Positions 1 to 64,000 of a DNA stretch of 64,000 bases are shown here, piece after piece (the stretch's first letter is position 1; each line of letters begins with the position of its first letter). This stretch comes from Streptomyces durmitorensis (GTDB taxonomy: Bacteria > Actinomycetota > Actinomycetes > Streptomycetales > Streptomycetaceae). The stretch lies in the NCBI RefSeq assembly GCF_023498005.1, contig NZ_CP097289.1:7998001-8062000 (forward strand). The letters run 5' to 3'. Made by a program: the position numbers and the translations under genes. Below the pieces are notes generated by a model. That model ran no database searches and was not told the origin of the DNA. It saw only the letters and a list, made by a program, of their open reading frames with translations.

Positions 1-2393
1 TGCCGGAGCTTTCGCCCGGCGATCCCGGGCTCGCCGAGTCCGTCCTCGCCTGGGCCGCCGTAGCCCGCGCCGACGCCCGCGAACGGCGCACGATCGCCGG
101 GTGCGCTCTCACGGCCGCGGAATCCGTGCAGGCCGCCGCGGGGCGCCGACTGGACGACGTACGCGAGCTCGACCGGCTGCAAAGGCGGTTCGACCAGGCG
201 CAGGAGCGTGCCGCGCGCCTTGAGGAGCGCGCGGAGGAACACCGGGAGAGGCAGACCCGGATGGACCGGGCGCGCAAGGCCGAGACGGTCGCCCCCACGC
301 TTGGGCTTCGCCGGGCCGCCGAGGAGGAGCACCGCCGCGCGACCGCCGAAGAGGCACGCGCGCGCAGCCACCTGCCCGCCACGTTCGCCGACTCCGGCGC
401 GTCGGGGCTCGCCGCCGCCGCGCGCAAGGCAGCCGAAGAGCTCGGCGGCCTCGATTCCGCCCGGCGCGCCGAGCGGCGCCTCGCCGAACTCGCCACGGAG
501 CGTGCCTCCTTGGAGCGCGAGGAGCGCGCCGACGGCGAGCTGCTGCGCGAGGCGGCGGACTGGCTGGAGGGCTGGGACGCGAACCGGACCGCACTCCAGG
601 AGCGCATCGATTCCGCCCAGGAAGCGGCCACGTGCGCGGAGCACCTCGCGGGACAACTGGAGCCCGCTCAGGGCCGGTTGGACGCGGCCCGCCGTCGCGA
701 CCGACTCGCCCAGGAGGCGACCGCCGCCCACGAACGCGCCCTCGCGGCCCGCGAGCACGCCACCACGGCCCACGAACACTGGCTGACCCTGAAGGAACAG
801 CGCCTCACCGGCATCGCGGCGGAACTGGCCGCGGGCCTCAGCGACGGCGCCCCCTGCGCGGTCTGCGGAGCCACCGAACACCCCGCGCCCGCACCGAAGA
901 CCGCAGGTCATGTCGACCACGCCACGGAGGAGTCGGCGCTCGCCGCGTACCGGCAGGCGGAGGAGCGGCGCACGGAGCAGGAGCGGCACCTCGGCGAGGT
1001 GCGCGAGTCGCTGGCGGCGGCCGGGGCGGCGGCGCTCGGATCGTCCGGCGGGGACGCCGCCACCGAGGCGGACGCCGCCACCGAGGACTCGGACGGCGGT
1101 CGATCGGCGGCCAGGGCGCTCCCGGAAGGCCCCTCGGTCGAGCAACTCGCCGCATTTGTCGAGAAGGTGCGAGGGGAACACGCCGAGGCGCGGGGCCGCG
1201 CGTCGGGCCTGCATGCCGCCAGGGAGGCCCTCGCCCAGGCCGAGCGCGAGCACGACCGCAGGGTCGCCGTGCAGCAGGAGGCCGCCGTGCGGGCCGCGTC
1301 GCGCGCCGCTCTTCGGGACACCCTCGACCGCGAACAGGCGGCCCTGGACGTCGAGTTGACTCGCGCACGGGGCGCAAGCGGCAGTGTCGCCGCCCGCGCC
1401 TCCCAGCTGGAGCGGCAGACCGCGCTCCTGAGCGAGGCGGCGGAAGCCGCACGTGTCGCCGACGACACCGCCCAGCGGCTCAAGGACGCCGACGCGCGAC
1501 TCGCCGACGCCGCCTTCCGCGCCGGGTTCGACACGCCGAGGGCCGCGGCCGAAGCCCTGCTCGACGACGCGCGCCACCGCGAGCTCCAGCACCGTATCGA
1601 CGCGTGGCAGAACGAAGAGGCGGCGGTGCGTTCGCTCCTCGCCGAGCCGGACGCGGCCGCCGCGGCCCAGCAGCCGCCCGCCGACCTGCGAGCCGCCCAG
1701 GAAGCCGCCGAGCAGGCCGACGGGCTGGCCCGGGCCGCCGCCTCCGCGCTCGACGCGGCCACGCGGCGCTGCACCGAACTCGACCGGCTCTCCGAGCGGT
1801 CGGCCGCCGGGGCCCGGCGGCTCGCGCCGCTGCGCGCCGAGTACGACCGCGTGGCGCGCCTCGCGGGCCTGGCCGCGGGCACGTCGGCGGACAACGAACG
1901 CAAGATGCGCCTGGAGTCCTACGTCCTGGCCGCCCGGCTCGAACAGGTCGCCGCCGCGGCGACCGCACGCCTTCGGCGCATGTCGTCGGGCCGCTACACC
2001 CTCGTCCACTCCGACGACCGCACGGGGCGCGGCCGTTCGGGCCTCGGCCTGCACGTGGTCGACGCGTGGACGGGCCGCGAACGCGACACGTCCACGCTCT
2101 CCGGCGGCGAGACCTTCTTCGCCTCGCTCGCCCTCGCCCTCGGCCTCGCGGACGTCGTCACCGACGAGGCGGGCGGCGTACGCCTCGACACGCTCTTCAT
2201 CGACGAGGGCTTCGGCAGCCTCGACGACCAGACGCTCGACGAAGTCCTCGACGTACTGGACTCCCTGCGCGAGCGGGACCGCAGCGTCGGCATCGTGAGC
2301 CACGTGGCGGACCTGCGGCGCCGCGTCCACGCGCAGCTGGAGGTCGAGAAGGGGCGCGCGGGGTCTGTCGTACGGCAGCGCGGCGGGGTGTGA
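1..2393 (+). CDS. sbcC: Nuclease SbcCD subunit C (Rad50-like ATPase), 5' end outside window
   Basis: C-terminal part of an SMC/Rad50-type ATPase that, with the SbcD nuclease, processes hairpins and blocked DNA ends. The frame is open from base 3, so the start lies upstream; about 797 residues are visible. Long Ala/Glu/Arg-rich heptad regions (coiled coil) flank a zinc-hook CxxC (CAVC, near bases 855-866), the Rad50 dimerisation element. The C-terminal ATPase lobe has the ABC signature LSGGETFFASLALALG, Walker B LFIDEGFGSLD and a switch histidine in IVSHV. The N-terminal Walker A lobe is missing only because the window begins here; sbcD is expected just upstream. Identification is firm from domain order and motifs. 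Confidence 0.93.
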   Translation, partial: PELSPGDPGLAESVLAWAAVARADARERRTIAGCALTAAESVQAAAGRRLDDVRELDRLQRRFDQAQERAARLEERAEEHRERQTRMDRARKAETVAPTLGLRRAAEEEHRRATAEEARARSHLPATFADSGASGLAAAARKAAEELGGLDSARRAERRLAELATERASLEREERADGELLREAADWLEGWDANRTALQERIDSAQEAATCAEHLAGQLEPAQGRLDAARRRDRLAQEATAAHERALAAREHATTAHEHWLTLKEQRLTGIAAELAAGLSDGAPCAVCGATEHPAPAPKTAGHVDHATEESALAAYRQAEERRTEQERHLGEVRESLAAAGAAALGSSGGDAATEADAATEDSDGGRSAARALPEGPSVEQLAAFVEKVRGEHAEARGRASGLHAAREALAQAEREHDRRVAVQQEAAVRAASRAALRDTLDREQAALDVELTRARGASGSVAARASQLERQTALLSEAAEAARVADDTAQRLKDADARLADAAFRAGFDTPRAAAEALLDDARHRELQHRIDAWQNEEAAVRSLLAEPDAAAAAQQPPADLRAAQEAAEQADGLARAAASALDAATRRCTELDRLSERSAAGARRLAPLRAEYDRVARLAGLAAGTSADNERKMRLESYVLAARLEQVAAAATARLRRMSSGRYTLVHSDDRTGRGRSGLGLHVVDAWTGRERDTSTLSGGETFFASLALALGLADVVTDEAGGVRLDTLFIDEGFGSLDDQTLDEVLDVLDSLRERDRSVGIVSHVADLRRRVHAQLEVEKGRAGSVVRQRGGV

Positions 2394-2403
2394 GGGAGCG
2401 CGG

Positions 2404-2850
2404 TCAGCGGCCCAGCGGGCGCCTCGGCAGGGGCGAGGAGTAGACGATGCTGGTGGTCACGGACCCCAGCGCGCCGATCTTCCCCGCGACCTCCTCCAGG
2501 TGGCTCATCGAGCGTGCCGCGACCTTGATCACGAAACAGTCGTCGCCGGTGACGTGGTGCGCCTCAAGGACCTCGGGGGTCGTCTCGACCAGGTCGTGGA
2601 ACGGCTTGTAATGGCCGTTCGGGTACCGCAGCCGCACGAACGCCAGGATGGGCAGGCCGAGCCGCTCCGGATCGACCACGGCCGCGTACCCCTGGATCAC
2701 GCCCGCCTCCTCAAGGCGGCGGACCCGTTCGGTGACGGCGCTTGCGGACATGGAGACGGCACGCGCCAGCTCGGCGTAGCTGGCGCGGCCCTCACGCTGG
2801 AGGACATCGAGGATGCGCCAGTCGGTGGCGTCCGTGGAATAACCGGTCAT
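2404..2850 (-). CDS. Lrp/AsnC family transcriptional regulator
   Basis: 148-residue regulator with the usual two parts: an N-terminal winged HTH (ILDVLQREGRASYAELARAVSMSASAVTERVRRLEEAGVI, residues about 12-52) and a C-terminal RAM/ACT effector domain with the HHVTGDDCFVIKV strand. ATG at 2850 is chosen because the protein then begins just before the HTH as in the family; the frame stays open upstream without a better start. It is divergent from the rhodanese gene with about 95 bases between. An 11-base near-palindrome GGGGAATCCCC lies at 2866-2876, right upstream of its start, and could be an operator (inference). The ligand is unknown, probably an amino acid. Confidence 0.88.
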   Translation of the reverse strand: MTGYSTDATDWRILDVLQREGRASYAELARAVSMSASAVTERVRRLEEAGVIQGYAAVVDPERLGLPILAFVRLRYPNGHYKPFHDLVETTPEVLEAHHVTGDDCFVIKVAARSMSHLEEVAGKIGALGSVTTSIVYSSPLPRRPLGR

Positions 2851-2865
2851 GACGGAGAGGTAACA

Positions 2866-2937
2866 GGGGAATCCCCGGCTGATCAAGGGGTACGCCGGTG
2901 ATCGGCTCTTCTGGGTCCGCGGCTTCGCCCGTAGATT
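2866..2937. promoter_or_regulatory. Divergent promoter region of Lrp regulator and rhodanese gene
   Basis: Contains the near-palindrome GGGGAATCCCC (2866-2876) and, on the plus strand, a -10-like TAGATT at 2932-2937 placed 7 bases before the ATG at 2945. That spacing predicts transcription starting at or next to the start codon, so the rhodanese mRNA may be leaderless. No Shine-Dalgarno is visible before 2945. Confidence 0.45.
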
Positions 2938-2944
2938 TTTGGCC

Positions 2945-3436
2945 ATGAGCACAACGACGAAGACACAGCACGCCCCGAACTCCGTCCTGCGGGTCGCCCC
3001 CGCCTCCCCGGCTGCCGCCGCCGCGTACTTCGGCGCGAGCCTCGCCTTCCACGCCGACGTGTCCGACGTCGCCTCGGCGCTCGCCGCCGACGGCGACCCC
3101 GGCTTCGTCGTGGTCGACTCCCGCTCGACCGAGTCCTGGGACCAGGGGCACATCCCGGGCGCCGTCCACCTGCCCACCGCGCTCATCCCGGAGCAGGCCG
3201 AGCAACTCCTCGACAAGGCCGTCCCCGTCGTCACGTACTGCTGGGGCCCCGGCTGCAACGGAGCCACCCGCGCCGCCCTCGCCCTGGCCCAACTGGGCTT
3301 CCAGGTCAAGGAGATGCTGGGCGGCTTCGAGTACTGGGCCCGCGAGGGCTTCGCCTTCGAGACCTGGGAGGGCGACGAGCGCCGCACGCCCGACCCCCTG
3401 ACGGCCCCGCTGGACGCGGACGACTGCGGCTGCTGA
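2945..3436 (+). CDS. Rhodanese-like domain protein
   Basis: 163-residue single-domain rhodanese, a sulfur-carrier or sulfurtransferase fold. The substrate-discriminating motif DSRSTESWDQGHIPGAVHLP and the active-site loop TYCWGPGCNGATRAA, with the presumed catalytic cysteine at its start, are both present, followed by the usual C-terminal helix LGGFEYWAREG. The tail ends in DDCGC, extra cysteines that could bind metal or carry sulfur (inference). ATG at 2945 is preferred over a TTG two codons upstream because of the -10 element 7 bases before it. It is divergent from an Lrp/AsnC regulator that probably controls it. Confidence 0.87.
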   Translation: MSTTTKTQHAPNSVLRVAPASPAAAAAYFGASLAFHADVSDVASALAADGDPGFVVVDSRSTESWDQGHIPGAVHLPTALIPEQAEQLLDKAVPVVTYCWGPGCNGATRAALALAQLGFQVKEMLGGFEYWAREGFAFETWEGDERRTPDPLTAPLDADDCGC

Positions 3437-3480
3437 GACGGGGTGGCGGGCGCCCCCGGCGTGGCGGGCGCCGCGCACTT

Positions 3481-5199
3481 CTAGAGCGCCGACAACTCGT
3501 CCACCAGGTCATCGAGCCCCAGCGACCCCTGCGACAACGCGGCCATGTGCCACGCCTTCGCGTCGAACGCCTCGCCCAGGCGCCGCTGTGCCCTCTCGCG
3601 GCCGAGCAGCCAGGCCCGTTCGCCCAGCTTGTAGCCGATGGCCTGGCCGGGGATGGAGAGATAGCGGGTCATCTCGCTCTCCACGTACTCCGTGGGGCGG
3701 CTGCAGTGCGCGTCGTAGAACTCCTGCGCGAGGTCAGGGGTCCAGCGCTCGCCCGGGTGGAAGGGCGCGTCCGCCGGGATCTCCAGCTCCAGGTGCATGC
3801 CGATGTCGACGATGACGCGCAGCGCCCGCATCATCTGGGCGTCCAGATAGCCCAGCCTGCGCTCGGCGTCGTTAAGGAAGCCGAGCTCGTCCATGAGCCG
3901 CTCCGCGTACAGCGCCCAGCCCTCCGCGTTGGCGCTGACGAGGCCGATCGTCGCCTGGTAGCGCGAGAGGTTCTCCGCGACGTGCGCCCACTGGGCGAGC
4001 TGGAGGTGATGGCCGGGCACGCCCTCGTGGTACCAGGTGGAGACCAGGTCGTAGACGGGGAAACGCGTCTCGCCCATCGTCGGCAGCCAGGTCCGCCCGG
4101 GGCGCGAGAAGTCCTCCGACGGGCCGGTGTAGTACGGGGCCGCCGCGCCGCCCGGAGGGGCGATGCGGGACTCCACCCTGCGCACCCGCGCGGCGAGGTC
4201 GAAGTGCGTGCCGTCCAGCGCCTCGATCGCCTCGTCCATCAGCTCCTGGAGCCAGACCCGTGCCTCCTCCACGCCCTCGATGTGCGTGCCGTGCTCGTCG
4301 AGGTGGGCGAGCGCCACCCACGGCGTGGCCGCGCCGGGCAGGATCTTCTCGGCCTCGGTGCGCATCTCGGCCAGGAGCCGGTGGAATTCGGACCAGCCGT
4401 ACGCGTACGCCTCGTCGAGGTCCAGGTCGGCGCCGTTGAAGTAGCGGGACCAGCGGGCGTAGCGTTCGCGGCCCACCGTGTCCGCAGCGCCCTCGATCGC
4501 GGGCGCGTACACGTCCCGCATCCAGTCGCGCAGCGCCACGACCGACGCGGTGGCGGCCCGCGCCGCGTCGTCCAGTTCGGCGCGCAGCGCGTCGGGGCCG
4601 TCCGCGGCGAACTCCTCGAACCAGCCGCGGCCCTCGCTGCCGCCGGGACCCGCCCACTCGCCGAGCTGCCCGATGAAGGTGGCGGTGGGGCGCGGAGCCG
4701 CGAACAGCTTGCGCTCCAGGCCCAGTTCGAGCGAGGCCCGATAGCCCTCGTACGCGGCCGGCACGGCCCGCAGCCGCTCGGCGATCGCCGCCCAGTCCTC
4801 GTCCGTCTCCATGGGCGTCACCGTGAAGATCTCGCGCACCGCGTGCGGCACCGTGTGCAGATTTCCGACCGCGCGCAGCCCCTCGTCGGCCTCGTGCACG
4901 GCGAGTTCGGCGGTGAGCCGTTCGCGCAGCAGCCGCGCACACCGGCGCTCGGCGTCACTGTCGGCTCCGGGCGTACGCTCCGCGTCGTCGAGCCGGGCGA
5001 GCGTCGTGCGCGCAAGCTCCGCGACGGCGTCCTGGCCCGCCGGTGAGGTGTCCGGGAGTCTGCTGTGGCTGGCCTTGACGCCGAGGAACGTGCCGTTGAT
5101 GGGGTCGAGGGCGATGAGTTCGTCGACGTAGGCGTCGGCGACCTGGCGAGGCAGCGGGCTCCTGCCCTCGCTCGCGTTCGGGATCTTCGTGTCTGACAT
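3481..5199 (-). CDS. DUF885 family protein (HExxH-like metallohydrolase)
   Basis: 572-residue soluble protein of the DUF885 family. The family hallmark WYHEGVPGHHLQ, a zinc-peptidase-like helix, is present in the C-terminal half, together with the downstream EGWALYAERL helix that supplies the second glutamate in gluzincin-type enzymes. No signal peptide is seen, so it should be cytoplasmic. Family members are called carboxypeptidase- or dipeptidase-like but most are uncharacterised. ATG 5199 is preceded by GAGGA at a suitable distance and is preferred over an upstream in-frame ATG at 5235. It follows the Lrp regulator on the same strand by 35 bases, so the two are probably co-transcribed. Confidence 0.86.
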   Translation of the reverse strand: MSDTKIPNASEGRSPLPRQVADAYVDELIALDPINGTFLGVKASHSRLPDTSPAGQDAVAELARTTLARLDDAERTPGADSDAERRCARLLRERLTAELAVHEADEGLRAVGNLHTVPHAVREIFTVTPMETDEDWAAIAERLRAVPAAYEGYRASLELGLERKLFAAPRPTATFIGQLGEWAGPGGSEGRGWFEEFAADGPDALRAELDDAARAATASVVALRDWMRDVYAPAIEGAADTVGRERYARWSRYFNGADLDLDEAYAYGWSEFHRLLAEMRTEAEKILPGAATPWVALAHLDEHGTHIEGVEEARVWLQELMDEAIEALDGTHFDLAARVRRVESRIAPPGGAAAPYYTGPSEDFSRPGRTWLPTMGETRFPVYDLVSTWYHEGVPGHHLQLAQWAHVAENLSRYQATIGLVSANAEGWALYAERLMDELGFLNDAERRLGYLDAQMMRALRVIVDIGMHLELEIPADAPFHPGERWTPDLAQEFYDAHCSRPTEYVESEMTRYLSIPGQAIGYKLGERAWLLGRERAQRRLGEAFDAKAWHMAALSQGSLGLDDLVDELSAL

Positions 5200-5234
5200 G
5201 CGGACATCCTCGTACGAGGGACCCGTCCGCGTCA

Positions 5235-5747
5235 TCAGGATGGGCCGGGGGCCTGCCCTTGGTCATCGGCCCCGGCGCCCGGCGGCAGGAGCGGCCCGCA
5301 CTCCCACTGCTGGAAGATCAACCGTGTCTCCACGCGGGCCACTTCGCGCCGCGACGTGAACTCGTCGAGGACGAGCCGCTGGAGGTCTGCCGTGTCGGCC
5401 ACCGCCACATGCACCAGATAGTCGTCGGGCCCCGCGAGATGAAACACCGACCGGGACTCGGGCAGCGCCCTGATCCGCTCCACGAACGGCCCGACAAGCT
5501 CCCGTCGGTGCGGTCGCACCTGCACCGAGAGCAGCGCCTCAAGGCCGCGACCGAGCTTCGTCGGGTCGAGCCGCAGCTGGTGCCCGAGGATCACACCGGA
5601 GCGGCGCAGCCGGGAGATCCGGTCCAGACAGGTCGACGGGGCGACGCCGACCTGGGCCGCGAGATCGCGGTAGGTGATCCGGGCATCGTTCTGCAGCAGC
5701 CGCAGTATGCGGAGATCCACCGGGTCAAGTACGACAGATTCGGCCAC
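5235..5747 (-). CDS. Lrp/AsnC family transcriptional regulator
   Basis: 170-residue regulator beginning at a GTG. The N-terminal HTH reads LDPVDLRILRLLQNDARITYRDLAAQVGVAPSTCLDRISRLRRSGVI; the C-terminal effector domain includes VFHLAGPDDYLVHVAVAD. It is divergent from the PLP lyase at 5808 with about 60 bases between start codons and lies upstream of the DUF885 gene on its own strand. Divergence from a cystathionine/methionine lyase-type gene fits a known arrangement in which Lrp-type proteins sense sulfur or branched amino acids (inference). Confidence 0.88.
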   Translation of the reverse strand: MAESVVLDPVDLRILRLLQNDARITYRDLAAQVGVAPSTCLDRISRLRRSGVILGHQLRLDPTKLGRGLEALLSVQVRPHRRELVGPFVERIRALPESRSVFHLAGPDDYLVHVAVADTADLQRLVLDEFTSRREVARVETRLIFQQWECGPLLPPGAGADDQGQAPGPS

Positions 5748-5807
5748 TCGCCGAACGTAGCACGGGGTTCAACTACCAGGCACCGGCCTTTGTTCAGGCT
5801 GTACGGC

Positions 5808-7082
5808 ATGGACCCGAACACCGCATCCCGTACCGGATCCGGCCACATGGCCGCACAGGCGTCAGCACCGCCGGGGCCGCGCGCCCTCGCGACCGAGGCC
5901 GTGCACGCCGGACGCGACGACCTCGCCGGGCTCGGCCTGCACGCCGCGCCGATCGACCTGTCCACCACCTACCCGTCGTACGACACCCGCGGCGAGGCGG
6001 CGCGCATCGACGCCTTCGCCGCCGACGGCGCCCTGGACGACGGGCCGCCCGTCTACGCCCGCCTCGCGAACCCGACCGTCGCCCGCTTCGAGACCGCCCT
6101 GGCCCGGCTCGAAGGCACGCAGAGCGCGGTCGCGTTCGCGAGCGGCATGGCGGCGCTGACCGCGGTCCTTCTCGCACGGGGAGCGGCGGGCCTGCGCCAT
6201 GTCGTCGCGGTCCGCCCGCTGTACGGGTGCAGCGACCACCTGCTGACGGCGGGACTCCTGGGTTCCGAGGTGACCTGGGTCGACCCCGCGGGCATCGCCG
6301 ACGCCATCCGCCCCGACACGGGCCTGGTGCTCGTCGAGTCGCCCGCCAATCCGACCCTGGCCGAACTCGATCTGCGTGCGGTGGCCAAGGACTGCGGCAC
6401 GGTGCCGCTGCTCGCCGACAACACCTTCGCGACGCCCGTCCTGCAGCGGCCCGCCGAGAGCGGGGCGCGGCTCGTGCTGCACAGCGCGACCAAGTACCTG
6501 GGCGGCCACGGCGACGTACTCGGTGGTGTGGTCGCGTGCGACGAGGAGTTCGCGCGCCGGCTGCGGCAGGTCCGGTTCGCCACCGGCGGGGTGCTCCATC
6601 CGCTCGCCGGGTATCTGCTCCTTCGCGGCCTCTCCACGCTGCCGGTGCGGGTGCGTGCCGCATCCGCGAACGCGGCGGAGCTGGCCCGCCGCCTTGCCAC
6701 AGACCCGCGCGTGCGCCGCGTGCACTATCCGCGGCTCGGCGGCGCCATGGTCGCCTTCGAGGTCCACGGCGACCCGCACGCGGTGACCGCCGGGGTGCGG
6801 TTGATCACCCCGGCGGTCAGCCTCGGCAGCGTCGACACGCTCATCCAGCATCCGGCGTCCATCAGCCACCGGGTCGTGGACGCGGCGGACCGGCGCTCCT
6901 CGGGCGTGAGCGACAGCCTGCTGCGCCTGTCGGCCGGGCTCGAGGACGTCGACGACCTGTGGCAGGACCTCGACCGTGCCCTCGGCCCGCGGCCGTCCCG
7001 CAGCGACGTGCCGGCCGCGGCTCCTCGGGTCAGCGCTGCTCCGACCGCCCCTGCGGCTGGTCGTACGGCAGTCGCGAGTTGA
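5808..7082 (+). CDS. Cys/Met metabolism PLP-dependent enzyme (cystathionine gamma-lyase / methionine gamma-lyase type)
   Basis: 424-residue PLP enzyme of the trans-sulfuration family. Visible are YARLANPTVARFETALARLEG, the stacking tyrosine in RPLYGCSDHLLT, the DNTFATP aspartate, the Schiff-base lysine in HSATKYLGGHGDVLGG, and the C-terminal SLGSVDTLIQHPASISH and LSAGLEDVDDL blocks. Between VHYPR and LGGAMVAFEV about 15-20 residues normally present (LPxHPQHxLA region) are missing in frame, so the enzyme may be altered. The start ATG at 5808 is inside a longer open frame. Its 3' end overlaps the convergent acetyltransferase gene by 53 bases. Exact reaction (gamma-lyase or gamma-synthase) cannot be told from sequence. 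Confidence 0.86.
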   Translation: MDPNTASRTGSGHMAAQASAPPGPRALATEAVHAGRDDLAGLGLHAAPIDLSTTYPSYDTRGEAARIDAFAADGALDDGPPVYARLANPTVARFETALARLEGTQSAVAFASGMAALTAVLLARGAAGLRHVVAVRPLYGCSDHLLTAGLLGSEVTWVDPAGIADAIRPDTGLVLVESPANPTLAELDLRAVAKDCGTVPLLADNTFATPVLQRPAESGARLVLHSATKYLGGHGDVLGGVVACDEEFARRLRQVRFATGGVLHPLAGYLLLRGLSTLPVRVRAASANAAELARRLATDPRVRRVHYPRLGGAMVAFEVHGDPHAVTAGVRLITPAVSLGSVDTLIQHPASISHRVVDAADRRSSGVSDSLLRLSAGLEDVDDLWQDLDRALGPRPSRSDVPAAAPRVSAAPTAPAAGRTAVAS

Positions 7083-8505
7083 CCGGCGTGGCTTCGAGGC
7101 GAGCGGTGATGACCAGCGTGCCTTCCTCGATCTGGTAGTCGAGGGGAAGGCCGAGGCCGCGCATCGCCGCGACCATGCCCGTGTTGGACGCCTGCGTCAC
7201 CGCGTACACGCTCTCGCAGCCCGCCTCGACCGCCAGCGTCACCAGACGGCCGAGCAGCTCGCTGCCGATGCCGCGGCGCTGCCAGTCGTCCTCGACGAGC
7301 AGCGCGATCTCGGTCTCGTCGCCGTCCCACAGCAGATGGCCGATGCCGACGATGCGCCCGGACGCGGTCTGCACCGCCAGGGTGCGGCCGAACCGCGGGC
7401 TGAGCAGGTGGTTGAGGTAGCGGTCGGCGTCCCGCACGGGGCCGTGGTACCGCATGCCGAGCGTGCGCTGCGAGCAGCGCTCGTGCATGGCCTTGGCCGC
7501 GTCGACGTCGGCGGTGTCGGCCCGGCGCACGGTGATGGAGCTGCCCTCGGCGAGGGTCAGTACGTCCTGACTGCGCGGGATGCGCGGGCCGAGCCGGGTG
7601 TCGAGCTCGACCAGGGCACGCGCGCGGGCGAACTCGGTGGGCGTGAACGGCAGGTAGGGCCGCTCCACGGTGATCACTTCGCCGTCCGGGGCGTGCAGCC
7701 GCAGCACCGTCCCCTCACCTTCGAGACCGCCCTCGACGGGCGCGCCGTCCGCGGGCTTGTCGGCCCGCGGCCCGGACGCGGTGCCCTGGGCCTTCGCGGG
7801 CAGCGAGCGGATGGTGCAGCGGCCCAGCAGCTGGCGCAGCGCGAGCGGCAGTTCGGCGGCGTCCAGGGCGGTGCGGGTGGCCAGGCCGAGGATGCGGGTG
7901 GGGGCGTCCACCAGGTCGTGGGCGTCCGCACGCTCGATCCAGGTGCCCGAGCCGCCCGCGTGCGCGACGCCCCGGGTGATCTCGGCCGCGGGCAGATCGG
8001 CGGGGGCCCGCAGCAGGAACTCGTCGACGGTGCCTTCGGCCAGCGGGTGCGCCTGGAGGCTCAGGATGTCGACCTTGCCGTGGGCCAGCGCCGTGCACAG
8101 GGCGGCGAGCGAGCCCGGCTCGTCCCGCACCGTGGTGCGCATCCGCCACAGCGTCGTCGCCCCTGCGGACGACTCCGTGGCGAGGGCCCCGGCCCGCTCC
8201 ATGGCCGTCGGGGGCCCGGTCCGCTGCCCGGCGGTGTCCGGCCGGGCGCCGGTATCGTCCGCCGTCGGGGGTGCGTGGTTGTGGCGGCGTGCCCACCATG
8301 TGTGGAACCCGACCGTGGCGCACAGCACCACGGCCGAGATCACGAGAAGGGCGGGTCCTTCGGGGCCGTGCCCGATCATGTTCGCCACCGCGTCCGCCAC
8401 GGCCACGGCCGTGAACAGGGCGGCGAGCTCCACCAGATCCCGCCGCCAGTGGTGAACGGGACGGCCATGTTTGGTTCGCGTCACATCAGACATGTCAGCA
8501 CTCAT
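7030..8505 (-). CDS. TM-ACT-GNAT protein (GNAT family N-acetyltransferase with N-terminal membrane and ACT domains)
   Basis: 491-residue composite protein. Two hydrophobic segments near residues 25-45 and 51-71 anchor it; an ACT-type ligand domain follows (MRTTVRDEPGSLAALCTALA, about 120-190); and a GNAT acetyltransferase domain closes it (about 325-460, with the acetyl-CoA loop DDWQRRGIGSELLGRL). ACT domains bind amino acids, so acetylation may be controlled by an amino acid at the membrane, as in amino-acid-gated protein acetyltransferases of actinomycetes (inference). The start is ATG 8505; an alternative ATG lies four codons inside. No good ribosome site is visible. Confidence 0.8.
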   Translation of the reverse strand: MSADMSDVTRTKHGRPVHHWRRDLVELAALFTAVAVADAVANMIGHGPEGPALLVISAVVLCATVGFHTWWARRHNHAPPTADDTGARPDTAGQRTGPPTAMERAGALATESSAGATTLWRMRTTVRDEPGSLAALCTALAHGKVDILSLQAHPLAEGTVDEFLLRAPADLPAAEITRGVAHAGGSGTWIERADAHDLVDAPTRILGLATRTALDAAELPLALRQLLGRCTIRSLPAKAQGTASGPRADKPADGAPVEGGLEGEGTVLRLHAPDGEVITVERPYLPFTPTEFARARALVELDTRLGPRIPRSQDVLTLAEGSSITVRRADTADVDAAKAMHERCSQRTLGMRYHGPVRDADRYLNHLLSPRFGRTLAVQTASGRIVGIGHLLWDGDETEIALLVEDDWQRRGIGSELLGRLVTLAVEAGCESVYAVTQASNTGMVAAMRGLGLPLDYQIEEGTLVITARLEATPVNSRLPYDQPQGRSEQR

Positions 8506-8646
8506 ACAGCCACTGTGGAGGAAGGGTGTTGCGTGATCACGAACGTTCTGTGACTGACGAGTTAAGAGGCCTTCTGCCCGTTTAATTCCTCTTTGCTCGC
8601 GCTTGGTGTGCGGGCGTGACCCCTTGGTGTGCGTTCGGGGGCGAAA

Positions 8647-10230
8647 TCACTGCTGTCCCACCCGGCCCGGCTGCAGCACCTTGGTGAACAGCACTCCGCC
8701 GCCCTCCTGCCGCAGCCGCACGGTCAGCTCGCCGCTGTCGCCGTCGATGTCGATCTCGCCGAAGTACTGCGGGGTCTCGGCCGGTGAGGTGTTGGCACGG
8801 TCCGGAGCCTTGACGAACTTCTGCTCGGCGCCGAACGTCCCGTCGAGCTTGAGCGCCGGGAAACCGCCCGCCGCGAGTGGACCGGAGACGAACTCCCAGA
8901 ACGGCGCGAAGTCCTTGAACGCCGCGCGCGAGGGGTCGTAGTGCTGCGCCGACGTGTAGTGCACGTCGGCGGTCAGCCACACCGTTCCGGTGACCTTGCG
9001 GTGCTTGATGTGCCGCAGCAGCTCGGCGATCTGCAGCTCGCGGCCCAGCGGCGCACCCGGGTCGCCCTGCGCGACGGCCTCGAAGTTGGCTGAGCCGTCC
9101 GGCACGACGAGGCCGAGGGGCATGTCGGATGCGATGACCTTCCAGGTGGCGCGCGAGCGCGACAGCTCGCGCTTGAGCCACCGCAGTTGCCGGGCGCCCA
9201 GGATGCCGGTGGCGTCGTCGGGCTGCCGGCCCGGCGAGTTGGCGTTGCGGTAGGAGCGCATGTCCAGGACGAACACGTCGAGGAGCGGTCCGTGCCGCAG
9301 CACGCGGTACACACGGCCGTCCTCGTCGCCCGGCGGGAGCGTCGAGATCGGGTAGTACTCGCTGAACGCCCGCAGGGAGCGCCCGGCGAGGACGTCCACG
9401 TTCTTCTCCGTGTAGCGGGCGTCGGTCAGGATCTGCCCCGGATACCAGTTGTTCCTCACCTCGTGGTCGTCCCACTGGACGATGGAGGGCACCTGCGCGT
9501 TGAAACGCCGCAGGTTCTCGTCGAGCAGGTTGTAGCGGAAGGCGCCGCGGAACTCCGTGAGCGACTCGGCGACCTTGGACTTCTCCTCCGTGGTCACGTT
9601 CCGCCACACCCTGCCGTCGGGCAGGGTGACGCTGGGCAGGATGGGCCCGTCGGCGTAGATGTTGTCGCCGCTGCACAGGAAGAAGTCCGGGTCCCTGCGG
9701 CGCATCTCCTCGAAGACGCGCCAGCCGCCGCGGTCCGGGTTGATGCCCCACCCCTGGCCCGCGATGTCGCCCGACCACAGGAAGCGCACCCCTTCCTTGC
9801 GCCCCTTCGGAGTCGTACGGAACGTGCCGGTGACCGGCTCTCCGGTGCGTCTGGGGTCGTCGGGGTCGGCCAGGATCACGCGGTAGTGGATCTGCTCGCC
9901 CGCGGGCAGCCCGCGCAGCCGTGTCGTCCCCGTGAAGTCGGTGTCCGGGCCGAGCACCGGGCCCTTCCAGCGGGTGGGGTTGCGGAACGACTCGGTGGCG
10001 GACGTCTCCACGGTCATGCGGGCCGGACGGTCGGAACGCACCCACACCAGGCCCGCGTGCGCGGTCACGTCACCGGCCTGCACACCCCACTCGGCGCGCG
10101 GACGTCCCGACAGGGCGAACGCGGGAGCGGCCCCGGCCAGGGACGGCACGGCCAGCGCCGCCGGAACGGCGAGCGAGCCGCGCAGCACACTGCGGCGGCG
10201 AGGGGACGGGCTCGGCTGAGGGTGGGACAT
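8647..10230 (-). CDS. phoD: Alkaline phosphatase D family protein, Tat-exported
   Basis: 527-residue secreted phosphodiesterase/phosphatase. The N-terminus has a twin-arginine signal (PSPRRRSVLRGSLAVPAALA...) with an AFA cleavage region, then the PhoD N-terminal Fn3-like domain and the metallophosphatase core: LWSGDIAGQGWG, CSGDNIYADGP, QWDDHEVRNNW and TADVHYTSAQHYD, which supply the Fe/Ca ligands of PhoD. ATG 10230 is selected by GGAGG seven bases upstream; an upstream in-frame extension at 10275 would spoil the signal peptide. Expected to release phosphate from teichoic acids or phosphodiesters outside the cell. PhoD genes in Streptomyces are PhoP-controlled; a possible PHO box lies upstream. 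Confidence 0.93.
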   Translation of the reverse strand: MSHPQPSPSPRRRSVLRGSLAVPAALAVPSLAGAAPAFALSGRPRAEWGVQAGDVTAHAGLVWVRSDRPARMTVETSATESFRNPTRWKGPVLGPDTDFTGTTRLRGLPAGEQIHYRVILADPDDPRRTGEPVTGTFRTTPKGRKEGVRFLWSGDIAGQGWGINPDRGGWRVFEEMRRRDPDFFLCSGDNIYADGPILPSVTLPDGRVWRNVTTEEKSKVAESLTEFRGAFRYNLLDENLRRFNAQVPSIVQWDDHEVRNNWYPGQILTDARYTEKNVDVLAGRSLRAFSEYYPISTLPPGDEDGRVYRVLRHGPLLDVFVLDMRSYRNANSPGRQPDDATGILGARQLRWLKRELSRSRATWKVIASDMPLGLVVPDGSANFEAVAQGDPGAPLGRELQIAELLRHIKHRKVTGTVWLTADVHYTSAQHYDPSRAAFKDFAPFWEFVSGPLAAGGFPALKLDGTFGAEQKFVKAPDRANTSPAETPQYFGEIDIDGDSGELTVRLRQEGGGVLFTKVLQPGRVGQQ

Positions 10231-10542
10231 GAATGCGCCTCCAGTGACAGGTCGGACCAGTGTGCAGGGCCACAACTAGTGGTGCGCGGCGGCGCACACA
10301 CAAACCACAAGTGAACAACTGCCCATGGGGGCAAGGGAACCGGTGTGCGAACGCTATGTCGCCCACATCGTTGTCCGCATCATCGCCCGAGGTGTCGGCT
10401 ACATCTCCGGTCGGAGGTCCCCGGTCGTAGGTACCCGGGCGCGCGACCGGGGCCGGACGGCCGATGCCCGAAGATCGTTCGCTGTCTAGGCTCGGCGTCA
10501 GCGGTGCGCGCCCGAGCGCGCCGCGTGCGAAGGGGGAGCCCC
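10231..10542. other. Intergenic region between phoD and VOC gene
   Basis: 312 bases with no gene. It holds the phoD leader and ribosome site, a possible PHO box at 10295-10316, and on the plus strand a -10-like TAGGCT at 10487-10492 about 50 bases before the VOC start, whose AGGGGGAG ribosome site lies just before ATG 10543. The rest is GC-rich without clear structure. Confidence 0.5.
10295..10316 (-). promoter_or_regulatory. Possible PHO box (PhoP binding site) upstream of phoD
   Basis: Read on the minus strand, two adjacent 11-base units, GTTCACTTGTG and GTTTGTGTGTG, lie about 65-85 bases upstream of the phoD start. The first matches the GTTCAC core of Streptomyces PhoP direct-repeat units; the second is degenerate. 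Location before phoD supports the call, but the match is partial. Confidence 0.4.
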
Positions 10543-10953
10543 ATGCCGGTCAACGGTCAGAGCCACATCCGCATCGCCCGCCCGTCCCGCGACCTCGCGG
10601 CGGCCGAGCGGTTCTGGGTGACGGGCCTCGGTCTGGACGTCGTATGGCGCTCGGAGGGCGGCGCCGCTCCCGGCGAGCACGACCTGCTCATGGCCGGATG
10701 GCCCGACGCCTCCTGGCACCTCGAACTCGTGCACGATGCGGACAAGCCGGTCCTGCCCCGCCCCACGGAGGAGGACCTGCTCGTGATCTACCTCGACGAG
10801 CCCGTCCCGGACGCGCTGGTGGCCCGCCTCGAGGCGCACGGCGGCACACGCGTCCCGTCGCCCAACCCGTACTGGAACGAGTGGGGCGTCACCGTCGAGG
10901 ACCCGGACGGCTACCGCCTGGTGCTCTGCACGCGCGCGTGGTCCAACTCCTGA
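10543..10953 (+). CDS. VOC family (glyoxalase/bleomycin-resistance-like) protein
   Basis: 136-residue single-domain vicinal-oxygen-chelate protein. The beta-alpha-beta-beta-beta pattern is visible: SHIRIARPSRDLAAAERFWVTGLGLDVVW at the start and WNEWGVTVEDPDGYRLVLC at the end, the latter holding the metal-ligand/closing strand typical of glyoxalase-fold proteins. ATG 10543 follows AGGGGGAG. The substrate is unknown; these proteins range from lyases to antibiotic-binding proteins. Its TGA is immediately followed by the TCA (stop) of the convergent MocR gene, with no spacer. Confidence 0.82.
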   Translation: MPVNGQSHIRIARPSRDLAAAERFWVTGLGLDVVWRSEGGAAPGEHDLLMAGWPDASWHLELVHDADKPVLPRPTEEDLLVIYLDEPVPDALVARLEAHGGTRVPSPNPYWNEWGVTVEDPDGYRLVLCTRAWSNS

Positions 10954-12411
10954 TCAGTCCGTCCGGGCAGCATCGGCGAGCAGCCGCACTCCCTCGGCGA
11001 TCCTGGCGGGCGTCAGATGGGCGTAGCCGAGGACAAGGCTCACTCCGGAGCCGGCCGCCGGGCCGTGTCCCACTCCGGAGTCGTCCAGCGAGCCCTGGTC
11101 GTCGGCGTAATCACTCAGCGGCCGTACCGCGACCCCGGCTGCCGACGCCCGCCGCAGGAAGGCCTCCTGCGGCCCCCGGCGTCCGGGCAGCCGGGCGATG
11201 ACGTGCAGACCGGCGGCGATGCCGGTCACCTGTGTGCCGGGAAAGTGCTCGTCGAGCGCCGCGACGAGCACGTCCCTGCGCTCCCGGTAGGCGCGCTGGC
11301 AGCGGCGCAACTGGCGGTCGTAGTCCCCGCGTTCGACGAAGCGGGCGAGCAGCGCCTGGTCGAGCGCGGGATTGCCCAGGTCCATCATGCGCTTGCGCGC
11401 GACGACCTCGTCGGTCATCGACTCCGGCACGAGCAGCCAGCCGAGGCGCAGCCCCGGAGCGAGCGACTTGCTGACCGAGCCCGTGTACGCGACGTGCCCG
11501 GGGTCGAGTCCTTGCAGCGCGCCCACCGGGGCGCGGTCGTAGCGGAAGTCCCCGTCGTAGTCGTCCTCGACGACGAGGCCGTCCACGGAGCGCGCCCAGT
11601 CGAGGAGTTCGGTGCGCCGCCGTGCCGAGTAGCCGATGCCCAGGGGGAACTGATGGGCGGGCGTGGTGACGACCGCGCGCAGACCCCGCTCCTTCAGTAC
11701 GCCGGTGACGACGCCCTCGTCGTCGACGGGGACCGGCACCGTGGCGACGTCCGCCGATGCGAACAGCTCGCCGTGCTGGGGGCTTCCGGGGTCCTCGACG
11801 CCCACGGCGCGCACCCCGCGCGCGTGGAGCACGAATCCGACCAGCGCCATGGCCTGCGCCACTCCGGAGCAGACGACGATCGACTCGGGGTCCGCGACCA
11901 CGCCACGGCGGCGTACGAGCAGTTCGGCCAGGGCCGTACGCAGCCGGGGAAGCCCGCGTGGATCCGGGTAGCCGAGAGCGTCGTGGGGCAGTTCGGCCAG
12001 GACGCCGCGGTGAGCGGCGGCCCACGCGGCGCGCGGGAACAGGGAGAGGTCGGGGGTGCCCGCGATGAAGTCCACGCGCGCGTGGACGGGACGTGGCGCC
12101 AGATCGCGTGCGCCTCGCGCGGCCGTGCGCGCGGCGCCGCCCACCCAGGTCCCCGCGCCGCGGTCGCTGCGCAGATAGCCCTCGGCCGTCAACTGCTCGT
12201 ACGCCTCGGTGACGAGCCCCCGTGACACCCCCAGATCGGCGGCGAGCTCACGGCTGGAGGGCAGCCGCGTGCCCGGTGCGAGCCGCCCCGACCTGACCGC
12301 GTCGCGCAGCGCCGACCGGAGGCTGCGGCCACGGCTGCGGGCGGGCGCGGAAGCGGCGGGGAGCAGCAGCTCCCAGGCGGCTGTCCCGGCCTTGACCGAT
12401 CTCGATGTCAC
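10954..12411 (-). CDS. MocR/PdxR-type GntR regulator with aminotransferase-like domain
   Basis: 485-residue MocR regulator. The N-terminal GntR winged helix (LRSALRDAVRSGRLAPGTRLPSSRELAADLGVSRGLVTEAYEQL) is followed by a fold-type I aminotransferase-like domain carrying the PLP lysine in TGSVSKSLAPGLRLGW and VVEDDYDGDFRYD. GTG 12411 is chosen because TGGAGG sits eight bases upstream and because three direct operator-like repeats lie between this point and the divergent transporter. The longer ATG at 12525 would overlap the transporter start and run through the repeats. It probably controls the EamA transporter in response to PLP or an amino compound (inference from family). Confidence 0.85.
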   Translation of the reverse strand: MTSRSVKAGTAAWELLLPAASAPARSRGRSLRSALRDAVRSGRLAPGTRLPSSRELAADLGVSRGLVTEAYEQLTAEGYLRSDRGAGTWVGGAARTAARGARDLAPRPVHARVDFIAGTPDLSLFPRAAWAAAHRGVLAELPHDALGYPDPRGLPRLRTALAELLVRRRGVVADPESIVVCSGVAQAMALVGFVLHARGVRAVGVEDPGSPQHGELFASADVATVPVPVDDEGVVTGVLKERGLRAVVTTPAHQFPLGIGYSARRRTELLDWARSVDGLVVEDDYDGDFRYDRAPVGALQGLDPGHVAYTGSVSKSLAPGLRLGWLLVPESMTDEVVARKRMMDLGNPALDQALLARFVERGDYDRQLRRCQRAYRERRDVLVAALDEHFPGTQVTGIAAGLHVIARLPGRRGPQEAFLRRASAAGVAVRPLSDYADDQGSLDDSGVGHGPAAGSGVSLVLGYAHLTPARIAEGVRLLADAARTD

Positions 12412-12440
12412 CGGATGCGCCTCCAGAGGAGAGAAGGGAG

Positions 12441-12516
12441 GAAGTGGTTCCCCGAAGTGGTCCCCGAGCCAGCCCCGGAAGTGGACCTTAAACCGGTCCG
12501 CTTCTCTTCCTAGCGT
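12441..12516. promoter_or_regulatory. MocR operator repeats and EamA promoter
   Basis: Three direct copies of GAAGTGG(T/A)(T/C)C at 12441-12450, 12454-12463 and 12478-12487, and one inverted copy GGTCCGCTTC at 12495-12504. MocR-type regulators bind direct repeats beside an inverted half-site. A plus-strand -10 TAGCGT at 12511-12516 lies 7 bases before the EamA ATG, giving a predicted leaderless mRNA with the operators over the -35 region. Confidence 0.6.
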
Positions 12517-12523
12517 CAGGGAC

Positions 12524-13684
12524 ATGAACGCGAACCTCACACGCGGGTCCCTGCTCGCGGCCCTCGCCTGCCTCCTCGTAGGCGGCTCCTTCACAGCCAA
12601 CAGCCTCCTGGGCGACTATCCGTACGCGGGCGGCCAGTTCCTGCGCTACGGCCTGGCCTGCCTGTTGCTCCTGCCGCTGCTCGGGCGGGGCTCCGCGGCG
12701 CCGCTCCGCCGTCTGACGCGGCGCCAGTGGGGGCGTCTTTCGGTCCTCGCCGCTGTCGGCATGGTCGGCTTCAACCTGGCGATCCTGGCCGCCGAACGCA
12801 CGGCGGAACCTGCCGTACCGGGCGTCTTCGTAGGCTGCGCCCCGGTCGTCGTGGCGGTCATCGTGCCGCTCCTTGAGGGGCGGCAGCCGCAACGGGTCGT
12901 CATGTACGGGGCGTTGATCGTGGCCGCGGGTGCCTTCACCGTGCAGGGGTGGGGCCGTACGGACGCGCTCGGCATCCTCTTCTCCGTGGGCGCGCTCGCG
13001 GGTGAGGTCGGCTTCGCGGTGCTGGCCGTCCCCGTGCTGCGGCCGCTCGGCCCGAAGCTGCTCTCTGCCACGGTGTGCGGGATCGCCGCCGCCGAGTCCG
13101 CCGTCATCGGCGTCGTGGTCGACGGCGGCCAGTGGCTGCGGGTGCCCGACACCACCGAGGCGGCGGCCCTGCTGTGGCAGGCGGCGATCGTCACCGTCAT
13201 CGGTTTCGTCTGCTGGTACTCGGGCATCCAGCACATCGGCGCCGAGCGGGCCACCCTCTTCTCCGGTCTGATCCCCGTCGCGGCGGCCTTCACCGCGCCC
13301 TTGGTCGGCACCGGCACCTACGGGGTCCCGCAGGCCGTGGGCAGTGCGCTCGTCGGTGCCGGGGTGGCCCTGGGCTCCGGGGTGCTACGCCGACGGCACG
13401 CGGCGGCACGTGTCGAGGACGACGCGCGAGACGAGCGCCGGATCGTCGTTCATCGGGACGTGCCCGCAGCCGGGAAGGCGCACCAGGCGGGCGTCGGGCA
13501 CGGCGTGCTTGGCGCGGACGCCCTGGCGGCGCAGCAGGATCCGGTCGCGCGTGCCCCACGCGACGGTGACCGCGAGTCCGGGCACGTCGTCGCTGAAGAG
13601 CACGTCGCGCCCGGCGGCGAGGGTCTGCTCGAACCCCTCGGCGTCGCGCAGCGCGAGCGTCTCGGCGACGACGGCCTCGGGTGA
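12524..13684 (+). CDS. EamA/DMT family transporter with antisense-overlapping C-terminal tail
   Basis: 386-residue drug/metabolite-type exporter: about ten hydrophobic helices in two repeats (first near residues 8-140, second near 148-290), starting MNANLTRGSLLAALACLLVGGSFTAN. The last helix ends near base 13390, but the frame has no stop until 13684, so the final roughly 85-100 hydrophilic residues are read through the complementary strand of the hydrolase gene for exactly 300 bases. DMT proteins normally end at about 300 residues; the tail is either a readthrough extension or the result of a lost stop. Divergent from a MocR regulator, which likely controls export of an amine or amino acid (inference). 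Confidence 0.82.
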   Translation: MNANLTRGSLLAALACLLVGGSFTANSLLGDYPYAGGQFLRYGLACLLLLPLLGRGSAAPLRRLTRRQWGRLSVLAAVGMVGFNLAILAAERTAEPAVPGVFVGCAPVVVAVIVPLLEGRQPQRVVMYGALIVAAGAFTVQGWGRTDALGILFSVGALAGEVGFAVLAVPVLRPLGPKLLSATVCGIAAAESAVIGVVVDGGQWLRVPDTTEAAALLWQAAIVTVIGFVCWYSGIQHIGAERATLFSGLIPVAAAFTAPLVGTGTYGVPQAVGSALVGAGVALGSGVLRRRHAAARVEDDARDERRIVVHRDVPAAGKAHQAGVGHGVLGADALAAQQDPVARAPRDGDRESGHVVAEEHVAPGGEGLLEPLGVAQRERLGDDGLG

Positions 13685-14230
13685 ACGGCGCCCCGGGTGG
13701 GCGTAGATGGAGCTGGTGAGCGCCGCCCGCCCGGCCACCGTCCGCGAGAGCCGCTCGATCAGCGGCAGCGGAAGCAGCCGCGCCCCGTGCCGCATCGCGA
13801 GCAGGGTGTTGAACGCGTACCGCCGCTCCCCGGGCGTCCAGAAACCGGCGGGGGACAGCGCGGTGACGGAGCGCACGAGCTTCTCGCGGCCGAGCTCCAG
13901 GGCGAGCAGGCCGCCCAGTGAGTTGCCCGCCACGTGCGGGCGCTCGATCTCCAGCGCCTCGCACTGCGCGCCGAGCACGGACACCACGGTCGCTATGTCG
14001 TAGGGCAGCCCTTCGGGGAGCGCGGGGGACTCCCCGAAGCCCGGCAGGTCCACGGCGATCACGTCGTACTCGGCGGCCAGAATGCCGAACACCGGGTCCC
14101 ACGCCTGGCGGTGGTGGCCGATGCCGTGCAGCAGGAGCAGCGGCTCGCCCTCGCCCGCGCGTTCGTAGGCGACGGACAGCGTCCGCGGGCCGCCGGGGGA
14201 ATCGACGCTGAAGGACACCTCTGCGGCCAT
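13385..14230 (-). CDS. Alpha/beta fold hydrolase
   Basis: 281-residue alpha/beta hydrolase. The oxyanion strand LLLLHGIGHHRQAWDPVF, the nucleophile elbow GNSLGG, the acid in WGTRDRILL and the histidine in PGCGHVPMND give a complete catalytic triad. No signal peptide. ATG 14230 has GGAG at good distance; an upstream in-frame start exists at 14281 but lies in the promoter region. Similar to epoxide-hydrolase or meta-cleavage hydrolase branches; substrate unknown. Its 3' 300 bases are overlapped by the antisense end of the EamA frame. Divergent from the sigma factor gene. Confidence 0.83.
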   Translation of the reverse strand: MAAEVSFSVDSPGGPRTLSVAYERAGEGEPLLLLHGIGHHRQAWDPVFGILAAEYDVIAVDLPGFGESPALPEGLPYDIATVVSVLGAQCEALEIERPHVAGNSLGGLLALELGREKLVRSVTALSPAGFWTPGERRYAFNTLLAMRHGARLLPLPLIERLSRTVAGRAALTSSIYAHPGRRSPEAVVAETLALRDAEGFEQTLAAGRDVLFSDDVPGLAVTVAWGTRDRILLRRQGVRAKHAVPDARLVRLPGCGHVPMNDDPALVSRVVLDTCRRVPSA

Positions 14231-14410
14231 TGCTGCTCCAGTCCCCGCCGCCTGGCGACGGTCCTCAGATACCTTAGACACCTTGTCAGCAACAATTACC
14301 GCTCAGTAGCCCCCAGTTCAAGAGGGGGGGCAACGGTCGCCGGGCGGATGTGGGGCGCGCCGCACCTGTATTGCCTGGACAGCCGGTGGCCCGTCGGCTG
14401 GGATGGAGAG

Positions 14411-15304
14411 GTGGCAGCAACCGACACCGCTATCGACGTCTTCGAAGAGCACCGGCCCGTCCTGATGGGCGTGGCCTACCGCATGCTCGGCAGGGTGGTC
14501 GACGCGGAGGACGTCGTGCAGGACGCCTGGCTGCGCTGGTCGGCGGCCGACCAGGCACAAGTACGCGAACCGCGTGCCTACTTGGTGCGCGTCACCACCC
14601 GGCTCGCCATCGACCGGCTGCGCCACGTGCAGGCGCGGCGCGAGCACTACGTGGGCCCCTGGCTGCCCGAACCACTCGTCACCGACTACGGACCGACCGT
14701 CCCGGACACCGCCGAGCAGGCCGTGCTCGCCGATTCCGTGTCCATCGCCGTCCTGGTCGTCCTGGAGTCCCTCTCGCCCCTGGAGCGCGCGGTGTTCGTG
14801 CTGCGGGAGGCCTTCGGGTTCCCGTTCTCCGAGATCGCCCTCACGCTGGACCGCGGCGAGCCGGCCGTGCGGCAGCTCGCCGCGCGGGCCCGCAAGCACG
14901 TCGACGAGGGAAGGCCGCGCTATGAGGTGGATCCGGACGAACGCCGGAACCTGACCGAGCGGTTCCTCGCCGCGGCGGCCGACGGCGACCTGGAAGGGCT
15001 GATGTCCCTGCTCGCGCCGGACGTACGCCTGGTCGGCGACAGCGGCGGAAAGGCCAAGGCGCCGCTGCGCGTCATCGAGACGGCCGACAAGGTGGGCCGC
15101 TTCCTCGACGGCGTGGCCCGCTCGGGCCTGCGGGAGGGGGCGGAACTGGAGGTCCGGTTCCTGGAGCTCAACGGCGCGGACTCCGTGCTTCTCCTGGTGG
15201 ACGGCAAACCGGACTCCGTCTTCCAACTGGACGTCGTCGACGGGCAGATCGCGAGCGTCTACATCATCCGCAACCCGGACAAGCTGGTCGGGTTCTCCTC
15301 CTAG
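14411..15304 (+). CDS. ECF41-type RNA polymerase sigma factor with SnoaL-like C-terminal domain (SigJ-like)
   Basis: 297-residue extracytoplasmic-function sigma factor. Regions 2 (RPVLMGVAYRMLGRVVDAEDVVQDAWLRW) and 4 (LSPLERAVFVLREAFGFPFSEIALTL) are intact. The C-terminal NTF2/SnoaL-like extension, which replaces an anti-sigma factor in ECF41, carries the group's marks: WLPEP in the linker, DSGGKAKAP (usual DGGGK) and NPDKL near the end. GTG 14411 is the only start before region 2. ECF41 genes usually neighbour a carboxymuconolactone decarboxylase, oxidoreductase or epimerase target; none is here, although an alpha/beta hydrolase is divergent. I could not find the TGTCACA/CGTC autoregulatory promoter upstream. 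A terminator follows. Confidence 0.9.
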   Translation: MAATDTAIDVFEEHRPVLMGVAYRMLGRVVDAEDVVQDAWLRWSAADQAQVREPRAYLVRVTTRLAIDRLRHVQARREHYVGPWLPEPLVTDYGPTVPDTAEQAVLADSVSIAVLVVLESLSPLERAVFVLREAFGFPFSEIALTLDRGEPAVRQLAARARKHVDEGRPRYEVDPDERRNLTERFLAAAADGDLEGLMSLLAPDVRLVGDSGGKAKAPLRVIETADKVGRFLDGVARSGLREGAELEVRFLELNGADSVLLLVDGKPDSVFQLDVVDGQIASVYIIRNPDKLVGFSS

Positions 15305-15351
15305 AGGGCTCCCCGGCAGCCTCCCGGACAACAGGTGGCAGGCCCCCCGTC

Positions 15352-15380
15352 ACCCCCGTTCACGCAGAGCGGGGGTTTTG
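15352..15380 (+). terminator. Intrinsic terminator after ECF41 sigma gene
   Basis: Perfect 7-bp stem ACCCCCG (15352-15358) / CGGGGGT (15370-15376) with an 11-base loop, followed by TTTTGT. About 48 bases after the sigma-factor stop codon. Confidence 0.75.
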
Positions 15381-15469
15381 TCTTGTTCGCTACGCGCGCG
15401 CGACCCGACATCAACACCGCGTGAATGCTCTGTGGCATCGTCCCTGTGCGCGCTGTAACGGATCGAGGA

Positions 15470-15504
15470 TTGGTCTTGACCAAGGGTGGGTGCCGCTCTA
15501 TCGT
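15470..15504 (+). promoter_or_regulatory. Promoter with DasR-like operator upstream of GntR gene
   Basis: TTGGTCTTGACCAA at 15470-15483 is an inverted repeat (TTGGTC/GACCAA) very close to the dre site bound by DasR-type GntR/UTRA regulators. It covers a -35 TTGACC (15476-15481), 17 bases from a -10 TATCGT (15499-15504). Predicted autoregulation of the downstream GntR gene; a roughly 70-base AT-richer leader follows. Confidence 0.65.
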
Positions 15505-15581
15505 CGCAGAGATAGTGCAGGAACCTTTAATAAACAAGGGCGCTAAAAAGCCGCCGGCACACGGCGATTGCGGAGGACAGG

Positions 15582-16343
15582 GTGGGGACCACGCAGCTGG
15601 AAACGGCACCGGAGCCGAAGTACTGGCACCTCAAGACCGTGCTCAGCGAGGCACTCGACTCAGAGTTCGCCGTCGGCGAGATCCTGCCCAACGAGCGTGA
15701 TCTCGCGGCCCGGTTCGGCGTGGCCCGCGCCACGCTCCGCCAGGCACTGGAGCAGCTGGAGCTGGAAGGCAGGCTGCATCGCCGCCGCGGGGTCGGCACG
15801 ACCGTCGCCCCGCCGCGGATGGGTGTGGCCGTCGGATCCGCACAAGGCACGTGGCCGGGCGAGGTCGGCGACGCCTGGCAGCCCGCTGACTGCGCACCGG
15901 CGGTCCCGCCCGCCGAGGTGGCCCGCATGCTGGAGACCGGCCCCGACGAGCAGGTGCACGTGGTGCGTCGTACGCGCGTCTCGCACGGCCAGCCCGTGGC
16001 CGCCGAGCTGCTGTACGTGTCGACGTCGTCCGTCCCGGAGCTCTCCGCCATCGACGCCCCGTCCGGACCGTCACGCGCGCGTGGCGTGCTGCGCGAACTG
16101 CACCGGCTCGGCCTCGAAGGACAGGACCGCGCCGTCGAGCTCGGCTCCGCCCGCGCGGACGACGCCAAGGCGCTCGACCGTCTCCCCGGAGCCCCGGTCC
16201 TCGTCGTGACGACCCGCTTCCTCGCCGAGGGACGCACCGCCGCGGTGTCCGTGGCGACGTACCGCGCCGACACCTGCCGCCTCACGTTCGGTGACGCGGG
16301 CGGCGTCGAGATCCACCACGGCCCGGAGCGCCGGGCCTCCTGA
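15582..16343 (+). CDS. GntR family regulator with UTRA domain
   Basis: 253-residue HutC/DasR-type regulator: winged helix near residues 10-75 (ALDSEFAVGEILPNERDLAARFGVARATLRQALEQLELEGRLHRRRGVGTTVA) and a C-terminal UTRA effector domain ending VATYRADTCRLTF. GTG 15582 follows GGAGGA. It is not DasR itself by sequence, but the operator-like palindrome on its own promoter resembles dre, so its ligand may be a phosphorylated sugar or amino sugar (inference). Convergent with a ROK regulator, with 21 bases between stops. Confidence 0.88.
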   Translation: MGTTQLETAPEPKYWHLKTVLSEALDSEFAVGEILPNERDLAARFGVARATLRQALEQLELEGRLHRRRGVGTTVAPPRMGVAVGSAQGTWPGEVGDAWQPADCAPAVPPAEVARMLETGPDEQVHVVRRTRVSHGQPVAAELLYVSTSSVPELSAIDAPSGPSRARGVLRELHRLGLEGQDRAVELGSARADDAKALDRLPGAPVLVVTTRFLAEGRTAAVSVATYRADTCRLTFGDAGGVEIHHGPERRAS

Positions 16344-16364
16344 CCTCGGCGTCGGCGCGGCGCC

Positions 16365-17522
16365 TCAGCGCCGCGCCGTGACCGTCCCCTCGACCGCGAA
16401 CAGCTGCTCCTCGACATGGTCGAGGGCAAGACGCAGCGCGCCCGTCGCGACGGCGGCCTCGCCGAGCACCGAAAGGGCCACCCGGGGCGGCCGCAGGCAG
16501 TAGCGGGCCAACTCCCGGCGCAGCGGCTCCAGTACGCCGTCCAGACCGGCCGCCCAGCCGCCCACGACGACCAGTTCGGGGTCCAGGGCGAGCACCAGCG
16601 CCGCCACGTCGTGCACCAGGCGCTGGATGAACCGCTCGACGGCCTGCCGCGCCCGCTCGTCGCCCTCGCGCGCGTGGGCGAACACCTCCGCCACCGCCTG
16701 CTCGTCGAGCGGGTGCAGCGGCTCGTCCGTGGTCGAAAGGAGCGTCTCCGGGGTCACGTCACGGCCCAGCAGATGCAGGGCACCGATCTCACCGGCGGCG
16801 CCGCCGTACCCGCGGTGCAGTCGCCCGCCGATCAGCGCCCCGGCCCCCGGGCTGAGGCCCGCGAGGACGAACACCATGTCGTCCACCTCGGTCGCGGCGC
16901 CCTTCCAGTGCTCGGCCACGGCCGCCGTGTTCGCGTCGTTCTCCACCAGGACCGGGCACTTGAAGGACCGGCGAAGGCGCTCGCCCAGCGGGAGTCCCGT
17001 CCACTCGGGCAGCGCCGTGCCGAGCCGGACCGTGCCGTCCGCCTCCACGATGCCGGGGCTGCCGACGCCCACCGCGCGCAGTGAGCTGCGGGCGATCCCG
17101 CCACGGCGCAGCAGATCGGCGACCGCGGTGCGCAGGCGCTCGATGCGTTCGTCCGCAGGGGCCGTCTCGTCCACGTCCTTGGCCGTCGTGCCGAGCACCC
17201 GGCCGTCCAGGTCGGAAAGGACCGCGGCCACCCGGTGCGGGCCGATCTCCAGGCCGAGCAGATGCCCCGCCTCGGCCCGGAAGCGGAACCTCCGGGCGGG
17301 CCGTCCCTGGCGTCTGGCCGCGCCTTCCTCGGCGGCGGTCTCCACCACGAGCCCGGCATCGATGAGCCCCTCGACCACGCCTTCGACAGTGGGCCGGGAG
17401 AGCCCGGTCACCCGGGTGACCTCTGTGAGTGTCGCGAAGTCCGCCCCACGCAGCGCGTGCAGCACCACCGCGGAGTTGATCCGCCGCAGCAGAGAGGGAT
17501 CCCCGCCGGTCAGCCGCCCCAA
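16365..17522 (-). CDS. ROK family transcriptional regulator
   Basis: 385-residue ROK repressor/activator. The N-terminal winged helix (LLRRINSAVVLHALRGADFATLTEVTRVTGLSRPTVEGVVEGLI) is followed by an actin-like sugar-kinase fold with the ATP/sugar motifs VGSPGIVEADG, VENDANTAAVAEHWKG and LSPGAGALIGGRLHRGYGGAAGEIGAL. The ROK zinc-binding CxCGxxGC block is absent, so it is a regulator without likely kinase activity. TTG 17522 is used, preceded by GGAGGA at short distance; start confidence is moderate. Probably sugar-responsive. No transporter is adjacent. Confidence 0.87.
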   Translation of the reverse strand: MGRLTGGDPSLLRRINSAVVLHALRGADFATLTEVTRVTGLSRPTVEGVVEGLIDAGLVVETAAEEGAARRQGRPARRFRFRAEAGHLLGLEIGPHRVAAVLSDLDGRVLGTTAKDVDETAPADERIERLRTAVADLLRRGGIARSSLRAVGVGSPGIVEADGTVRLGTALPEWTGLPLGERLRRSFKCPVLVENDANTAAVAEHWKGAATEVDDMVFVLAGLSPGAGALIGGRLHRGYGGAAGEIGALHLLGRDVTPETLLSTTDEPLHPLDEQAVAEVFAHAREGDERARQAVERFIQRLVHDVAALVLALDPELVVVGGWAAGLDGVLEPLRRELARYCLRPPRVALSVLGEAAVATGALRLALDHVEEQLFAVEGTVTARR

Positions 17523-17628
17523 CGTCCGTCCTCCCAGCTCGTGCGCATGATGGGCGGATCGTACTCGCCGGGGCCGACCGCTGCGAGTGCCGGGCCCACC
17601 TGTGACGCAGAGTGCCGATCAGGAGTGC

Positions 17629-18291
17629 TCACCCGGGCGCGACGAAACCGGATTCGTACGCGGCGATGACCGCCTGCGTCCGGTCCCGGGCCCCCAGTTT
17701 CGCGAGCACGGAACTCACGTGGGACTTGACGGTCTCGGCGCCGACGATCAGCTCCGCGGCGATCTCCGCGTTCGACAGGCCGCGCGTCATCAGACGCAGT
17801 ACGTCCGCCTCGCGCTCGGTGAGCGCCGCCCGCTCCAGGGCGGCCCTGGCCTGCGCGTTTCCGGGGCGCTGCCCGTACTCGCCCGCCAGCTGCCGCACCG
17901 CGGCGGGGAACAGCAGCGACTCTCCCTCGGCGACCAGACGGACGGCGTTCACGATCTCCGCGGGACGGGCGCGCTTGAGCAGGAAACCGTCGGCACCCGC
18001 GCGCAGCGCCTCGTACACGTACTCGTCGTTCTCGAAGGTCGTCACCACGAGGATCTTCGGCGGGTCCTGCACCGTGCGCAGGACCGCGCGCGTGGCCTCG
18101 ATGCCGTCGAGGAGCGGCATCCGCACGTCCATGGCGACCACATCCGGCCGCAGTCGGCGCACGAGCGGAATCACCGCGGCGCCGTCGGCCGCCTCGCCGA
18201 CCACCTCGATGTCGGGCTGCGCCTCCAGGACGGCGCGCAGACCGGCGCGTACGAGGGGTTCGTCGTCGACGAGCAGGACAGTGACCGGCAT
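17629..18291 (-). CDS. NarL/LuxR family response regulator
   Basis: 220-residue response regulator: receiver domain with DDE at residues 9-11, the phospho-acceptor D55 in VVAMDVRMPLLDG, and the K in LLKRARP; C-terminal LuxR HTH (LTEREADVLRLMTRGLSNAEIAAELIVGAETVKSHVSSVLAKLGARDRTQAV). It lies 14 bases after the histidine kinase stop, so the two are co-transcribed. Likely target: the divergent ABC transporter at 19632. Confidence 0.92.
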   Translation of the reverse strand: MPVTVLLVDDEPLVRAGLRAVLEAQPDIEVVGEAADGAAVIPLVRRLRPDVVAMDVRMPLLDGIEATRAVLRTVQDPPKILVVTTFENDEYVYEALRAGADGFLLKRARPAEIVNAVRLVAEGESLLFPAAVRQLAGEYGQRPGNAQARAALERAALTEREADVLRLMTRGLSNAEIAAELIVGAETVKSHVSSVLAKLGARDRTQAVIAAYESGFVAPG

Positions 18292-18305
18292 CCGGTCAGC
18301 CTAGA

Positions 18306-19523
18306 TCACCCCAGGGGCAGCTCGACGTGCACCTGCCATTCGCCCTCACGGGGGCCCGTGGTGGCCCGGCCGCCAAGCAGCGTGGCCCGTTCCCGGATGC
18401 CGCGAAGCCCGCTGCCGCCCCGGCCGGTCGGAGCTCTCCCCCCGGGCAGCGTGTTGAGCACCTCCATGCCGAGCACGCCGTCGCCGACGGCTATCCGCAC
18501 CCGCACCGGGACAGGACCGGAGTGGCGCAGCACATTGGTGAGCGACTCCTGGAGCATGCGGTAGCCCTCGCGGGACACCGGTCCCGGGACGCTCTCCAGG
18601 GGGCCCGTCACCTCGGTGTCGACCTTCGCGCCCGACGCGCGCGCGGACTCCAGGAGGCGGTCGGCGTCGGCGAGCGTGGGCCGCCGGCTCGCGGGCCGCT
18701 CGTCCTCACGGAGCACGCGCAGGACACGCTCCAGGTCTTCGAGGGCGGCCCGGCCGGTCTCCTCGATGGCATCCAGCGCGCGGTCGGTGAACTCCGGGTC
18801 CGCGGCGGCCCGCGCGGCGCCCGCCTGGACGACCGCGACGGTCAGCGCGTGCCCGATGGAGTCGTGCAGTTCCCGCGCGATGCGGTTGCGTTCGAGGAGC
18901 TGCTCGGTGCGCTCCTCCAGGGCGGCGAGGCGCTCCTTGGGGGAGGGGCCGAGCAACTGCCGGGCGGCCGAGGCCATCAGGCGGCCCGCGACCACCATCA
19001 CCGCCAGGAGCACCGCCAGCGGGACGGGCACGAACAGCGCGTTCAGCGGGTTCTGGTCCGGCAGCGGAACGAACAGTCCGGAGGCGTCGCCCGGCTCGGA
19101 CGTCGATCCCAGCAGGGCCAGTGCGATCCCCAGGAGCTGCACCGTGACGAGCATCGCCGCGCAACCGGCCTCCAGGCGCAGCACGGCCCACAACGCGGTC
19201 CTGCCCCGGTCGCGCCACGAGGCCGAGGGAGCCACGGAGACGCCGGGATCCTCTTCACCGCCCGGCACGCGCGCGTGCTGCCCCGCGAACAGCATCAGCC
19301 GCGCCTGGAGTCCCTCCGCCCGACGCAGCGACGGCAGCAGCAGAGCGGCCGCCGCCACGAGCGGGATCGGCTGGAGCGCGATCAGGACCCAGTCCCCGGC
19401 CGAGGGACTGCTGAGACCCGGCGAGATGAACGCGGCGATCAAGGCGATGGCCGAGCCGATCAGCAGATGCAGCCAGCGCGTGTAGGTCACCGCCTGCGTG
19501 AGCGGCCTGAGGAAGCGGGGCAT
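18306..19523 (-). CDS. NarL-type sensor histidine kinase
   Basis: 405-residue membrane kinase. Four hydrophobic segments near residues 18-35, 45-65, 113-142 and 163-185 form the sensor; HisKA_3 follows with phospho-acceptor H220 in IARELHDSIGHALTVAVVQAG, then the HATPase domain with the N-box ESLTNVLRHS and G-box GRGGSGLRGIRERATLLGG. ATG 19523 begins the first transmembrane region; the open frame upstream has no sensible extension. Operon with the response regulator and divergent from an ABC exporter, a usual arrangement for envelope- or antibiotic-stress systems (inference). Confidence 0.9.
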   Translation of the reverse strand: MPRFLRPLTQAVTYTRWLHLLIGSAIALIAAFISPGLSSPSAGDWVLIALQPIPLVAAAALLLPSLRRAEGLQARLMLFAGQHARVPGGEEDPGVSVAPSASWRDRGRTALWAVLRLEAGCAAMLVTVQLLGIALALLGSTSEPGDASGLFVPLPDQNPLNALFVPVPLAVLLAVMVVAGRLMASAARQLLGPSPKERLAALEERTEQLLERNRIARELHDSIGHALTVAVVQAGAARAAADPEFTDRALDAIEETGRAALEDLERVLRVLREDERPASRRPTLADADRLLESARASGAKVDTEVTGPLESVPGPVSREGYRMLQESLTNVLRHSGPVPVRVRIAVGDGVLGMEVLNTLPGGRAPTGRGGSGLRGIRERATLLGGRATTGPREGEWQVHVELPLG

Positions 19524-19631
19524 CCCGTCATCGTGCCAGCCGCGCCCGGCCGCACGGTTCCCCCGTGCGGGGGAGAGCGCCTCCCCGGGCGGGGGAAGAC
19601 CCGGCACACCCTCCACCGCGACGCTGAAGCC

Positions 19632-20564
19632 ATGACCAGCATCGACGTCCAAGACCTCACCAAGGAGTACGGCACCACCCGCGCGGTGGACGGACTGACC
19701 TTCACCGTCCGCCCGGGAAAGGTCACCGGGTTCCTCGGCCCCAACGGCGCCGGCAAGTCCACCACCATGCGCCTCGTGCTCGGCCTCGACCGGCCCACCT
19801 CGGGCACCGCGACGGTGGGCGGCCGCTCCTATGCGGCCATCGACGAACCCCTGCGCCACGTGGGAGCCCTGCTCGACGCCCAGGCCGCGCACGGATCGCG
19901 TACCGCCCGCCACCACCTCCTCGCCCTCGCCGTCAGCAACCGCATCGCCGTGCGGCGCGTGGACGAGGTCCTCGAAGAGGCCGGACTCGCCACCGTGGCA
20001 GGGCGCCGGATCAAGACGTTCTCCCTCGGCATGCGCCAGCGCCTGGGCATCGCCGCGGCGCTGCTCGGCGACCCGCGCGTCGTCATGCTGGACGAGCCCT
20101 CCAACGGACTCGACCCCGAAGGAATCATCTGGATCCGCGAACTGATGCGGCGCCTCGCCCGTGAGGGCCGGACGGTCCTCGTGTCCAGCCACCTCATGAA
20201 CGAGACGGCCACGTTCGCCGACCATCTGGTGGTCCTGGGCCGGGGCAAGCTGCTCGCGGACACCTCGATGCCGGACTTCATCGCGGCGCACAGCAGCCCG
20301 CGGGTCAGGCTGCGCACCCCTTCGATCGACCGGCTGCGCGGCCTCCTGACGGACAAGGGGTACGCGATGGCCGCGGGGGACGACGGCCGCTGGACGGTGG
20401 ACGGCGCGAAGGCGGGGGAGATCGGGTCCATCGCGGCCGGTCACGGCATCCCCCTCCTCGAACTCTCCGACGAGCAGGCCTCCTTGGAGCAGGCCTACCT
20501 CGCCCTCACGGCCGACGACACCGAGTTCGCCGCCGCCACCCCGACGTCCCGCCAGGAGGCCTGA
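19632..20564 (+). CDS. ABC transporter ATP-binding protein
   Basis: 310-residue ABC ATPase: Walker A GPNGAGKST, signature-like FSLGMRQRLGIAAALLG, Walker B VVMLDEPSNGLDPEG and the switch histidine in LVSSHLMNE. The C-terminal roughly 80 residues are the usual DrrA-like extension. ATG 19632 begins MTSIDVQDLTKEYG. The permease starts 2 bases after its stop. Divergent from a two-component system that probably controls it. Likely exports a drug, lipid or peptide. Confidence 0.92.
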   Translation: MTSIDVQDLTKEYGTTRAVDGLTFTVRPGKVTGFLGPNGAGKSTTMRLVLGLDRPTSGTATVGGRSYAAIDEPLRHVGALLDAQAAHGSRTARHHLLALAVSNRIAVRRVDEVLEEAGLATVAGRRIKTFSLGMRQRLGIAAALLGDPRVVMLDEPSNGLDPEGIIWIRELMRRLAREGRTVLVSSHLMNETATFADHLVVLGRGKLLADTSMPDFIAAHSSPRVRLRTPSIDRLRGLLTDKGYAMAAGDDGRWTVDGAKAGEIGSIAAGHGIPLLELSDEQASLEQAYLALTADDTEFAAATPTSRQEA

Positions 20565-20566
20565 CC

Positions 20567-21304
20567 ATGTCGACGACCGCCGTGCTCCGCTCGGAGTGGA
20601 TCAAGATCAAGTCGGTGCGCGCCAGCCTGGGTTCGCTGATCGCCGTCTTCGTGGCCACCGTCGCCATCACCGTGCTCGCGTTCGCCGCGGTCGGCACGGC
20701 GGAGGCGGACAACGCCGACTTCGAGCCCCTCTTCGGCGCCTTCTACGCACTCAACTTCGGCCAGATCGCCGCCATCGCCTTCGGTACGACGGCGATGTCG
20801 TCCGAGTACCTGAACGGCGCCCTGCGGATCTCGCTCTGCGCGGTGCCGCGCAGAGGGCTCTTCTACGGGTCCAAGGTCGCCGTGGTGGGCGCCCTGGCCC
20901 TGGGCGTGGGGCTCCTCACCAGCTTCGCGGGCTTCCTGGCCGGGCAGGCCTTCATGGGGGAGTACGCCATCGGGCTCGGCCATGACGGCGCCCTGCGGGC
21001 ATGCGTCGGCGGGGGCATCTACCTCGCGCTCATGGCGCTGCTCGCCGCGGGGCTCACCATGGTGCTGCGCAGCGGGGTCGCCGTCCTGAGCATTCTCATC
21101 CCGTTCACGCTCATCGTGTCCTTCGTGGTCGGGGATGTCGCGAGCGGCGTCGCGCAGTTCCTGCCGGACAAGGCGGGCCAGCAGGTGCTCCACGAGAACC
21201 CGTCGGGAACTCTCGGCCCCTGGGCGGGACTTGCCGTCTCGGCGGCGTGGGCCGCCGCGGCGCTGATCGCGGGCTGGTGGGCGGTGCGCAGGCGCGATGC
21301 GTGA
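20567..21304 (+). CDS. ABC transporter permease
   Basis: 245-residue ABC-2-type permease with six hydrophobic segments, starting MSTTAVLRSEWIKIKSVRAS and ending in a helix followed by AVRRRDA, both typical of small Streptomyces exporters. Two bases separate it from the ATPase stop; the ribosome site AGGAGG lies inside the ATPase end, so translation is coupled. Confidence 0.9.
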   Translation: MSTTAVLRSEWIKIKSVRASLGSLIAVFVATVAITVLAFAAVGTAEADNADFEPLFGAFYALNFGQIAAIAFGTTAMSSEYLNGALRISLCAVPRRGLFYGSKVAVVGALALGVGLLTSFAGFLAGQAFMGEYAIGLGHDGALRACVGGGIYLALMALLAAGLTMVLRSGVAVLSILIPFTLIVSFVVGDVASGVAQFLPDKAGQQVLHENPSGTLGPWAGLAVSAAWAAAALIAGWWAVRRRDA

Positions 21305-21307
21305 GGC

Positions 21308-21343
21308 GCCGCGCGGGGTGCCGTGCGGGGTGCCGCGCGGGGC
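21308..21343. repeat. Three tandem 12-bp repeats
   Basis: GCCGCGCGGGGT, GCCGTGCGGGGT and GCCGCGCGGGGC in a row directly after the permease stop. Each unit holds a small inverted repeat, so folding in the mRNA 3' end is possible; no T-run follows. Confidence 0.6.
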
Positions 21344-21415
21344 GTGTGTCCGGATGGTGACGCCGAGGGCCTGACGGCGGGCCAGTTGTCAGTGGCGGCC
21401 GCTTTACTGGGTGTC

Positions 21416-21901
21416 ATGAGTACCGCACAGCATCTCGCCGCGATCGACCTGCTGCGCTCACGGGAGTTCCCCGCGGAGCACGGCAGGTCGCCGTGCGGCA
21501 CCGGCGGTCCGGGGTATCACATCGCCGAGTTACTGACGAGTGGCGACTTCTGGGAGGACGACGGCACCCAGTGGGAGGCGACCGCCGATCAGTACGAGGC
21601 GGAGCGCGACGGCCTGACGGTCCTGCTGGCCGAGCGCTGGGGAGCGCCCCAGATGTTCAGCCTGGCGAGCCTCTTCGAGAGAACGCTGAGCGACGGCGAC
21701 GACGAAGGCGACAGTGACAGCGAAAGCAAGGAAGGGGCGGGCGAGGACATACCAGAGCCGTGGGGTTCGCTGAGCTCCTCGGTGCCGGACCTCCACCTGT
21801 GGCGGGTCGACGGACGGTGGATCGCTCTCGGCGTCTCCCAGTGGGACAAGGAGCTGCCGTTCCAACTGCTCGCCGTCGTCACGGAGATCGATCCACCGTA
21901 G
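21416..21901 (+). CDS. Hypothetical protein, acidic linker
   Basis: 161-residue protein I do not recognise. It begins MSTAQHLAAIDLLRSREFPAEHG, has a Trp/Asp-rich middle, an acidic stretch SDGDDEGDSDSESKEGAGED near residues 100-120 and a beta-rich end (LHLWRVDGRWIALGVSQWDKELPFQLLAVV). No signal peptide or membrane segment. A -10-like TTTACT lies 7 bases before ATG 21416, so the mRNA may lack a leader. The last 23 bases overlap the convergent acetyltransferase gene. Confidence 0.68.
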   Translation: MSTAQHLAAIDLLRSREFPAEHGRSPCGTGGPGYHIAELLTSGDFWEDDGTQWEATADQYEAERDGLTVLLAERWGAPQMFSLASLFERTLSDGDDEGDSDSESKEGAGEDIPEPWGSLSSSVPDLHLWRVDGRWIALGVSQWDKELPFQLLAVVTEIDPP

Positions 21902-22421
21902 CGGGAGCGTTCAGGGCGTGGACGCGGATGGCGCGGCCGCAGTAGGGGTCGAGGGTGGCTCGCTCGACGCGCATGCCGAGCTTGTTCATGATCCGTTCCG
22001 ACGCGTCGTTGCCCACCTGGGCGATGCTGACGACCCGCTCCAGACCGCGGTCGGCGAAGCCGAAGTCGAGGGCGGCCCGTGCCGCCTCTGTGGCAAGGCC
22101 CCGCCCCCAGAAGGAGCGCCCGAGCCGCCAGCCGATCTCCACCGCGGGCAGCACCTCGGGGAGGTAGTGCGGCACGGACAGACCGGTGAATCCGGCGAGT
22201 TCACCGGTGGCGCGGACCTCCACCGCGAAGAGCCCGAAGCCCTCGGTCTCCCACCCGTGCTCCCACCTCGCCATGGTGGACCGGGTCTGCTCCTCGTCGT
22301 GGACGGAGCCGTCGCCGATCCACCGCATCACATCGGGATCCGAGTTGATGGCGGTCATCGGGGCGATGTCCGACTCGCGCCAGCGCCGCAGGACGAGGCG
22401 GGGCGTCAGGATCAGGGGCAT
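21879..22421 (-). CDS. GNAT family N-acetyltransferase (RimJ/RimL-like)
   Basis: 180-residue acetyltransferase. MPLILTPRLVLRRWRESDIAPMTAINSDPDVMRWIG at the start and the acetyl-CoA loop RSFWGRGLATEAARAALDFGF, then QVGNDASERIMNKLGM, are typical of the RimJ/RimL group, which acetylates protein N-termini or small amines. Its ATG overlaps the end of the enoyl-CoA hydratase gene by 10 bases, so the two are translationally coupled. Confidence 0.87.
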   Translation of the reverse strand: MPLILTPRLVLRRWRESDIAPMTAINSDPDVMRWIGDGSVHDEEQTRSTMARWEHGWETEGFGLFAVEVRATGELAGFTGLSVPHYLPEVLPAVEIGWRLGRSFWGRGLATEAARAALDFGFADRGLERVVSIAQVGNDASERIMNKLGMRVERATLDPYCGRAIRVHALNAPATVDRSP

Positions 22422-23491
22422 CGCGGGGCCGCCTCGGGGGCGAGGCCGAGCTCGTCGCCGTCGCGCGGCGCGAAGTGACGGGCCACCTCCGCCTCGGTCA
22501 CCTGCGAGAGCCCGGCGGGGGACCAGCGCGGACTGCGGTCCTTGTCGACGACCTGGGCGCGGATGCCCTCCACCATGTCCGGCGCGGTGATCGCGGTGGC
22601 CGAGACGCGGTACTCCTGGTCGAGCACCTGCTCGAGCGAGGCGAGGGCGCGGGCCCGGCGCAGGGCGGCGAGAGTGACCTTCAGGGAGGTCGGCGACTTG
22701 CCGAGGATGGTCTCGGCCGTCTCCTTCGCGGCCTGGTCACCGGAGTTGTACAGCCGGTCGACGATCTCCTCCACGGAGTCGGCCGCGTAACTGGAGTCGA
22801 TCCACTCGCGGTGGGCGGCGAGTTCGCCCTCGGGCGGGGCGGCGGCGTACCGCGCGACCGCCTCGCTCACCTCGGTGTCGGCCAGCGCCGCGGTGAACTC
22901 CTCCAGCCGCTCCGAGGGCACGTAGTGATCGGCGAGGCCGCACAGCAGCGCGTCGCCCGCGCCCACCGCCGAGCCGGTCAGCGCGAGGTGGGTGCCCAGC
23001 TCGCCGGGCGTCCGCGTCAGCAGATACGTACCGCCGACGTCCGGCACGAAGCCGATCCCGGTCTCCGGCATGGCGATCCGGGAGCGCTCGGTGACGATCC
23101 GCACGCTGCCGTGCGCCGAGACGCCGACTCCGCCGCCCATCACGATGCCGTCCATGACGGCGACGTACGGCTTCGGGAAGCGGGCGATGCGGGCGTTGAG
23201 CCGGTACTCGTCACGCCAGAAGGCCAGGGACGCGGCGCCGCCGCCCGCCCGGATGTCGTCGTGGATGGAACGGATGTCACCCCCGGCACAGAGCCCGCGG
23301 GAACCGGCGCCGGTGAGGACCACGGTGGCGACGGCGTCGTCCTGCTCCCAGCCGGTCAGGGCGCCGTCCATCAGGCGGACCATCTCGTGATTGAGGGCGT
23401 TGATGGCACGGGGGCGGTTGAGCGTGATGTGCCCCGCGCGGCCTTGGACACGCAGGAGAACGGGAGCTTCGTCGGAGTCGGCGGTGGGCAT
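22412..23491 (-). CDS. Enoyl-CoA hydratase/isomerase family, probable 3-hydroxyisobutyryl-CoA hydrolase
   Basis: 359-residue crotonase-fold enzyme. Besides the crotonase oxyanion-hole regions (SRGLCAGGDIRSIHDD and VMDGIVMGGGVGVSAHGSVRIVTE), it has the HIBCH pattern AMPETGIGFVPDVGGTYLLTR and the length near 350 of that branch (ordinary enoyl-CoA hydratases are about 260). It would free 3-hydroxyisobutyrate in valine breakdown, in keeping with propionyl/methylmalonyl-CoA genes close by. ATG 23491 has AAGGAG about 11 bases upstream; an upstream start at 23539 is possible. Confidence 0.86.
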   Translation of the reverse strand: MPTADSDEAPVLLRVQGRAGHITLNRPRAINALNHEMVRLMDGALTGWEQDDAVATVVLTGAGSRGLCAGGDIRSIHDDIRAGGGAASLAFWRDEYRLNARIARFPKPYVAVMDGIVMGGGVGVSAHGSVRIVTERSRIAMPETGIGFVPDVGGTYLLTRTPGELGTHLALTGSAVGAGDALLCGLADHYVPSERLEEFTAALADTEVSEAVARYAAAPPEGELAAHREWIDSSYAADSVEEIVDRLYNSGDQAAKETAETILGKSPTSLKVTLAALRRARALASLEQVLDQEYRVSATAITAPDMVEGIRAQVVDKDRSPRWSPAGLSQVTEAEVARHFAPRDGDELGLAPEAAPRCP

Positions 23492-23611
23492 GGGGCGAAT
23501 GGCTCCTTCGAAGGCGGTCGGTTCGCTCGGCGGGCACACGAGGACTGTGCCCGCACAGATCGAATCTACGTCGTGGGCCCGGCGAGCGGCGGCGGGGGCC
23601 GTCCGGCTTTG

Positions 23612-24901
23612 TCAGGGCGAGTGGAAGGCGACCTCCGGGTTGGCCGGTGAGGGGCCGTTCAGCAAGGGGCGGTGCCGGTCGTCGAGATGCTTGTCGAAGA
23701 AGGCCGTGACGTAGGCGGTGGTGATCTGTCCCGAGCGTTCGCCGGAGAGGGGCGCCGACGGGTCGGTCATGTCGAGCTGGGCGCCGAGTACGGGCATGTC
23801 GGTGAAGGTGAGGTGCCCGGAGTCCGCGACGGTGAGCCAGCGCTTCCAGCCGTGCAGGCCGCGCCACTGGCGAGGCCAGGTGACGTCATCGGCAAGGGGG
23901 TTGTGATCCTTGCGGGTGCCGAGCATGAGGACGGGGCGGCTGGTGCCCGCGGCCGGGACCGGGGCGAAGAACGAGCCGTCCAGGTTGGCGGCGGCGCGGA
24001 TCCGGCGGTCCGTCCCGGTGGCCACGGCCGCCGCGTTCCCGCCGAGCGAGTGGCCCGCGGCCCCGATGCGCCGGGTGTCGACGAGCGCCGCGTAGTCGGG
24101 GTGCCGCCCGCCGGCCGGGCGGGATCGGCCGGTCAACGCGTCGACGACGTACGAGATGTCCGCTGCACGGGTCCGTGCGGCCTTGGCCAGCATCCTCTTC
24201 TCCCCGGCGTCCCCGCCCGGCGCGTGCTCGACCTTCTCGCACGCGATGCAGGTGCGCATGCGCGAGGAGTCCTTCTTGCCCTTGCCCGGGAACGCTGTTC
24301 CGTAGGACTCGTACGCGTGGTCGACGACAGCGACGACATAACCGTGGGAGGCCAGCTCCTCCGCGAGTGTGCTGAGGGTGGCGCGGTGCAGCGTGAACCC
24401 CGGGGAGAGGACGACGAGAGGGTGCTTGCCCCCGGCGGGACGGGCGGCGGTGCGGGCGTTCGTCCGGACGGAGGTCAGCTGACCGGCGTCGATCCTCTGG
24501 TCCAGCTTCAGCCCCTTCAGGAGCAGTTCCGCCTCCTCGGCCGCCAGGTACGGAGCACGGCCACCGTCTCGGTCGGTGTCGCCGTCACCGGGCCGGGCCG
24601 GATAGAAGACGGACACCATCAGCTCTCGGTGCCCCGCTGACGGCACCCACGGGTCACCGCGCTTCTCGTCCACGAGGTGGAGGGTGTCCCTTCCGATCCC
24701 GTAGGGACCGGAAGGACGGGGAAGGGAGAGCGCGGCTTCCGAGGTCGTCGACGGAACCGACGGTGCCGATGGTGCCGACGGGGAAGCCTGCCCAGCCGGC
24801 GACGACGCCTCGGCCTCGGCGCAGGCCGCGACGGTCGGGGTGAGGAGGGAGACGGCCAACAGGGCGGTGACGGCGCTGCGCCGTGTGCGGATTCGGATCA
24901 T
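23612..24901 (-). CDS. Secreted lipoprotein alpha/beta hydrolase (PAF-acetylhydrolase/lipase-like)
   Basis: 429-residue exported hydrolase. The N-terminus has an Arg-rich start, a hydrophobic core and a VAAC lipobox, followed by a Ser/Pro-rich linker, so it is probably a lipoprotein. The core shows LVVLSPGF (oxyanion), the nucleophile elbow GAAGHSLGGNAA, NLDGSFF and DSGHLTFTDMP with the catalytic histidine, as in bacterial PAF-acetylhydrolase-like lipases and polyester hydrolases. A TACGCT -10 element sits 7 bases before ATG 24901, so the mRNA may be leaderless. Substrate unknown. Confidence 0.84.
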   Translation of the reverse strand: MIRIRTRRSAVTALLAVSLLTPTVAACAEAEASSPAGQASPSAPSAPSVPSTTSEAALSLPRPSGPYGIGRDTLHLVDEKRGDPWVPSAGHRELMVSVFYPARPGDGDTDRDGGRAPYLAAEEAELLLKGLKLDQRIDAGQLTSVRTNARTAARPAGGKHPLVVLSPGFTLHRATLSTLAEELASHGYVVAVVDHAYESYGTAFPGKGKKDSSRMRTCIACEKVEHAPGGDAGEKRMLAKAARTRAADISYVVDALTGRSRPAGGRHPDYAALVDTRRIGAAGHSLGGNAAAVATGTDRRIRAAANLDGSFFAPVPAAGTSRPVLMLGTRKDHNPLADDVTWPRQWRGLHGWKRWLTVADSGHLTFTDMPVLGAQLDMTDPSAPLSGERSGQITTAYVTAFFDKHLDDRHRPLLNGPSPANPEVAFHSP

Positions 24902-24955
24902 GCACAGGAGCGTAGGAACCGCGGGAGACGTCCGGTACAGACGAAGGTGTGGAGC

Positions 24956-24979
24956 AACCCACTACTTTCGTAGGGGGTT
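24956..24979 (-). terminator. Hairpin after meaB (possible terminator)
   Basis: AACCCACTAC (24956-24965) pairs with GTAGGGGGTT (24970-24979), 9 of 10 pairs; on the minus strand the loop is GAAA, a stable tetraloop. It lies just after the meaB stop and before the lipase promoter. No U-run follows, so termination would be U-tract-independent. Confidence 0.5.
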
Positions 24980-24986
24980 TGCCGCC

Positions 24987-26000
24987 CTAGCCGGCCCCGG
25001 AATCCCCATCCCCCCGACCCTGAAACGCCTCCAGAATCCGCTCGGCCGCCAAAGTGGCCGTCAACGTGCCCTCCCGTACCCGCTGCTCAAGGCCAGGGGC
25101 CAGCTCCCGCACGGCCCCGTTCCCCCGCAGCCGGTCGAGCAGCTCGTCCCGCACCATCGTCCACGTCCAGTCGACCTGCTGGTCGCGCCGCTTGGCGGCC
25201 AGGCGGCCCGTGGAGTCCAGGAGCGTGCGGTGCTGCTCCAGGCGGTCCCAGACCTCGTCGAGGCCGCTGGACTCCCGTGCGCTGCAGCTGAGCACCGGCG
25301 GGGTCCACGCGGCGTCCGCCGGGTGCATGAGGCGCAGGGCGCCCGCGAGTTCACGAGCCGCAGAGCGCGCGTCGCGTTCGTGCGGGCCGTCCGCCTTGTT
25401 GATGGCGAGGACGTCGGCCAGTTCGAGTACGCCCTTCTTGATGCCCTGGAGCTGGTCGCCGGTGCGGGCCAGGCTCAGCAGCAGGAACGAGTCGACCATG
25501 TTCGCGACCGCCGTCTCCGACTGGCCCACGCCCACCGTCTCCACGAGCACGACGTCGTAGCCCGCCGCCTCCATCACCACGATCGACTCGCGCGTCGCCT
25601 TCGCGACACCGCCGAGCGTCCCGGCGGTCGGCGATGGACGCACGAACGCGGACGGGTCCACCGCGAGGCGCTCCATCCTCGTCTTGTCGCCGAGGATCGA
25701 GCCGCCCGTACGGGTCGACGACGGGTCGACGGCGAGGACGGCGACCCGGTGCCCGAGCCCGGTCAGCATCGTGCCGAGCGCGTCGATGAACGTCGACTTG
25801 CCCACGCCGGGCACCCCGCTGATGCCGATCCGCCGCGCCCGCCCGCTGTGCGGAAGCAGCTGGGTCAGCAACTCCTGTGCGAGAGCCCGGTGTTGGGGCC
25901 GGGTCGACTCGACGAGCGTGATCGCGCGCGCGATCTGCGCCCGCTTCCCGTCGAGCACGCCCTTGACGTACGCGTCGATGTCGATCCGCGGTGCCGCCAT
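24987..26000 (-). CDS. meaB: Methylmalonyl-CoA mutase-associated GTPase MeaB
   Basis: 337-residue G3E-type GTPase that loads and protects adenosylcobalamin on methylmalonyl-CoA mutase. G1 GISGVPGVGKST, the DPSSTRTGGSILGDKTRM block, G3-like ETVGVGQSE and G4 NKAD are intact. ATG 26000 lies 2 bases after the mutB stop; a GTG at 26006 overlapping that stop is an alternative. Third gene of the mutA-mutB-meaB operon. Confidence 0.94.
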   Translation of the reverse strand: MAAPRIDIDAYVKGVLDGKRAQIARAITLVESTRPQHRALAQELLTQLLPHSGRARRIGISGVPGVGKSTFIDALGTMLTGLGHRVAVLAVDPSSTRTGGSILGDKTRMERLAVDPSAFVRPSPTAGTLGGVAKATRESIVVMEAAGYDVVLVETVGVGQSETAVANMVDSFLLLSLARTGDQLQGIKKGVLELADVLAINKADGPHERDARSAARELAGALRLMHPADAAWTPPVLSCSARESSGLDEVWDRLEQHRTLLDSTGRLAAKRRDQQVDWTWTMVRDELLDRLRGNGAVRELAPGLEQRVREGTLTATLAAERILEAFQGRGDGDSGAG

Positions 26001-26002
26001 GC

Positions 26003-28218
<2,216 letters not shown>

Positions 28219-28219
<1 letters not shown>

Positions 28220-30072
28220 TACGCCACTCCCATGTGGTCGAGGGTGGAGGAGAGCACGGACACGGCGTCGCAGCCCGCGAAGACGTACGCGTCGACGGCT
28301 TCATACTCGGCGGGCCGTCCCGCGAGGAACACCCGCTGCGCGCCTGCCGACTTGAGAGCTTCGGCGACCGCTTCGGCCTGCTCCTCGTAGAGCGCGTCGC
28401 TGGAGCAGAGGCACGCCACCGTGGCACCGCTCGCCTTGAACGCGTCGGCGGCCGTCGTCGCGTCCACCGACACCGGGTCGTGGACGGCTTCGATGCCGCC
28501 CGCCTGGAAGAGGTTCGCGGCGAAGGAGGCCCGCGCGGTGTGCGCCGCGGCGGGGCCGATCGCGGCGAGGAACACCCGGGGCCGGGCCCCCGCCGATGCG
28601 AGGTGGGCGTCCGAGCGGGAGCGCAGGATCTCGTACGCCTCGTCGCGGCGGACGCGCGGCAGGCCGCCCGACGCCTCGGGGGCGGGCGGGGCCACGCGCT
28701 CGACCGGACGCTCCGTCAGGTTCGGGAACTCGCTGACGCCGGTGATCGGTTCACGCCGCTTGGCCAACTTCTCGCTGCGCTTGGCCCAGGTGGCGGCGAG
28801 GCGCTCACCGATCAGGCCGGAGCGCAGGGCCGCGGCCTGGCCGCCCGCGCGCTCGATCTCCTGGAAGAACTCCCAGCCCGCGTGGGCGAGTTCGTCGGTG
28901 AGCCGCTCCACGTACCAGGAGCCGCCCGCCGGGTCGATCACGCGGGCGAGGTGCGACTCCTCCAGGAGGATCGTCGAGGTGTTGCGGGCGATGCGGCGCG
29001 CGAACGCGTCCGGCAGGCCGAGCGAGTGGTCGAAGGGCAGGACGGTCACGGAGTCGGCGCCGCCGACGCCCGCGCCGAGGCAGGCCACCGTCGTCCGCAG
29101 CATGTTCACCCACGGATCGCGGCGCGACATCATCACGGGCGAGGTCACGGCGTGCTGGCGCTGCGCACCCGCGTCCGGGGCGCCGCAGACCTCGGCCACG
29201 CGCGCCCAGAGCCGCCGCGCGGCCCGCAGCTTGGCGATGGTCAGGAACTGGTCGGCGGTGGCCGCGTACCGGAACTCCAGCTGGGCGCAGGCCGCTTCGA
29301 CCGTGAGCCCGGCCTCGGTCAGCTCGCGCAGGTAGGCGACCGCCGTGGCGAGCGAGGCGCCGAGCTCCTGCCCGGCCGAGCCGCCCGCCTCGTGGTACGG
29401 CAGGGCGTCGACGTTCAAGGCGCGGAGGTGCGGGTATTCCTCGCCGCACCTCCGCGCCAGTTCGAGGGCGGCGGCCGGGTCGAGCCGCTCGCCGGTGCGG
29501 GCCTCGTGGCCGAGGGGGTCCGCGCCCAGGGTGCCGCGCACGGTGTCCTTCGGGATGCCCCGCTCCTCGTAGAGACGGAACAACTCGCGTGCCGCGGGGC
29601 CGACTTCGCTGCCCGCGTCCAGGGCGAGGGGCGCCAGGTCGAGGAAGACGCCGTCGAGGGCGCGCTCGATGCCGGACACCGGGAGCGCGCCGGGGCCGAC
29701 GCCGAGCCACAGCGAGGTGACGCCGTTCTCCAGGTCCGCGAGCACGGTCTCGTTCGTGCCCGCGGGATCCGCGGTCGCGTGCCGCTGCCGTACGTCCCAG
29801 CCGGCCGCGGCACTGCCTGCGGCGGTGCCGCCCCTGACAAAGGGGGTGAAGCCCGGGTAGCCGGCGTCGGGCGCGGCTTCGCGGGCGGTGTACAGGGGGC
29901 GGGTGCTGAGCCCGTCCTCGAGTGCGGTGGACAGCGCTTCCTCCGCGGCCGACCCCGATACGTCCTTACCCGATTTGCGCAGCACGCCTTCTACGAGGCG
30001 TTGCCACTGCTCATGGGTCGCATCAGGGAACTCGGCGGCCAGGGAAAGCCCGTCGTCAGGCAGGACCGTCAT
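28219..30072 (-). CDS. mutA: Methylmalonyl-CoA mutase small (non-catalytic) subunit
   Basis: 617-residue structural subunit. It has the mutase barrel (FPFDHS-type region reads [25 protein letters not shown]) but its C-terminal domain lacks DxHxxG ([21 protein letters not shown]), as expected for MutA. ATG 30072 ([11 protein letters not shown]) is chosen; two in-frame starts at 30078 and 30096 are possible. A TAGCAT -10 element lies 7 bases before 30072 and supports a leaderless start here. First gene of the operon. Confidence 0.94.
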
Positions 30073-30213
30073 GGGCATGATGCTAGGGCGGAACACTCGG
30101 AGCTCGGTGGAGTGCAGGGCTGTGACCTTGACCTCTTCCGGTCGCTCTTGATCTCGAACGAGCGGGCGGCTACGGCGGGGCGGGGACCGGGCCCCTCCGT
30201 GCCCGCTCCGGAG

Positions 30214-30771
30214 TCACTCCAGGCCAGAGGCCCTGAAGACCCCCTCGGCCGTATCGCGGTCGATACGTTCCGAGAGCCGGCGCAGCGCGGTCGCCCCGCA
30301 CAGGAGCGAGCCGCGGGCCACTGATGCGCGGGCGCCGTCGGACACGAGGTGCCAGAGCTCCGGGTTGACGACGAGCACCTCGGGATCGAGCACGACCTCC
30401 CCACCGGCCGCGTCCCGCAGCGTGAGGCGGGGCGAGATGCCGTCGGACCGGCGTACCGCAATGAGCTGATCGAGGCGCACCGACCGGACGCGCAGCGGCC
30501 CGCGCGAGACCAGGGTCCTGTCCCGCGCCGCCACGCGCGGCGGCGTGAGGACGGCGAACAGGAGCACCCCAAGACCCAGCCAGAGCAGTGCACGCCAGCC
30601 GGTGAGCCTGCCGACCGCCGCGTCGAGCGCGAGCAGCAGCCCGAGGAGCAGGAGGGAACAGGCGGCCGCCGAGCGGGCGTCACCGGCCCAGGCGCTGTCG
30701 TGCGTCCAGGGAACGCGCTCCGGGGGAGCGCCGGGGGTGCGCCGTGCGGGGCGCGTCGTACGTCGGGCCAT
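30214..30771 (-). CDS. Small membrane protein, PH-like domain, unknown function
   Basis: 185-residue protein with an Arg/Pro-rich N-terminus, two adjacent hydrophobic helices (about residues 35-52 and 57-77) and a beta-rich C-terminal part (RTLVSRGPLRVRSVRLDQLIAVRRSDGISPRLTLRDAAGGEVVLD) that resembles bacterial PH domains. No enzyme motif. A TAGCGT -10 element 6 bases before ATG 30771 predicts a leaderless mRNA. Downstream is the mutA promoter region. Confidence 0.72.
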   Translation of the reverse strand: MARRTTRPARRTPGAPPERVPWTHDSAWAGDARSAAACSLLLLGLLLALDAAVGRLTGWRALLWLGLGVLLFAVLTPPRVAARDRTLVSRGPLRVRSVRLDQLIAVRRSDGISPRLTLRDAAGGEVVLDPEVLVVNPELWHLVSDGARASVARGSLLCGATALRRLSERIDRDTAEGVFRASGLE

Positions 30772-30871
30772 GAGGCGACGCTAGGGGCGCCTTGCCGGGA
30801 GCCGCGCAGCCGCGCGCGACCCTTGACGCACCGCTGATGCCGCGCCCGGCCGCGTTGACGACCGCCTGATG

Positions 30872-31789
30872 TCAGGCGACGCCCTCCGGGGTGCTGCGGC
30901 TGCCGGGCACGGCAAGGGTGGGGCGTCCGCCGACAGGCTCGCGGAAGGGCTTCATGCCGAGATCCTGGTTCGGCTTCGGGCTCGGCTTCGGGTTCGGGCT
31001 CGCGCTCGCCTTGGACGCGGGGCGCGCCGCCGGTCTGCCGGTGACGTAGTGGACGTACTCGCGATGGAGCCGGAATCCCGCGGTCCAGGCAAGGAGGCGG
31101 CTCGGCCGGTTGTCGCGTGCGCAGGACCAGCTCGCGGTGTGGCCGCGGGCGGCGATGTCCCCGCACAGGGCGGTGACGCAGGCCAGGGCGAGGCCCTCGC
31201 GGCGGTGCTCGGGCGCGGTGACGACGGCGACGTCTTCGTACGTGTCACCGGCGAAGTAGCCGCAGGCGACGGTGGCGATCCGGCCGTCCCGGTCGAAGGC
31301 GGCCCAGCCGTGGCCGGAGGCGGCGAGCCCCTCGGGACCGCCCCAGCTGTCGTGGATCCAGGAGGTGTCGGGAACCTGATCGGTGAGTGCGGCGAGCGCG
31401 GGGGCGTCGGCGCCGACCAGCCGGCGCACGGCAAGGCTCCGCGGCGGCTGCGGCGCGGACACCGGTTCGCGATGCACGTAGAGCATGCGCTCGGCGGGCA
31501 CGATGCGGTCGAACGCGGCGCCGAGCACGGGAAGGAAGCGGGCCAGGGCCCCGACATGGCTGCCGGCGAAGGGAGCCAGGCCCGCGGGGTCGACGGCCTC
31601 CGGGGCGCCGCGTAGCAGGACGTGCCCCGCGCAACTGACGGCCACGGCCCGCGGATTCAGCACCCGGTCCGCCCACCACGTGCCCACGCCGGTGGTGAAC
31701 GCGTGCTCGGGCAAGGAGGCGACACCGGGTGACCCGGCGGGGAACCAGCGAGCGAGCGCGGGCAGCTTGTGGGGCGGAAGCTGGATCAC
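30872..31789 (-). CDS. GNAT family N-acetyltransferase with Lys/Pro/Ser tail
   Basis: 305-residue protein with a C-terminal GNAT domain (VRRLVGADAPALAALTDQVP, then AVVTAPEHRREGLALACVTALCGDIAARG as the acetyl-CoA site, and SWSCARDNRPSRLLAWTAGFRLHREY). The first 120 residues are a separate alpha/beta region seen in Streptomyces GNAT proteins. After residue about 265 comes a low-complexity tail (KASASPNPKPSPKPNQDLG) made from GGCTTC/GGCTCG-type hexamer repeats. Start GTG 31789. It is downstream of kdpB on the same strand by 124 bases. Confidence 0.8.
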   Translation of the reverse strand: MIQLPPHKLPALARWFPAGSPGVASLPEHAFTTGVGTWWADRVLNPRAVAVSCAGHVLLRGAPEAVDPAGLAPFAGSHVGALARFLPVLGAAFDRIVPAERMLYVHREPVSAPQPPRSLAVRRLVGADAPALAALTDQVPDTSWIHDSWGGPEGLAASGHGWAAFDRDGRIATVACGYFAGDTYEDVAVVTAPEHRREGLALACVTALCGDIAARGHTASWSCARDNRPSRLLAWTAGFRLHREYVHYVTGRPAARPASKASASPNPKPSPKPNQDLGMKPFREPVGGRPTLAVPGSRSTPEGVA

Positions 31790-31913
31790 GGGTCGGTCCT
31801 CCAGAGTGTGTTGCGGCGCGGGCGCCCGGAGCGGCCCTCTGCGGCACAGTCATGCGGAGTGTGCCGCATCCCCGCACGTCCTGGTGCACGGAGGGTCGTA
31901 TCGAAGAAGTCGG

Positions 31914-34085
31914 TCAGCCGAGCCCCGGCACCGTCGAGACCAGCAGATCGATCACCTTGATGCCGACGAAGGGCAGGACGAGGCCCCCGAGGCCGTACAG
32001 CGCGAGGTTGCGGCGCAGCAGGTCGTGCGCGGACGCCGGCGTGTAGCGCACGCCCCGCAGCGCGAGCGGGATCAGCGCCACGATGATCAGCGCGTTGAAG
32101 ATGATCGCCGAGGTGATCGCGGAGGTCGGGCTGTGCAGGCCCATGACGTTCAGGGACTCCAGGCCGGGATACGCGCCCGTGAACATGGCGGGGATGATCG
32201 CGAAGTACTTCGCGACGTCGTTGGTGATCGAGAAGGTCGTCAACGCGCCCCGGGTGATGAGGAGTTGCTTGCCGATCTCGACGATCTCGATGAGCTTGGT
32301 GGGGTTGGAGTCCAGGTCCACCATGTTCCCGGCCTCCTTGGCGGCCGAGGTGCCGGTGTTCATGGCCACCCCCACGTCCGCCTGCGCGAGAGCCGGGGCG
32401 TCATTGGTGCCGTCGCCGGTCATCGCGACGAGCTTGCCGCCCTCCTGCTCGCGTTTGATCAGCTCCAGCTTGTCCTCGGGCGTGGCCTCGGCGAGGAAAT
32501 CGTCCACGCCCGCCTCCGACGCGATCGCGCGCGCCGTCAGCGGATTGTCGCCCGTGATCATGACCGTACGGATGCCCATGCGGCGCAGCTCGGCGAACCG
32601 CTCGCGGATACCGTCCTTGATGACGTCCTTGAGGTGGATCACGCCAAGGACGCGCGGACCGTCCCAGTCGTGCACGGCGACGAGCAGCGGAGTGCCGCCG
32701 GACGCCGCGATGGAATCGGTGAACAGCCGTGCCTCTGTGGGCACGTGACCACCCCTCAGCTCCACCCAGGTGATCACCTGGGCGGCGGCGCCCTTGCGGA
32801 TGACGCAGGCCGCGCCGTTGTCCCAGCGCAGATCGACACCGCTCATCCGGGTCTGCGCGCTGAACTCGACGAACGTGGCGTTGGCCAGCTCGCCGCGCGC
32901 CGGCTCGCGCAGTCCGTACTTGTTCTTGGCCAGTACGACGACCGAGCGACCCTCCGGCGTCGCATCGGCGAGGGAGGAGAGCTGCGCCGCATCCGCGAGC
33001 TGCAGCTCGTCGAGGCCGGGCAGCGGCACGAAGGCCGTCGCCTCACGGTTGCCGAGGGTGATCGTGCCGGTCTTGTCGAGCAGCAGAGTGTTGACGTCCC
33101 CCGCCGCCTCGACCGCGCGGCCCGACATGGCGAGCACGTTGCGCTGCACGAGCCGGTCCATGCCCGCGATGCCGATCGCCGAGAGCAGCGCTCCGATCGT
33201 CGTCGGGATGAGTGTGACCAGGAGGGCGACGAGCACGGTCGTGGACTGGGCCGCGTCCGCGTGCGAGGCCATCGGCTGGAGCGCGACGACGACCAGGACG
33301 AAGACGATGGTGAGGGCGGACAGGAGGATGTTCAGCGCTGTCTCGTTCGGGGTCTTGCGCCGGGACGCTCCCTCGACGAGCGCGATCATCCGGTCCAGGA
33401 AGGAGTCCCCGGCCCGCGAGGTCACGCGTACGACGATGCGGTCGGACAGGACCACCGTGCCGCCCGTCACGCCGCTGCGGTCGCCGCCCGACTCGCGGAT
33501 GACCGGAGCCGACTCGCCGGTGACGGCGGACTCGTCGACCGCCGCGACGCCGTCGACGACATCGCCGTCGGCCGGGATCGGCCCACCGGCCTCGACGAGC
33601 ACGAAGTCGAAGGGTTTGAGGTCGGTGGCGGCCACCGCCTCGGTCTCCGCGTGATCGAGGTCGACCCCCATGCGCCAGTTGTCGCGCAGACGGAGGGTCA
33701 CCGTGTCCGTGCGTGCCTTCCGCAGCGCGCGTGCCTGCGCCTTGCCGCGGCCCTCCGCCACGGCCTCCGCGAGATTCGCGAAGATCACCGTCAGCCACAG
33801 CCAGGCGCTGATCACCCAGGCGAACACGGACGGATCGAGCAGCGCGGACAGCGTGGTGAGGATCGAACCGCAGGCGACGACCGCGAGCACCGGCTTCCTG
33901 ACGAGCGCCCGGGGATGCAGCTTGTGCAGCGCATCGGGGAACGACTTCATCACCTGTACGGGATCGAGGAGGACCCCGGAGCGGACGCGCCCGCCGTCGA
34001 TGCGGCCGGCCCGTACCGCTGAACTGCCTCTGGACGGAGGCTTCGTGGACGGGGTCGGAGCCTGCTGCGGGGCGGCGGGAAGCAT
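31914..34085 (-). CDS. kdpB: Potassium-transporting ATPase ATP-binding subunit KdpB (orphan)
   Basis: 723-residue P-type ATPase. All KdpB marks are intact: phosphorylation loop [28 protein letters not shown] (with the serine that is inhibitory when phosphorylated in E. coli), [18 protein letters not shown], and the TM5 charges in [14 protein letters not shown] equivalent to E. coli D583 and K586. Seven hydrophobic segments are visible. KdpA (the K+-selecting subunit), KdpC and KdpF are absent on both sides: a GNAT gene is downstream and intergenic DNA upstream. No frameshift or stop. The N-terminus (Pro/Ser/Arg-rich) is longer than in E. coli. It either pairs with KdpA/C from another locus or does something else (inference). 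Confidence 0.92.
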
Positions 34086-34128
34086 CGGGGTGTGACCTTC
34101 TGGTGAGGGACCGTGCGGTGGTCATGAG

Positions 34129-34164
34129 GCCGGTCCTGCGCAGGGGCCCCTGCGCAGGACCGGC
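34129..34164. repeat. 36-bp perfect palindrome upstream of kdpB
   Basis: Each arm is 18 bases (left arm GCCGGTCCTGCGCAGGGG), with no loop and no mismatch. The centre is GGGGCCCC. It ends 44 bases from the kdpB start, inside the probable leader or promoter. No T-run on either strand, so a simple terminator is not supported. Confidence 0.9.
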
Positions 34165-34301
34165 TGATCGCGAACGCGGCCACGCGTCGAGCGGGACGGC
34201 ATGCGCGGCCGGGTGCGAACAGGAAACGTAGCTTCGGGGATGCCCCCGAACGGCTGGTGCACCTGGGTATTTACGGGCCTCTGACGTGCGTACGGGGCGC
34301 A

Positions 34302-34350
34302 CGTCAAGCCCTCGTCAACGCGGGTCGCATGACCGTCAATGTCGCGTCAT
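34302..34350. promoter_or_regulatory. CGTCAA direct repeats spaced 11 bases
   Basis: CGTCAA at 34302 and 34313, CGTCAA at 34334 and CGTCAT at 34345: spacings of 11, 21 and 11. Such one-turn spacing is typical of OmpR/PhoB-family regulator sites (KdpE, PhoP). The site lies between kdpB and the SAV_915 gene and could serve either. Confidence 0.45.
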
Positions 34351-34479
34351 GGAGGGGCCGGAGACACCCGGCACCGGGCATAGCGTCACCACGTGCCTCC
34401 GGGTTCCTGCCCGGTCCCGGGGGCCCCGCCCGTTCGCGGATCAGTTCACGGAACAACAGGATCCTCAAGGAGGAATCCC

Positions 34480-34884
34480 ATGGCAGAGCTCCAGTGCGGC
34501 GAGGACCCCGAGCCCTTTGAACCCGGCCCGGCCGGACCGCTCTTCGTCCCCGTCCGGCCGGGACCCGCGGGCTGCGTCGCCCGCCTGTTCCGCACGCCCG
34601 TCGGCGGCCGTACCGCTGTCGCCTTCACGACCCCTCAGCGCCTGAGCGCGGCCCTCGGTGACCGCCAGGCCTGGATCAGGCTCTCGGAGCCCGCGCTGCG
34701 GGCGCTCACCGAGCCGCTCGGGGTCCAGGAAGTCACCGTCGACCCGCGGCTCGCCGCGCACCCCGTCGAAGCACCCGGGCGGCGCACCCCCGCCTGGCGC
34801 GAGTGGGACCCGCAGGCGGTCGGCGCGCTGCGCGTCACCGGGGCCGCGGCGCTGGTCGGCGCCCTGACCACCTGGATCGGCTGA
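34480..34884 (+). CDS. SAV_915-like small protein
   Basis: 134-residue protein resembling the Streptomyces SAV_915 group: PLFVPVRPGPAGCVARLFRTPVGGRTAVAFTTPQRLSAALGDRQAWIRLSEPALRALTEPLGVQEVTVDPRLAA, i.e. a SseB-like alpha/beta fold. Function unknown. AAGGAGG six bases before ATG 34480 is one of the best ribosome sites in the window. Followed after 76 AGC-rich bases by the lysA paralogue; probably one transcript. Confidence 0.77.
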   Translation: MAELQCGEDPEPFEPGPAGPLFVPVRPGPAGCVARLFRTPVGGRTAVAFTTPQRLSAALGDRQAWIRLSEPALRALTEPLGVQEVTVDPRLAAHPVEAPGRRTPAWREWDPQAVGALRVTGAAALVGALTTWIG

Positions 34885-34960
34885 GGACGCGGAGCAGCAG
34901 CGGAACAGGAACAGCCACCACAGCAGCAGCCACCGGACGAGGCGAAGAGAGAACCTGCCC

Positions 34961-36301
34961 ATGACCACCCTGCACGAACCCGTGACCCCGGACGCCACCG
35001 CCGACGACGACCTGTCCGTCTGGCCCGCGTCGACCGCGCGTCTCGCCCACGGCGACCTCGCCGTCGGCGGCGTACCGCTCACCGAGATCGCCGAACGCTT
35101 CGGCACCCCGGCCTACCTCATCGACGAAGGCGACGTACGCACGCGCTGCCGCACCTACCTGCACGCCTTCCCCGACGCCGAAGTGCACTACGCCGCCAAG
35201 GCGTTCCTGTGCCGCGCGATGGCCCACTGGGTGGCGGAGGAAGGGCTCGGGCTCGATGTCTGCTCCGCCGGAGAGCTGGAGCTGGCCGTCACCACGGGCT
35301 TCCCCGCCGAGCGCATCGTGCTGCACGGCAACGCCAAGAGCCCGCACGACCTTCAGGCCGCGCTGCGGCTCGGCGTCGGGCGCATCGTCATCGACAGCGC
35401 GTCCGAGATCGCGCGGCTTGCCGCGGCCGTGCCGCCGGGCAGCCGCCAGAAGGTGATGGTCCGGGTGGTGCCGGGGATCGCCGCGGGCGGCCACGCCAAG
35501 ATCCGCACCGGGACCGACGACCAGAAGTTCGGCCTGTCGATCACCGACGGATCGGCGCAGCACGCCATCGCCCGCATCATCGACCAGCCCGGTCTCGAAC
35601 TGACCGGCCTGCACTGCCACTTGGGCTCGCAGATCACCACCGACAAGCCGTTCCTCGCCGCCGTACGCCGACTGGTCGGCCTGATGGCCCGCATCAAGGA
35701 ACAGCACGGGATCACCCTTCCCGAGCTGGACCTGGGCGGCGGCCACGGCATCGCCTACCGGCCCGGCGAGGCGGCCCTCGACATCACCGCGCTCGCCCGC
35801 AAGGTGCGCGGCGAACTGATCGAGAGCTGCGCGGCGGCCGGACTCACCGTGCCCAAGCTGCTCATCGAACCGGGGCGTGCCATCGCGGGCCCCGCAGGCG
35901 TGGCCCTCTACCGTGTGCTCGCCGTCAAGCGCACCAGTGGCCGCACCTTCGTCGCCGTGGACGGCGGGATGAGCGACAACCCGCGGCCCGCGCTGTACGG
36001 CGTGCGGTACGCGCCGCGCCTGATCGGCCGGCGCTCCATGGTGCCGTCCGCGCCGGTGACCGTCGTCGGGCGGCACTGCGAGGCGGGCGACGTGCTGGCC
36101 TCCGACATCGAACTGCCGGGTGACATAAGGCCGGGAGACATCCTGGGTGTGCCGGTGGCGGGTGCCTACCACCTCTCCATGGCGTCCGGGTACAACCTCG
36201 TCGGGCGCCCGCCTGTGGTGGCCGCGGCCGACGGGCGCGCGCGGCTCCTGGTGCGGCGCGAGTCCCTGGAGGACTTCCGCAGCAGGGACATCGGCCTGTA
36301 G
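34961..36301 (+). CDS. Diaminopimelate decarboxylase-like PLP enzyme (LysA paralogue)
   Basis: 446-residue fold-type III decarboxylase. The PLP lysine is in VHYAAKAFLC; other marks are HGNAKSP, LHCHLGSQI, DLGGGHGI, EPGRAIAGPAG and CEAGDVLASDIELPGDIRPGD. The usual LysA end motif (SNYN) reads MASGYNLVGRPPVV, so substrate preference may differ from meso-diaminopimelate. An N-terminal extension of about 30 residues precedes the LysA fold. It follows a SAV_915-like gene and ends at a strong terminator. Primary lysA genes in Streptomyces usually sit with thr/hom genes, which are absent here, so this is probably a second copy (inference). Confidence 0.87.
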   Translation: MTTLHEPVTPDATADDDLSVWPASTARLAHGDLAVGGVPLTEIAERFGTPAYLIDEGDVRTRCRTYLHAFPDAEVHYAAKAFLCRAMAHWVAEEGLGLDVCSAGELELAVTTGFPAERIVLHGNAKSPHDLQAALRLGVGRIVIDSASEIARLAAAVPPGSRQKVMVRVVPGIAAGGHAKIRTGTDDQKFGLSITDGSAQHAIARIIDQPGLELTGLHCHLGSQITTDKPFLAAVRRLVGLMARIKEQHGITLPELDLGGGHGIAYRPGEAALDITALARKVRGELIESCAAAGLTVPKLLIEPGRAIAGPAGVALYRVLAVKRTSGRTFVAVDGGMSDNPRPALYGVRYAPRLIGRRSMVPSAPVTVVGRHCEAGDVLASDIELPGDIRPGDILGVPVAGAYHLSMASGYNLVGRPPVVAAADGRARLLVRRESLEDFRSRDIGL

Positions 36302-36303
36302 CG

Positions 36304-36335
36304 CAGGAGCCGAGGCCATCGGGCCTCGGCTCCTG
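36304..36335. terminator. Strong hairpin terminator between lysA paralogue and purB
   Basis: 14-bp perfect stem CAGGAGCCGAGGCC / GGCCTCGGCTCCTG with an ATCG loop, three bases after the lysA-like stop and before the convergent purB stop. The short TTGT after it is the only U-rich part; likely works in both directions. Confidence 0.85.
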
Positions 36336-36374
36336 TTGTGGACGAGCGGCGTCCCGGACGGGGACTGACGGGGA

Positions 36375-37817
36375 CTAGAGAATCGCGCCCGGGGTGTAGG
36401 CAGCGGCCTCGGGGTGCTCCTTGAGCAGCGCCTCGATCTGGGCGACGACGACGGCGACCTGGTCACCGGCCGCGCCCGTGAACGACAGCTTGTCGGCCAT
36501 CAGCTCGTCGAGCTCGGCGCGGTCCAGCGGAATCCGCGAGTCGGCGGCGAGCTTGTCGAGGAGTTCGTTGCGCTCGGCGCCCTGCTCGCGCATGGCGAGC
36601 GCGGAGGCGACGGCGTTCTCCTTGATGGCCTCGTGGGCCTCCTCGCGGCCGACGCCCGCCCGCACCGAGGCCATCAGGACCTTGGTCGTGGCGAGGAAGG
36701 GGAGGTAGCGGTCCAGCTCGCGCGCGACGACGGCAGGGAAGGCGCCGAACTCGTCGAGCACGGTCAGGAAGGTCTCCAGGAGCCCGTCGAGCGCGAAGAA
36801 CGCGTCGGGCAGGGCGACACGGCGTACGACCGAGCAGGAGACGTCGCCCTCGTTCCACTGGTCGCCCGCGAGCTCGCCGGTCATCGAGGCGTAGCCGCGC
36901 AGGATGACGGTGAGGCCGTTCACGCGCTCGCAGGAGCGGGTGTTCATCTTGTGCGGCATCGCGGACGAGCCGACCTGGCCCGGCTTGAAGCCTTCGGTGA
37001 CGAGCTCGTGCCCGGCCATGAGCCGGATCGTCTTGGCCATCGAGGAGGGCCCGGACGCGAGCTGCACCAGGGCGGTGACGACCTCGTAGTCGAGCGAGCG
37101 CGGGTAGACCTGGCCGACCGAGGTGAAGGCGCGGTCGAAGCCGAGGTGCCCGGCGATCCGCTGCTCGAGCTCGGTGAGCTTCTCGGCGTCGCCGCCGAGG
37201 AGGTCGAGCATGTCCTGGGCGGTGCCGACGGGGCCCTTGATGCCACGCAGGGGGTAGCGGCGCAGCAGGTCGTCGACGCGGCGGTACGCGACGAGCAGCT
37301 CGTCGGCGGTCGTCGCGAAACGCTTGCCGAGCGTCGTCGCCTGCGCGGCGACGTTGTGCGAGCGGCCGGCCATGACGAGTTCGGCGTACTCGCCCGAGAG
37401 CTTCCCGAGCCGCGCGAGCACCGCGACGGTGCGGTCGCGCACCAGCTCCAGGGAGAGCCGGACCTGGAGCTGCTCCACGTTCTCGGTCAGGTCACGGGAG
37501 GTCATGCCCTTGTGGACCTGCTCGTGCCCGGCGAGCGCGTTGAACTCCTCGATGCGGGCCTTCACGTCATGGCGCGTGACCTTCTCGCGCTCGGCGATCG
37601 AGGCGAGGTCGACGTCGTCGATGACGCGCTCGTAGTCGGCGAGGGCGGCGTCCGGCACCTCGATGCCCAGATCCTTCTGGGCCCGCAGAACGGCGAGCCA
37701 GAGCTGACGCTCCAGCTTGACCTTCTGCTCGGGCGACCAGAGGGTGGCGAGCTCGGCGGAGGCGTAACGCCCGGCGAGGACGTTCGGGATACGGGGCTTT
37801 GCAGGCGCGGCAGTCAC
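36375..37817 (-). CDS. purB: Adenylosuccinate lyase
   Basis: 480-residue fumarase/aspartase-superfamily enzyme of purine synthesis, acting on SAICAR and adenylosuccinate. Present are TSRDLTENVEQLQ, GRSHNVAAQATTLGKR, the catalytic-serine loop GSSAMPHKMNTRSCERVNGL and the C-terminal YLPFLATTKVLMASVRAG. GTG 37817 (MTAAPAKPRIPNVLAGRYAS) is chosen; a TAAACT -10 element lies 8 bases upstream, so the mRNA may be leaderless. Upstream in-frame sequence to 38015 is low-complexity and not part of the family. Confidence 0.95.
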   Translation of the reverse strand: MTAAPAKPRIPNVLAGRYASAELATLWSPEQKVKLERQLWLAVLRAQKDLGIEVPDAALADYERVIDDVDLASIAEREKVTRHDVKARIEEFNALAGHEQVHKGMTSRDLTENVEQLQVRLSLELVRDRTVAVLARLGKLSGEYAELVMAGRSHNVAAQATTLGKRFATTADELLVAYRRVDDLLRRYPLRGIKGPVGTAQDMLDLLGGDAEKLTELEQRIAGHLGFDRAFTSVGQVYPRSLDYEVVTALVQLASGPSSMAKTIRLMAGHELVTEGFKPGQVGSSAMPHKMNTRSCERVNGLTVILRGYASMTGELAGDQWNEGDVSCSVVRRVALPDAFFALDGLLETFLTVLDEFGAFPAVVARELDRYLPFLATTKVLMASVRAGVGREEAHEAIKENAVASALAMREQGAERNELLDKLAADSRIPLDRAELDELMADKLSFTGAAGDQVAVVVAQIEALLKEHPEAAAYTPGAIL

Positions 37818-38190
37818 GTGTACGGAGTTTACCTGCCGTCCGACCTGCTCTTTGACCGTCCGTACAGTCCGGAGAGCGCAGGTCATTGGAGCATCGTCCA
37901 GGGGGCTGGGCGCGGTGCGGGAGAAGACCGCGCAGTACGTCCGCCCACCCCGGAGCTCCGAGTCTTCGGACAGCACGCGGGCCAGAGACTCGTGCGCCGA
38001 CGTGCGCAGCGACAAGAGGCCGGGAAGCGGCTGCTCCGGCCCGTACGCGGGGTCGCCCCGAGCCGCTCACCGGACCGAGGCACATGACCCACGCCACTAC
38101 CCAACTCGCCCTCCGGGCCCACCGATGGCGGGCGGGCCGCCCGGGCGTGCTCCGGCTCCTGGTGATCCACGTACGTCTAGGCTTCGACGT
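37818..38190. other. Intergenic region between purB and small conserved gene
   Basis: 373 bases with no gene I can support. It contains the purB promoter on the minus strand (TAAACT, 37826-37831) and the TAGGCT -10 (38178-38183) of the 38191 gene. Open frames cross it in several phases but have no family features. Confidence 0.5.
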
Positions 38191-38541
38191 ATGGAGCAGC
38201 GCGAGATCATCCAAAGAGTCGTCGGCATCCTGACCGAGGGGATCGAGATGCGCCGACAGGTACGAGAGAACCCGGACGGCGAGGTCGAACCCAGCGGCGC
38301 GGTCGGCACGATGCTGGAGGAGATGCTGCCGCGCATCGAAATCCCCGCCGACGCCACCCCCATCGAGGTGGCCGAGGTGGTGGGCCGCGAACTGAGCCCC
38401 GTCATCGAGCAGATCACGTCGGCCTTCGCCTTCTCCTTCGCACAGCTCGCTGAGGCGCACGACGAGGGCCGCACCGATGTGACGTCGGCGGACGTGTTGC
38501 AGTCCATCGCGTTGCACTTCGAGGACGAGGTGGAGGAGTAG
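38191..38541 (+). CDS. Small conserved acidic protein, unknown function
   Basis: 116-residue acidic helical protein MEQREIIQRVVGILTEGIEMRRQ..., ending in FEDEVEE. Predicted all-helix, no membrane segment, no cysteine. I do not recognise a characterised family; alternating helices suggest a protein-interaction or histone-fold-like helical bundle, which I cannot confirm. TAGGCT 7 bases before ATG 38191 predicts a leaderless mRNA. The GAG/TAGGAG codon repeats at the 3' end (GTGGAGGAGTAGGAGTAGGAG) run past the stop. Confidence 0.72.
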   Translation: MEQREIIQRVVGILTEGIEMRRQVRENPDGEVEPSGAVGTMLEEMLPRIEIPADATPIEVAEVVGRELSPVIEQITSAFAFSFAQLAEAHDEGRTDVTSADVLQSIALHFEDEVEE

Positions 38542-38584
38542 GAGTAGGAGTAGGAGGAGGCTGCCTCCCGGAGTCTTACGAGTC

Positions 38585-39364
38585 TTACGCGAACGGATCC
38601 TCGTAAGGCAGCAGATCCGGTCGCTTGGCCGGGAGGCCGTCGCCGGAGGAGCGGCCCGTGAGGCGGCGGACGATCCATGGGGCGAGGTGCTGCCTGGCGA
38701 AGCGGGCGTCCGCGATGCGGCGCGCCGTCCAGTTGGGCGGGGCGGTGGCCGGGAGCGGGGAGTTCCAGTCGTCCTCGGGGGCGTAGCCGAGCGCCTGCCA
38801 CACCGCTTCCGCGACCCGGCGGTGCCCCTCGGGCGTCAGATGCAGCCGGTCCACGTCCCAGAGGCGCTGGTCGCCGAGCGCGGCCGATCCGTACAGGTCC
38901 ACGACCGTGGCGCCGTGCCGCACCGCCAGCTCGTCGATGTGCGCGAAGAGCTCTTCCATCCGCGGGCGGAAACGCGCCAGCACGGGGCCGTTCCGGCCGG
39001 GGCTGCGCATCAGGACGAGTTTCTTGCACGAGGGGGCGAGGCGTTCCACCGCCTCCTCCAGGAGGTCGCGTACGCGGACCATGTCGCACTTGGGGCGCAG
39101 CGTGTCGTTGAGGCCGCCCACCAGGGTGATCACATCGGGCTGCATCGCGGCGGCGACGTCCACCTGCTCGGCCACGATCTGCCCGATGAGTTTCCCGCGC
39201 ACCGCGAGGTTCGCGTACCGGAAACCGGGGGAGGCGGCAGCCATCCGGGCGGCGAGCAGATCGGCCCAGCCGCGGTAGCTGCCGTCGGGCAGCCGGTCCG
39301 ACATGCCCTCGGTGAAGGAGTCGCCGACCGCGACGAGACTGGTGTAGTTGTCATTCATCTGCAT
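38585..39364 (-). CDS. SGNH/GDSL hydrolase family protein
   Basis: 259-residue SGNH esterase. Block I VAVGDSFTEGMSD (nucleophile Ser), block II NLAVRGKLIGQ, block III TLVGGLNDTLRP (Gly-Asn oxyanion) and block V DRLHLTPEGHRRVA (Asp-x-x-His) are all present. No signal peptide, so cytoplasmic. Divergent from a GNAT gene with 17 bases between starts; a second ATG (39358) is two codons inside. Confidence 0.9.
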   Translation of the reverse strand: MQMNDNYTSLVAVGDSFTEGMSDRLPDGSYRGWADLLAARMAAASPGFRYANLAVRGKLIGQIVAEQVDVAAAMQPDVITLVGGLNDTLRPKCDMVRVRDLLEEAVERLAPSCKKLVLMRSPGRNGPVLARFRPRMEELFAHIDELAVRHGATVVDLYGSAALGDQRLWDVDRLHLTPEGHRRVAEAVWQALGYAPEDDWNSPLPATAPPNWTARRIADARFARQHLAPWIVRRLTGRSSGDGLPAKRPDLLPYEDPFA

Positions 39365-39381
39365 GGCGGGAGCGATCGTAC

Positions 39382-39864
39382 ATGGAGCTTCGAGCCTTCG
39401 CCGTGGCGGATGCGGCCACCGTGGCGAGCTGGCCGGCCTCTGCCGGTGAGGTGGCCCTGTGGTGCGGGCTGCGGGACTTTCCAGTGGATGCGGGCGTGGT
39501 CGCCGGGTGGCAGCTGGACGGGGATGTGCGGGGGTGCGTGCTCACGGCAGGGGAGCGGCTCGTCGGCTACGGGGAGGTCTGGTGCGATGCCGAGGAGGGG
39601 GAAGCGGAGCTTGCCCGGATCATCGTCGCGCCCGGCGCCCGTGGGGAGGGCGCCGGGCGTGTGCTGGTGAGGCGGCTGGCCGAGCTGGCCCTGCGGGTCG
39701 GGTTCGCGGAGATCTTCATGCGCGTCCATCCGGGGAACTCCGCGGCCTTGCGCTGCTATCGCGCGGCCGGGTTCCGGCCGGTCGACCCCGCTCTGGCCGC
39801 GGAGTGGAACGCCCCGCAGCCCGTCAGCTACGTGTGGCTCCGGCACGCGGGCGCTGCGGCGTGA
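39382..39864 (+). CDS. GNAT family N-acetyltransferase
   Basis: 160-residue acetyltransferase: MELRAFAVADAATVASWPASAGEVALW, acetyl-CoA loop IIVAPGARGEGAGRVLVRRLAELA and FMRVHPGNSAALRCYRAAGFRPV. Substrate unknown. Starts 17 bases from the divergent GDSL gene, so their promoters must overlap each other's coding starts. Its last 41 bases overlap the convergent FMN reductase gene. Confidence 0.85.
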   Translation: MELRAFAVADAATVASWPASAGEVALWCGLRDFPVDAGVVAGWQLDGDVRGCVLTAGERLVGYGEVWCDAEEGEAELARIIVAPGARGEGAGRVLVRRLAELALRVGFAEIFMRVHPGNSAALRCYRAAGFRPVDPALAAEWNAPQPVSYVWLRHAGAAA

Positions 39865-40408
39865 GCAGTGTCGCCACCGCGTCGAGCACCGCGTCGGCGT
39901 CCCCGGTGAGGGCGGGGGTCGCGCGGAACCGGCGGTCGGGCGTGAGGTGCCCCTCGATGCCGGGGATCGACAGGGTCCTCGGCGCGGGGCGCAGGCCCAC
40001 CCGGTCGAGCACGGGGCGGAGCATCTCGACGGCGGGGGCGCCGCCGGAGGTTCCCGCGCTGTAGCTGATCAGGCCCACCGGCTTGCCCTGCCACTCCTGG
40101 TGGAGGAAGTCGATGGCGTTCTTGAGCGGGGCGCTGAAGCCGCCGTTGTACATCGGCATGACGAAGACGAAGGAGTCGGCAGCGCCGACCGTCGCGCTCC
40201 AGTTCTTGGTGTGCTGGTGGAGATAACGGCCTTCGGAAGGGTGCTCGGGTTCGTCGAGGAAGGGCAGGGCCACCTCGCCGAGATCGATCAGCGTGGGCGC
40301 GAACTCCCCGTGTACGCGGGCGCGTTCGGTCAGCCAATGGGCCAGGGGGCGCCCCGCCGACGTCGGGCGGGTGCTGGCGGAGACGATGTGCAGGCGGTGC
40401 GTGGCCAT
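39824..40408 (-). CDS. NADPH-dependent FMN reductase
   Basis: 194-residue flavodoxin-fold reductase. The FMN-phosphate loop ASTRPTSAGRPLAHW and the flavin-ring loop FVMPMYNGGFSAPLKNAIDFL identify the NADPH-dependent FMN reductase/azoreductase family, followed by LISYSAGTSGGAPAVEMLRPVL. Downstream of the YczE-like membrane gene on the same strand by 65 bases, so possibly under the same MarR control. Confidence 0.9.
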   Translation of the reverse strand: MATHRLHIVSASTRPTSAGRPLAHWLTERARVHGEFAPTLIDLGEVALPFLDEPEHPSEGRYLHQHTKNWSATVGAADSFVFVMPMYNGGFSAPLKNAIDFLHQEWQGKPVGLISYSAGTSGGAPAVEMLRPVLDRVGLRPAPRTLSIPGIEGHLTPDRRFRATPALTGDADAVLDAVATLLTPQRPRAGATRS

Positions 40409-40473
40409 GGTCGCGGATCCCTTGGTCGTCAGGTGAGTGAGGTAGGTCAGGCGGAATCGGCTGGGTCGTCAGG

Positions 40474-41100
40474 TCAGGGCGTCAGGTGCGGGCGTGAGGG
40501 TGAGGTCAGGCCGAAACGGCGCAACGAGAGCTGGGTCAGCGGGCCGATGGCCACGGCGAACAGGAGCGTTCCCACGCCGACCGTGCCGCCGAGCAGCCAG
40601 CCGGCCGTGAGCACGAGGACCTCGATCGCCGTGCGCGCGGCCCGGATCGAGATGCCGCGCCGCGCGAGGCCGGTCATCAGGCCGTCACGGGGGCCGGGGC
40701 CGAGCCCCGCTCCCACGTACAGTCCGGTCGCCACCGCGTTGAGCGCGATGCCCGCGAGGAGCAGCGGCACACGCACCGCGATGTCGCCGGGCGAAGGCAG
40801 CACGGCGAGTGCCGCGTCGGCGACCAGGCCGACGACCAGGACGTTGCTGACCGTCCCGATGCCCGGACGCACGCGCAGCGGTATCCAGGCGAGCAGGACC
40901 AGGACGCCGACGCCGTTCACCACCCAGCCGAAGGGCAGGCCGGAGCTGCGCGCCAGGCCTTGGTGGAGGACGTCCCACGACGAGACGCCCAGGCCCGCGT
41001 CGATCATCAGGGCGAGGCTGACGCCGAACAGGACGAGGCCCACGAACAGCCGCGAAAGGCGGCGCGTCATTCCGGACGTCGACGCTGGGGCAGTGGTCAC
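40474..41100 (-). CDS. YczE/YitT-like multi-spanning membrane protein
   Basis: 208-residue protein with five hydrophobic segments (FVGLVLFGVSLALMIDAGLG, GWVVNGVGVLVLLAWIPL, and three more), including VSSWDVLHQGLARSSGLPFGW and GLGPGPRDGLMTGLARR, the YczE/YitT pattern. Function unknown; YczE-type proteins have been linked to surfactin control and transport. GTG 41100 is used; a GTG at 41157 that would be leaderless from the TTGACA/TAGAGT promoter is the alternative. Divergent from a MarR regulator with paired operators. Confidence 0.8.
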   Translation of the reverse strand: MTTAPASTSGMTRRLSRLFVGLVLFGVSLALMIDAGLGVSSWDVLHQGLARSSGLPFGWVVNGVGVLVLLAWIPLRVRPGIGTVSNVLVVGLVADAALAVLPSPGDIAVRVPLLLAGIALNAVATGLYVGAGLGPGPRDGLMTGLARRGISIRAARTAIEVLVLTAGWLLGGTVGVGTLLFAVAIGPLTQLSLRRFGLTSPSRPHLTP

Positions 41101-41144
41101 GGCGACAGCACCACCCTCTGTCTCCAGCCGGTCAGGGCTACCTA

Positions 41145-41207
41145 GTTGACGTGTCACCTATGACTCTAGGCGATGTAGGTGACGTGTCAACCGTTGGTGG
41201 GTAGGGT
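41145..41207. promoter_or_regulatory. Divergent MarR/YczE promoter with two MarR boxes
   Basis: Two boxes in opposite orientation: GTTGACGTGTCACCTA (41145-41160) and TAGGTGACGTGTCAAC (41176-41191), both centred on the near-palindrome TGACGTGTCA, 31 bases apart. Minus strand: TTGACA inside the second box, 16-base spacer, TAGAGT (41163-41168). Plus strand: TAGGGT (41202-41207) six bases before the MarR GTG. Predicted joint repression. Confidence 0.7.
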
Positions 41208-41213
41208 GGATCC

Positions 41214-41681
41214 GTGAACCAGGACCCACGGTGGCTGACGGATCGCGAGCAGCGCGCCTGGCAGGCGTACCGGCGGATGACGCTGTTGCTCAACGCCCAG
41301 CTGGCGCGCGACCTCGCCAAGGACAGCGGCCTCTCCGAGCCCGACTACGACGTGCTGTCCAACCTGGGCGCGAGCCCCGGTCACCGCCGCCGGATCACCG
41401 AACTCGCGGACCGGATGCTCTGGTCCAGAAGCCGTATGTCCCACCACCTGGCCCGCATGCAGCAGCGCGGTCTCGTCGTGCGCGAGGAGTGCGAGACCGA
41501 CGGCCGGGGTGCTCTCGTCGCGCTGACGGACAAGGGGGTGCGCACCATCGAGGCCGCGGCCGTGCCGCACGTCGAGTCCGTGCGCAGGCACTTCGTGGAT
41601 CTCCTGACCCCGGAGCAGATCGAGGCGTTCGCCGGGATCGGGGAGACCGTCGTGGAGCGTCTTACTGGCCCTGGGGAGTAG
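41214..41681 (+). CDS. MarR family transcriptional regulator
   Basis: 155-residue winged-helix repressor: LSEPDYDVLSNLGASPGHRRRITELADRMLWSRSRMSHHLARMQQRGLVVREECETDGRGALVALTDKG covers the HTH and wing. GTG 41214 with TAGGGT six bases before it suggests a leaderless message. It almost certainly binds the two boxes between it and the YczE-like gene. Overlaps the convergent helix-turn-helix gene by 20 bases. Confidence 0.9.
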   Translation: MNQDPRWLTDREQRAWQAYRRMTLLLNAQLARDLAKDSGLSEPDYDVLSNLGASPGHRRRITELADRMLWSRSRMSHHLARMQQRGLVVREECETDGRGALVALTDKGVRTIEAAAVPHVESVRRHFVDLLTPEQIEAFAGIGETVVERLTGPGE

Positions 41682-42027
41682 CTTCCGGGTCGATCGACGT
41701 ACGGCCGACCAGCCGTTCGTAGCGTTGCCGGGCCGCCTGCGGGGTGCCGAGGCTGAGCCCGAAGGCGATCTCCGGCCAGGTCATGCCGCGACCGCGCGCC
41801 ATCTGCAGGAGCCCGGCCTCCACTTCGTCCATCTCGCCGCGCGCCGCCGGCATGAGCGTCAGCGCCGCGGTGATGTCCGCGTGGCGCTCCGCGATACGGC
41901 GAGGGGGTTCAGCCCAGCCCAGCCCAGCCTGGCCTGGCTCAGCCCGGCCTGGCCCAGTCCATCCCGACCCAGTCCGGTCGCCGGTCGAGGTGTCGTATGA
42001 AACGGTAGAAAATGTCCTAAATGCCAA
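41662..42027 (-). CDS. Small helix-turn-helix DNA-binding protein (start uncertain)
   Basis: The conserved core is the last 80 residues: RIAERHADITAALTLMPAARGEMDEVEAGLLQMARGRGMTWPEIAFGLSLGTPQAARQRYERL, a helical protein with a putative HTH, seen widely in Streptomyces. The true start is unclear: no ATG or GTG lies in the 5' Gly/Pro/Ala-rich part (encoded by AGCCC/GGCCT repeats), so TTG 42027 is given; an ATG at 42069 would overlap the divergent bL37-like ORF. The GC-rich repeat insert may be a recent expansion. Confidence 0.6.
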   Translation of the reverse strand: MAFRTFSTVSYDTSTGDRTGSGWTGPGRAEPGQAGLGWAEPPRRIAERHADITAALTLMPAARGEMDEVEAGLLQMARGRGMTWPEIAFGLSLGTPQAARQRYERLVGRTSIDPEATPQGQ

Positions 42028-42062
42028 TACTGGCTTGGCGAACCTGGTGAGAGGGGAATCGC

Positions 42063-42140
42063 ATGTCATCGAAGCGACGCCGCAAGAAGAAGGCGCGCCG
42101 CAAGCACGCGGCCAACCACGGCAGCCGTCCCCAGTCCTGA
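42063..42140 (+). CDS. Ribosomal protein bL37-like 25-residue ORF
   Basis: A 25-codon frame, MSSKRRRKKKARRKHAANHG followed by SRPQS, with AGGGGA five bases before its ATG. Very basic (11 Lys/Arg in the first 14 residues or so) and ending in ANHGxRPxx, the pattern of the tiny actinobacterial large-subunit protein bL37 (mycobacterial form ends ANHGKRPN). Too short for usual gene finding. The call rests on motif, charge and ribosome site; a paralogue elsewhere would be expected if this one is a stress-type copy. Confidence 0.72.
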   Translation: MSSKRRRKKKARRKHAANHGSRPQS

Positions 42141-42202
42141 TCACCGACCGCGCACCGGTTTCTGTGTGATCCCGTGAACACCCTTGCCACCTGTGTCAAC
42201 GG

Positions 42203-42823
42203 GTGAACAATGGTGCAATGTTGGAGCTGTTGCGAGAAGTCGGCGTGGAACTGCCGGGCGGCGCTGGACTGTTGAAGTTCGGGATGACACCCGGCGAGGT
42301 CCTGGAACTGCTGCCGCCCGACAGGGTCACGCACCACCGGCAGTGCATGGGGCTGACCCTGGACCAGTACGCGGAGCTTCGGCACGCGCACGACGCCTGG
42401 CTCGGCGGCCTCCTCTTCGAACCGGACTGGAGCTTCGACGCCGAACTCGACGGCGTCGTCCTGGGATTCGGCGGTGGCGGGCCCGGGGCCACGGACCGGC
42501 TCGCCCGCGTGGAGATCCAGGCGCGGCCCCAGGTGGACGGCCCGGAGTCGACTCCCGTGGCCTGGGACGACATCGACCTGTTCGGCTATCCCGCCGCGGA
42601 GATCGCGGCCGTGCTGCCCGGGATCCCCGCGCCCGGCGGCCCGCCGCCGGCCGAGATGGCGGTGGACGAGCTGGGCCTGCGCCTCTCACGGGCCACGCCG
42701 ACGGCGGAGCACTGGGAGCGGGTGACCCTGGTCGGTCCTGGATCCGGTAGTTGGGGCGCCTGCTGTGCGGGCGGGCTCGCCTGTGCCGAGCAGGGGGACG
42801 GCCTCGTGGGGATCATGTACTGA
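42203..42823 (+). CDS. Hypothetical protein
   Basis: 206-residue protein I do not recognise. It begins MLELLREVGVELPGG (ATG 42218; GTG 42203 five codons earlier is also open), contains LLKFGMTPGEVLELLPP, a GMTxxEV motif as in small Streptomyces proteins of unknown role, a Gly-rich turn GFGGGGPGATDRLARVEIQ and a Cys-containing end GSWGACCAGGLACAEQGDGL. No signal or membrane segment. Confidence 0.7.
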   Translation: MNNGAMLELLREVGVELPGGAGLLKFGMTPGEVLELLPPDRVTHHRQCMGLTLDQYAELRHAHDAWLGGLLFEPDWSFDAELDGVVLGFGGGGPGATDRLARVEIQARPQVDGPESTPVAWDDIDLFGYPAAEIAAVLPGIPAPGGPPPAEMAVDELGLRLSRATPTAEHWERVTLVGPGSGSWGACCAGGLACAEQGDGLVGIMY

Positions 42824-42861
42824 GCTGCGGCCGCGCGCCGTGGACGTCGACGGCGTCCTGG

Positions 42862-44328
42862 TCAGCGGTGCGTCGCGGATGCCGCCGCGTGCGCCTCGGC
42901 CCGCAGGACTTCGGCGTCGGGCTGTTCGCTCGCCCAGGCGACATGGCCGTCGGGGCGGATGAGCGCGGCACGCACGGTGGACCAGGCGGGGCGTGGGTCG
43001 GGCCGGTGTGCGGTATGCGTGATGACGTGGGGGGTGGAGGTCGGTGCCGGGGTGCCGGTGAAGTGCAGCAGGACGTGGCGGCCGGTCCGGAGCAGCGTGA
43101 AGAGGTCTGTGCTGTCGGAGAGTTCGAGGTTGGGTGCGCGGTGACCGGTCAAGGGGTGGTGATGTGCGGGGCCCGGGTAGGTGACGGCCAGTGCGGAGAG
43201 CCGTTCGGCCAGGCGTCGGGAGAACTCGGGCACGGTGGCGATGAGTTGGCTCAGGAGTGCGCGCAGATCCTGGCCCTCCGCCGAGTAGGCGTTCATCAGT
43301 GCCGTCTGGGCGCGGGTGCTGCGCAGTAGGTCGGCGCCGACCGGGTGGCGTTCGGCGTGGTAGCTGTCCAGGAGTCCCGCGGGGGCGGTGCCTGCCACGG
43401 TGGCGGCCAGCTTCCAGCCGAGGTTCGTGGCGTCCTGGATGCCGACGTTGAGGCCCACGCCTCCGGCCGGGTAGTGCATGTGCGCCGCGTCGCCCGCGAG
43501 GAGGACGCGGCCCCTGCGGTACTCGGCGGCCTGGCGGGTGGCGTTGCCGAACCGGGAGAGCCAGCTCGGGTCGCGCATGCCGAAGTCACTGCCGGTGATC
43601 CGGGTCACCTTGGCGCGCAGCACGTCGAGGGTGAGTTCGCCGGGGTGGCCGGTAGCGGTACCGTCCGGGTCGCCGCCGACGATCCGGTGGATGCCGCCAG
43701 GCAGCGGGACGATCATGACGCCGCCGGTCGGGCCTGACATGGCCGACACCGCTTCCCGCGGCGGGTTGTCCAGGACGACGTCGCCCAGGAAGCCCCAGGT
43801 GGTGGCGTCGTTGCCCGGGAAGTCGATGCCCGCCGCCTCGCGCACGGTGCTCCGGGTGCCGTCGCAGCCGACGAGGTAGTCGGCGCGCAGTGTGTACGGG
43901 CCGTCGGGGCCGGTTGCCTCGACGCTCACCCCGTCTTCGTCCTGGGCGAGTCCGGTCACTTGGTGCCCGCGCCGGATCGTGGCTCCGGCCGCATGCGCGT
44001 GCTCCTCAAGGAGCTCCTCGGTGCGGGCCTGCGGCAGGGCGAGTGTGAAGGGGTAGGGAGTGTCGAGGACCCCGAAGTCCATCCGGTCGTCGAGCCCGCC
44101 GAAGTGGCCGCTGGGGATGCGCCGACCCTCCGTGAGGAAAGGCTCCAGCACTCCGCGAGTGGCCAGGGCCTCCAGTGTGCGCGGATGGATGGTGAGGGCC
44201 TTGGAGTGGGGATCCCGCTCGCGGCGGGTTTCCAGGACGGTGACGGGCGTCCCGCCAAGCCGCAGTTCGGCGGCCAGCCACAGCCCGGTGGGGCCGCCTC
44301 CTGCGATGACTACGTGCTCGTGCTCCAT
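42862..44328 (-). CDS. FAD-dependent aromatic monooxygenase (rifamycin monooxygenase-like)
   Basis: 488-residue class A flavoprotein monooxygenase: VVIAGGGPTGLWLAAELRLGG (FAD GxGxxG), YLVGCDGTRSTVREAAG (DG motif) and GRVLLAGDAAHMHYPAGGVGLNVGIQDATNLGWKLA (GD motif), then a thioredoxin-like C-terminal domain. Its N-terminal region (ALTIHPRTLEALATRGVL...) and length are close to Rox-type rifamycin monooxygenases and to PheA/TfdB hydroxylases. Divergent from a TetR gene with two operators between. Likely detoxification of an aromatic antibiotic, or a biosynthetic hydroxylase; no cluster surrounds it. Confidence 0.87.
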   Translation of the reverse strand: MEHEHVVIAGGGPTGLWLAAELRLGGTPVTVLETRRERDPHSKALTIHPRTLEALATRGVLEPFLTEGRRIPSGHFGGLDDRMDFGVLDTPYPFTLALPQARTEELLEEHAHAAGATIRRGHQVTGLAQDEDGVSVEATGPDGPYTLRADYLVGCDGTRSTVREAAGIDFPGNDATTWGFLGDVVLDNPPREAVSAMSGPTGGVMIVPLPGGIHRIVGGDPDGTATGHPGELTLDVLRAKVTRITGSDFGMRDPSWLSRFGNATRQAAEYRRGRVLLAGDAAHMHYPAGGVGLNVGIQDATNLGWKLAATVAGTAPAGLLDSYHAERHPVGADLLRSTRAQTALMNAYSAEGQDLRALLSQLIATVPEFSRRLAERLSALAVTYPGPAHHHPLTGHRAPNLELSDSTDLFTLLRTGRHVLLHFTGTPAPTSTPHVITHTAHRPDPRPAWSTVRAALIRPDGHVAWASEQPDAEVLRAEAHAAASATHR

Positions 44329-44345
44329 GGCAGCTCCTCAGGAAT

Positions 44346-44402
44346 GTCTTGGTCAGTGACCAAGACGGGGTGTGCCCAGTAGACTAGGTCGGTGACCAAG
44401 AA
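44346..44402. promoter_or_regulatory. Paired TetR operators between monooxygenase and regulator
   Basis: A perfect palindrome at 44346-44366 (core TCTTGGTCAGTGACCAAGA) and a second copy at 44383-44401 (ACTAGGTCGGTGACCAAGA), 36 bases centre to centre. The second overlaps the TetR GTG start; -10 TAGACT (44380-44385) lies between. Predicted autorepression and repression of the monooxygenase. Confidence 0.72.
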
Positions 44403-45012
44403 GCAAGCGGAGGATCTCGCCCGGACCCGGCTCGACCCCGCAACGGTGGTGCGAGCGGCCCTGGAACTGCTGGAGGAGAAAGGAGCGGACGGGCTCTCGA
44501 TCCGCGGCATCGCGGACCGGCTCGGCGTCCGGATGAACACGGTGCTCTGGCATGCGAAGAGCAAGGCGCGGCTGTCGGAGTTGATGGCGGACGCGATCGT
44601 GGCCGGGGCGTCGGTGGACGGACTGCCCGAGCCCTGGGAACCACGGGTCCGCGAACTGCTCCACCGCTACCGCCGCGCCCTGCTGGCCCACCGGGACGGG
44701 GCCAGGATCGTGGCAGGTACGTACGCTGCCGAACCCGCCACACTCCGCTTCGCCGACCTGATGACCGAGGCGCTGCTGACCGGCGGTCTCGCGGAACGCG
44801 AGGCGGTCTGGACCGGCTGGAGCCTTGTCTACTTCGCCTTGGGGCTGGCGCAGGAGGAACAGGCGCTTCCTGACGCGATGGGTCCTGCGTTCGCACGACG
44901 GCTGGACACGGGCGAATACCCCTCACTATCCCGAGCCGCCGCGTACTTCGAGGACACCTCCTTCGACGAGCGCTTCGACTACGGACTCTCCCGCATCCTG
45001 GGGGCAGGCTGA
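44392..45012 (+). CDS. TetR/AcrR family regulator (TetR_C type)
   Basis: 206-residue repressor. N-terminal HTH: TVVRAALELLEEKGADGLSIRGIADRLGVRMNTVLWHAKSKARL; the C-terminal ligand domain resembles class TetR(B/D) proteins. GTG 44392 is six bases after TAGACT, and is itself inside operator 2, so the mRNA is probably leaderless and tightly autoregulated. Divergent from the FAD monooxygenase. Confidence 0.9.
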   Translation: MTKKQAEDLARTRLDPATVVRAALELLEEKGADGLSIRGIADRLGVRMNTVLWHAKSKARLSELMADAIVAGASVDGLPEPWEPRVRELLHRYRRALLAHRDGARIVAGTYAAEPATLRFADLMTEALLTGGLAEREAVWTGWSLVYFALGLAQEEQALPDAMGPAFARRLDTGEYPSLSRAAAYFEDTSFDERFDYGLSRILGAG

Positions 45013-45056
45013 CCAGCAGGATTCACCTGGTCTGCGACGCCGCCCCCGCCAAGCGA

Positions 45057-48000
45057 CTACGCCCGAGTCCCGCCCCCGCCCGCCCCCTCCAGCGCCGCAA
45101 GGATCCAACTCCTCGACTCCGCAGGGTCGATGACCGCGTCGATCTCCAGCGCCGCCGCGGCGTTCACCGCCTTGCCGTGCTCGTACAACTCCGCGACATG
45201 GGCGTCGAACACCCGTCGGCGCTCCTCGGGATCGGCGATCGCGGCCAGCTCCTTGCGGTAGCCCAGACGGACGGCGCCCTCCAGTCCCATCCCCCCGAAC
45301 TCGCCGCTGGGCCACGCCGCCGTGGCCACGGGCGCGCGGGTGGAGCCGCCCATCATGGCCATCGCGCCGAGCCCGTACGCCTTGCGCAGCACCAGGCTCA
45401 CCAGGGGCACGCGCAGCTGGGCGCCGGTCACGAAGAGCTGGGAGAAGTGCCGTACGGTGGCGGTCCGTTCGGCGTCCGGGCCGACCATGAAACCCGGTGT
45501 GTCGCAGAGCGAGACGACGGGGAGCCCGAACGCGTCGCACAGCCGCAGGAAGCGTTCCGCCTTGTCCGCCGCGTCGCGGTCGATCGCCCCGCCCAGGTGC
45601 CCTGGATTGTTGGCGAGCAGCCCCATCGGCCGGCCCTCGACGCGGACGAGAGCCGTGACGATGCCGACGCCAAAGCCGCGCCGCAGTTCAAGGACCGAGT
45701 CCGTGTCCGCGATGCCCTCGATCGCGGCCCGCACGTCATAGGCGCGACGCCGGTTCTCCGGAACCGCGTGCCGCAGCAGCCGCGGATCCGGCGCCTCCCA
45801 ACTGCGGCCCGCCCCAGGGGCGTACAAGAAGTCGCCGTGCGAGAAGTAGGCAAGGTACTTCCGCGCCACCCGCACCGCCTCGCCCTCGTCCGCCACCGCG
45901 ATGTCCACGACGCCGTTCGGCACCTGGACGGACAGCGGGCCGACCTCCTCGGGGCGGTACACGCCGAGGCCGCCGCCCTCGATCATCGCGGGGCCGCCCA
46001 TGCCGATGCTCGCCTCCGGAGTCGCGATCACCACGTCGCAGCAGCCGAGCAGGGCGGCATTGCCCGCGAAGCAGCGCCCCGACGCGATGCCCACCAAGGG
46101 GACTCGGCCGCTCAGACGGCCCATCTGATGGAACGTCGTCACGTCGAGCCCGGCGACGGACGTCGTGTCGGTGTCCCCGGGGCGTCCGCCGCCGCCCTCC
46201 GCGAACAGCACCACGGGCAGCCCGCGTACCTCCGCCAGCTGGAGCATCCGGTCCGTCTTGCGGTGGTTCTGCAGGCCCTGGGTGCCGGCCAGCACGGTGT
46301 AGTCGTACGACATCGCCACGCACCGCACGCCGTCGATCCGCCCCGTGCCGGTGACCATGCCGTCGGCGGGCGTCGACGCGATCAGGTCGTCGAGGGAGCG
46401 GCGGCGGCGCTGTGCGGCGATCGCGAGGGCGCCGAATTCCGTGAACGTGCCGTCGTCGCACAGGTCCTGGATGTTCTCGCGTGCCGTGCGGCGCCCGATG
46501 CGGTGGCGCTTGGCGACGGCGTCGGGGCGGTGCTCGTCCAGGCCGAACGCGTGCCGGGCCAGGGTCTCGGCCAGGTCGGGGCGGATGGTGTCCGGGTCGG
46601 CGGTCTCCTCGGCGTGTGCCGTGGGCCCTTCGCCCGCGGCCGAGGCGTCCACCGTCACCAAGGGGTGGCCCTCCGCCGCCGTGTCGCCCACGCGCGCGTG
46701 CAGGGCGGTCACGGTTCCGGAGGCGTCCGCGCGCAGCACGTGCTCCATCTTCATCGCTTCGAGCACGAGCAACTGCTGTCCCGCCGCCACCTGTTCGCCC
46801 ACCGCCACATCGACGCTGACGACCGTCCCCGTCATGGGGGCGGTGATCGGCGCATCGCCCGCGAGTGCCTGCGGCGGCACCTGGGGAGGCTCTTCGGGCA
46901 GCAGCTCCGCCATGTGCTCGGCCACGAAGTCCGTGTGTGCGCCGCCCGCGGTGAACCCCGGGTGGGCGAGCAGCGCGCGGAGCAGCGGAATTCCGGTGTG
47001 TACGCCCTCGACGGCGAAGTCCGCGAGCGCGCGCGACGCGCGTTCGCAGACCGCCGCGAAGTCCCCGTGCGGCGCGTGTGTGATGACCTTCGCGAGCAGC
47101 GAGTCGTAACGCGCCCCGATCTCCGTGCCGTTGCGTGCCGCGGTGTCCACGCGCACCCCCGGGCCCGTCGGCACGTCGAAGCGGGTGAGCGTGCCCGTGG
47201 AGGGGAGCGCGGTGCCGTCGGCCGTCGGCGACTCGGCGTTGACGCGCGCCTGGAGGGCGTATCCGCGGGGCTCGGGCGGAGGGCCCGAGAGGCCGAGTGA
47301 CGCGAGCGAATCGCCTGTGGCCAGGCGCAGTTGCGTCACGACGAGGTCGACGCCCGTCACCTCCTCTGTGACCGTGTGCTCGACCTGGAGGCGCGGGTTG
47401 GCCTCGATGAAGTGGAACTCCGAGCCGTGGAGCAGGAACTCGAAGGTGCCGAGGCCCACGTAGCCGCACGCGCGGGCCATGCGGAGGGCGGCGGACAGGA
47501 TCTGCTCCCGGACGGCCGCGGGGAGTGCGGGCGCCGGAGCGATCTCGACGAGCTTCTGGTGGCGGCGCTGGGCGCTGCAGTCGCGTTCCCAGAGGTGGGT
47601 GACCTCGCCGGACGCGTCGCCCAGGATCTGGACCTCGACGTGGCGGGCGCCGGTCAGCAGCTCCTCCACGTACAACTCCGCACGCCCGAAGCCTTGCAGG
47701 GCTTCGGAGCGGCAGCGCTCCCAGGCCTCCGCCAGCGCGTCCGGTTGCCGCACAGCCCGCATGCCGCGCCCGCCTCCGCCACCGACGGCCTTCACCATCA
47801 CCGCGCCCGAAGGACCGAGCCCGGCAAGGAAATCGGCGGCCTCGGCCAGGCTCGTCGGTCCCTGGGTGCCCGCCAGGACGGGCACCCCGAGCCGCTCGGC
47901 GAGCGCACGCGCCCGGCCCTTGTCCCCGAACAGGCCGAGCACCTCGGGTGAAGGCCCCACGAACCGCAGTCCGGCCTCCGCGCACCGCGCCGCGAAGTCC

Positions 48001-48266
48001 GCGTCCTCGCTCAGGAAGCCGTAGCCGGGGTGGAGCAGTTCGCATCCGGACCGCCGGGCCGCTGCGAGCACCGCGTCCGCGTCCAGATACGCGGCCGGAC
48101 CCGTGCCGCCCAACGGCTGTGCCTTGTCGGCGAGTTGGACGTGCCGCGCGGCGGCGTCGTCCTCGGCGTACACGGCGACGGTCCGCAGTCCGGCCTCCGC
48201 GGCGGCCTGCAGAACGCGGACGGCGATCTCCCCGCGGTTCGCGACGAGCACGGCGGCAGCACCCAT
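45057..48266 (-). CDS. Single-chain biotin-dependent acyl-CoA carboxylase (BC-BCCP-CT)
   Basis: 1069-residue enzyme holding all three activities. Biotin carboxylase (1-450): VLVANRGEIAVRVLQAA, KAVGGGGGRGMR, EANPRLQVEHTVTE. BCCP near 460-540 with biotinyl K506 in EAMKMEH. Carboxyltransferase (about 560-1069): NHRKTDRMLQ, VASGRCFAGNAALLG, and SLCDTPGFMVGPDAE. Most actinomycete carboxylases use separate alpha and beta chains; one-chain forms resemble long-chain acyl-CoA carboxylases reported from mycobacteria. ATG 48266 has AGGAGGG just upstream; ATG 48308 is in the operator region. Its substrate is unknown. Divergent TetR and acyl-CoA ligase suggest fatty or branched acyl-CoA use. Confidence 0.9.
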   Translation of the reverse strand: MGAAAVLVANRGEIAVRVLQAAAEAGLRTVAVYAEDDAAARHVQLADKAQPLGGTGPAAYLDADAVLAAARRSGCELLHPGYGFLSEDADFAARCAEAGLRFVGPSPEVLGLFGDKGRARALAERLGVPVLAGTQGPTSLAEAADFLAGLGPSGAVMVKAVGGGGGRGMRAVRQPDALAEAWERCRSEALQGFGRAELYVEELLTGARHVEVQILGDASGEVTHLWERDCSAQRRHQKLVEIAPAPALPAAVREQILSAALRMARACGYVGLGTFEFLLHGSEFHFIEANPRLQVEHTVTEEVTGVDLVVTQLRLATGDSLASLGLSGPPPEPRGYALQARVNAESPTADGTALPSTGTLTRFDVPTGPGVRVDTAARNGTEIGARYDSLLAKVITHAPHGDFAAVCERASRALADFAVEGVHTGIPLLRALLAHPGFTAGGAHTDFVAEHMAELLPEEPPQVPPQALAGDAPITAPMTGTVVSVDVAVGEQVAAGQQLLVLEAMKMEHVLRADASGTVTALHARVGDTAAEGHPLVTVDASAAGEGPTAHAEETADPDTIRPDLAETLARHAFGLDEHRPDAVAKRHRIGRRTARENIQDLCDDGTFTEFGALAIAAQRRRRSLDDLIASTPADGMVTGTGRIDGVRCVAMSYDYTVLAGTQGLQNHRKTDRMLQLAEVRGLPVVLFAEGGGGRPGDTDTTSVAGLDVTTFHQMGRLSGRVPLVGIASGRCFAGNAALLGCCDVVIATPEASIGMGGPAMIEGGGLGVYRPEEVGPLSVQVPNGVVDIAVADEGEAVRVARKYLAYFSHGDFLYAPGAGRSWEAPDPRLLRHAVPENRRRAYDVRAAIEGIADTDSVLELRRGFGVGIVTALVRVEGRPMGLLANNPGHLGGAIDRDAADKAERFLRLCDAFGLPVVSLCDTPGFMVGPDAERTATVRHFSQLFVTGAQLRVPLVSLVLRKAYGLGAMAMMGGSTRAPVATAAWPSGEFGGMGLEGAVRLGYRKELAAIADPEERRRVFDAHVAELYEHGKAVNAAAALEIDAVIDPAESRSWILAALEGAGGGGTRA

Positions 48267-48312
48267 GAAGCCCTCCTGGAGCCCTCCTGAAGTATCCGGC
48301 GCCGCCATGCTC

Positions 48313-48341
48313 ATTGACATTGGCGTCAACGTCAATAAGCT
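48313..48341. promoter_or_regulatory. TetR operator and promoter between carboxylase and regulator
   Basis: 24-base inverted repeat, half-sites ATTGAC (48313) and GTCAAT (48331), 10 of 12 pairs matching. It contains a perfect -35 TTGACA (48314-48319), 16-base spacer and -10 TAAGCT (48336-48341), six bases before the TetR GTG. The carboxylase promoter on the other strand must read out of the same DNA. Confidence 0.7.
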
Positions 48342-48347
48342 CGCCGC

Positions 48348-48974
48348 GTGGCACGACATCAGCAGCCCTGGGCGACCCGCACAGCCCGCGACCGCACCGA
48401 CGCCCCGGCCCACGGGCGGCTCCTTGACGCCGCCGAGGCCGTCTTCGCGCGGCGCGGGTACGGGGCGACGACGATCGCCGACATCACGGCGGAGGCGGAG
48501 GTCTCGCGGGCAGGCTTCTATGTGTACTTCGCGTCCAAGGAGGAGATCTTCCGCGTCCTCGCGGTGCGCGTACGGGACGCGTTCCTCGCCGCGCAGGACG
48601 TGCCGGGCGTCGACCGGGACGACGCCCGTGAGGTCGTCGCGGCCTCCACCGCCGCCTTCATTGCCGCGTACGCCCGACACCTGCCGCTGCTCAGGCTGTT
48701 GGAGCAGCAGGCGCAGACCGACGACGACGTGCGCGCACTGTGGGAGGAGACCCAGGAGCGCCCCGTCCACCGCTCCGCCCGCTACATCCGGCGGCTCGCG
48801 GCCGAGGGCAAGGCCCGGCCCGTCGCCGATCCGCTCGCCGTGGCCCGCGCGGTCGGCGGCATGAGCATCCAGTTCGCCCGGCTCACGGCGGCCGCCCCGG
48901 AGACGTACGAGGCGGCCGTGCGCGATGTGACCGCCATGTTCCTGCACCTGCTCGGAGTCGATCCCCCACGCTGA
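48348..48974 (+). CDS. TetR family transcriptional regulator
   Basis: 208-residue repressor: HTH LLDAAEAVFARRGYGATTIADITAEAEVSRAGFYVYFASKEEIFRVLAVRV, then a TetR_C domain. GTG 48348, leaderless by position of TAAGCT. Twelve bases separate it from the acyl-CoA ligase, so it is in an operon with it and divergent from the carboxylase; probably an acyl-CoA-responsive regulator (inference from context). Confidence 0.9.
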   Translation: MARHQQPWATRTARDRTDAPAHGRLLDAAEAVFARRGYGATTIADITAEAEVSRAGFYVYFASKEEIFRVLAVRVRDAFLAAQDVPGVDRDDAREVVAASTAAFIAAYARHLPLLRLLEQQAQTDDDVRALWEETQERPVHRSARYIRRLAAEGKARPVADPLAVARAVGGMSIQFARLTAAAPETYEAAVRDVTAMFLHLLGVDPPR

Positions 48975-48986
48975 GGAGCCGCCCCC

Positions 48987-50738
48987 ATGCGTACAGATGA
49001 CCAGCCGCTGCCTCCTGGTGACCGGCCGCTGCGTTTGCGAGTCGAGGACCAACTACGCGACCTGCGGGCCCGCCAGGACGGGGCGCGGCGCGGACGCCAG
49101 CAGGACACCGCGGAGCACCGCGCGGGAGTGCGCACCGTGCCGGGGCATGTGGAGCACTGGGCGCGGACCGCGCCGGACAGGGCCGCGCTGGTCTTCGGCG
49201 ACGAGGTCATCTCGTACCGCCAACTCGACGAGCTCACCGACCGGTTGGCGGGCTGGCTCGACGCGCGGGGTGTGCGGCCCGGTGACCGGGTGGGCGTGCA
49301 GCTGCCCAACTGCCCGCAGTTCGTGATCGCGATGCTCGCCGTGCTGCGGGCCGGCGCGGTGCACGTGCCGGTGAACCCGATGTTCCGCGCGGCGGAGCTG
49401 AGCCATGAACTGCGGGACGCCGGGCCCGAGATCGTCGTCACGCACAGCTCACTGGTGGGGCTGCTCGACGAGGTGCGCGCGGGGACGGCCGTACGGGAGG
49501 TCCTCGTCGCCGACGACAGCGCGGCCTGGGATGCCGCCGTCGGTCACGCGCCGCTCGGCCGGACGGCCGACGACCTGGACGCGCTCGCCGCCCTCAACTA
49601 CACCGGCGGCACCACCGGAATGCCCAAGGGCTGCGAGCACACCCAGCGGCACATGGTCTACACGGCCACCGCGCTCGACAACGGCCGCGGGCCACGGCCG
49701 TCGGACGACGGCATCGTCTCGCTCTGCTTCCTGCCGGTCTTCTGGATCGCGGGGGAGAACCTCGGGATCCTCGCCCCGCTCGTCTCCGGCGGCACCAGCG
49801 TGCTGCTGCCCCGCTGGGACCCGGCCGCCGTGCTCGCGGCGGTCGCGCACCACAAGGTCACCACCATGGCGGGAACGGTCGAGAACTACCTCGAACTCCT
49901 CGCCCACCCCGACTTCGCGCGCCACGACCTGAGTTCGCTGACGTCCCCGCTCACCGTGTCCTTCATCCGCGGACTCACTCCCGAACTGCGGGCCCGCTGG
50001 CGCGCGGCCGTCGGCGCGGACAGCGTGCTGCGCGAGGCGTCGTACGGAATGACCGAGACCCACACCAGTGACACCAACACGCTCGGCTTCCAGGACGGCG
50101 ACCACGACCTGTCGGGCGACGCGACGTTCTGCGGCCTTCCCGTGCCCGGTACCGACGTCCTGATCCTCGACTTCGCGACCGGCGAACCGCTGCCGATCGG
50201 GGAGCCCGGCGAGATCACGGTCAGCGGCCCCTCGGTCCTCACCCGCTACTGGCGGGCCCCCGAGGCGACGGCGGCCGCCCTGCGCGACGGCCGGCTGCAC
50301 ACCGGCGACATCGGGCGCCTGGACGAGGACGGCTGCCTGCACTACCTGGGCCGCGACAAGGACATGATCAAGGTCAAGGGCATGAGCGTCTTCCCCGCCG
50401 AGGTCGAGACCCTGCTCGCCCGCCACCCCGATGTCGTCGCCGCGGCCGTCGTGGCCGTGGAGGACGCGGAGACGGGCCAGCGGCCTCATGCGTACATACG
50501 CACGGTGGCGGGCAGTGCGGTCACGGCGCAGGAGCTGCGGACCTGGGCCGCGGCCTCCATGGCGACGTACAAGGTGCCCGTGGTGGAGATCCTGGACGAG
50601 CTGCCCCTCACGGCGACCGGCAAGATCAAGAAGACGGAACTGGCGGAACGAGCCGCGGCGACGGCTGCGCCTACGCGTCCGGCGACACCTACGGTCGCGA
50701 CACCGACGCCAGGTAGTCCCAGGCCGCCCGCGCGGTGA
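48987..50738 (+). CDS. AMP-dependent acyl-CoA synthetase/ligase
   Basis: 583-residue ANL-family adenylating enzyme: P-loop NYTGGTTGMPKG, VFWIAGENLGILAPL, SYGMTETHTSD (A5), HTGDIGRLDEDGCLHYLGRDKDMIKVKGMSVFPAEVE (A7-A8), and the catalytic lysine in LTATGKIKKTEL. Expected to activate a fatty or aromatic acid to its CoA ester for the divergent carboxylase. An Arg/Gln-rich N-terminal extension of about 45 residues is unusual. Its end overlaps the convergent HAD gene by 50 bases, giving a Pro/Thr-rich tail. Confidence 0.9.
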   Translation: MRTDDQPLPPGDRPLRLRVEDQLRDLRARQDGARRGRQQDTAEHRAGVRTVPGHVEHWARTAPDRAALVFGDEVISYRQLDELTDRLAGWLDARGVRPGDRVGVQLPNCPQFVIAMLAVLRAGAVHVPVNPMFRAAELSHELRDAGPEIVVTHSSLVGLLDEVRAGTAVREVLVADDSAAWDAAVGHAPLGRTADDLDALAALNYTGGTTGMPKGCEHTQRHMVYTATALDNGRGPRPSDDGIVSLCFLPVFWIAGENLGILAPLVSGGTSVLLPRWDPAAVLAAVAHHKVTTMAGTVENYLELLAHPDFARHDLSSLTSPLTVSFIRGLTPELRARWRAAVGADSVLREASYGMTETHTSDTNTLGFQDGDHDLSGDATFCGLPVPGTDVLILDFATGEPLPIGEPGEITVSGPSVLTRYWRAPEATAAALRDGRLHTGDIGRLDEDGCLHYLGRDKDMIKVKGMSVFPAEVETLLARHPDVVAAAVVAVEDAETGQRPHAYIRTVAGSAVTAQELRTWAAASMATYKVPVVEILDELPLTATGKIKKTELAERAAATAAPTRPATPTVATPTPGSPRPPAR

Positions 50739-51378
50739 ACTCGGCCTGTCCGCCCCGCAGCAGCAGATCCGCCGCGGTGAACGCGGGTGCGTCCGCGTGG
50801 GCGGTGACGTAGGGGATCGCGATGCAGCGCATGCCCGCCGCGTGCGCCGCCGTCGCGCCCGGGGCGGCGTCCTCCAGGACCACGCAGGCGGCCGGTTCGG
50901 CGCCGAGGAGCGCGGCGGCGGCCAGGAAGACGTCGGGCGCGGGCTTGCCCCGCGCGACCTCGTCGGCGGAGACGACGCTGGTCAGGAGAGTGTCGAGGCC
51001 GGTGCCCGCGAGGATCGCGTCGATGGCCGCCCGCGAGGACCCGGAGGCCACGGCCATCGGCACCCCCGCTCCGTGCAGCTGCTCCACGAGCTTCCGCATC
51101 TCCGGGAAGACGTGCGTGTCGGCGCGGGCGAGCGCGAGATAGCGCCGGTCGAGTTCGGTGAGCAGCTCGGCCACCGGTACGCCGATGCCGTACCGGTGCT
51201 TCCAGGTGGCGAGGGTCTCCTGGGTGCCGATGCCCACGTACTGCTCGTTGTCGGCCCAGGTGTACTCGACGCCGTGCTCGGCCAGCAGCTCGCGCGAAGC
51301 CTCGTAGTAGTTCGGCTCGCTGTCCACGAGTGTGCCGTCGAGATCGAAGATGACCGAGATGGTGCCGAGGTTGCTCAT
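50689..51378 (-). CDS. HAD-superfamily hydrolase (beta-phosphoglucomutase/phosphatase-like)
   Basis: 229-residue HAD-IA protein with a C1 cap: motif I FDLDGTLVDSEPNYYEAS, motif II ASGSSRAAI, motif III K in VARGKPAPDVFLAAA and motif IV VVLEDAAPGATAAHAAGM. DxD with a second aspartate permits phosphatase or phosphomutase chemistry. ATG 51378; an ATG at 51390 with GGAGG between the two is possible. Confidence 0.88.
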   Translation of the reverse strand: MSNLGTISVIFDLDGTLVDSEPNYYEASRELLAEHGVEYTWADNEQYVGIGTQETLATWKHRYGIGVPVAELLTELDRRYLALARADTHVFPEMRKLVEQLHGAGVPMAVASGSSRAAIDAILAGTGLDTLLTSVVSADEVARGKPAPDVFLAAAALLGAEPAACVVLEDAAPGATAAHAAGMRCIAIPYVTAHADAPAFTAADLLLRGGQAEFTARAAWDYLASVSRP

Positions 51379-51427
51379 GCCCTCCAGCATGCCAAAGCCG
51401 CAGATCACCGCCGCACGGGCACCAGGA

Positions 51428-51910
51428 TCACTTCTGCGCCGCGGAGGCCCGCCCGATCGACTCGACGAGCGGCAGCAGCCGGTGCGGGACACGCTCGCGC
51501 AGGGCCATCTCCGTACGGGTACGGACAACGCCCGGCATCTGGATCAGCTGCTGGACGACATCTTCCAGGTGGCCGTTGTCCCGTGCGACCACGCGGGTCA
51601 GGAGATCGCCGCCACCGGTGATCGAGAAGGCCTCGATGATCTCCGGCACGGCGGCGAGCGCATCGCCCACCTCGTCCAGATGCCCCTGAGTGACCTCGAT
51701 GTGCACGAAGGCGAGCACGGGATGCCCGAGCGCGGCAGGAGACAGGGACGGCCCCGTCCCGGTAATGACTCCATCCCGCTCAAGCCGGTCGAGCCGGGCC
51801 TGCAGGGTGCCACGAGCGACACCGAGCACACGCGCGTACTCACGGACACTGGTGCGGGGCTGCTCCAGGAGGAGACGCAGGATGCGGGTGTCGAGTTCGT
51901 CGACGGCCAT
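51428..51910 (-). CDS. Lrp/AsnC family transcriptional regulator
   Basis: 160-residue regulator: LDTRILRLLLEQPRTSVREYARVLGVARGTLQARLDRLERDGVI (HTH) and a RAM domain with FSITGGGDLLTRVVARDN. Third Lrp-type gene of the window. It lies downstream of the malY-like gene on the same strand (117 bases), so it may sense the amino acid handled by that enzyme (inference). Confidence 0.9.
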   Translation of the reverse strand: MAVDELDTRILRLLLEQPRTSVREYARVLGVARGTLQARLDRLERDGVITGTGPSLSPAALGHPVLAFVHIEVTQGHLDEVGDALAAVPEIIEAFSITGGGDLLTRVVARDNGHLEDVVQQLIQMPGVVRTRTEMALRERVPHRLLPLVESIGRASAAQK

Positions 51911-52027
51911 GGTGCGGGGGCTCCCGGGTACGAGGGATGAACCTCGTGACTGTACCAACGGAACCGTGCGGGCAGCCCGAGGCGGCCGGTCTGACCTGCG
52001 GATACCAAACCGGTGCCGCCTCACGCC

Positions 52028-53230
52028 TCAGCTGCCGTCGGCCCTCCGCTGAACCGCTCGTACCGCCTCGATCAGCGCGGTGACCCCCCGCTCGGCCTTG
52101 TTCCGGGGGCAGCCCACGTTCAGGCGTAGGTGGCCGGGGGAGCCGTATGGGGTGCCCGGCATGATGGCCACCTTTTGTGTCTCGACGAGTTCGCGCTGTA
52201 GCGCTTCGTCGTCCACTCCCAGGGGGCGGACGTCGATCCAGGCCAGGTAGCCGGCCTGGGGTGGAGTCCAGTTCAGGGGTGGGAACGCCTTGTTGAGGTG
52301 GTCGGCGACCAGTTGGAGGTTGCCGTGGAGGTAGGTGCCGAGGGCGTTCAGCCAGGGCTCTCCCTCTCGGTAGGCCGCGATGTGTCCGACCAGTGACAGC
52401 ACCGCCGGGGACGACAGGCCGTCGGCCTCCTTGAGGTGGCGCAGGTACGCCTCGCGTGTGGCGCGGTCGCCGATGATTCCGTAACTGCCGGTCAGGGCAG
52501 GGATGTTGAAGGACTTGGACGCCGACGTCACCACCGCCCACCGCTCGTCGGGGCCGCCGTGCAGGGCCCAGGGGCGGTGGACGTACGGCGGGTGCGCGAG
52601 GTCCGAGTGGATCTCGTCGCTGATCACCGCGACGCCGTACCGCGCGCACAGTCCCGCGATGCGGTTCAGTTCCGCCTCCGTCCACACGTGGCCCGTGGGG
52701 TTGTGGGGCGAGCACAGGAGCAGGACCGACGTGTCGGGCAGCGCGAGCAGCCGTTCCAGTGCGGCCCAGTCGCCGAGCGGGCAGCCGAGCAGGCGTCGCT
52801 CGTTCGCGGCGACGGTCTTGGGGAACGCGTCGTACGTGGGGGTGTGGACCACGACGCCGTCGCCGGGGGCCGACCACAGTCCCAGGAGCCGGGCGATCTG
52901 GTAGATCACGGACGGGCCGTAGACGATCGACTCCGGGGCCACCTCGGTGGCGTGGCGCGTGCCGTACCAGTCGACGATCGCCGAGAGGAAGTCGTCCTGG
53001 CGCCAGCGGGAGTAGCCGAGCACGCCGTGATCCAGGCGGCCGCGCAGTGCGGACAGGACCTCGGGTGCCGTCTCGAAGTCCATGTCCGAGATGGTGAAGG
53101 GCAGGAGGCCGGGGACGCCGAAGCGGTCCTCCACGTAGTCCCACTGCGTGCACCAGGTGCCGTGCCGGTCCACGGGGGTGTCGAAGTCGAAGGCGTCGCC
53201 GGACTCGTCGGTGTGTGACGGGTGGTGCAC
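52028..53230 (-). CDS. MalY/PatB-type PLP aminotransferase (cystathionine beta-lyase-like)
   Basis: 400-residue fold-type I enzyme: LPFTISDMDFETAPEVLSALRGRLDHGVLGYSR at the start, CSPHNPTGHVWT, VISDEIHSDL and the PLP lysine in SASKSFNIPALTGSYGI, as in MalY and PatB C-S lyases. GTG 53230 follows the PTS gene stop by 3 bases; they form one operon. In E. coli, malX (PTS EIICB) and malY are likewise paired, where MalY also inhibits MalT. No MalT or MalI homologue is seen here. Confidence 0.9.
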   Translation of the reverse strand: MHHPSHTDESGDAFDFDTPVDRHGTWCTQWDYVEDRFGVPGLLPFTISDMDFETAPEVLSALRGRLDHGVLGYSRWRQDDFLSAIVDWYGTRHATEVAPESIVYGPSVIYQIARLLGLWSAPGDGVVVHTPTYDAFPKTVAANERRLLGCPLGDWAALERLLALPDTSVLLLCSPHNPTGHVWTEAELNRIAGLCARYGVAVISDEIHSDLAHPPYVHRPWALHGGPDERWAVVTSASKSFNIPALTGSYGIIGDRATREAYLRHLKEADGLSSPAVLSLVGHIAAYREGEPWLNALGTYLHGNLQLVADHLNKAFPPLNWTPPQAGYLAWIDVRPLGVDDEALQRELVETQKVAIMPGTPYGSPGHLRLNVGCPRNKAERGVTALIEAVRAVQRRADGS

Positions 53231-53233
53231 TGC

Positions 53234-54853
53234 TCAGCCCACCCCTACCAGCGACGCGATCGCGTCCTTCACCGACTGCACCTGCGGGCCGATGATGACC
53301 TGCACGTTGTGCGCGTCGAGCTTGATGACGCCGACCGCGCCGAGCTTCTTGAGGCGGGCCTCGTCGACCTGTTCGGCGTCCGCGACCGTCATGCGCAGGC
53401 GCGTGATGCAGTTGTCGAGGGACTGGATGTTCTCGGCGCCGCCGATCGCCTTCAGGATCGCCACCGCGTCGTACTTTCCGGCGATCAGCTCGCGCGGAGC
53501 CTCCTCGGTGCCAGATTCCTCGGCCGCGACCGGGTCGGAGCCCTCGGCGTCGGCCTCCTCCGCCGCCGGCTCGTCGCGGCCCGGCGTCTTGAGGTCGAAA
53601 CGGACGATGGCCCAGCGGAAGAGGAAGTAGTACACGGCGAACCACACCGCCGCGATGACGGGGATCAGGTACCACTTCGTGGTCGTGCCCTGCAGGACGC
53701 CGAAGACGAGCCAGTCGATGACGTTGCCGTCCGTGTTGCCGATGAACACCCCGAGCACGGCGGCGGTCAGGAACCCGAGGCCGACAAGGACGGCGTGGAT
53801 CAAGTACAGCCACGGCGCGATGAACAGGAACAGGAACTCCAGCGGTTCCGTGATGCCGCCGACCACGCAGGCGACGACGCCGGAGATCAGGAGTGCCTTG
53901 ATCTCGGGGCGCATCTTCTTGTTCGCGCAGTGGTACATCGCCAGGGCCGCGCCCGGCAGTCCGCCCAGGTAGACCGCCATCTTGCCCTGGGACAGGAAGT
54001 GGGTGGCGTCGGTGACCGCTTCGTTGGGCGCGTGGGAGCAGTTGAGCTGCGCGTAGAAGAGGTTGAGCGCGCCGGAGACGTTGTCCCCGCACACCGCGCC
54101 GGAGCCGCCCACGTCCGTGAAGCGGAACATCGCGACGAGGATGTGGTGCAGGCCGATCGGGCGCAGCAGCACCTCGCCCATGCCGAAGAAGAACGGGCCG
54201 AAGACGCCCGCGTGACCGATCGCGCGCCCGAGGTCGGTGATCCAGCCGTTGAACGTCGGCCACACCAGCGGGATCAGCAGGCCGAGCAGGCTGAGCGTGA
54301 GCGTGGAGATGATCGGTACGAACCGCAGCCCGCCGAAGAACGCGAGCGCGTCCGGCATCCGCTGGCCGCGGAAGCGCCGGTGCAGGACGCTGACAACGAT
54401 GCCAACGGCCACGGCACCGAGCAGTCCCGTGTCGATGGACTGGATCCCGATGACGTCGGCGATGCCGTAATGGGCGATGGCATCGTTGTCATCGAAGTCG
54501 ACGCCCTTGGCGGTGAGGTAGAAGTTCACCGCCAGGTTCATCGCGGCGAACCCGACGAAACCGGAGAACGCCGCCACGCCCTTGTCCTCGCGGGCCAGGC
54601 CCAGCGGGATGGCTATCGCGAACATCACGGGGAGGAACTTGAAGGCGACGAGGCCGGTGCTGGCCATCCACGTGAAGACGAGGTGGAAGCCTTCGCCCTG
54701 GAGGAAGGTCAGGTTGTCGGTGACGGCCTCGCTGGAGAGCGACGAGCCGATGCCCAGCATGATCCCGCAGAACGCGAGCAGGGCCACCGGGAGCATGAAC
54801 GTCTTGCCGAGGCCCTGGAGGAATTCCCAGAGCGCGGACTTGGTCTTCTGCAT
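53234..54853 (-). CDS. PTS glucose/maltose-type EIICB permease
   Basis: 539-residue sugar permease of the glucose-N-acetylglucosamine-maltose PTS family. EIIC (about 1-430) has ten or so hydrophobic segments and the substrate loop GGITEPLEFLFLF; a Glu/Ala linker follows, then EIIB (about 455-539) with the phosphorylated cysteine in IQSLDNCITRLRMTV. The fused EIICB contrasts with the split NagE/NagF systems common in Streptomyces. ATG 54853 starts MQKTKSALWEFLQGLGKTFM. It needs EI, HPr and an EIIA from elsewhere. Followed immediately by the malY-like gene. Confidence 0.92.
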   Translation of the reverse strand: MQKTKSALWEFLQGLGKTFMLPVALLAFCGIMLGIGSSLSSEAVTDNLTFLQGEGFHLVFTWMASTGLVAFKFLPVMFAIAIPLGLAREDKGVAAFSGFVGFAAMNLAVNFYLTAKGVDFDDNDAIAHYGIADVIGIQSIDTGLLGAVAVGIVVSVLHRRFRGQRMPDALAFFGGLRFVPIISTLTLSLLGLLIPLVWPTFNGWITDLGRAIGHAGVFGPFFFGMGEVLLRPIGLHHILVAMFRFTDVGGSGAVCGDNVSGALNLFYAQLNCSHAPNEAVTDATHFLSQGKMAVYLGGLPGAALAMYHCANKKMRPEIKALLISGVVACVVGGITEPLEFLFLFIAPWLYLIHAVLVGLGFLTAAVLGVFIGNTDGNVIDWLVFGVLQGTTTKWYLIPVIAAVWFAVYYFLFRWAIVRFDLKTPGRDEPAAEEADAEGSDPVAAEESGTEEAPRELIAGKYDAVAILKAIGGAENIQSLDNCITRLRMTVADAEQVDEARLKKLGAVGVIKLDAHNVQVIIGPQVQSVKDAIASLVGVG

Positions 54854-55077
54854 GTGTGGGGGTCTTTCGGGCCTGAGCGGAGGCGTGCAATGACCGGCCC
54901 ACGGGCGCGCGGGCCAGGACGGTGGCCGGTCACACACCGCACGCAGGGATCGCCTGCTGACCGGCGTGGCAGGTCCGTCGATCCACGCCGAAGGTCGATC
55001 GATCCGCCCGGACGGATGAGATCACAGCAGCTCGGGCGCTGTCCATGGGGGCAAGCGGCCCGCGCAACGCCTCAGGC

Positions 55078-55210
55078 GTCCCGCATCCGCGGCACCGCCC
55101 CACCCGCGACGAGCGCCGCGCCCGCGTACGCGGCGAGCACCCCGATCCCCGCCCACGGTCCGATCGGCAGCTGGTCCAGGTCGACGGTCGCCTGGATCGC
55201 GAGCCCGGCC
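55078..55210 (-). pseudogene. ABC-2 permease C-terminal fragment
   Basis: Minus-strand frame translating to GLAIQATVDLDQLPIGPW, AGIGVLAAYAGAALVAGGAV and PRMRDA then stop: a last transmembrane helix and RDA end as in Streptomyces ABC-2 permeases (compare the intact one ending AVRRRDA at 21304). No upstream permease sequence joins it, so only the last 45 codons remain. Confidence 0.5.
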
Positions 55211-55289
55211 GTCGCGGGGGCCGCCCGCCGTGCCCGCCGTCGGCGCCGAGCGCTTCCTGGCCATCGGCGACACCGCCCGCGCGGCCCTG

Positions 55290-55388
55290 ACGCGTCTCCT
55301 CGCTGACGTGCAGCCGCCCGGCGATCTCCATCTGGCGGTGGTCGCGGCGTACGAATCGGGGCTCGTGGTGCCGAGGGCAGGGTCCTGA
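55290..55388. pseudogene. Inverted pieces of a LuxR-type response regulator
   Basis: Minus strand 55331-55290 reads MEIAGRLHVSEETR, the recognition-helix part of a NarL HTH; plus strand 55335-55388 reads AVVAAYESGLVVPRAGS then stop, the C-terminal end of the same kind of protein (compare AVIAAYESGFVAPG at 17629). The two are three bases apart and in opposite directions, so the gene was deleted and partly inverted. Confidence 0.5.
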
Positions 55389-55482
55389 GCCCAGGCCCGG
55401 GGCCTGACTGCGCGCCCGCCGTACACCGCCCGTCCGCCGTAGACTGGAAGGGCGGCAATGTGCATGACGGCGTGACTCGATC

Positions 55483-57279
55483 ATGAACGCACGCATCGAG
55501 GACTACGCCCTCATCGGTGACCTGGAATCCGCTGCCATGCTCGGCACGGACGGGTCGATCGACTGGCTCTGCCTGCCGCGCTTCGACTCACCGGCCTGTT
55601 TCGCCGCGCTGCTCGGCACGGCGGACAACGGATTCTGGCGGGTTTCCCCCGTCGGCGCAGGCCCGTGCGACCGGCGGGCCTACCGCCAGGACACCCTGGT
55701 CATGGATTCCCACTGGGAGTGCCCGGCCGGTGCCGTTCGCGTCACGGACTTCATGCCGCCCCGCGCGCAGCTGCCCTGCATCGTGCGCGTCGTCGAGGGC
55801 CTCTCCGGCGCCGTGGCGATGCGCAGCGAACTGCGGCCGCGCTTCAACCAGGGCCGTGTCGTCCCGTGGGTGCGGACCCAGGAGCACTGCACGGTCGCCG
55901 TGGCCGGGCCGGACGCACTCTGGCTGAGCGCCGACGGCCCGATGGAGATACGCGGCGGCGACCACACCGCCTCCACCGTCCTTGACTTCACCGTATCGGC
56001 GGGCCAGCGCCTCACGCTTCAGCTCGTGTGGGCGCCCTCGCATCTGCCCGATCCGCCCGCGCCCCTGAGCGTCCCGGCGGAGACGGCGCTCAAGGCGACC
56101 GGCGACTTCTGGCGGCGCTGGACGGCCCAGTGCCGCTACCAGGGCCCCTGGCGGGAGGCCGTCACCCGCTCGCTGATCACGCTGAAGGCCCTCACCTACG
56201 CGCCCACGGGCGGCATCGTCGCGGCACCGACGACTTCCCTGCCCGAGTGCGTCGGCGGCGAGCGCAACTGGGACTACCGCTTCTGCTGGCTGCGCGACTC
56301 CACGCTGACCCTGTCCGCCCTGCTGCGCAGCGGCTACCGGGACGAGGCCACGGCCTGGCTCGACTGGCTGGTGCGTGCCGTGGCCGGTGACCCCGCCGAT
56401 CTCCAGGCGGTGTACGGGGTGGAGGGACAGCGGCGGCTGCCGGAGGCCGAGGCGCCGTGGCTGCCCGGGTACGAGGGGTCGCGGCCCGTACGGTTCGGGA
56501 ACGCCGCGGTCGATCAGCTCCAGCTCGACGTCTACGGCGAGGTTCTCGACACGCTCTACCTGTCCCTGCGGGCGGGCATTCCGATGCAGCCCCATCTGTG
56601 GAGCCTGGTGGAATCACTGATGAGCCATCTGCAGGAGCACTGGCGGGAACCGGATCAGGGCCTGTGGGAAGTCCGGGACTCCCGGCGGCAGTTCGTCCAC
56701 TCCAAGGTCATGTCGTGGGTCGCCGCCGACCGTGCCCTGCGCATGGGTGAGCTGCTCGGCAGGGACGAGTCCGCGGGGGAGTGGCGCGCCATGCGGGACG
56801 CGGTCCACCGGGAGGTGTGCCACGAGGGGTGGGACGACGGACGGAGGTCGTTCGTGCAGTCCTACGGATCGCCCGTCCTTGACGCATCGGCCCTGCTGAT
56901 CCCCAAGGTCGGCTTCCTGCCCGCCGACGACGTGCGCGTGCGCGACACCGTCCGGGCGATGGAGGCACTGGACCACCACGGATTCGTGCGGAGGTACGCG
57001 TACGACGGCGGGGGCACGCACGACGTGGACGGCATGCGTGGATCCGAGGGCACGTTCGTGGCGTGTTCGCTCTGGTACGCCGACGCGCTTGCGGCGACCG
57101 GCCACCTCCGTCAGGCGCGCGAGACCTTCGAGCGCGTCCTGGACGTCCGCAACGACGTGGGCCTGCTCGCGGAGCAGTGGGATCCGGTCGGCCGTCGCCA
57201 ACTGGGCAACGCACCCCAGGCGTTCAGCCACATCGCGCTGGTGGAGACGGCGTTCGCACTCCAGGAGGCGGGCGCCTGA
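55483..57279 (+). CDS. Glycoside hydrolase family 15 protein (trehalase/glucoamylase-like)
   Basis: 598-residue GH15 enzyme: RIEDYALIGDLESAAMLGTDGSIDWLCLPRFDSPACFAALLG at the start (the actinobacterial GH15 N-domain), CVGGERNWDYRFCWLRDSTLTL, and the catalytic (alpha/alpha)6 barrel with glutamates in GSEGTFVACSLWYADAL and LLAEQWDP. Same family as mycobacterial GH15 trehalase. No signal peptide. ATG 55483; a TAGACT -10 element is 37 bases upstream. Confidence 0.93.
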   Translation: MNARIEDYALIGDLESAAMLGTDGSIDWLCLPRFDSPACFAALLGTADNGFWRVSPVGAGPCDRRAYRQDTLVMDSHWECPAGAVRVTDFMPPRAQLPCIVRVVEGLSGAVAMRSELRPRFNQGRVVPWVRTQEHCTVAVAGPDALWLSADGPMEIRGGDHTASTVLDFTVSAGQRLTLQLVWAPSHLPDPPAPLSVPAETALKATGDFWRRWTAQCRYQGPWREAVTRSLITLKALTYAPTGGIVAAPTTSLPECVGGERNWDYRFCWLRDSTLTLSALLRSGYRDEATAWLDWLVRAVAGDPADLQAVYGVEGQRRLPEAEAPWLPGYEGSRPVRFGNAAVDQLQLDVYGEVLDTLYLSLRAGIPMQPHLWSLVESLMSHLQEHWREPDQGLWEVRDSRRQFVHSKVMSWVAADRALRMGELLGRDESAGEWRAMRDAVHREVCHEGWDDGRRSFVQSYGSPVLDASALLIPKVGFLPADDVRVRDTVRAMEALDHHGFVRRYAYDGGGTHDVDGMRGSEGTFVACSLWYADALAATGHLRQARETFERVLDVRNDVGLLAEQWDPVGRRQLGNAPQAFSHIALVETAFALQEAGA

Positions 57280-57288
57280 GCAGCGAGG

Positions 57289-58026
57289 TCACGCACCGCG
57301 CCTCGCCGCCGTCAGGAGCACCATTCCGGAGTCCCCGTAGTCCGGCAGCGTCGGGTCGGCGTCGATCCTCGTGACCGTGAGGTGCTCGGTGAGCGGCGCG
57401 AAGACCTCGGTGACGACGGCCGGGTTCACCGGGCAGCCGGGCCAGCGCGACGCGGGCCCGATGCGGTACGTCGGCATGTTCTCCATGAACGCCGCGACGA
57501 GATGGCCGCCCGGCGCGACGGAGCGCACGAAGCGGTGGCAGAAGTCCGTGAACTCCGTGAAGTCCTCGGTGACGCCCTCGGCCACGAAGTTCATCGACGC
57601 GATGTCGTACGTGCCGGGCGGCAGCGCCCGGATGTCGCCGTGCACCACGCGCACACCCGCGAGCGCCTCCACAAGCGTCGGGGGCAGATCGGGGTTGAGG
57701 CGGCGACACAGCGCGTGGAACGGCAACCAGCTCTCGTCCGGCCCCTGTTCGAGCTGCCGGGTCAGATAGGCGACGCCCGCCGCGCTCGCCTCGACGGCGT
57801 CGATGCGGCGACTCGCGGCGGCGGCGAGGATCAGCGGATAGAGGTTGGGTCCGGCCCCGAACTCCAGGGAGCGTGCGGCGCTTGCCGGGGCGAACTGCCG
57901 GTAGAAGGCGCAGTGGTGAGCGATGACCGCGGCGTCGGAGGGGTGCAACTCGCGGTAGTTCTCGCCGAGATAGTCCTGCACGGGCCAACTGTCCCAGTCC
58001 ACGTCGTCGTTACGGGTCGGGGCCAT
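57289..58026 (-). CDS. SAM-dependent methyltransferase (NNMT/PNMT/TEMT-like)
   Basis: 245-residue class I methyltransferase. SAM motif I LEFGAGPNLYPLILAAAASRRIDAVEAS, motif post-I with the acidic residue, HGDIRALPPGTYDIASMNFVAEG, and VRSVAPGGHLVAAFMENMPTYRIG. The YLGENYRELHPSDAAVIAHHCAFYRQF start resembles NNMT/PNMT small-amine N-methyltransferases. ATG 58026 is six bases after the stop of the upstream PLP enzyme; the two are clearly one operon, so it probably methylates that enzyme's product (inference). Confidence 0.88.
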   Translation of the reverse strand: MAPTRNDDVDWDSWPVQDYLGENYRELHPSDAAVIAHHCAFYRQFAPASAARSLEFGAGPNLYPLILAAAASRRIDAVEASAAGVAYLTRQLEQGPDESWLPFHALCRRLNPDLPPTLVEALAGVRVVHGDIRALPPGTYDIASMNFVAEGVTEDFTEFTDFCHRFVRSVAPGGHLVAAFMENMPTYRIGPASRWPGCPVNPAVVTEVFAPLTEHLTVTRIDADPTLPDYGDSGMVLLTAARRGA

Positions 58027-58032
58027 GGCGTG

Positions 58033-61000
58033 TCAGCTCCCCGGTCGCAGCGGGAACCGTTCGGACAGGCGCGTCAGGGCCGCGTTCAGCCGGTCGATGT
58101 CCTCGTCCGAGTTCAGGGCCGTGAGCTGCACGCGGAAGCCGACGCGGTCGTGCGGCACGAGCGGATAGGCCGCAAGGGTCACGTAGATGCCCTGCTCCCA
58201 CAGGAATCCGGCCACCGCGTCCAGGTCGGATCCGTCGGCCAGGGGAATCTCCACGATCGGCAGCTGATCGGAGTTGAGCGTGTCGATGCCGAGCCCGGCC
58301 ACGTGGTCGAGCACCCGGAGGGTCTTGCGGTGCAGATCGGCGCGGATGGCGTCGCCGCGCCGGTCGTTGACCTCCAGGCCGGCGAGCGCGGTGGCGAGCG
58401 AGGCCGTGGGCGAGGGCCCGGAGTAGAGGTAGGGGGCGGCGGAGACCTTCAGGTGGTCCTTGAGCCGGGACGGCAGGGCGAGGAAGGCGAGCAGCGACGA
58501 GTAGGCCTTGGAGAAGCCGCCGACGAGCACGATGTTGTCGTACGTCTCGCCGGTGTGCCGTACGACGCTGTTGCCGCGCAGTCCGTACGGGCAGGGCTCG
58601 TCGGCGCCGCGCTCTCCGACGACGCCGAATCCGTGGGTGTCGTCGATGTACAGCGTGGCGCCGAAGTCCCGGCACATCCCGGCCAGTTCGGGGATGTCGG
58701 CGATGTTCCCGCTCATGCTGTTGACGCCGTCGAGGCAGACCAGGCGGGCCGTGCCGCTGGGTGCCGCACGCAGCAGGGCGGCCAGTTCGTCGGGGCGCTC
58801 CGCGTGGAACCGCCGCAGCGTCGCGCCCTGACCGCGGGCCGCCACGCAGCCGTCGTACACCGTGCGGTGCGCCGTGGCCTCGACGAAGACCTCGCCCTTG
58901 TCGGCGAGGACGGGGATCACCGAGGCGTGGATCAGCGTGGCCGTCGGGAGCAGCAGGGTGTCGGGCGCTCCGAGCAGCGCGGCGAGCCGCTCCTCGATCT
59001 CGGGGTAGAGCCGGGGGCTGCCGAGCAGCCGGGACCAGCTGGGGTGCGTTCCCCAGCGGCGTACGGCGGGTTCGATGGCGTCGATGATCTCCGGATCGCA
59101 GTCGAAGCCCAGGTAGTTGCAGGAGGCGAAGTCGATGAGCCAGTGGTCCCCGCTGCGGATGTGCCGGCCGCGGACCTCGTCCAGGACGCAGTCGCTCATC
59201 GGGCTGGTCCGCCGCAGGTGGTCGAGATCGCCCCAGCGCGGATCCCGCGGCGCTTCCAGGAGTTCGGTGTCCGGTTCGCTCATGGTGCTCTGCCTCTCCG
59301 AGGGGATCGGGGCGGCCGGGGCGGCCGGTGGGGCGACAGCGACGGCGACAGCGGGAGTGGCAGGCGCCACCCGGCTGCCCCGCGCGGCCCTGGGGCCCGT
59401 GGCGGCACCGTTGCTGCCCCGGCGCAGGCGCAGCAGCCGCTCCCCCTGCTCGGCCGTCAGCGGCCGTGCGAAGAGATAGCCCTGCCCGAACCCGCAGCCC
59501 ATCCCGGCCAGCAGGTCGCGCTGCGCGGACTGCTCGATCCCCTCGGCGATGACCTGCAGGCCCATCGTGTCGGCGAGGTGCACGATTCCCTCGACGAGGG
59601 CGAGCTGCCGGGCGTCGTCGGCGATGTCGTCGATGAACGTCTTGTCGATCTTGAGTACGTCGATGGGGAACTCGCGGAGGTAGCGCAGCGAGGAGTATCC
59701 CGTGCCGAAGTCGTCGACCGCGATCCGGACGCCCAGGTCCTTCAGCGCCTGCATGACCGCCTGTATCTGTCCGTCCCGCCGCATCAGTACTGACTCGGTG
59801 AGCTCCAACTGCAGGGAACCCGGGGCGAGTCCGGGTGTGTCCAGGGCCTTGCGCACCTCGTCGAGGAAGCCCGCGTCACGGAACTGCCGCGCGGACACGT
59901 TGACGCTGATGTAGGGGCGACGGGCCCGGGAGGGCCCCACACCCTGCAGTCCGGCGATGTCCGCCGCGGCGTTGCCGAGGACCCAGGCGCCCAGCGGCGT
60001 GATGTGCCCGGTCTCCTCGGCGAGCGGAATGAACTGCTGCGGCGGGACCAGGCCGCGCCGGGGGTGCGGCCAGCGGGCCAGGGCCTCGAAGCCGACGATC
60101 TCGGCCGCGTCCGCCGCACCGCCCGCCCGGCCGCCGTTCGCGCTGATGTCCACGACGGGCTGATAGCGCAGCGCGAACTCCTCGTCGGCGATGGCCCGGT
60201 CCAGGCCCGCCTGCAGGTCGTGCCGCTCCCGCATGCGTACGTGCAGCCGCTGCTGGAAGCGGCGCCACTGGCGCTTGCCCGCGGCCTTGGCGGCGTACAG
60301 CGCAAGGTCGGCGTGGGCGAGGAGCTCCTCGGCGCCCGCGCTGTCCGCGGCCGTGGACACGCCCACGCTCGCCGAGACGCTCACGGAGTCGCCGGACAGG
60401 TGGAACGGCCTGCTGAGCGCCTGCACCACCTGCGCGGCGAGGATCTCGGCGTCGACGGGCCGCTTCGCGTCCTCCATCAGGACGGCGAACTCGTCGCCGC
60501 CGAGGCGGGCCGCGGTGTCGCTGCGGCGCAGCGACCGCGAGAGGCGCGATCCCACCGCGGTCAGGAGCCGGTCGCCGACCGAGTGCCCCAGCGTGTCGTT
60601 GACGACCTTGAAGTCGTCGAGGTCGATGAAGAGCACGCAGGTCAGCGTCGACTCGCGGCGGCCTCGCAGCAGTGCGCGCTCGATGCGCTCCAGGAGCAGC
60701 GTCCGGTTGGGAAGGCCGGTCAGCGCGTCGTGGAAGGCCCGCTGGGTGAGCTCGTGCTCCAGCTGACGCTGCTCGGTCACGTCCCGCAGCGTGACGACGA
60801 GCCCGCGGACGGTCGGGTCGTCGCGCAGGTCGCTGCACCGCACCTCCACCTCGATGCGCCCGCCGTCCCGCGGCATCCACCAGTAGTCGTGGGGCTCGTG
60901 CCGCGCGCCGCTGCGCATGGCTACGAGCACCCGCGCCGCCCGGTCGCTGTCGCGCGGGTCCACAAGGGCGGGCAGCTCCGCACCGATCAGCGGGGCGTCC

Positions 61001-62475
61001 CCGAAGACGGCCTGCGCGGACGGGCTTGCGTACCGGACGGTGTCGTCGTCGTCGACGATGAGGATGACGTCGGAGGCGTTGCGCACCAACGTACGGAAAT
61101 ACGCCTCGCTCTCCCGCCGGATGATCTCCTGGCGCAGTGTGATGCGCTCCTTGGCCAGGCCCGCGTGCGAGGCGAGGATCTCCAGGGAGCCCCAGATCTC
61201 GGTGAGCTGCTTCTCGGCGCCGCCCGCGATCAGCACACCCGGCGGCTCCGCCCCGGCCGGGCGGTCGCGCTGGATCATCGGGCAGAGCAGCGCGCGCTGC
61301 TCTGCCCCGAAGCGGGCGGCGATCTCCGGGCCGAGGGCGGCGGCCCGCACCAGATGCGTGCGGTGCAGGTCGAGGGCGGCGTAGGGGGCCGGTGGTGCGT
61401 CGCCCGGCTCCAGGACCAGGGTCCAGGAGCGGGTTCCGGGACCGGACAGCGCGGCGACCGTCGTCTCGCAGGTCTCGGTGATCTCCTCCGTGGTGATCGC
61501 GGCCACCAGCGATGCGGCAGCCCCGCGCAGCGCGAGCTCACGGTCCACGGCCTTGCGGTGCGCCACGACCATGCCCGCGAGCCGCAGGATCACCAGGAGG
61601 AACAGCGTGCCGGAGAAGGCGGCGATCACGGCCGCGTCATGGGCCCTGTCGAGCAGCCCCTCCGCGAGCAGGATCGCCGGGGCGATGAGGGTGGCCGCGG
61701 CGAGCAGCACGAGCCTGCGCGGCGGCGGGAGCAGGCTCTGGCGCTGATGCGTGTAGGCGGTCAGCTCCACCATCGAGGGGTGCAGCGCGGCGAGGCCCCA
61801 CGCCGTGTAGAACACGATCCAGCCGGTGTCCAGGAGCGTGCCCGCCTGCCACAGGCCGTTGAGCTGCAGAATCCCGTACGCGATGTCGAAGACGAGCAGG
61901 GTGAGCGTGCCGAGGACGAGCAGGTGTACGGCGGGATTGTGGCCGGTCACGAAGCCCGGCGTGAGCAGCCGGGCCAGGAGGGCCAGGACCAGGACGTCAC
62001 CCAGCGGGTAGGCGATGCTGATGGCGCGCTGCGGCCAGGTCAGGCCCTCGACCTCGGTGAGCGGCTGGACGAGGTAGACCCAGACGGGCAGTGCGAGCCC
62101 GCCGGTGATGATCAGCGCGTCCAGGAGGCTCGGCAGGTCACGGCCTGCCCAGCGGTAGCGGACGAGGCCGAAGAGGCCCGCCGCGAGCAGCGGATACACC
62201 GCGAGGTAGCAGGCGTCCGCCGGTGAGGGGAAGGGATTCGACGCCTGGAAGTACTGCTCGACCACGTTGTAGTACGTGTCGCCCGCGGCGAAGGCCAACA
62301 GCCCGGCCGCAAGGACCCACCACGGCCAGCGGTGCGCGGGGCGGTGGACGCGCACCCCGACGAGGACGGCCGCGACACCGCCGAGCCCGATGAGCGCCCA
62401 GAGCGGGGCGCGCAGGCCCGGCACCGTCATGTAGACGGCGGTGAGAACGGCGACCAGGGCGAGATAGGCGGCCAT
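58033..62475 (-). CDS. Membrane PAS-GGDEF-EAL protein fused to an alpha-oxoamine synthase
   Basis: One 1480-residue frame. N-terminal 300 residues: about ten hydrophobic segments. GAF-like and PAS regions (about 330-560, RTLVRNASDVILIVDDDDTVRYASPSAQAVFG). GGDEF at 659-663 with an RRSD inhibitory site five residues before. EAL at 797-799 with NVSARQF, LELTESVLM, DDFGTGYSSL, KIDKTFI and AEGIEQ intact, so both c-di-GMP synthesis and hydrolysis are possible. A Pro/Ala linker (about 1020-1065) leads into a PLP alpha-oxoamine synthase (DFASCNYLGFD, WGTHPSWSRLLGSPRLYPEIE, DDTHGFGVVGERG, PLP lysine 1323 in GGFSKAYSS). There is no stop between. An internal ATG at 59283 with GGAGAGG could start the synthase alone. 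A TTG at 62526 with GGGAGG is an alternative start. Confidence 0.85.
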   Translation of the reverse strand: MAAYLALVAVLTAVYMTVPGLRAPLWALIGLGGVAAVLVGVRVHRPAHRWPWWVLAAGLLAFAAGDTYYNVVEQYFQASNPFPSPADACYLAVYPLLAAGLFGLVRYRWAGRDLPSLLDALIITGGLALPVWVYLVQPLTEVEGLTWPQRAISIAYPLGDVLVLALLARLLTPGFVTGHNPAVHLLVLGTLTLLVFDIAYGILQLNGLWQAGTLLDTGWIVFYTAWGLAALHPSMVELTAYTHQRQSLLPPPRRLVLLAAATLIAPAILLAEGLLDRAHDAAVIAAFSGTLFLLVILRLAGMVVAHRKAVDRELALRGAAASLVAAITTEEITETCETTVAALSGPGTRSWTLVLEPGDAPPAPYAALDLHRTHLVRAAALGPEIAARFGAEQRALLCPMIQRDRPAGAEPPGVLIAGGAEKQLTEIWGSLEILASHAGLAKERITLRQEIIRRESEAYFRTLVRNASDVILIVDDDDTVRYASPSAQAVFGDAPLIGAELPALVDPRDSDRAARVLVAMRSGARHEPHDYWWMPRDGGRIEVEVRCSDLRDDPTVRGLVVTLRDVTEQRQLEHELTQRAFHDALTGLPNRTLLLERIERALLRGRRESTLTCVLFIDLDDFKVVNDTLGHSVGDRLLTAVGSRLSRSLRRSDTAARLGGDEFAVLMEDAKRPVDAEILAAQVVQALSRPFHLSGDSVSVSASVGVSTAADSAGAEELLAHADLALYAAKAAGKRQWRRFQQRLHVRMRERHDLQAGLDRAIADEEFALRYQPVVDISANGGRAGGAADAAEIVGFEALARWPHPRRGLVPPQQFIPLAEETGHITPLGAWVLGNAAADIAGLQGVGPSRARRPYISVNVSARQFRDAGFLDEVRKALDTPGLAPGSLQLELTESVLMRRDGQIQAVMQALKDLGVRIAVDDFGTGYSSLRYLREFPIDVLKIDKTFIDDIADDARQLALVEGIVHLADTMGLQVIAEGIEQSAQRDLLAGMGCGFGQGYLFARPLTAEQGERLLRLRRGSNGAATGPRAARGSRVAPATPAVAVAVAPPAAPAAPIPSERQSTMSEPDTELLEAPRDPRWGDLDHLRRTSPMSDCVLDEVRGRHIRSGDHWLIDFASCNYLGFDCDPEIIDAIEPAVRRWGTHPSWSRLLGSPRLYPEIEERLAALLGAPDTLLLPTATLIHASVIPVLADKGEVFVEATAHRTVYDGCVAARGQGATLRRFHAERPDELAALLRAAPSGTARLVCLDGVNSMSGNIADIPELAGMCRDFGATLYIDDTHGFGVVGERGADEPCPYGLRGNSVVRHTGETYDNIVLVGGFSKAYSSLLAFLALPSRLKDHLKVSAAPYLYSGPSPTASLATALAGLEVNDRRGDAIRADLHRKTLRVLDHVAGLGIDTLNSDQLPIVEIPLADGSDLDAVAGFLWEQGIYVTLAAYPLVPHDRVGFRVQLTALNSDEDIDRLNAALTRLSERFPLRPGS
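59283..59305 (-). promoter_or_regulatory. Internal start and ribosome site of the oxoamine-synthase part
   Basis: On the minus strand GGAGAGG precedes ATG 59283 (MSEPDTELLEAPRDPRW) by about nine bases. Translation from here would give a free-standing 416-residue PLP enzyme, the normal size for this family. It lies in the Pro/Ala-rich linker after the EAL domain. Confidence 0.5.
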
Positions 62476-62635
62476 GAGCCGATGGGCGCGCGGGTGTCCC
62501 CGAGGATGTGCCCGAAGCAATGGCAAAGCGCCTCCCTGCGTGGCAGGGACACCCGGCCGAGAACACGCGTCAACCTGGGGTCTCGCTGCTTCGATCGTAG
62601 GCCTGGGCGGCGGGCGCCTGCATCTTCTGCCGGCT

Positions 62636-64000
62636 TCAGTCCGGCGCGGGCACCGCGGCCCCGACCGGCGGAGGCGTACCGACGGTGCGGCCGAAGTAGT
62701 CGACGGATCCGGGGTCGATGCCGAACAGCTTGCGCAGGTCGAGGCCCTTGTCCGCGAGGGCGGCGCAGTCCGGTGCGAGGCGGGGTGCGTCGCCGGGGGA
62801 TTCGACGGCGGGCAGCTCGCCACCGGCGAAGCAGGGGTCGACGGTCAGGCCGGACGGCTTCCCGTCGACGCGTTCCTGGCCGGTCGCCTTCCGCCATGTG
62901 TCGAGGCCGGTGTAGGCGTGGTCGCCCCACTGCACGACCCACTGTCCCTGCGGCGCACGGTAGTTGTTGCCCTGCACCAGGACATTCTTGGCCGTGAGTC
63001 CCCGGTCCACCAGGGCCAGCGGGGAGCCGTCGGTGACGAAGGTGTTGTTGCGCACGGTGACGCCCGTCTGGCCGTCCATCAGGCGCAGGGCGGGACCGCT
63101 CTTTCCGTTCTCCAGAGCCGTCATGACCACGGTGTTCTGGTAGATCCGCAGGTTGCGCACGTCGTGGCCGTAGACGGCGAGCCCGCCGAAGCGCGGCAGC
63201 TTGCGGCCGTCGTCGGACGTGATGTTGTAGCGGATCGTGTTGTCGGTGTGCGCGCCGTTCGCCTTGCGGGTGTAGGCGTAGAAGCCGGGGCCGTCGTTGT
63301 GGAACGCCAGGTTGTACTGGATCGTCGAGTCCGAGACGTTCTCGTCGAATCCGAACCCGGCACCGTCGACGTCGGAGCCCGTGTGGTTGCGGTAGGCGGT
63401 GTTGTGCTCCAGGAGCACGTCCGTGGCGTCGTAGGCCCAGATGCCCACCGGACCCGATGGTGCCTCGGTGGCCGAGGTCGATCCGTTGTCGTGGGCGCTG
63501 GAGTCGCGCACCGTGGCGTGGCGCACGGCGCCGAGGATGATGCCGTCGCCGGTGTGGCGCTCGACCGCCTCGGGATCACCGGTGTTGCGGTACGCGTCGA
63601 CGTCCGAGATGTCGAAGTCCTCGTGCGCGTAGGAGGGTTGGCCGGGGTCGAACTGCGGGCCGTACGTCAGGAGGCCGGCGTCCTTGTTGCCGTGCAGTTG
63701 CGCCTGGCGGATCGTCACATTCTTGAATCCGTTGCCCTTCTCGGTGCCGCCGACCGCGATGCCCACCTGGAATCCGGAGACGGTGACGCCGGAGACGGAG
63801 ACACGGTCCAGCTTTCCGCCGCCCGGACGGTCGGCGTAGAGATTGATGCCGCCGTCGCGGGCGTAGGCGGCGCGGTCCCCCTTGACGGTGAGATCGCGGA
63901 TCTCCACGCCCGCCGTGTTGTGCACGGAGATGCCGGGAGAGCCCTCGGCCTCGACCGTCGCCCGCCCCTCGCCGTACGACCCGACCACCACCGGCCGGTC
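62636..64000 (-). CDS. Right-handed parallel beta-helix repeat protein (partial)
   Basis: At least 454 residues of a pectate-lyase-like beta-helix; the 5' end runs off the window (the frame is open past 64000). Repeated short beta rungs are seen (GISVHNTAGVEIRDLTVKG, GIAVGGTEKGNGFKNVTIRQAQLHGNKDAGLLTYG, VGIWAYDATDVLLEHNTAYRNHTGSDVDGAGFGFDENVSDSTIQYNLAFHNDGPGF, VRNNTFVT). Asn/Asp-rich turns match NosD/PbH1-type carbohydrate-binding or polysaccharide lyase proteins. Probably secreted; the signal peptide would be outside the window. No catalytic assignment is possible. Confidence 0.88.
   Translation of the reverse strand, partial: DRPVVVGSYGEGRATVEAEGSPGISVHNTAGVEIRDLTVKGDRAAYARDGGINLYADRPGGGKLDRVSVSGVTVSGFQVGIAVGGTEKGNGFKNVTIRQAQLHGNKDAGLLTYGPQFDPGQPSYAHEDFDISDVDAYRNTGDPEAVERHTGDGIILGAVRHATVRDSSAHDNGSTSATEAPSGPVGIWAYDATDVLLEHNTAYRNHTGSDVDGAGFGFDENVSDSTIQYNLAFHNDGPGFYAYTRKANGAHTDNTIRYNITSDDGRKLPRFGGLAVYGHDVRNLRIYQNTVVMTALENGKSGPALRLMDGQTGVTVRNNTFVTDGSPLALVDRGLTAKNVLVQGNNYRAPQGQWVVQWGDHAYTGLDTWRKATGQERVDGKPSGLTVDPCFAGGELPAVESPGDAPRLAPDCAALADKGLDLRKLFGIDPGSVDYFGRTVGTPPPVGAAVPAPD

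Follow-up and report, generated by a model that had tools for sequence, protein, structure and literature searches.

A single reading frame in the 64-kb stretch of Streptomyces durmitorensis DNA analysed here (the window) joins a membrane sensor bearing PAS, GGDEF and EAL domains to a predicted alpha-oxoamine synthase (AOS), and its persistence among related loci indicates a fusion that is translated and retained. The gene context points, tentatively, to a signal synthase joined to its own receptor. The frame, which ends in the TGA at 58033-58035, is open as far upstream as 62823, and Pfam matches above cut-off follow one another along the protein in the order PAS, GGDEF, EAL and Aminotran_1_2. 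The features of the locus are:

58033..62526, minus strand: fusion gene of the cdgF type (membrane sensor, PAS, GGDEF, EAL, linker, AOS), 1497 aa from TTG 62526 or 1480 aa from ATG 62475
62531..62537, minus strand: AGGGAGG, resembling a ribosome site, a few bases 5' of TTG 62526
61501..62475, minus strand: N-terminal membrane sensor domain, ten predicted helices (AlphaFold2 and hydropathy)
60778..61101, minus strand: PAS domain (Pfam and fold search)
60271..60738, minus strand: GGDEF domain with RRSD inhibitory site (Pfam and motif scan)
59461..60204, minus strand: EAL domain, catalytic motifs present (Pfam and motif scan)
59284..59460, minus strand: Pro/Ala linker with no stop
59281..59299, minus strand: possible internal start, ATG 59283 with GGAGAGG (59293-59299), nine bases between the two
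58036..59283, minus strand: AOS region, 416 aa from the internal ATG, with PLP lysine K259 at 58507-58509
57289..58026, minus strand: SAM methyltransferase, beginning 6 bases past the fusion stop; full length, predicted PNMT/NNMT amine N-methyltransferase fold

Unlike TTG 62526, the candidate start at ATG 62475 has no AGGGAGG-like ribosome site upstream; the window protein itself is entered in the database (P0122) with 1480 aa and thus corresponds to ATG 62475. A scan of 57000-63200 found neither promoter nor terminator. Upstream of the fusion and on the same strand lies a gene for a parallel beta-helix protein (62636-63991), with similar genes in a few relatives. The Pfam search of the window protein gave no match in the membrane sensor region. 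An AlphaFold2 model of the 575-residue N-terminal piece, run alongside a hydropathy analysis, contains ten helices (mean pLDDT 83.8), and the matches of a fold search with this model fall on the PAS part. RRSD stands five residues ahead of an intact GGDEF, and the EAL-side motifs EAL, NVSA, ELTES, DDFGTG, LKIDK and AEGIE were all found; we take these motifs to have their usual roles in the GGDEF domain, the inhibitory site (I-site) and the EAL domain. In the AOS region H139, D214, H217 and K259 have identical counterparts in AOS enzymes of solved structure and are conserved among relatives. Presumably K259 is the PLP lysine, H139 the stacking histidine, and D214 and H217 the aspartate and histidine of the cofactor site, which together with the Aminotran_1_2 domain are the marks of a fold-type I PLP AOS. 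All NCBIfam equivalog models scored below their cut-offs (bioF 178.8 against 426 bits, SPT 155.2 against 500, Kbl 142.5 against 460, ALAS 103.3 against 339), and a substrate assignment from these scores was rejected for that reason. Nor is the AOS a CqsA by sequence (PRK07179, 71.3 bits against a cut-off of 428).

A close AOS was found in 69 of 392 Streptomyces genomes in a drawn sample, the window counted. The 68 others, 48 named loci and the window make 117 loci, whose reading frames were tested by script. Setting aside 14 duplicates, defined by identity over the last 300 AOS residues so that near-identical strains remain, left 103 distinct loci. Duplicates were kept in the counts of flanking genes (GGDEF-EAL matches, MFS and leucyl/phenylalanyl-tRNA transferase at AOS loci), which were called with a simple ORF caller. 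The length of an open frame alone is inadequate as proof of fusion: at several loci the c-di-GMP gene proved to lie in a different frame, and frames were therefore re-tested by script. At the junction, 84 distinct loci including the window are fused in frame, 14 have separate adjacent genes and at 5 no GGDEF-EAL gene is visible. One of the fused loci (L123, genome G224) carries stops within AOS and two of the separate-gene loci are broken; the five without GGDEF-EAL comprise two Frankia loci, one Parafrankia fragment, one contig end and one further fragment. Linkers measured by BLAST ends range from 18 to 116 residues, with 34 lengths and 51 length changes on the tree, and between fixed motifs they take 33 lengths of 98-197 residues at 83 loci; by either measure all are in frame. 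Such persistence at 84 loci with variable linkers is not expected of two independent genes, which argues that the fusion is translated and kept. The chance that an assembly error or fortuitous read-through created the frame with no fusion product is negligible: nothing was found in its favour, and it is ruled out by the 84 distinct in-frame loci together with many long database proteins. Querying a database with the AOS region for long proteins gave 465 clusters, and PF00155 and PF00563 are present in the 120 of these that were listed.

The AOS tree, built by a quick method from 128 rows after L083, L085, L123, L124 and L125 had been dropped as fragments or broken, places fused loci on the deep Streptomycetaceae branches. 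Outside this family AOS is a separate gene in all 32 tested loci and fused in none. Relatives also occur in Actinoplanes (64-65%). At least seven changes between fused and separate states are required. The separate streptomycete loci are confined to one subclade, which also holds the window, and the closest neighbours of the window are a fused locus (L147) and a separate one with an ATGA overlap (L040). One fusion followed by several splits would be the simplest history, although the change count alone cannot tell gain from loss. An earlier note on this DNA had proposed a membrane PAS-GGDEF-EAL protein with intact GGDEF, EAL and inhibitory sites running in frame into a complete AOS, and hence a tie between c-di-GMP and an enzyme type that condenses acyl-CoA with an amino acid. 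The open frame, the Pfam order and the motifs bear out this architecture, the AOS cofactor residues agree with the predicted enzyme type, and the 84 of 103 loci establish the stop-free linker as a true fusion. A stop or frameshift in the linker, or separate genes in all close relatives, with only the short enzyme made, had been named beforehand as grounds for abandoning the idea; instead, relatives keep the fusion, and ATG and GTG are both absent from 40 of the 84 linkers.

The internal ATG 59283 and its GGAGAGG raise the question of a free AOS. Among the 84 fused linkers, 11 including the window have an ATG with a ribosome-like site, 20 have an ATG or GTG with one, and 40 contain neither ATG nor GTG. 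At these 40 loci the short enzyme is unlikely to be the sole product. An in-frame Met lies near AOS residue 29 in 83 of 83 tested fused loci, accompanied by a ribosome-like site at 2. At separate-gene loci an AOS start of this kind is present in 12 of 14, in the rows shown 18-21 residues ahead of AOS residue 19; only the two broken loci lack it. The window ATG coincides with this start position, and its near relative L040 is split at the same place. It is thus possible that the window strain makes both the 1480- or 1497-aa fusion and a free 416-aa AOS, an addition to the fusion reading that we regard as doubtful but realistic given how few fused linkers keep such a start. The possible internal start of the earlier note stands for the window; dual products are plausible chiefly at the 11 loci that keep an ATG with a ribosome site.

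The fusion has very probably been studied before under another description. According to the available text of PMC6205966, CdgF of Streptomyces venezuelae (vnz02140 / sven0451) is a 10TM-PAS-PAC-GGDEF-EAL protein with the key residues of both domains, cdgF is among the least expressed, C-terminally FLAG-tagged CdgF is found in the membrane fraction only, and deletion of cdgF leaves development unaffected. CdgF is one of five S. venezuelae proteins with both GGDEF and EAL, and in the accessible part of the 2026 literature its function was still called undefined. The window protein has the same features: about ten predicted transmembrane helices, PAS, and GGDEF and EAL domains with intact motifs. 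Genome G015 holds exactly five EAL genes, at 0.487, 2.84, 5.58, 5.61 and 7.48 Mb, in an order that matches the tags vnz02140, 12760, 25525, 25635 and 33675, with CdgC recognisable through its weak EAL score. The EAL gene at 487 kb, the expected place of vnz02140, is the fusion; it falls in the same AOS tree as the window fusion, and its protein is 99% identical in the compared region to a 1547-aa protein named Streptomyces venezuelae (P0242). By elimination among the five EAL genes, CdgF is almost certainly this fusion and the ortholog of the window gene. In the AOS frame the G015 linker (L112) is free of ATG, GTG and TTG, which agrees with the membrane-only location of the C-terminal tag. The published layout is the same as that of the window fusion up to EAL, but the AOS part is absent from it: in the available text of PMC6205966 the words 'synthase' and 'transferase' occur 0 times, the AOS domain goes unmentioned in the literature found, and the open-licence literature, supplements apart and including the accessible parts of PMC6205966, PMC7911125 and PMC8846402, yielded no description of an AOS fusion. 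The earlier claim that no such protein had been described must accordingly be narrowed from the protein to its AOS part.

The sensor is a constant partner of AOS. Both occur together in 68 of the 392 Streptomyces genomes, with AOS alone in 1, the sensor alone in 6 and neither in 317. Among 396 genomes of the phylum AOS is present in 22, all 22 with the sensor, and the sensor is found without AOS in 49. The sensor profile matches a gene at 20 of 20 AOS loci of other classes (11 of these were in the profile), and a GGDEF-EAL match is present at 16 of the 20, some loci being cut by contig ends. At three loci (L217:2-1663, L221:1733-4804 and L233:2467-4236) the sensor ends in a histidine kinase, not GGDEF-EAL, with response regulator genes nearby; at L226 the contig ends inside the sensor gene, and L215, L218 and L225 have an additional sensor with a histidine kinase. 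MFS genes lie at 10 of the 20 loci, and L219, L222, L223 and L229 show tight runs of AOS, sensor and MFS. That the same sensor and enzyme are neighbouring genes in relatives suggests that a signal maker and its receptor have been joined in one chain. Of the twelve Frankia-type AOS loci, 10 have a GGDEF-EAL match nearby, and a leucyl/phenylalanyl-tRNA protein transferase gene lies close to AOS at L082, L084 and L184-L192 (11 of 12 with L194 included). The sensor profile matches 9 of the 12 weakly (35-58 bits) and gave no match at L185, L189 and L194.

A second sensor-PAS-GGDEF-EAL subfamily, with 44-49% sensor identity, is present in 12 of the Streptomyces genomes (L258-L267, L269-L273). Directly after the sensor gene, 12 of 12 genomes have a gene matching the MbtH-A-T-reductase protein of L261 at 79-100% identity, its Pfam domains being those of the L261 protein alone. 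An Aat-like gene follows in all four loci fetched far enough, and a divergent MFS gene is found in 7 of 12. In the available text of PMC10548850, livipeptin-type clusters combine an A-PCP-reductase with a leucyl/phenylalanyl-tRNA transferase; that text names no AOS and contained no c-di-GMP term. By its predicted genes the second-subfamily core resembles such a cluster, here preceded by and tied to a c-di-GMP sensor, and an aat gene recurs at the Frankia-type AOS loci.

The methyltransferase next to the fusion has the PNMT/NNMT/INMT fold in its predicted structure, at 15-20% identity to these enzymes, from which it also differs in its Pfam score, just under the cut-off (PF01234, NNMT/PNMT/TEMT, 23.3 against 25 bits). 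It falls short of the SCO2525 family (NF040568, 126.6 against 240 bits), and a search of its sequence against the PDB gave no match. A GH15 / trehalase-like gene (55483-57279) is convergent with it, and similar genes flank several relatives (for example L045, L081, L254, L255 and L257). In four Streptomyces loci, one a duplicate, an MFS gene lies between AOS and methyltransferase. The methyltransferase is mostly lost together with AOS catalysis: it is present at 90 loci with an intact AOS site and absent from 1, and present at 1 locus with a changed site and absent from 5. Fisher's test gives p = 5.5e-7, which overstates independence as the five changed loci without it come from just two lineages, L081 and a clade of four. 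That clade (L045, L047, L128 and L131) has the PLP lysine replaced by Arg or Asn with domain and fusion persisting, and its AOS is possibly a pseudo-enzyme. The exceptions are L095, where the AOS site is intact and the methyltransferase is reduced to a 27-residue remnant, and L048 and G381, where it survives beside an altered AOS or without one. GGDEF, the I-site and most EAL motifs remain at loci whose AOS site has changed (L047 and L131 have no DDFG match), and four genomes have the GGDEF-EAL gene without AOS.

Our results suggest a model in which the fusion unites a signal synthase and its receptor in a single polypeptide, a reading we hold tentatively and regard as nearly evenly balanced. 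From an amino acid and acyl-CoA, or acyl-ACP, AOS would form an alpha-aminoketone by condensation, and the PNMT-like neighbour may methylate the amine of this product. The product would leave the cell, in some relatives perhaps via the MFS transporter of the cluster, and be read by the ten-helix membrane domain, the PAS domain or both, so shifting the balance of GGDEF and EAL activities and the level of c-di-GMP. The tether would fix the ratio of synthase to receptor at the membrane, and the receptor may in turn restrain the synthase. A receptor kept with its synthase, interchangeable outputs and a transporter form the pattern of CqsA/CqsS and RpfF/RpfR, and for this reason control running from product to sensor to c-di-GMP is preferred.

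Adjacency and fusion show a functional link but not its direction. In the opposite direction, the reading nearest to the earlier note, the c-di-GMP state of GGDEF and EAL, set by another cue, would switch the tethered AOS on or off. The covalent link and the intact I-site, GGDEF and EAL motifs are compatible with such control, and RpfR, in the accessible literature, offers a precedent for a c-di-GMP receptor protein restraining a synthase. We nevertheless think it quite improbable: a linker with no fixed length argues against rigid allosteric coupling, 3 of 20 AOS loci of other classes pair AOS with a sensor kinase lacking GGDEF-EAL, and the genes are separate at every tested locus outside Streptomycetaceae. 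The constant sensor, varying output and recurrent transporter would fit a product read by the sensor better. Alternatively, fusion may only place AOS at the membrane or balance expression, with AOS supplying a precursor of membrane lipids, in the manner of serine palmitoyltransferase, or another metabolite, and c-di-GMP turnover a separate matter. BioF and SPT are the best-scoring NCBIfam models, all far below cut-off, and the GGDEF-EAL gene survives loss of AOS. This too appears improbable, as AOS accompanies one sensor family at every depth searched, more closely than co-expression would need, and the adjoining amine N-methyltransferase fold and MFS genes do not point to lipid.

Several observations also count against the preferred signal reading. 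The sensor family without AOS in 49 of 396 genomes, and the Streptomyces subfamily beside MbtH-A-T-reductase, imply that the sensor need not detect an AOS product, and retention of GGDEF-EAL at changed-AOS loci and in the four genomes without AOS implies that this part is useful without a local product. Transporter genes stand at few Streptomyces loci, the methyltransferase has its exceptions at L048, G381 and L095, the AOS is not CqsA by sequence, and, in the available text of PMC6205966, the mutant phenotype shows no part for cdgF in development. A broader proposal is that CdgF both makes and perceives an autoinducer within one chain, its sensor belonging to a family dedicated to alpha-amino-carbonyl signals. 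The family would be paired with AOS (giving an aminoketone that is N-methylated in Streptomyces), in Frankia-type genomes with both AOS and an aminoacyl-tRNA transferase, or, in the Streptomyces subfamily, with an A-T-reductase NRPS (an aminoaldehyde) and an aminoacyl-tRNA transferase; the chemistry might lead in each case to small cyclic signals, pyrazinones for example, with c-di-GMP and histidine kinase outputs interchangeable. As a whole this is unlikely; if true, CdgF would to our knowledge be the first such protein, and the system the first AOS-based signalling system outside proteobacteria. More immediately, the model gives CdgF, one of the five GGDEF and EAL proteins of a model streptomycete, a testable role, and c-di-GMP control in Streptomyces a candidate small-molecule input. 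It would make the fusion a rare case of signal synthase and receptor in a single polypeptide and, as far as we know, its product the first AOS-made signal in actinomycetes. The pairing of sensor and AOS also offers a marker by which systems of this logic can be sought throughout the phylum.

Among the closest known systems is alpha-hydroxyketone quorum sensing. CqsA and LqsA are AOS-type synthases, and in CqsA/CqsS and LqsA/LqsS, as at the AOS loci of relatives, the synthase gene lies beside a membrane sensor gene. The likeness extends to the histidine kinase end of the sensor in L217, L221 and L233. The fusion differs in that its AOS is far from CqsA in sequence, its sensor usually carries GGDEF-EAL and, in Streptomyces, the two are mostly one chain. 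BDSF signalling provides another parallel: in RpfF/RpfR a signal synthase is paired with a receptor that contains PAS and acts on c-di-GMP. The window has the PAS-GGDEF-EAL architecture, joined to an AOS that may act as a signal synthase. RpfF, however, does not depend on PLP, and RpfR, a protein of its own, lacks the ten-helix membrane domain; these points set that pair apart from the single chain described here.
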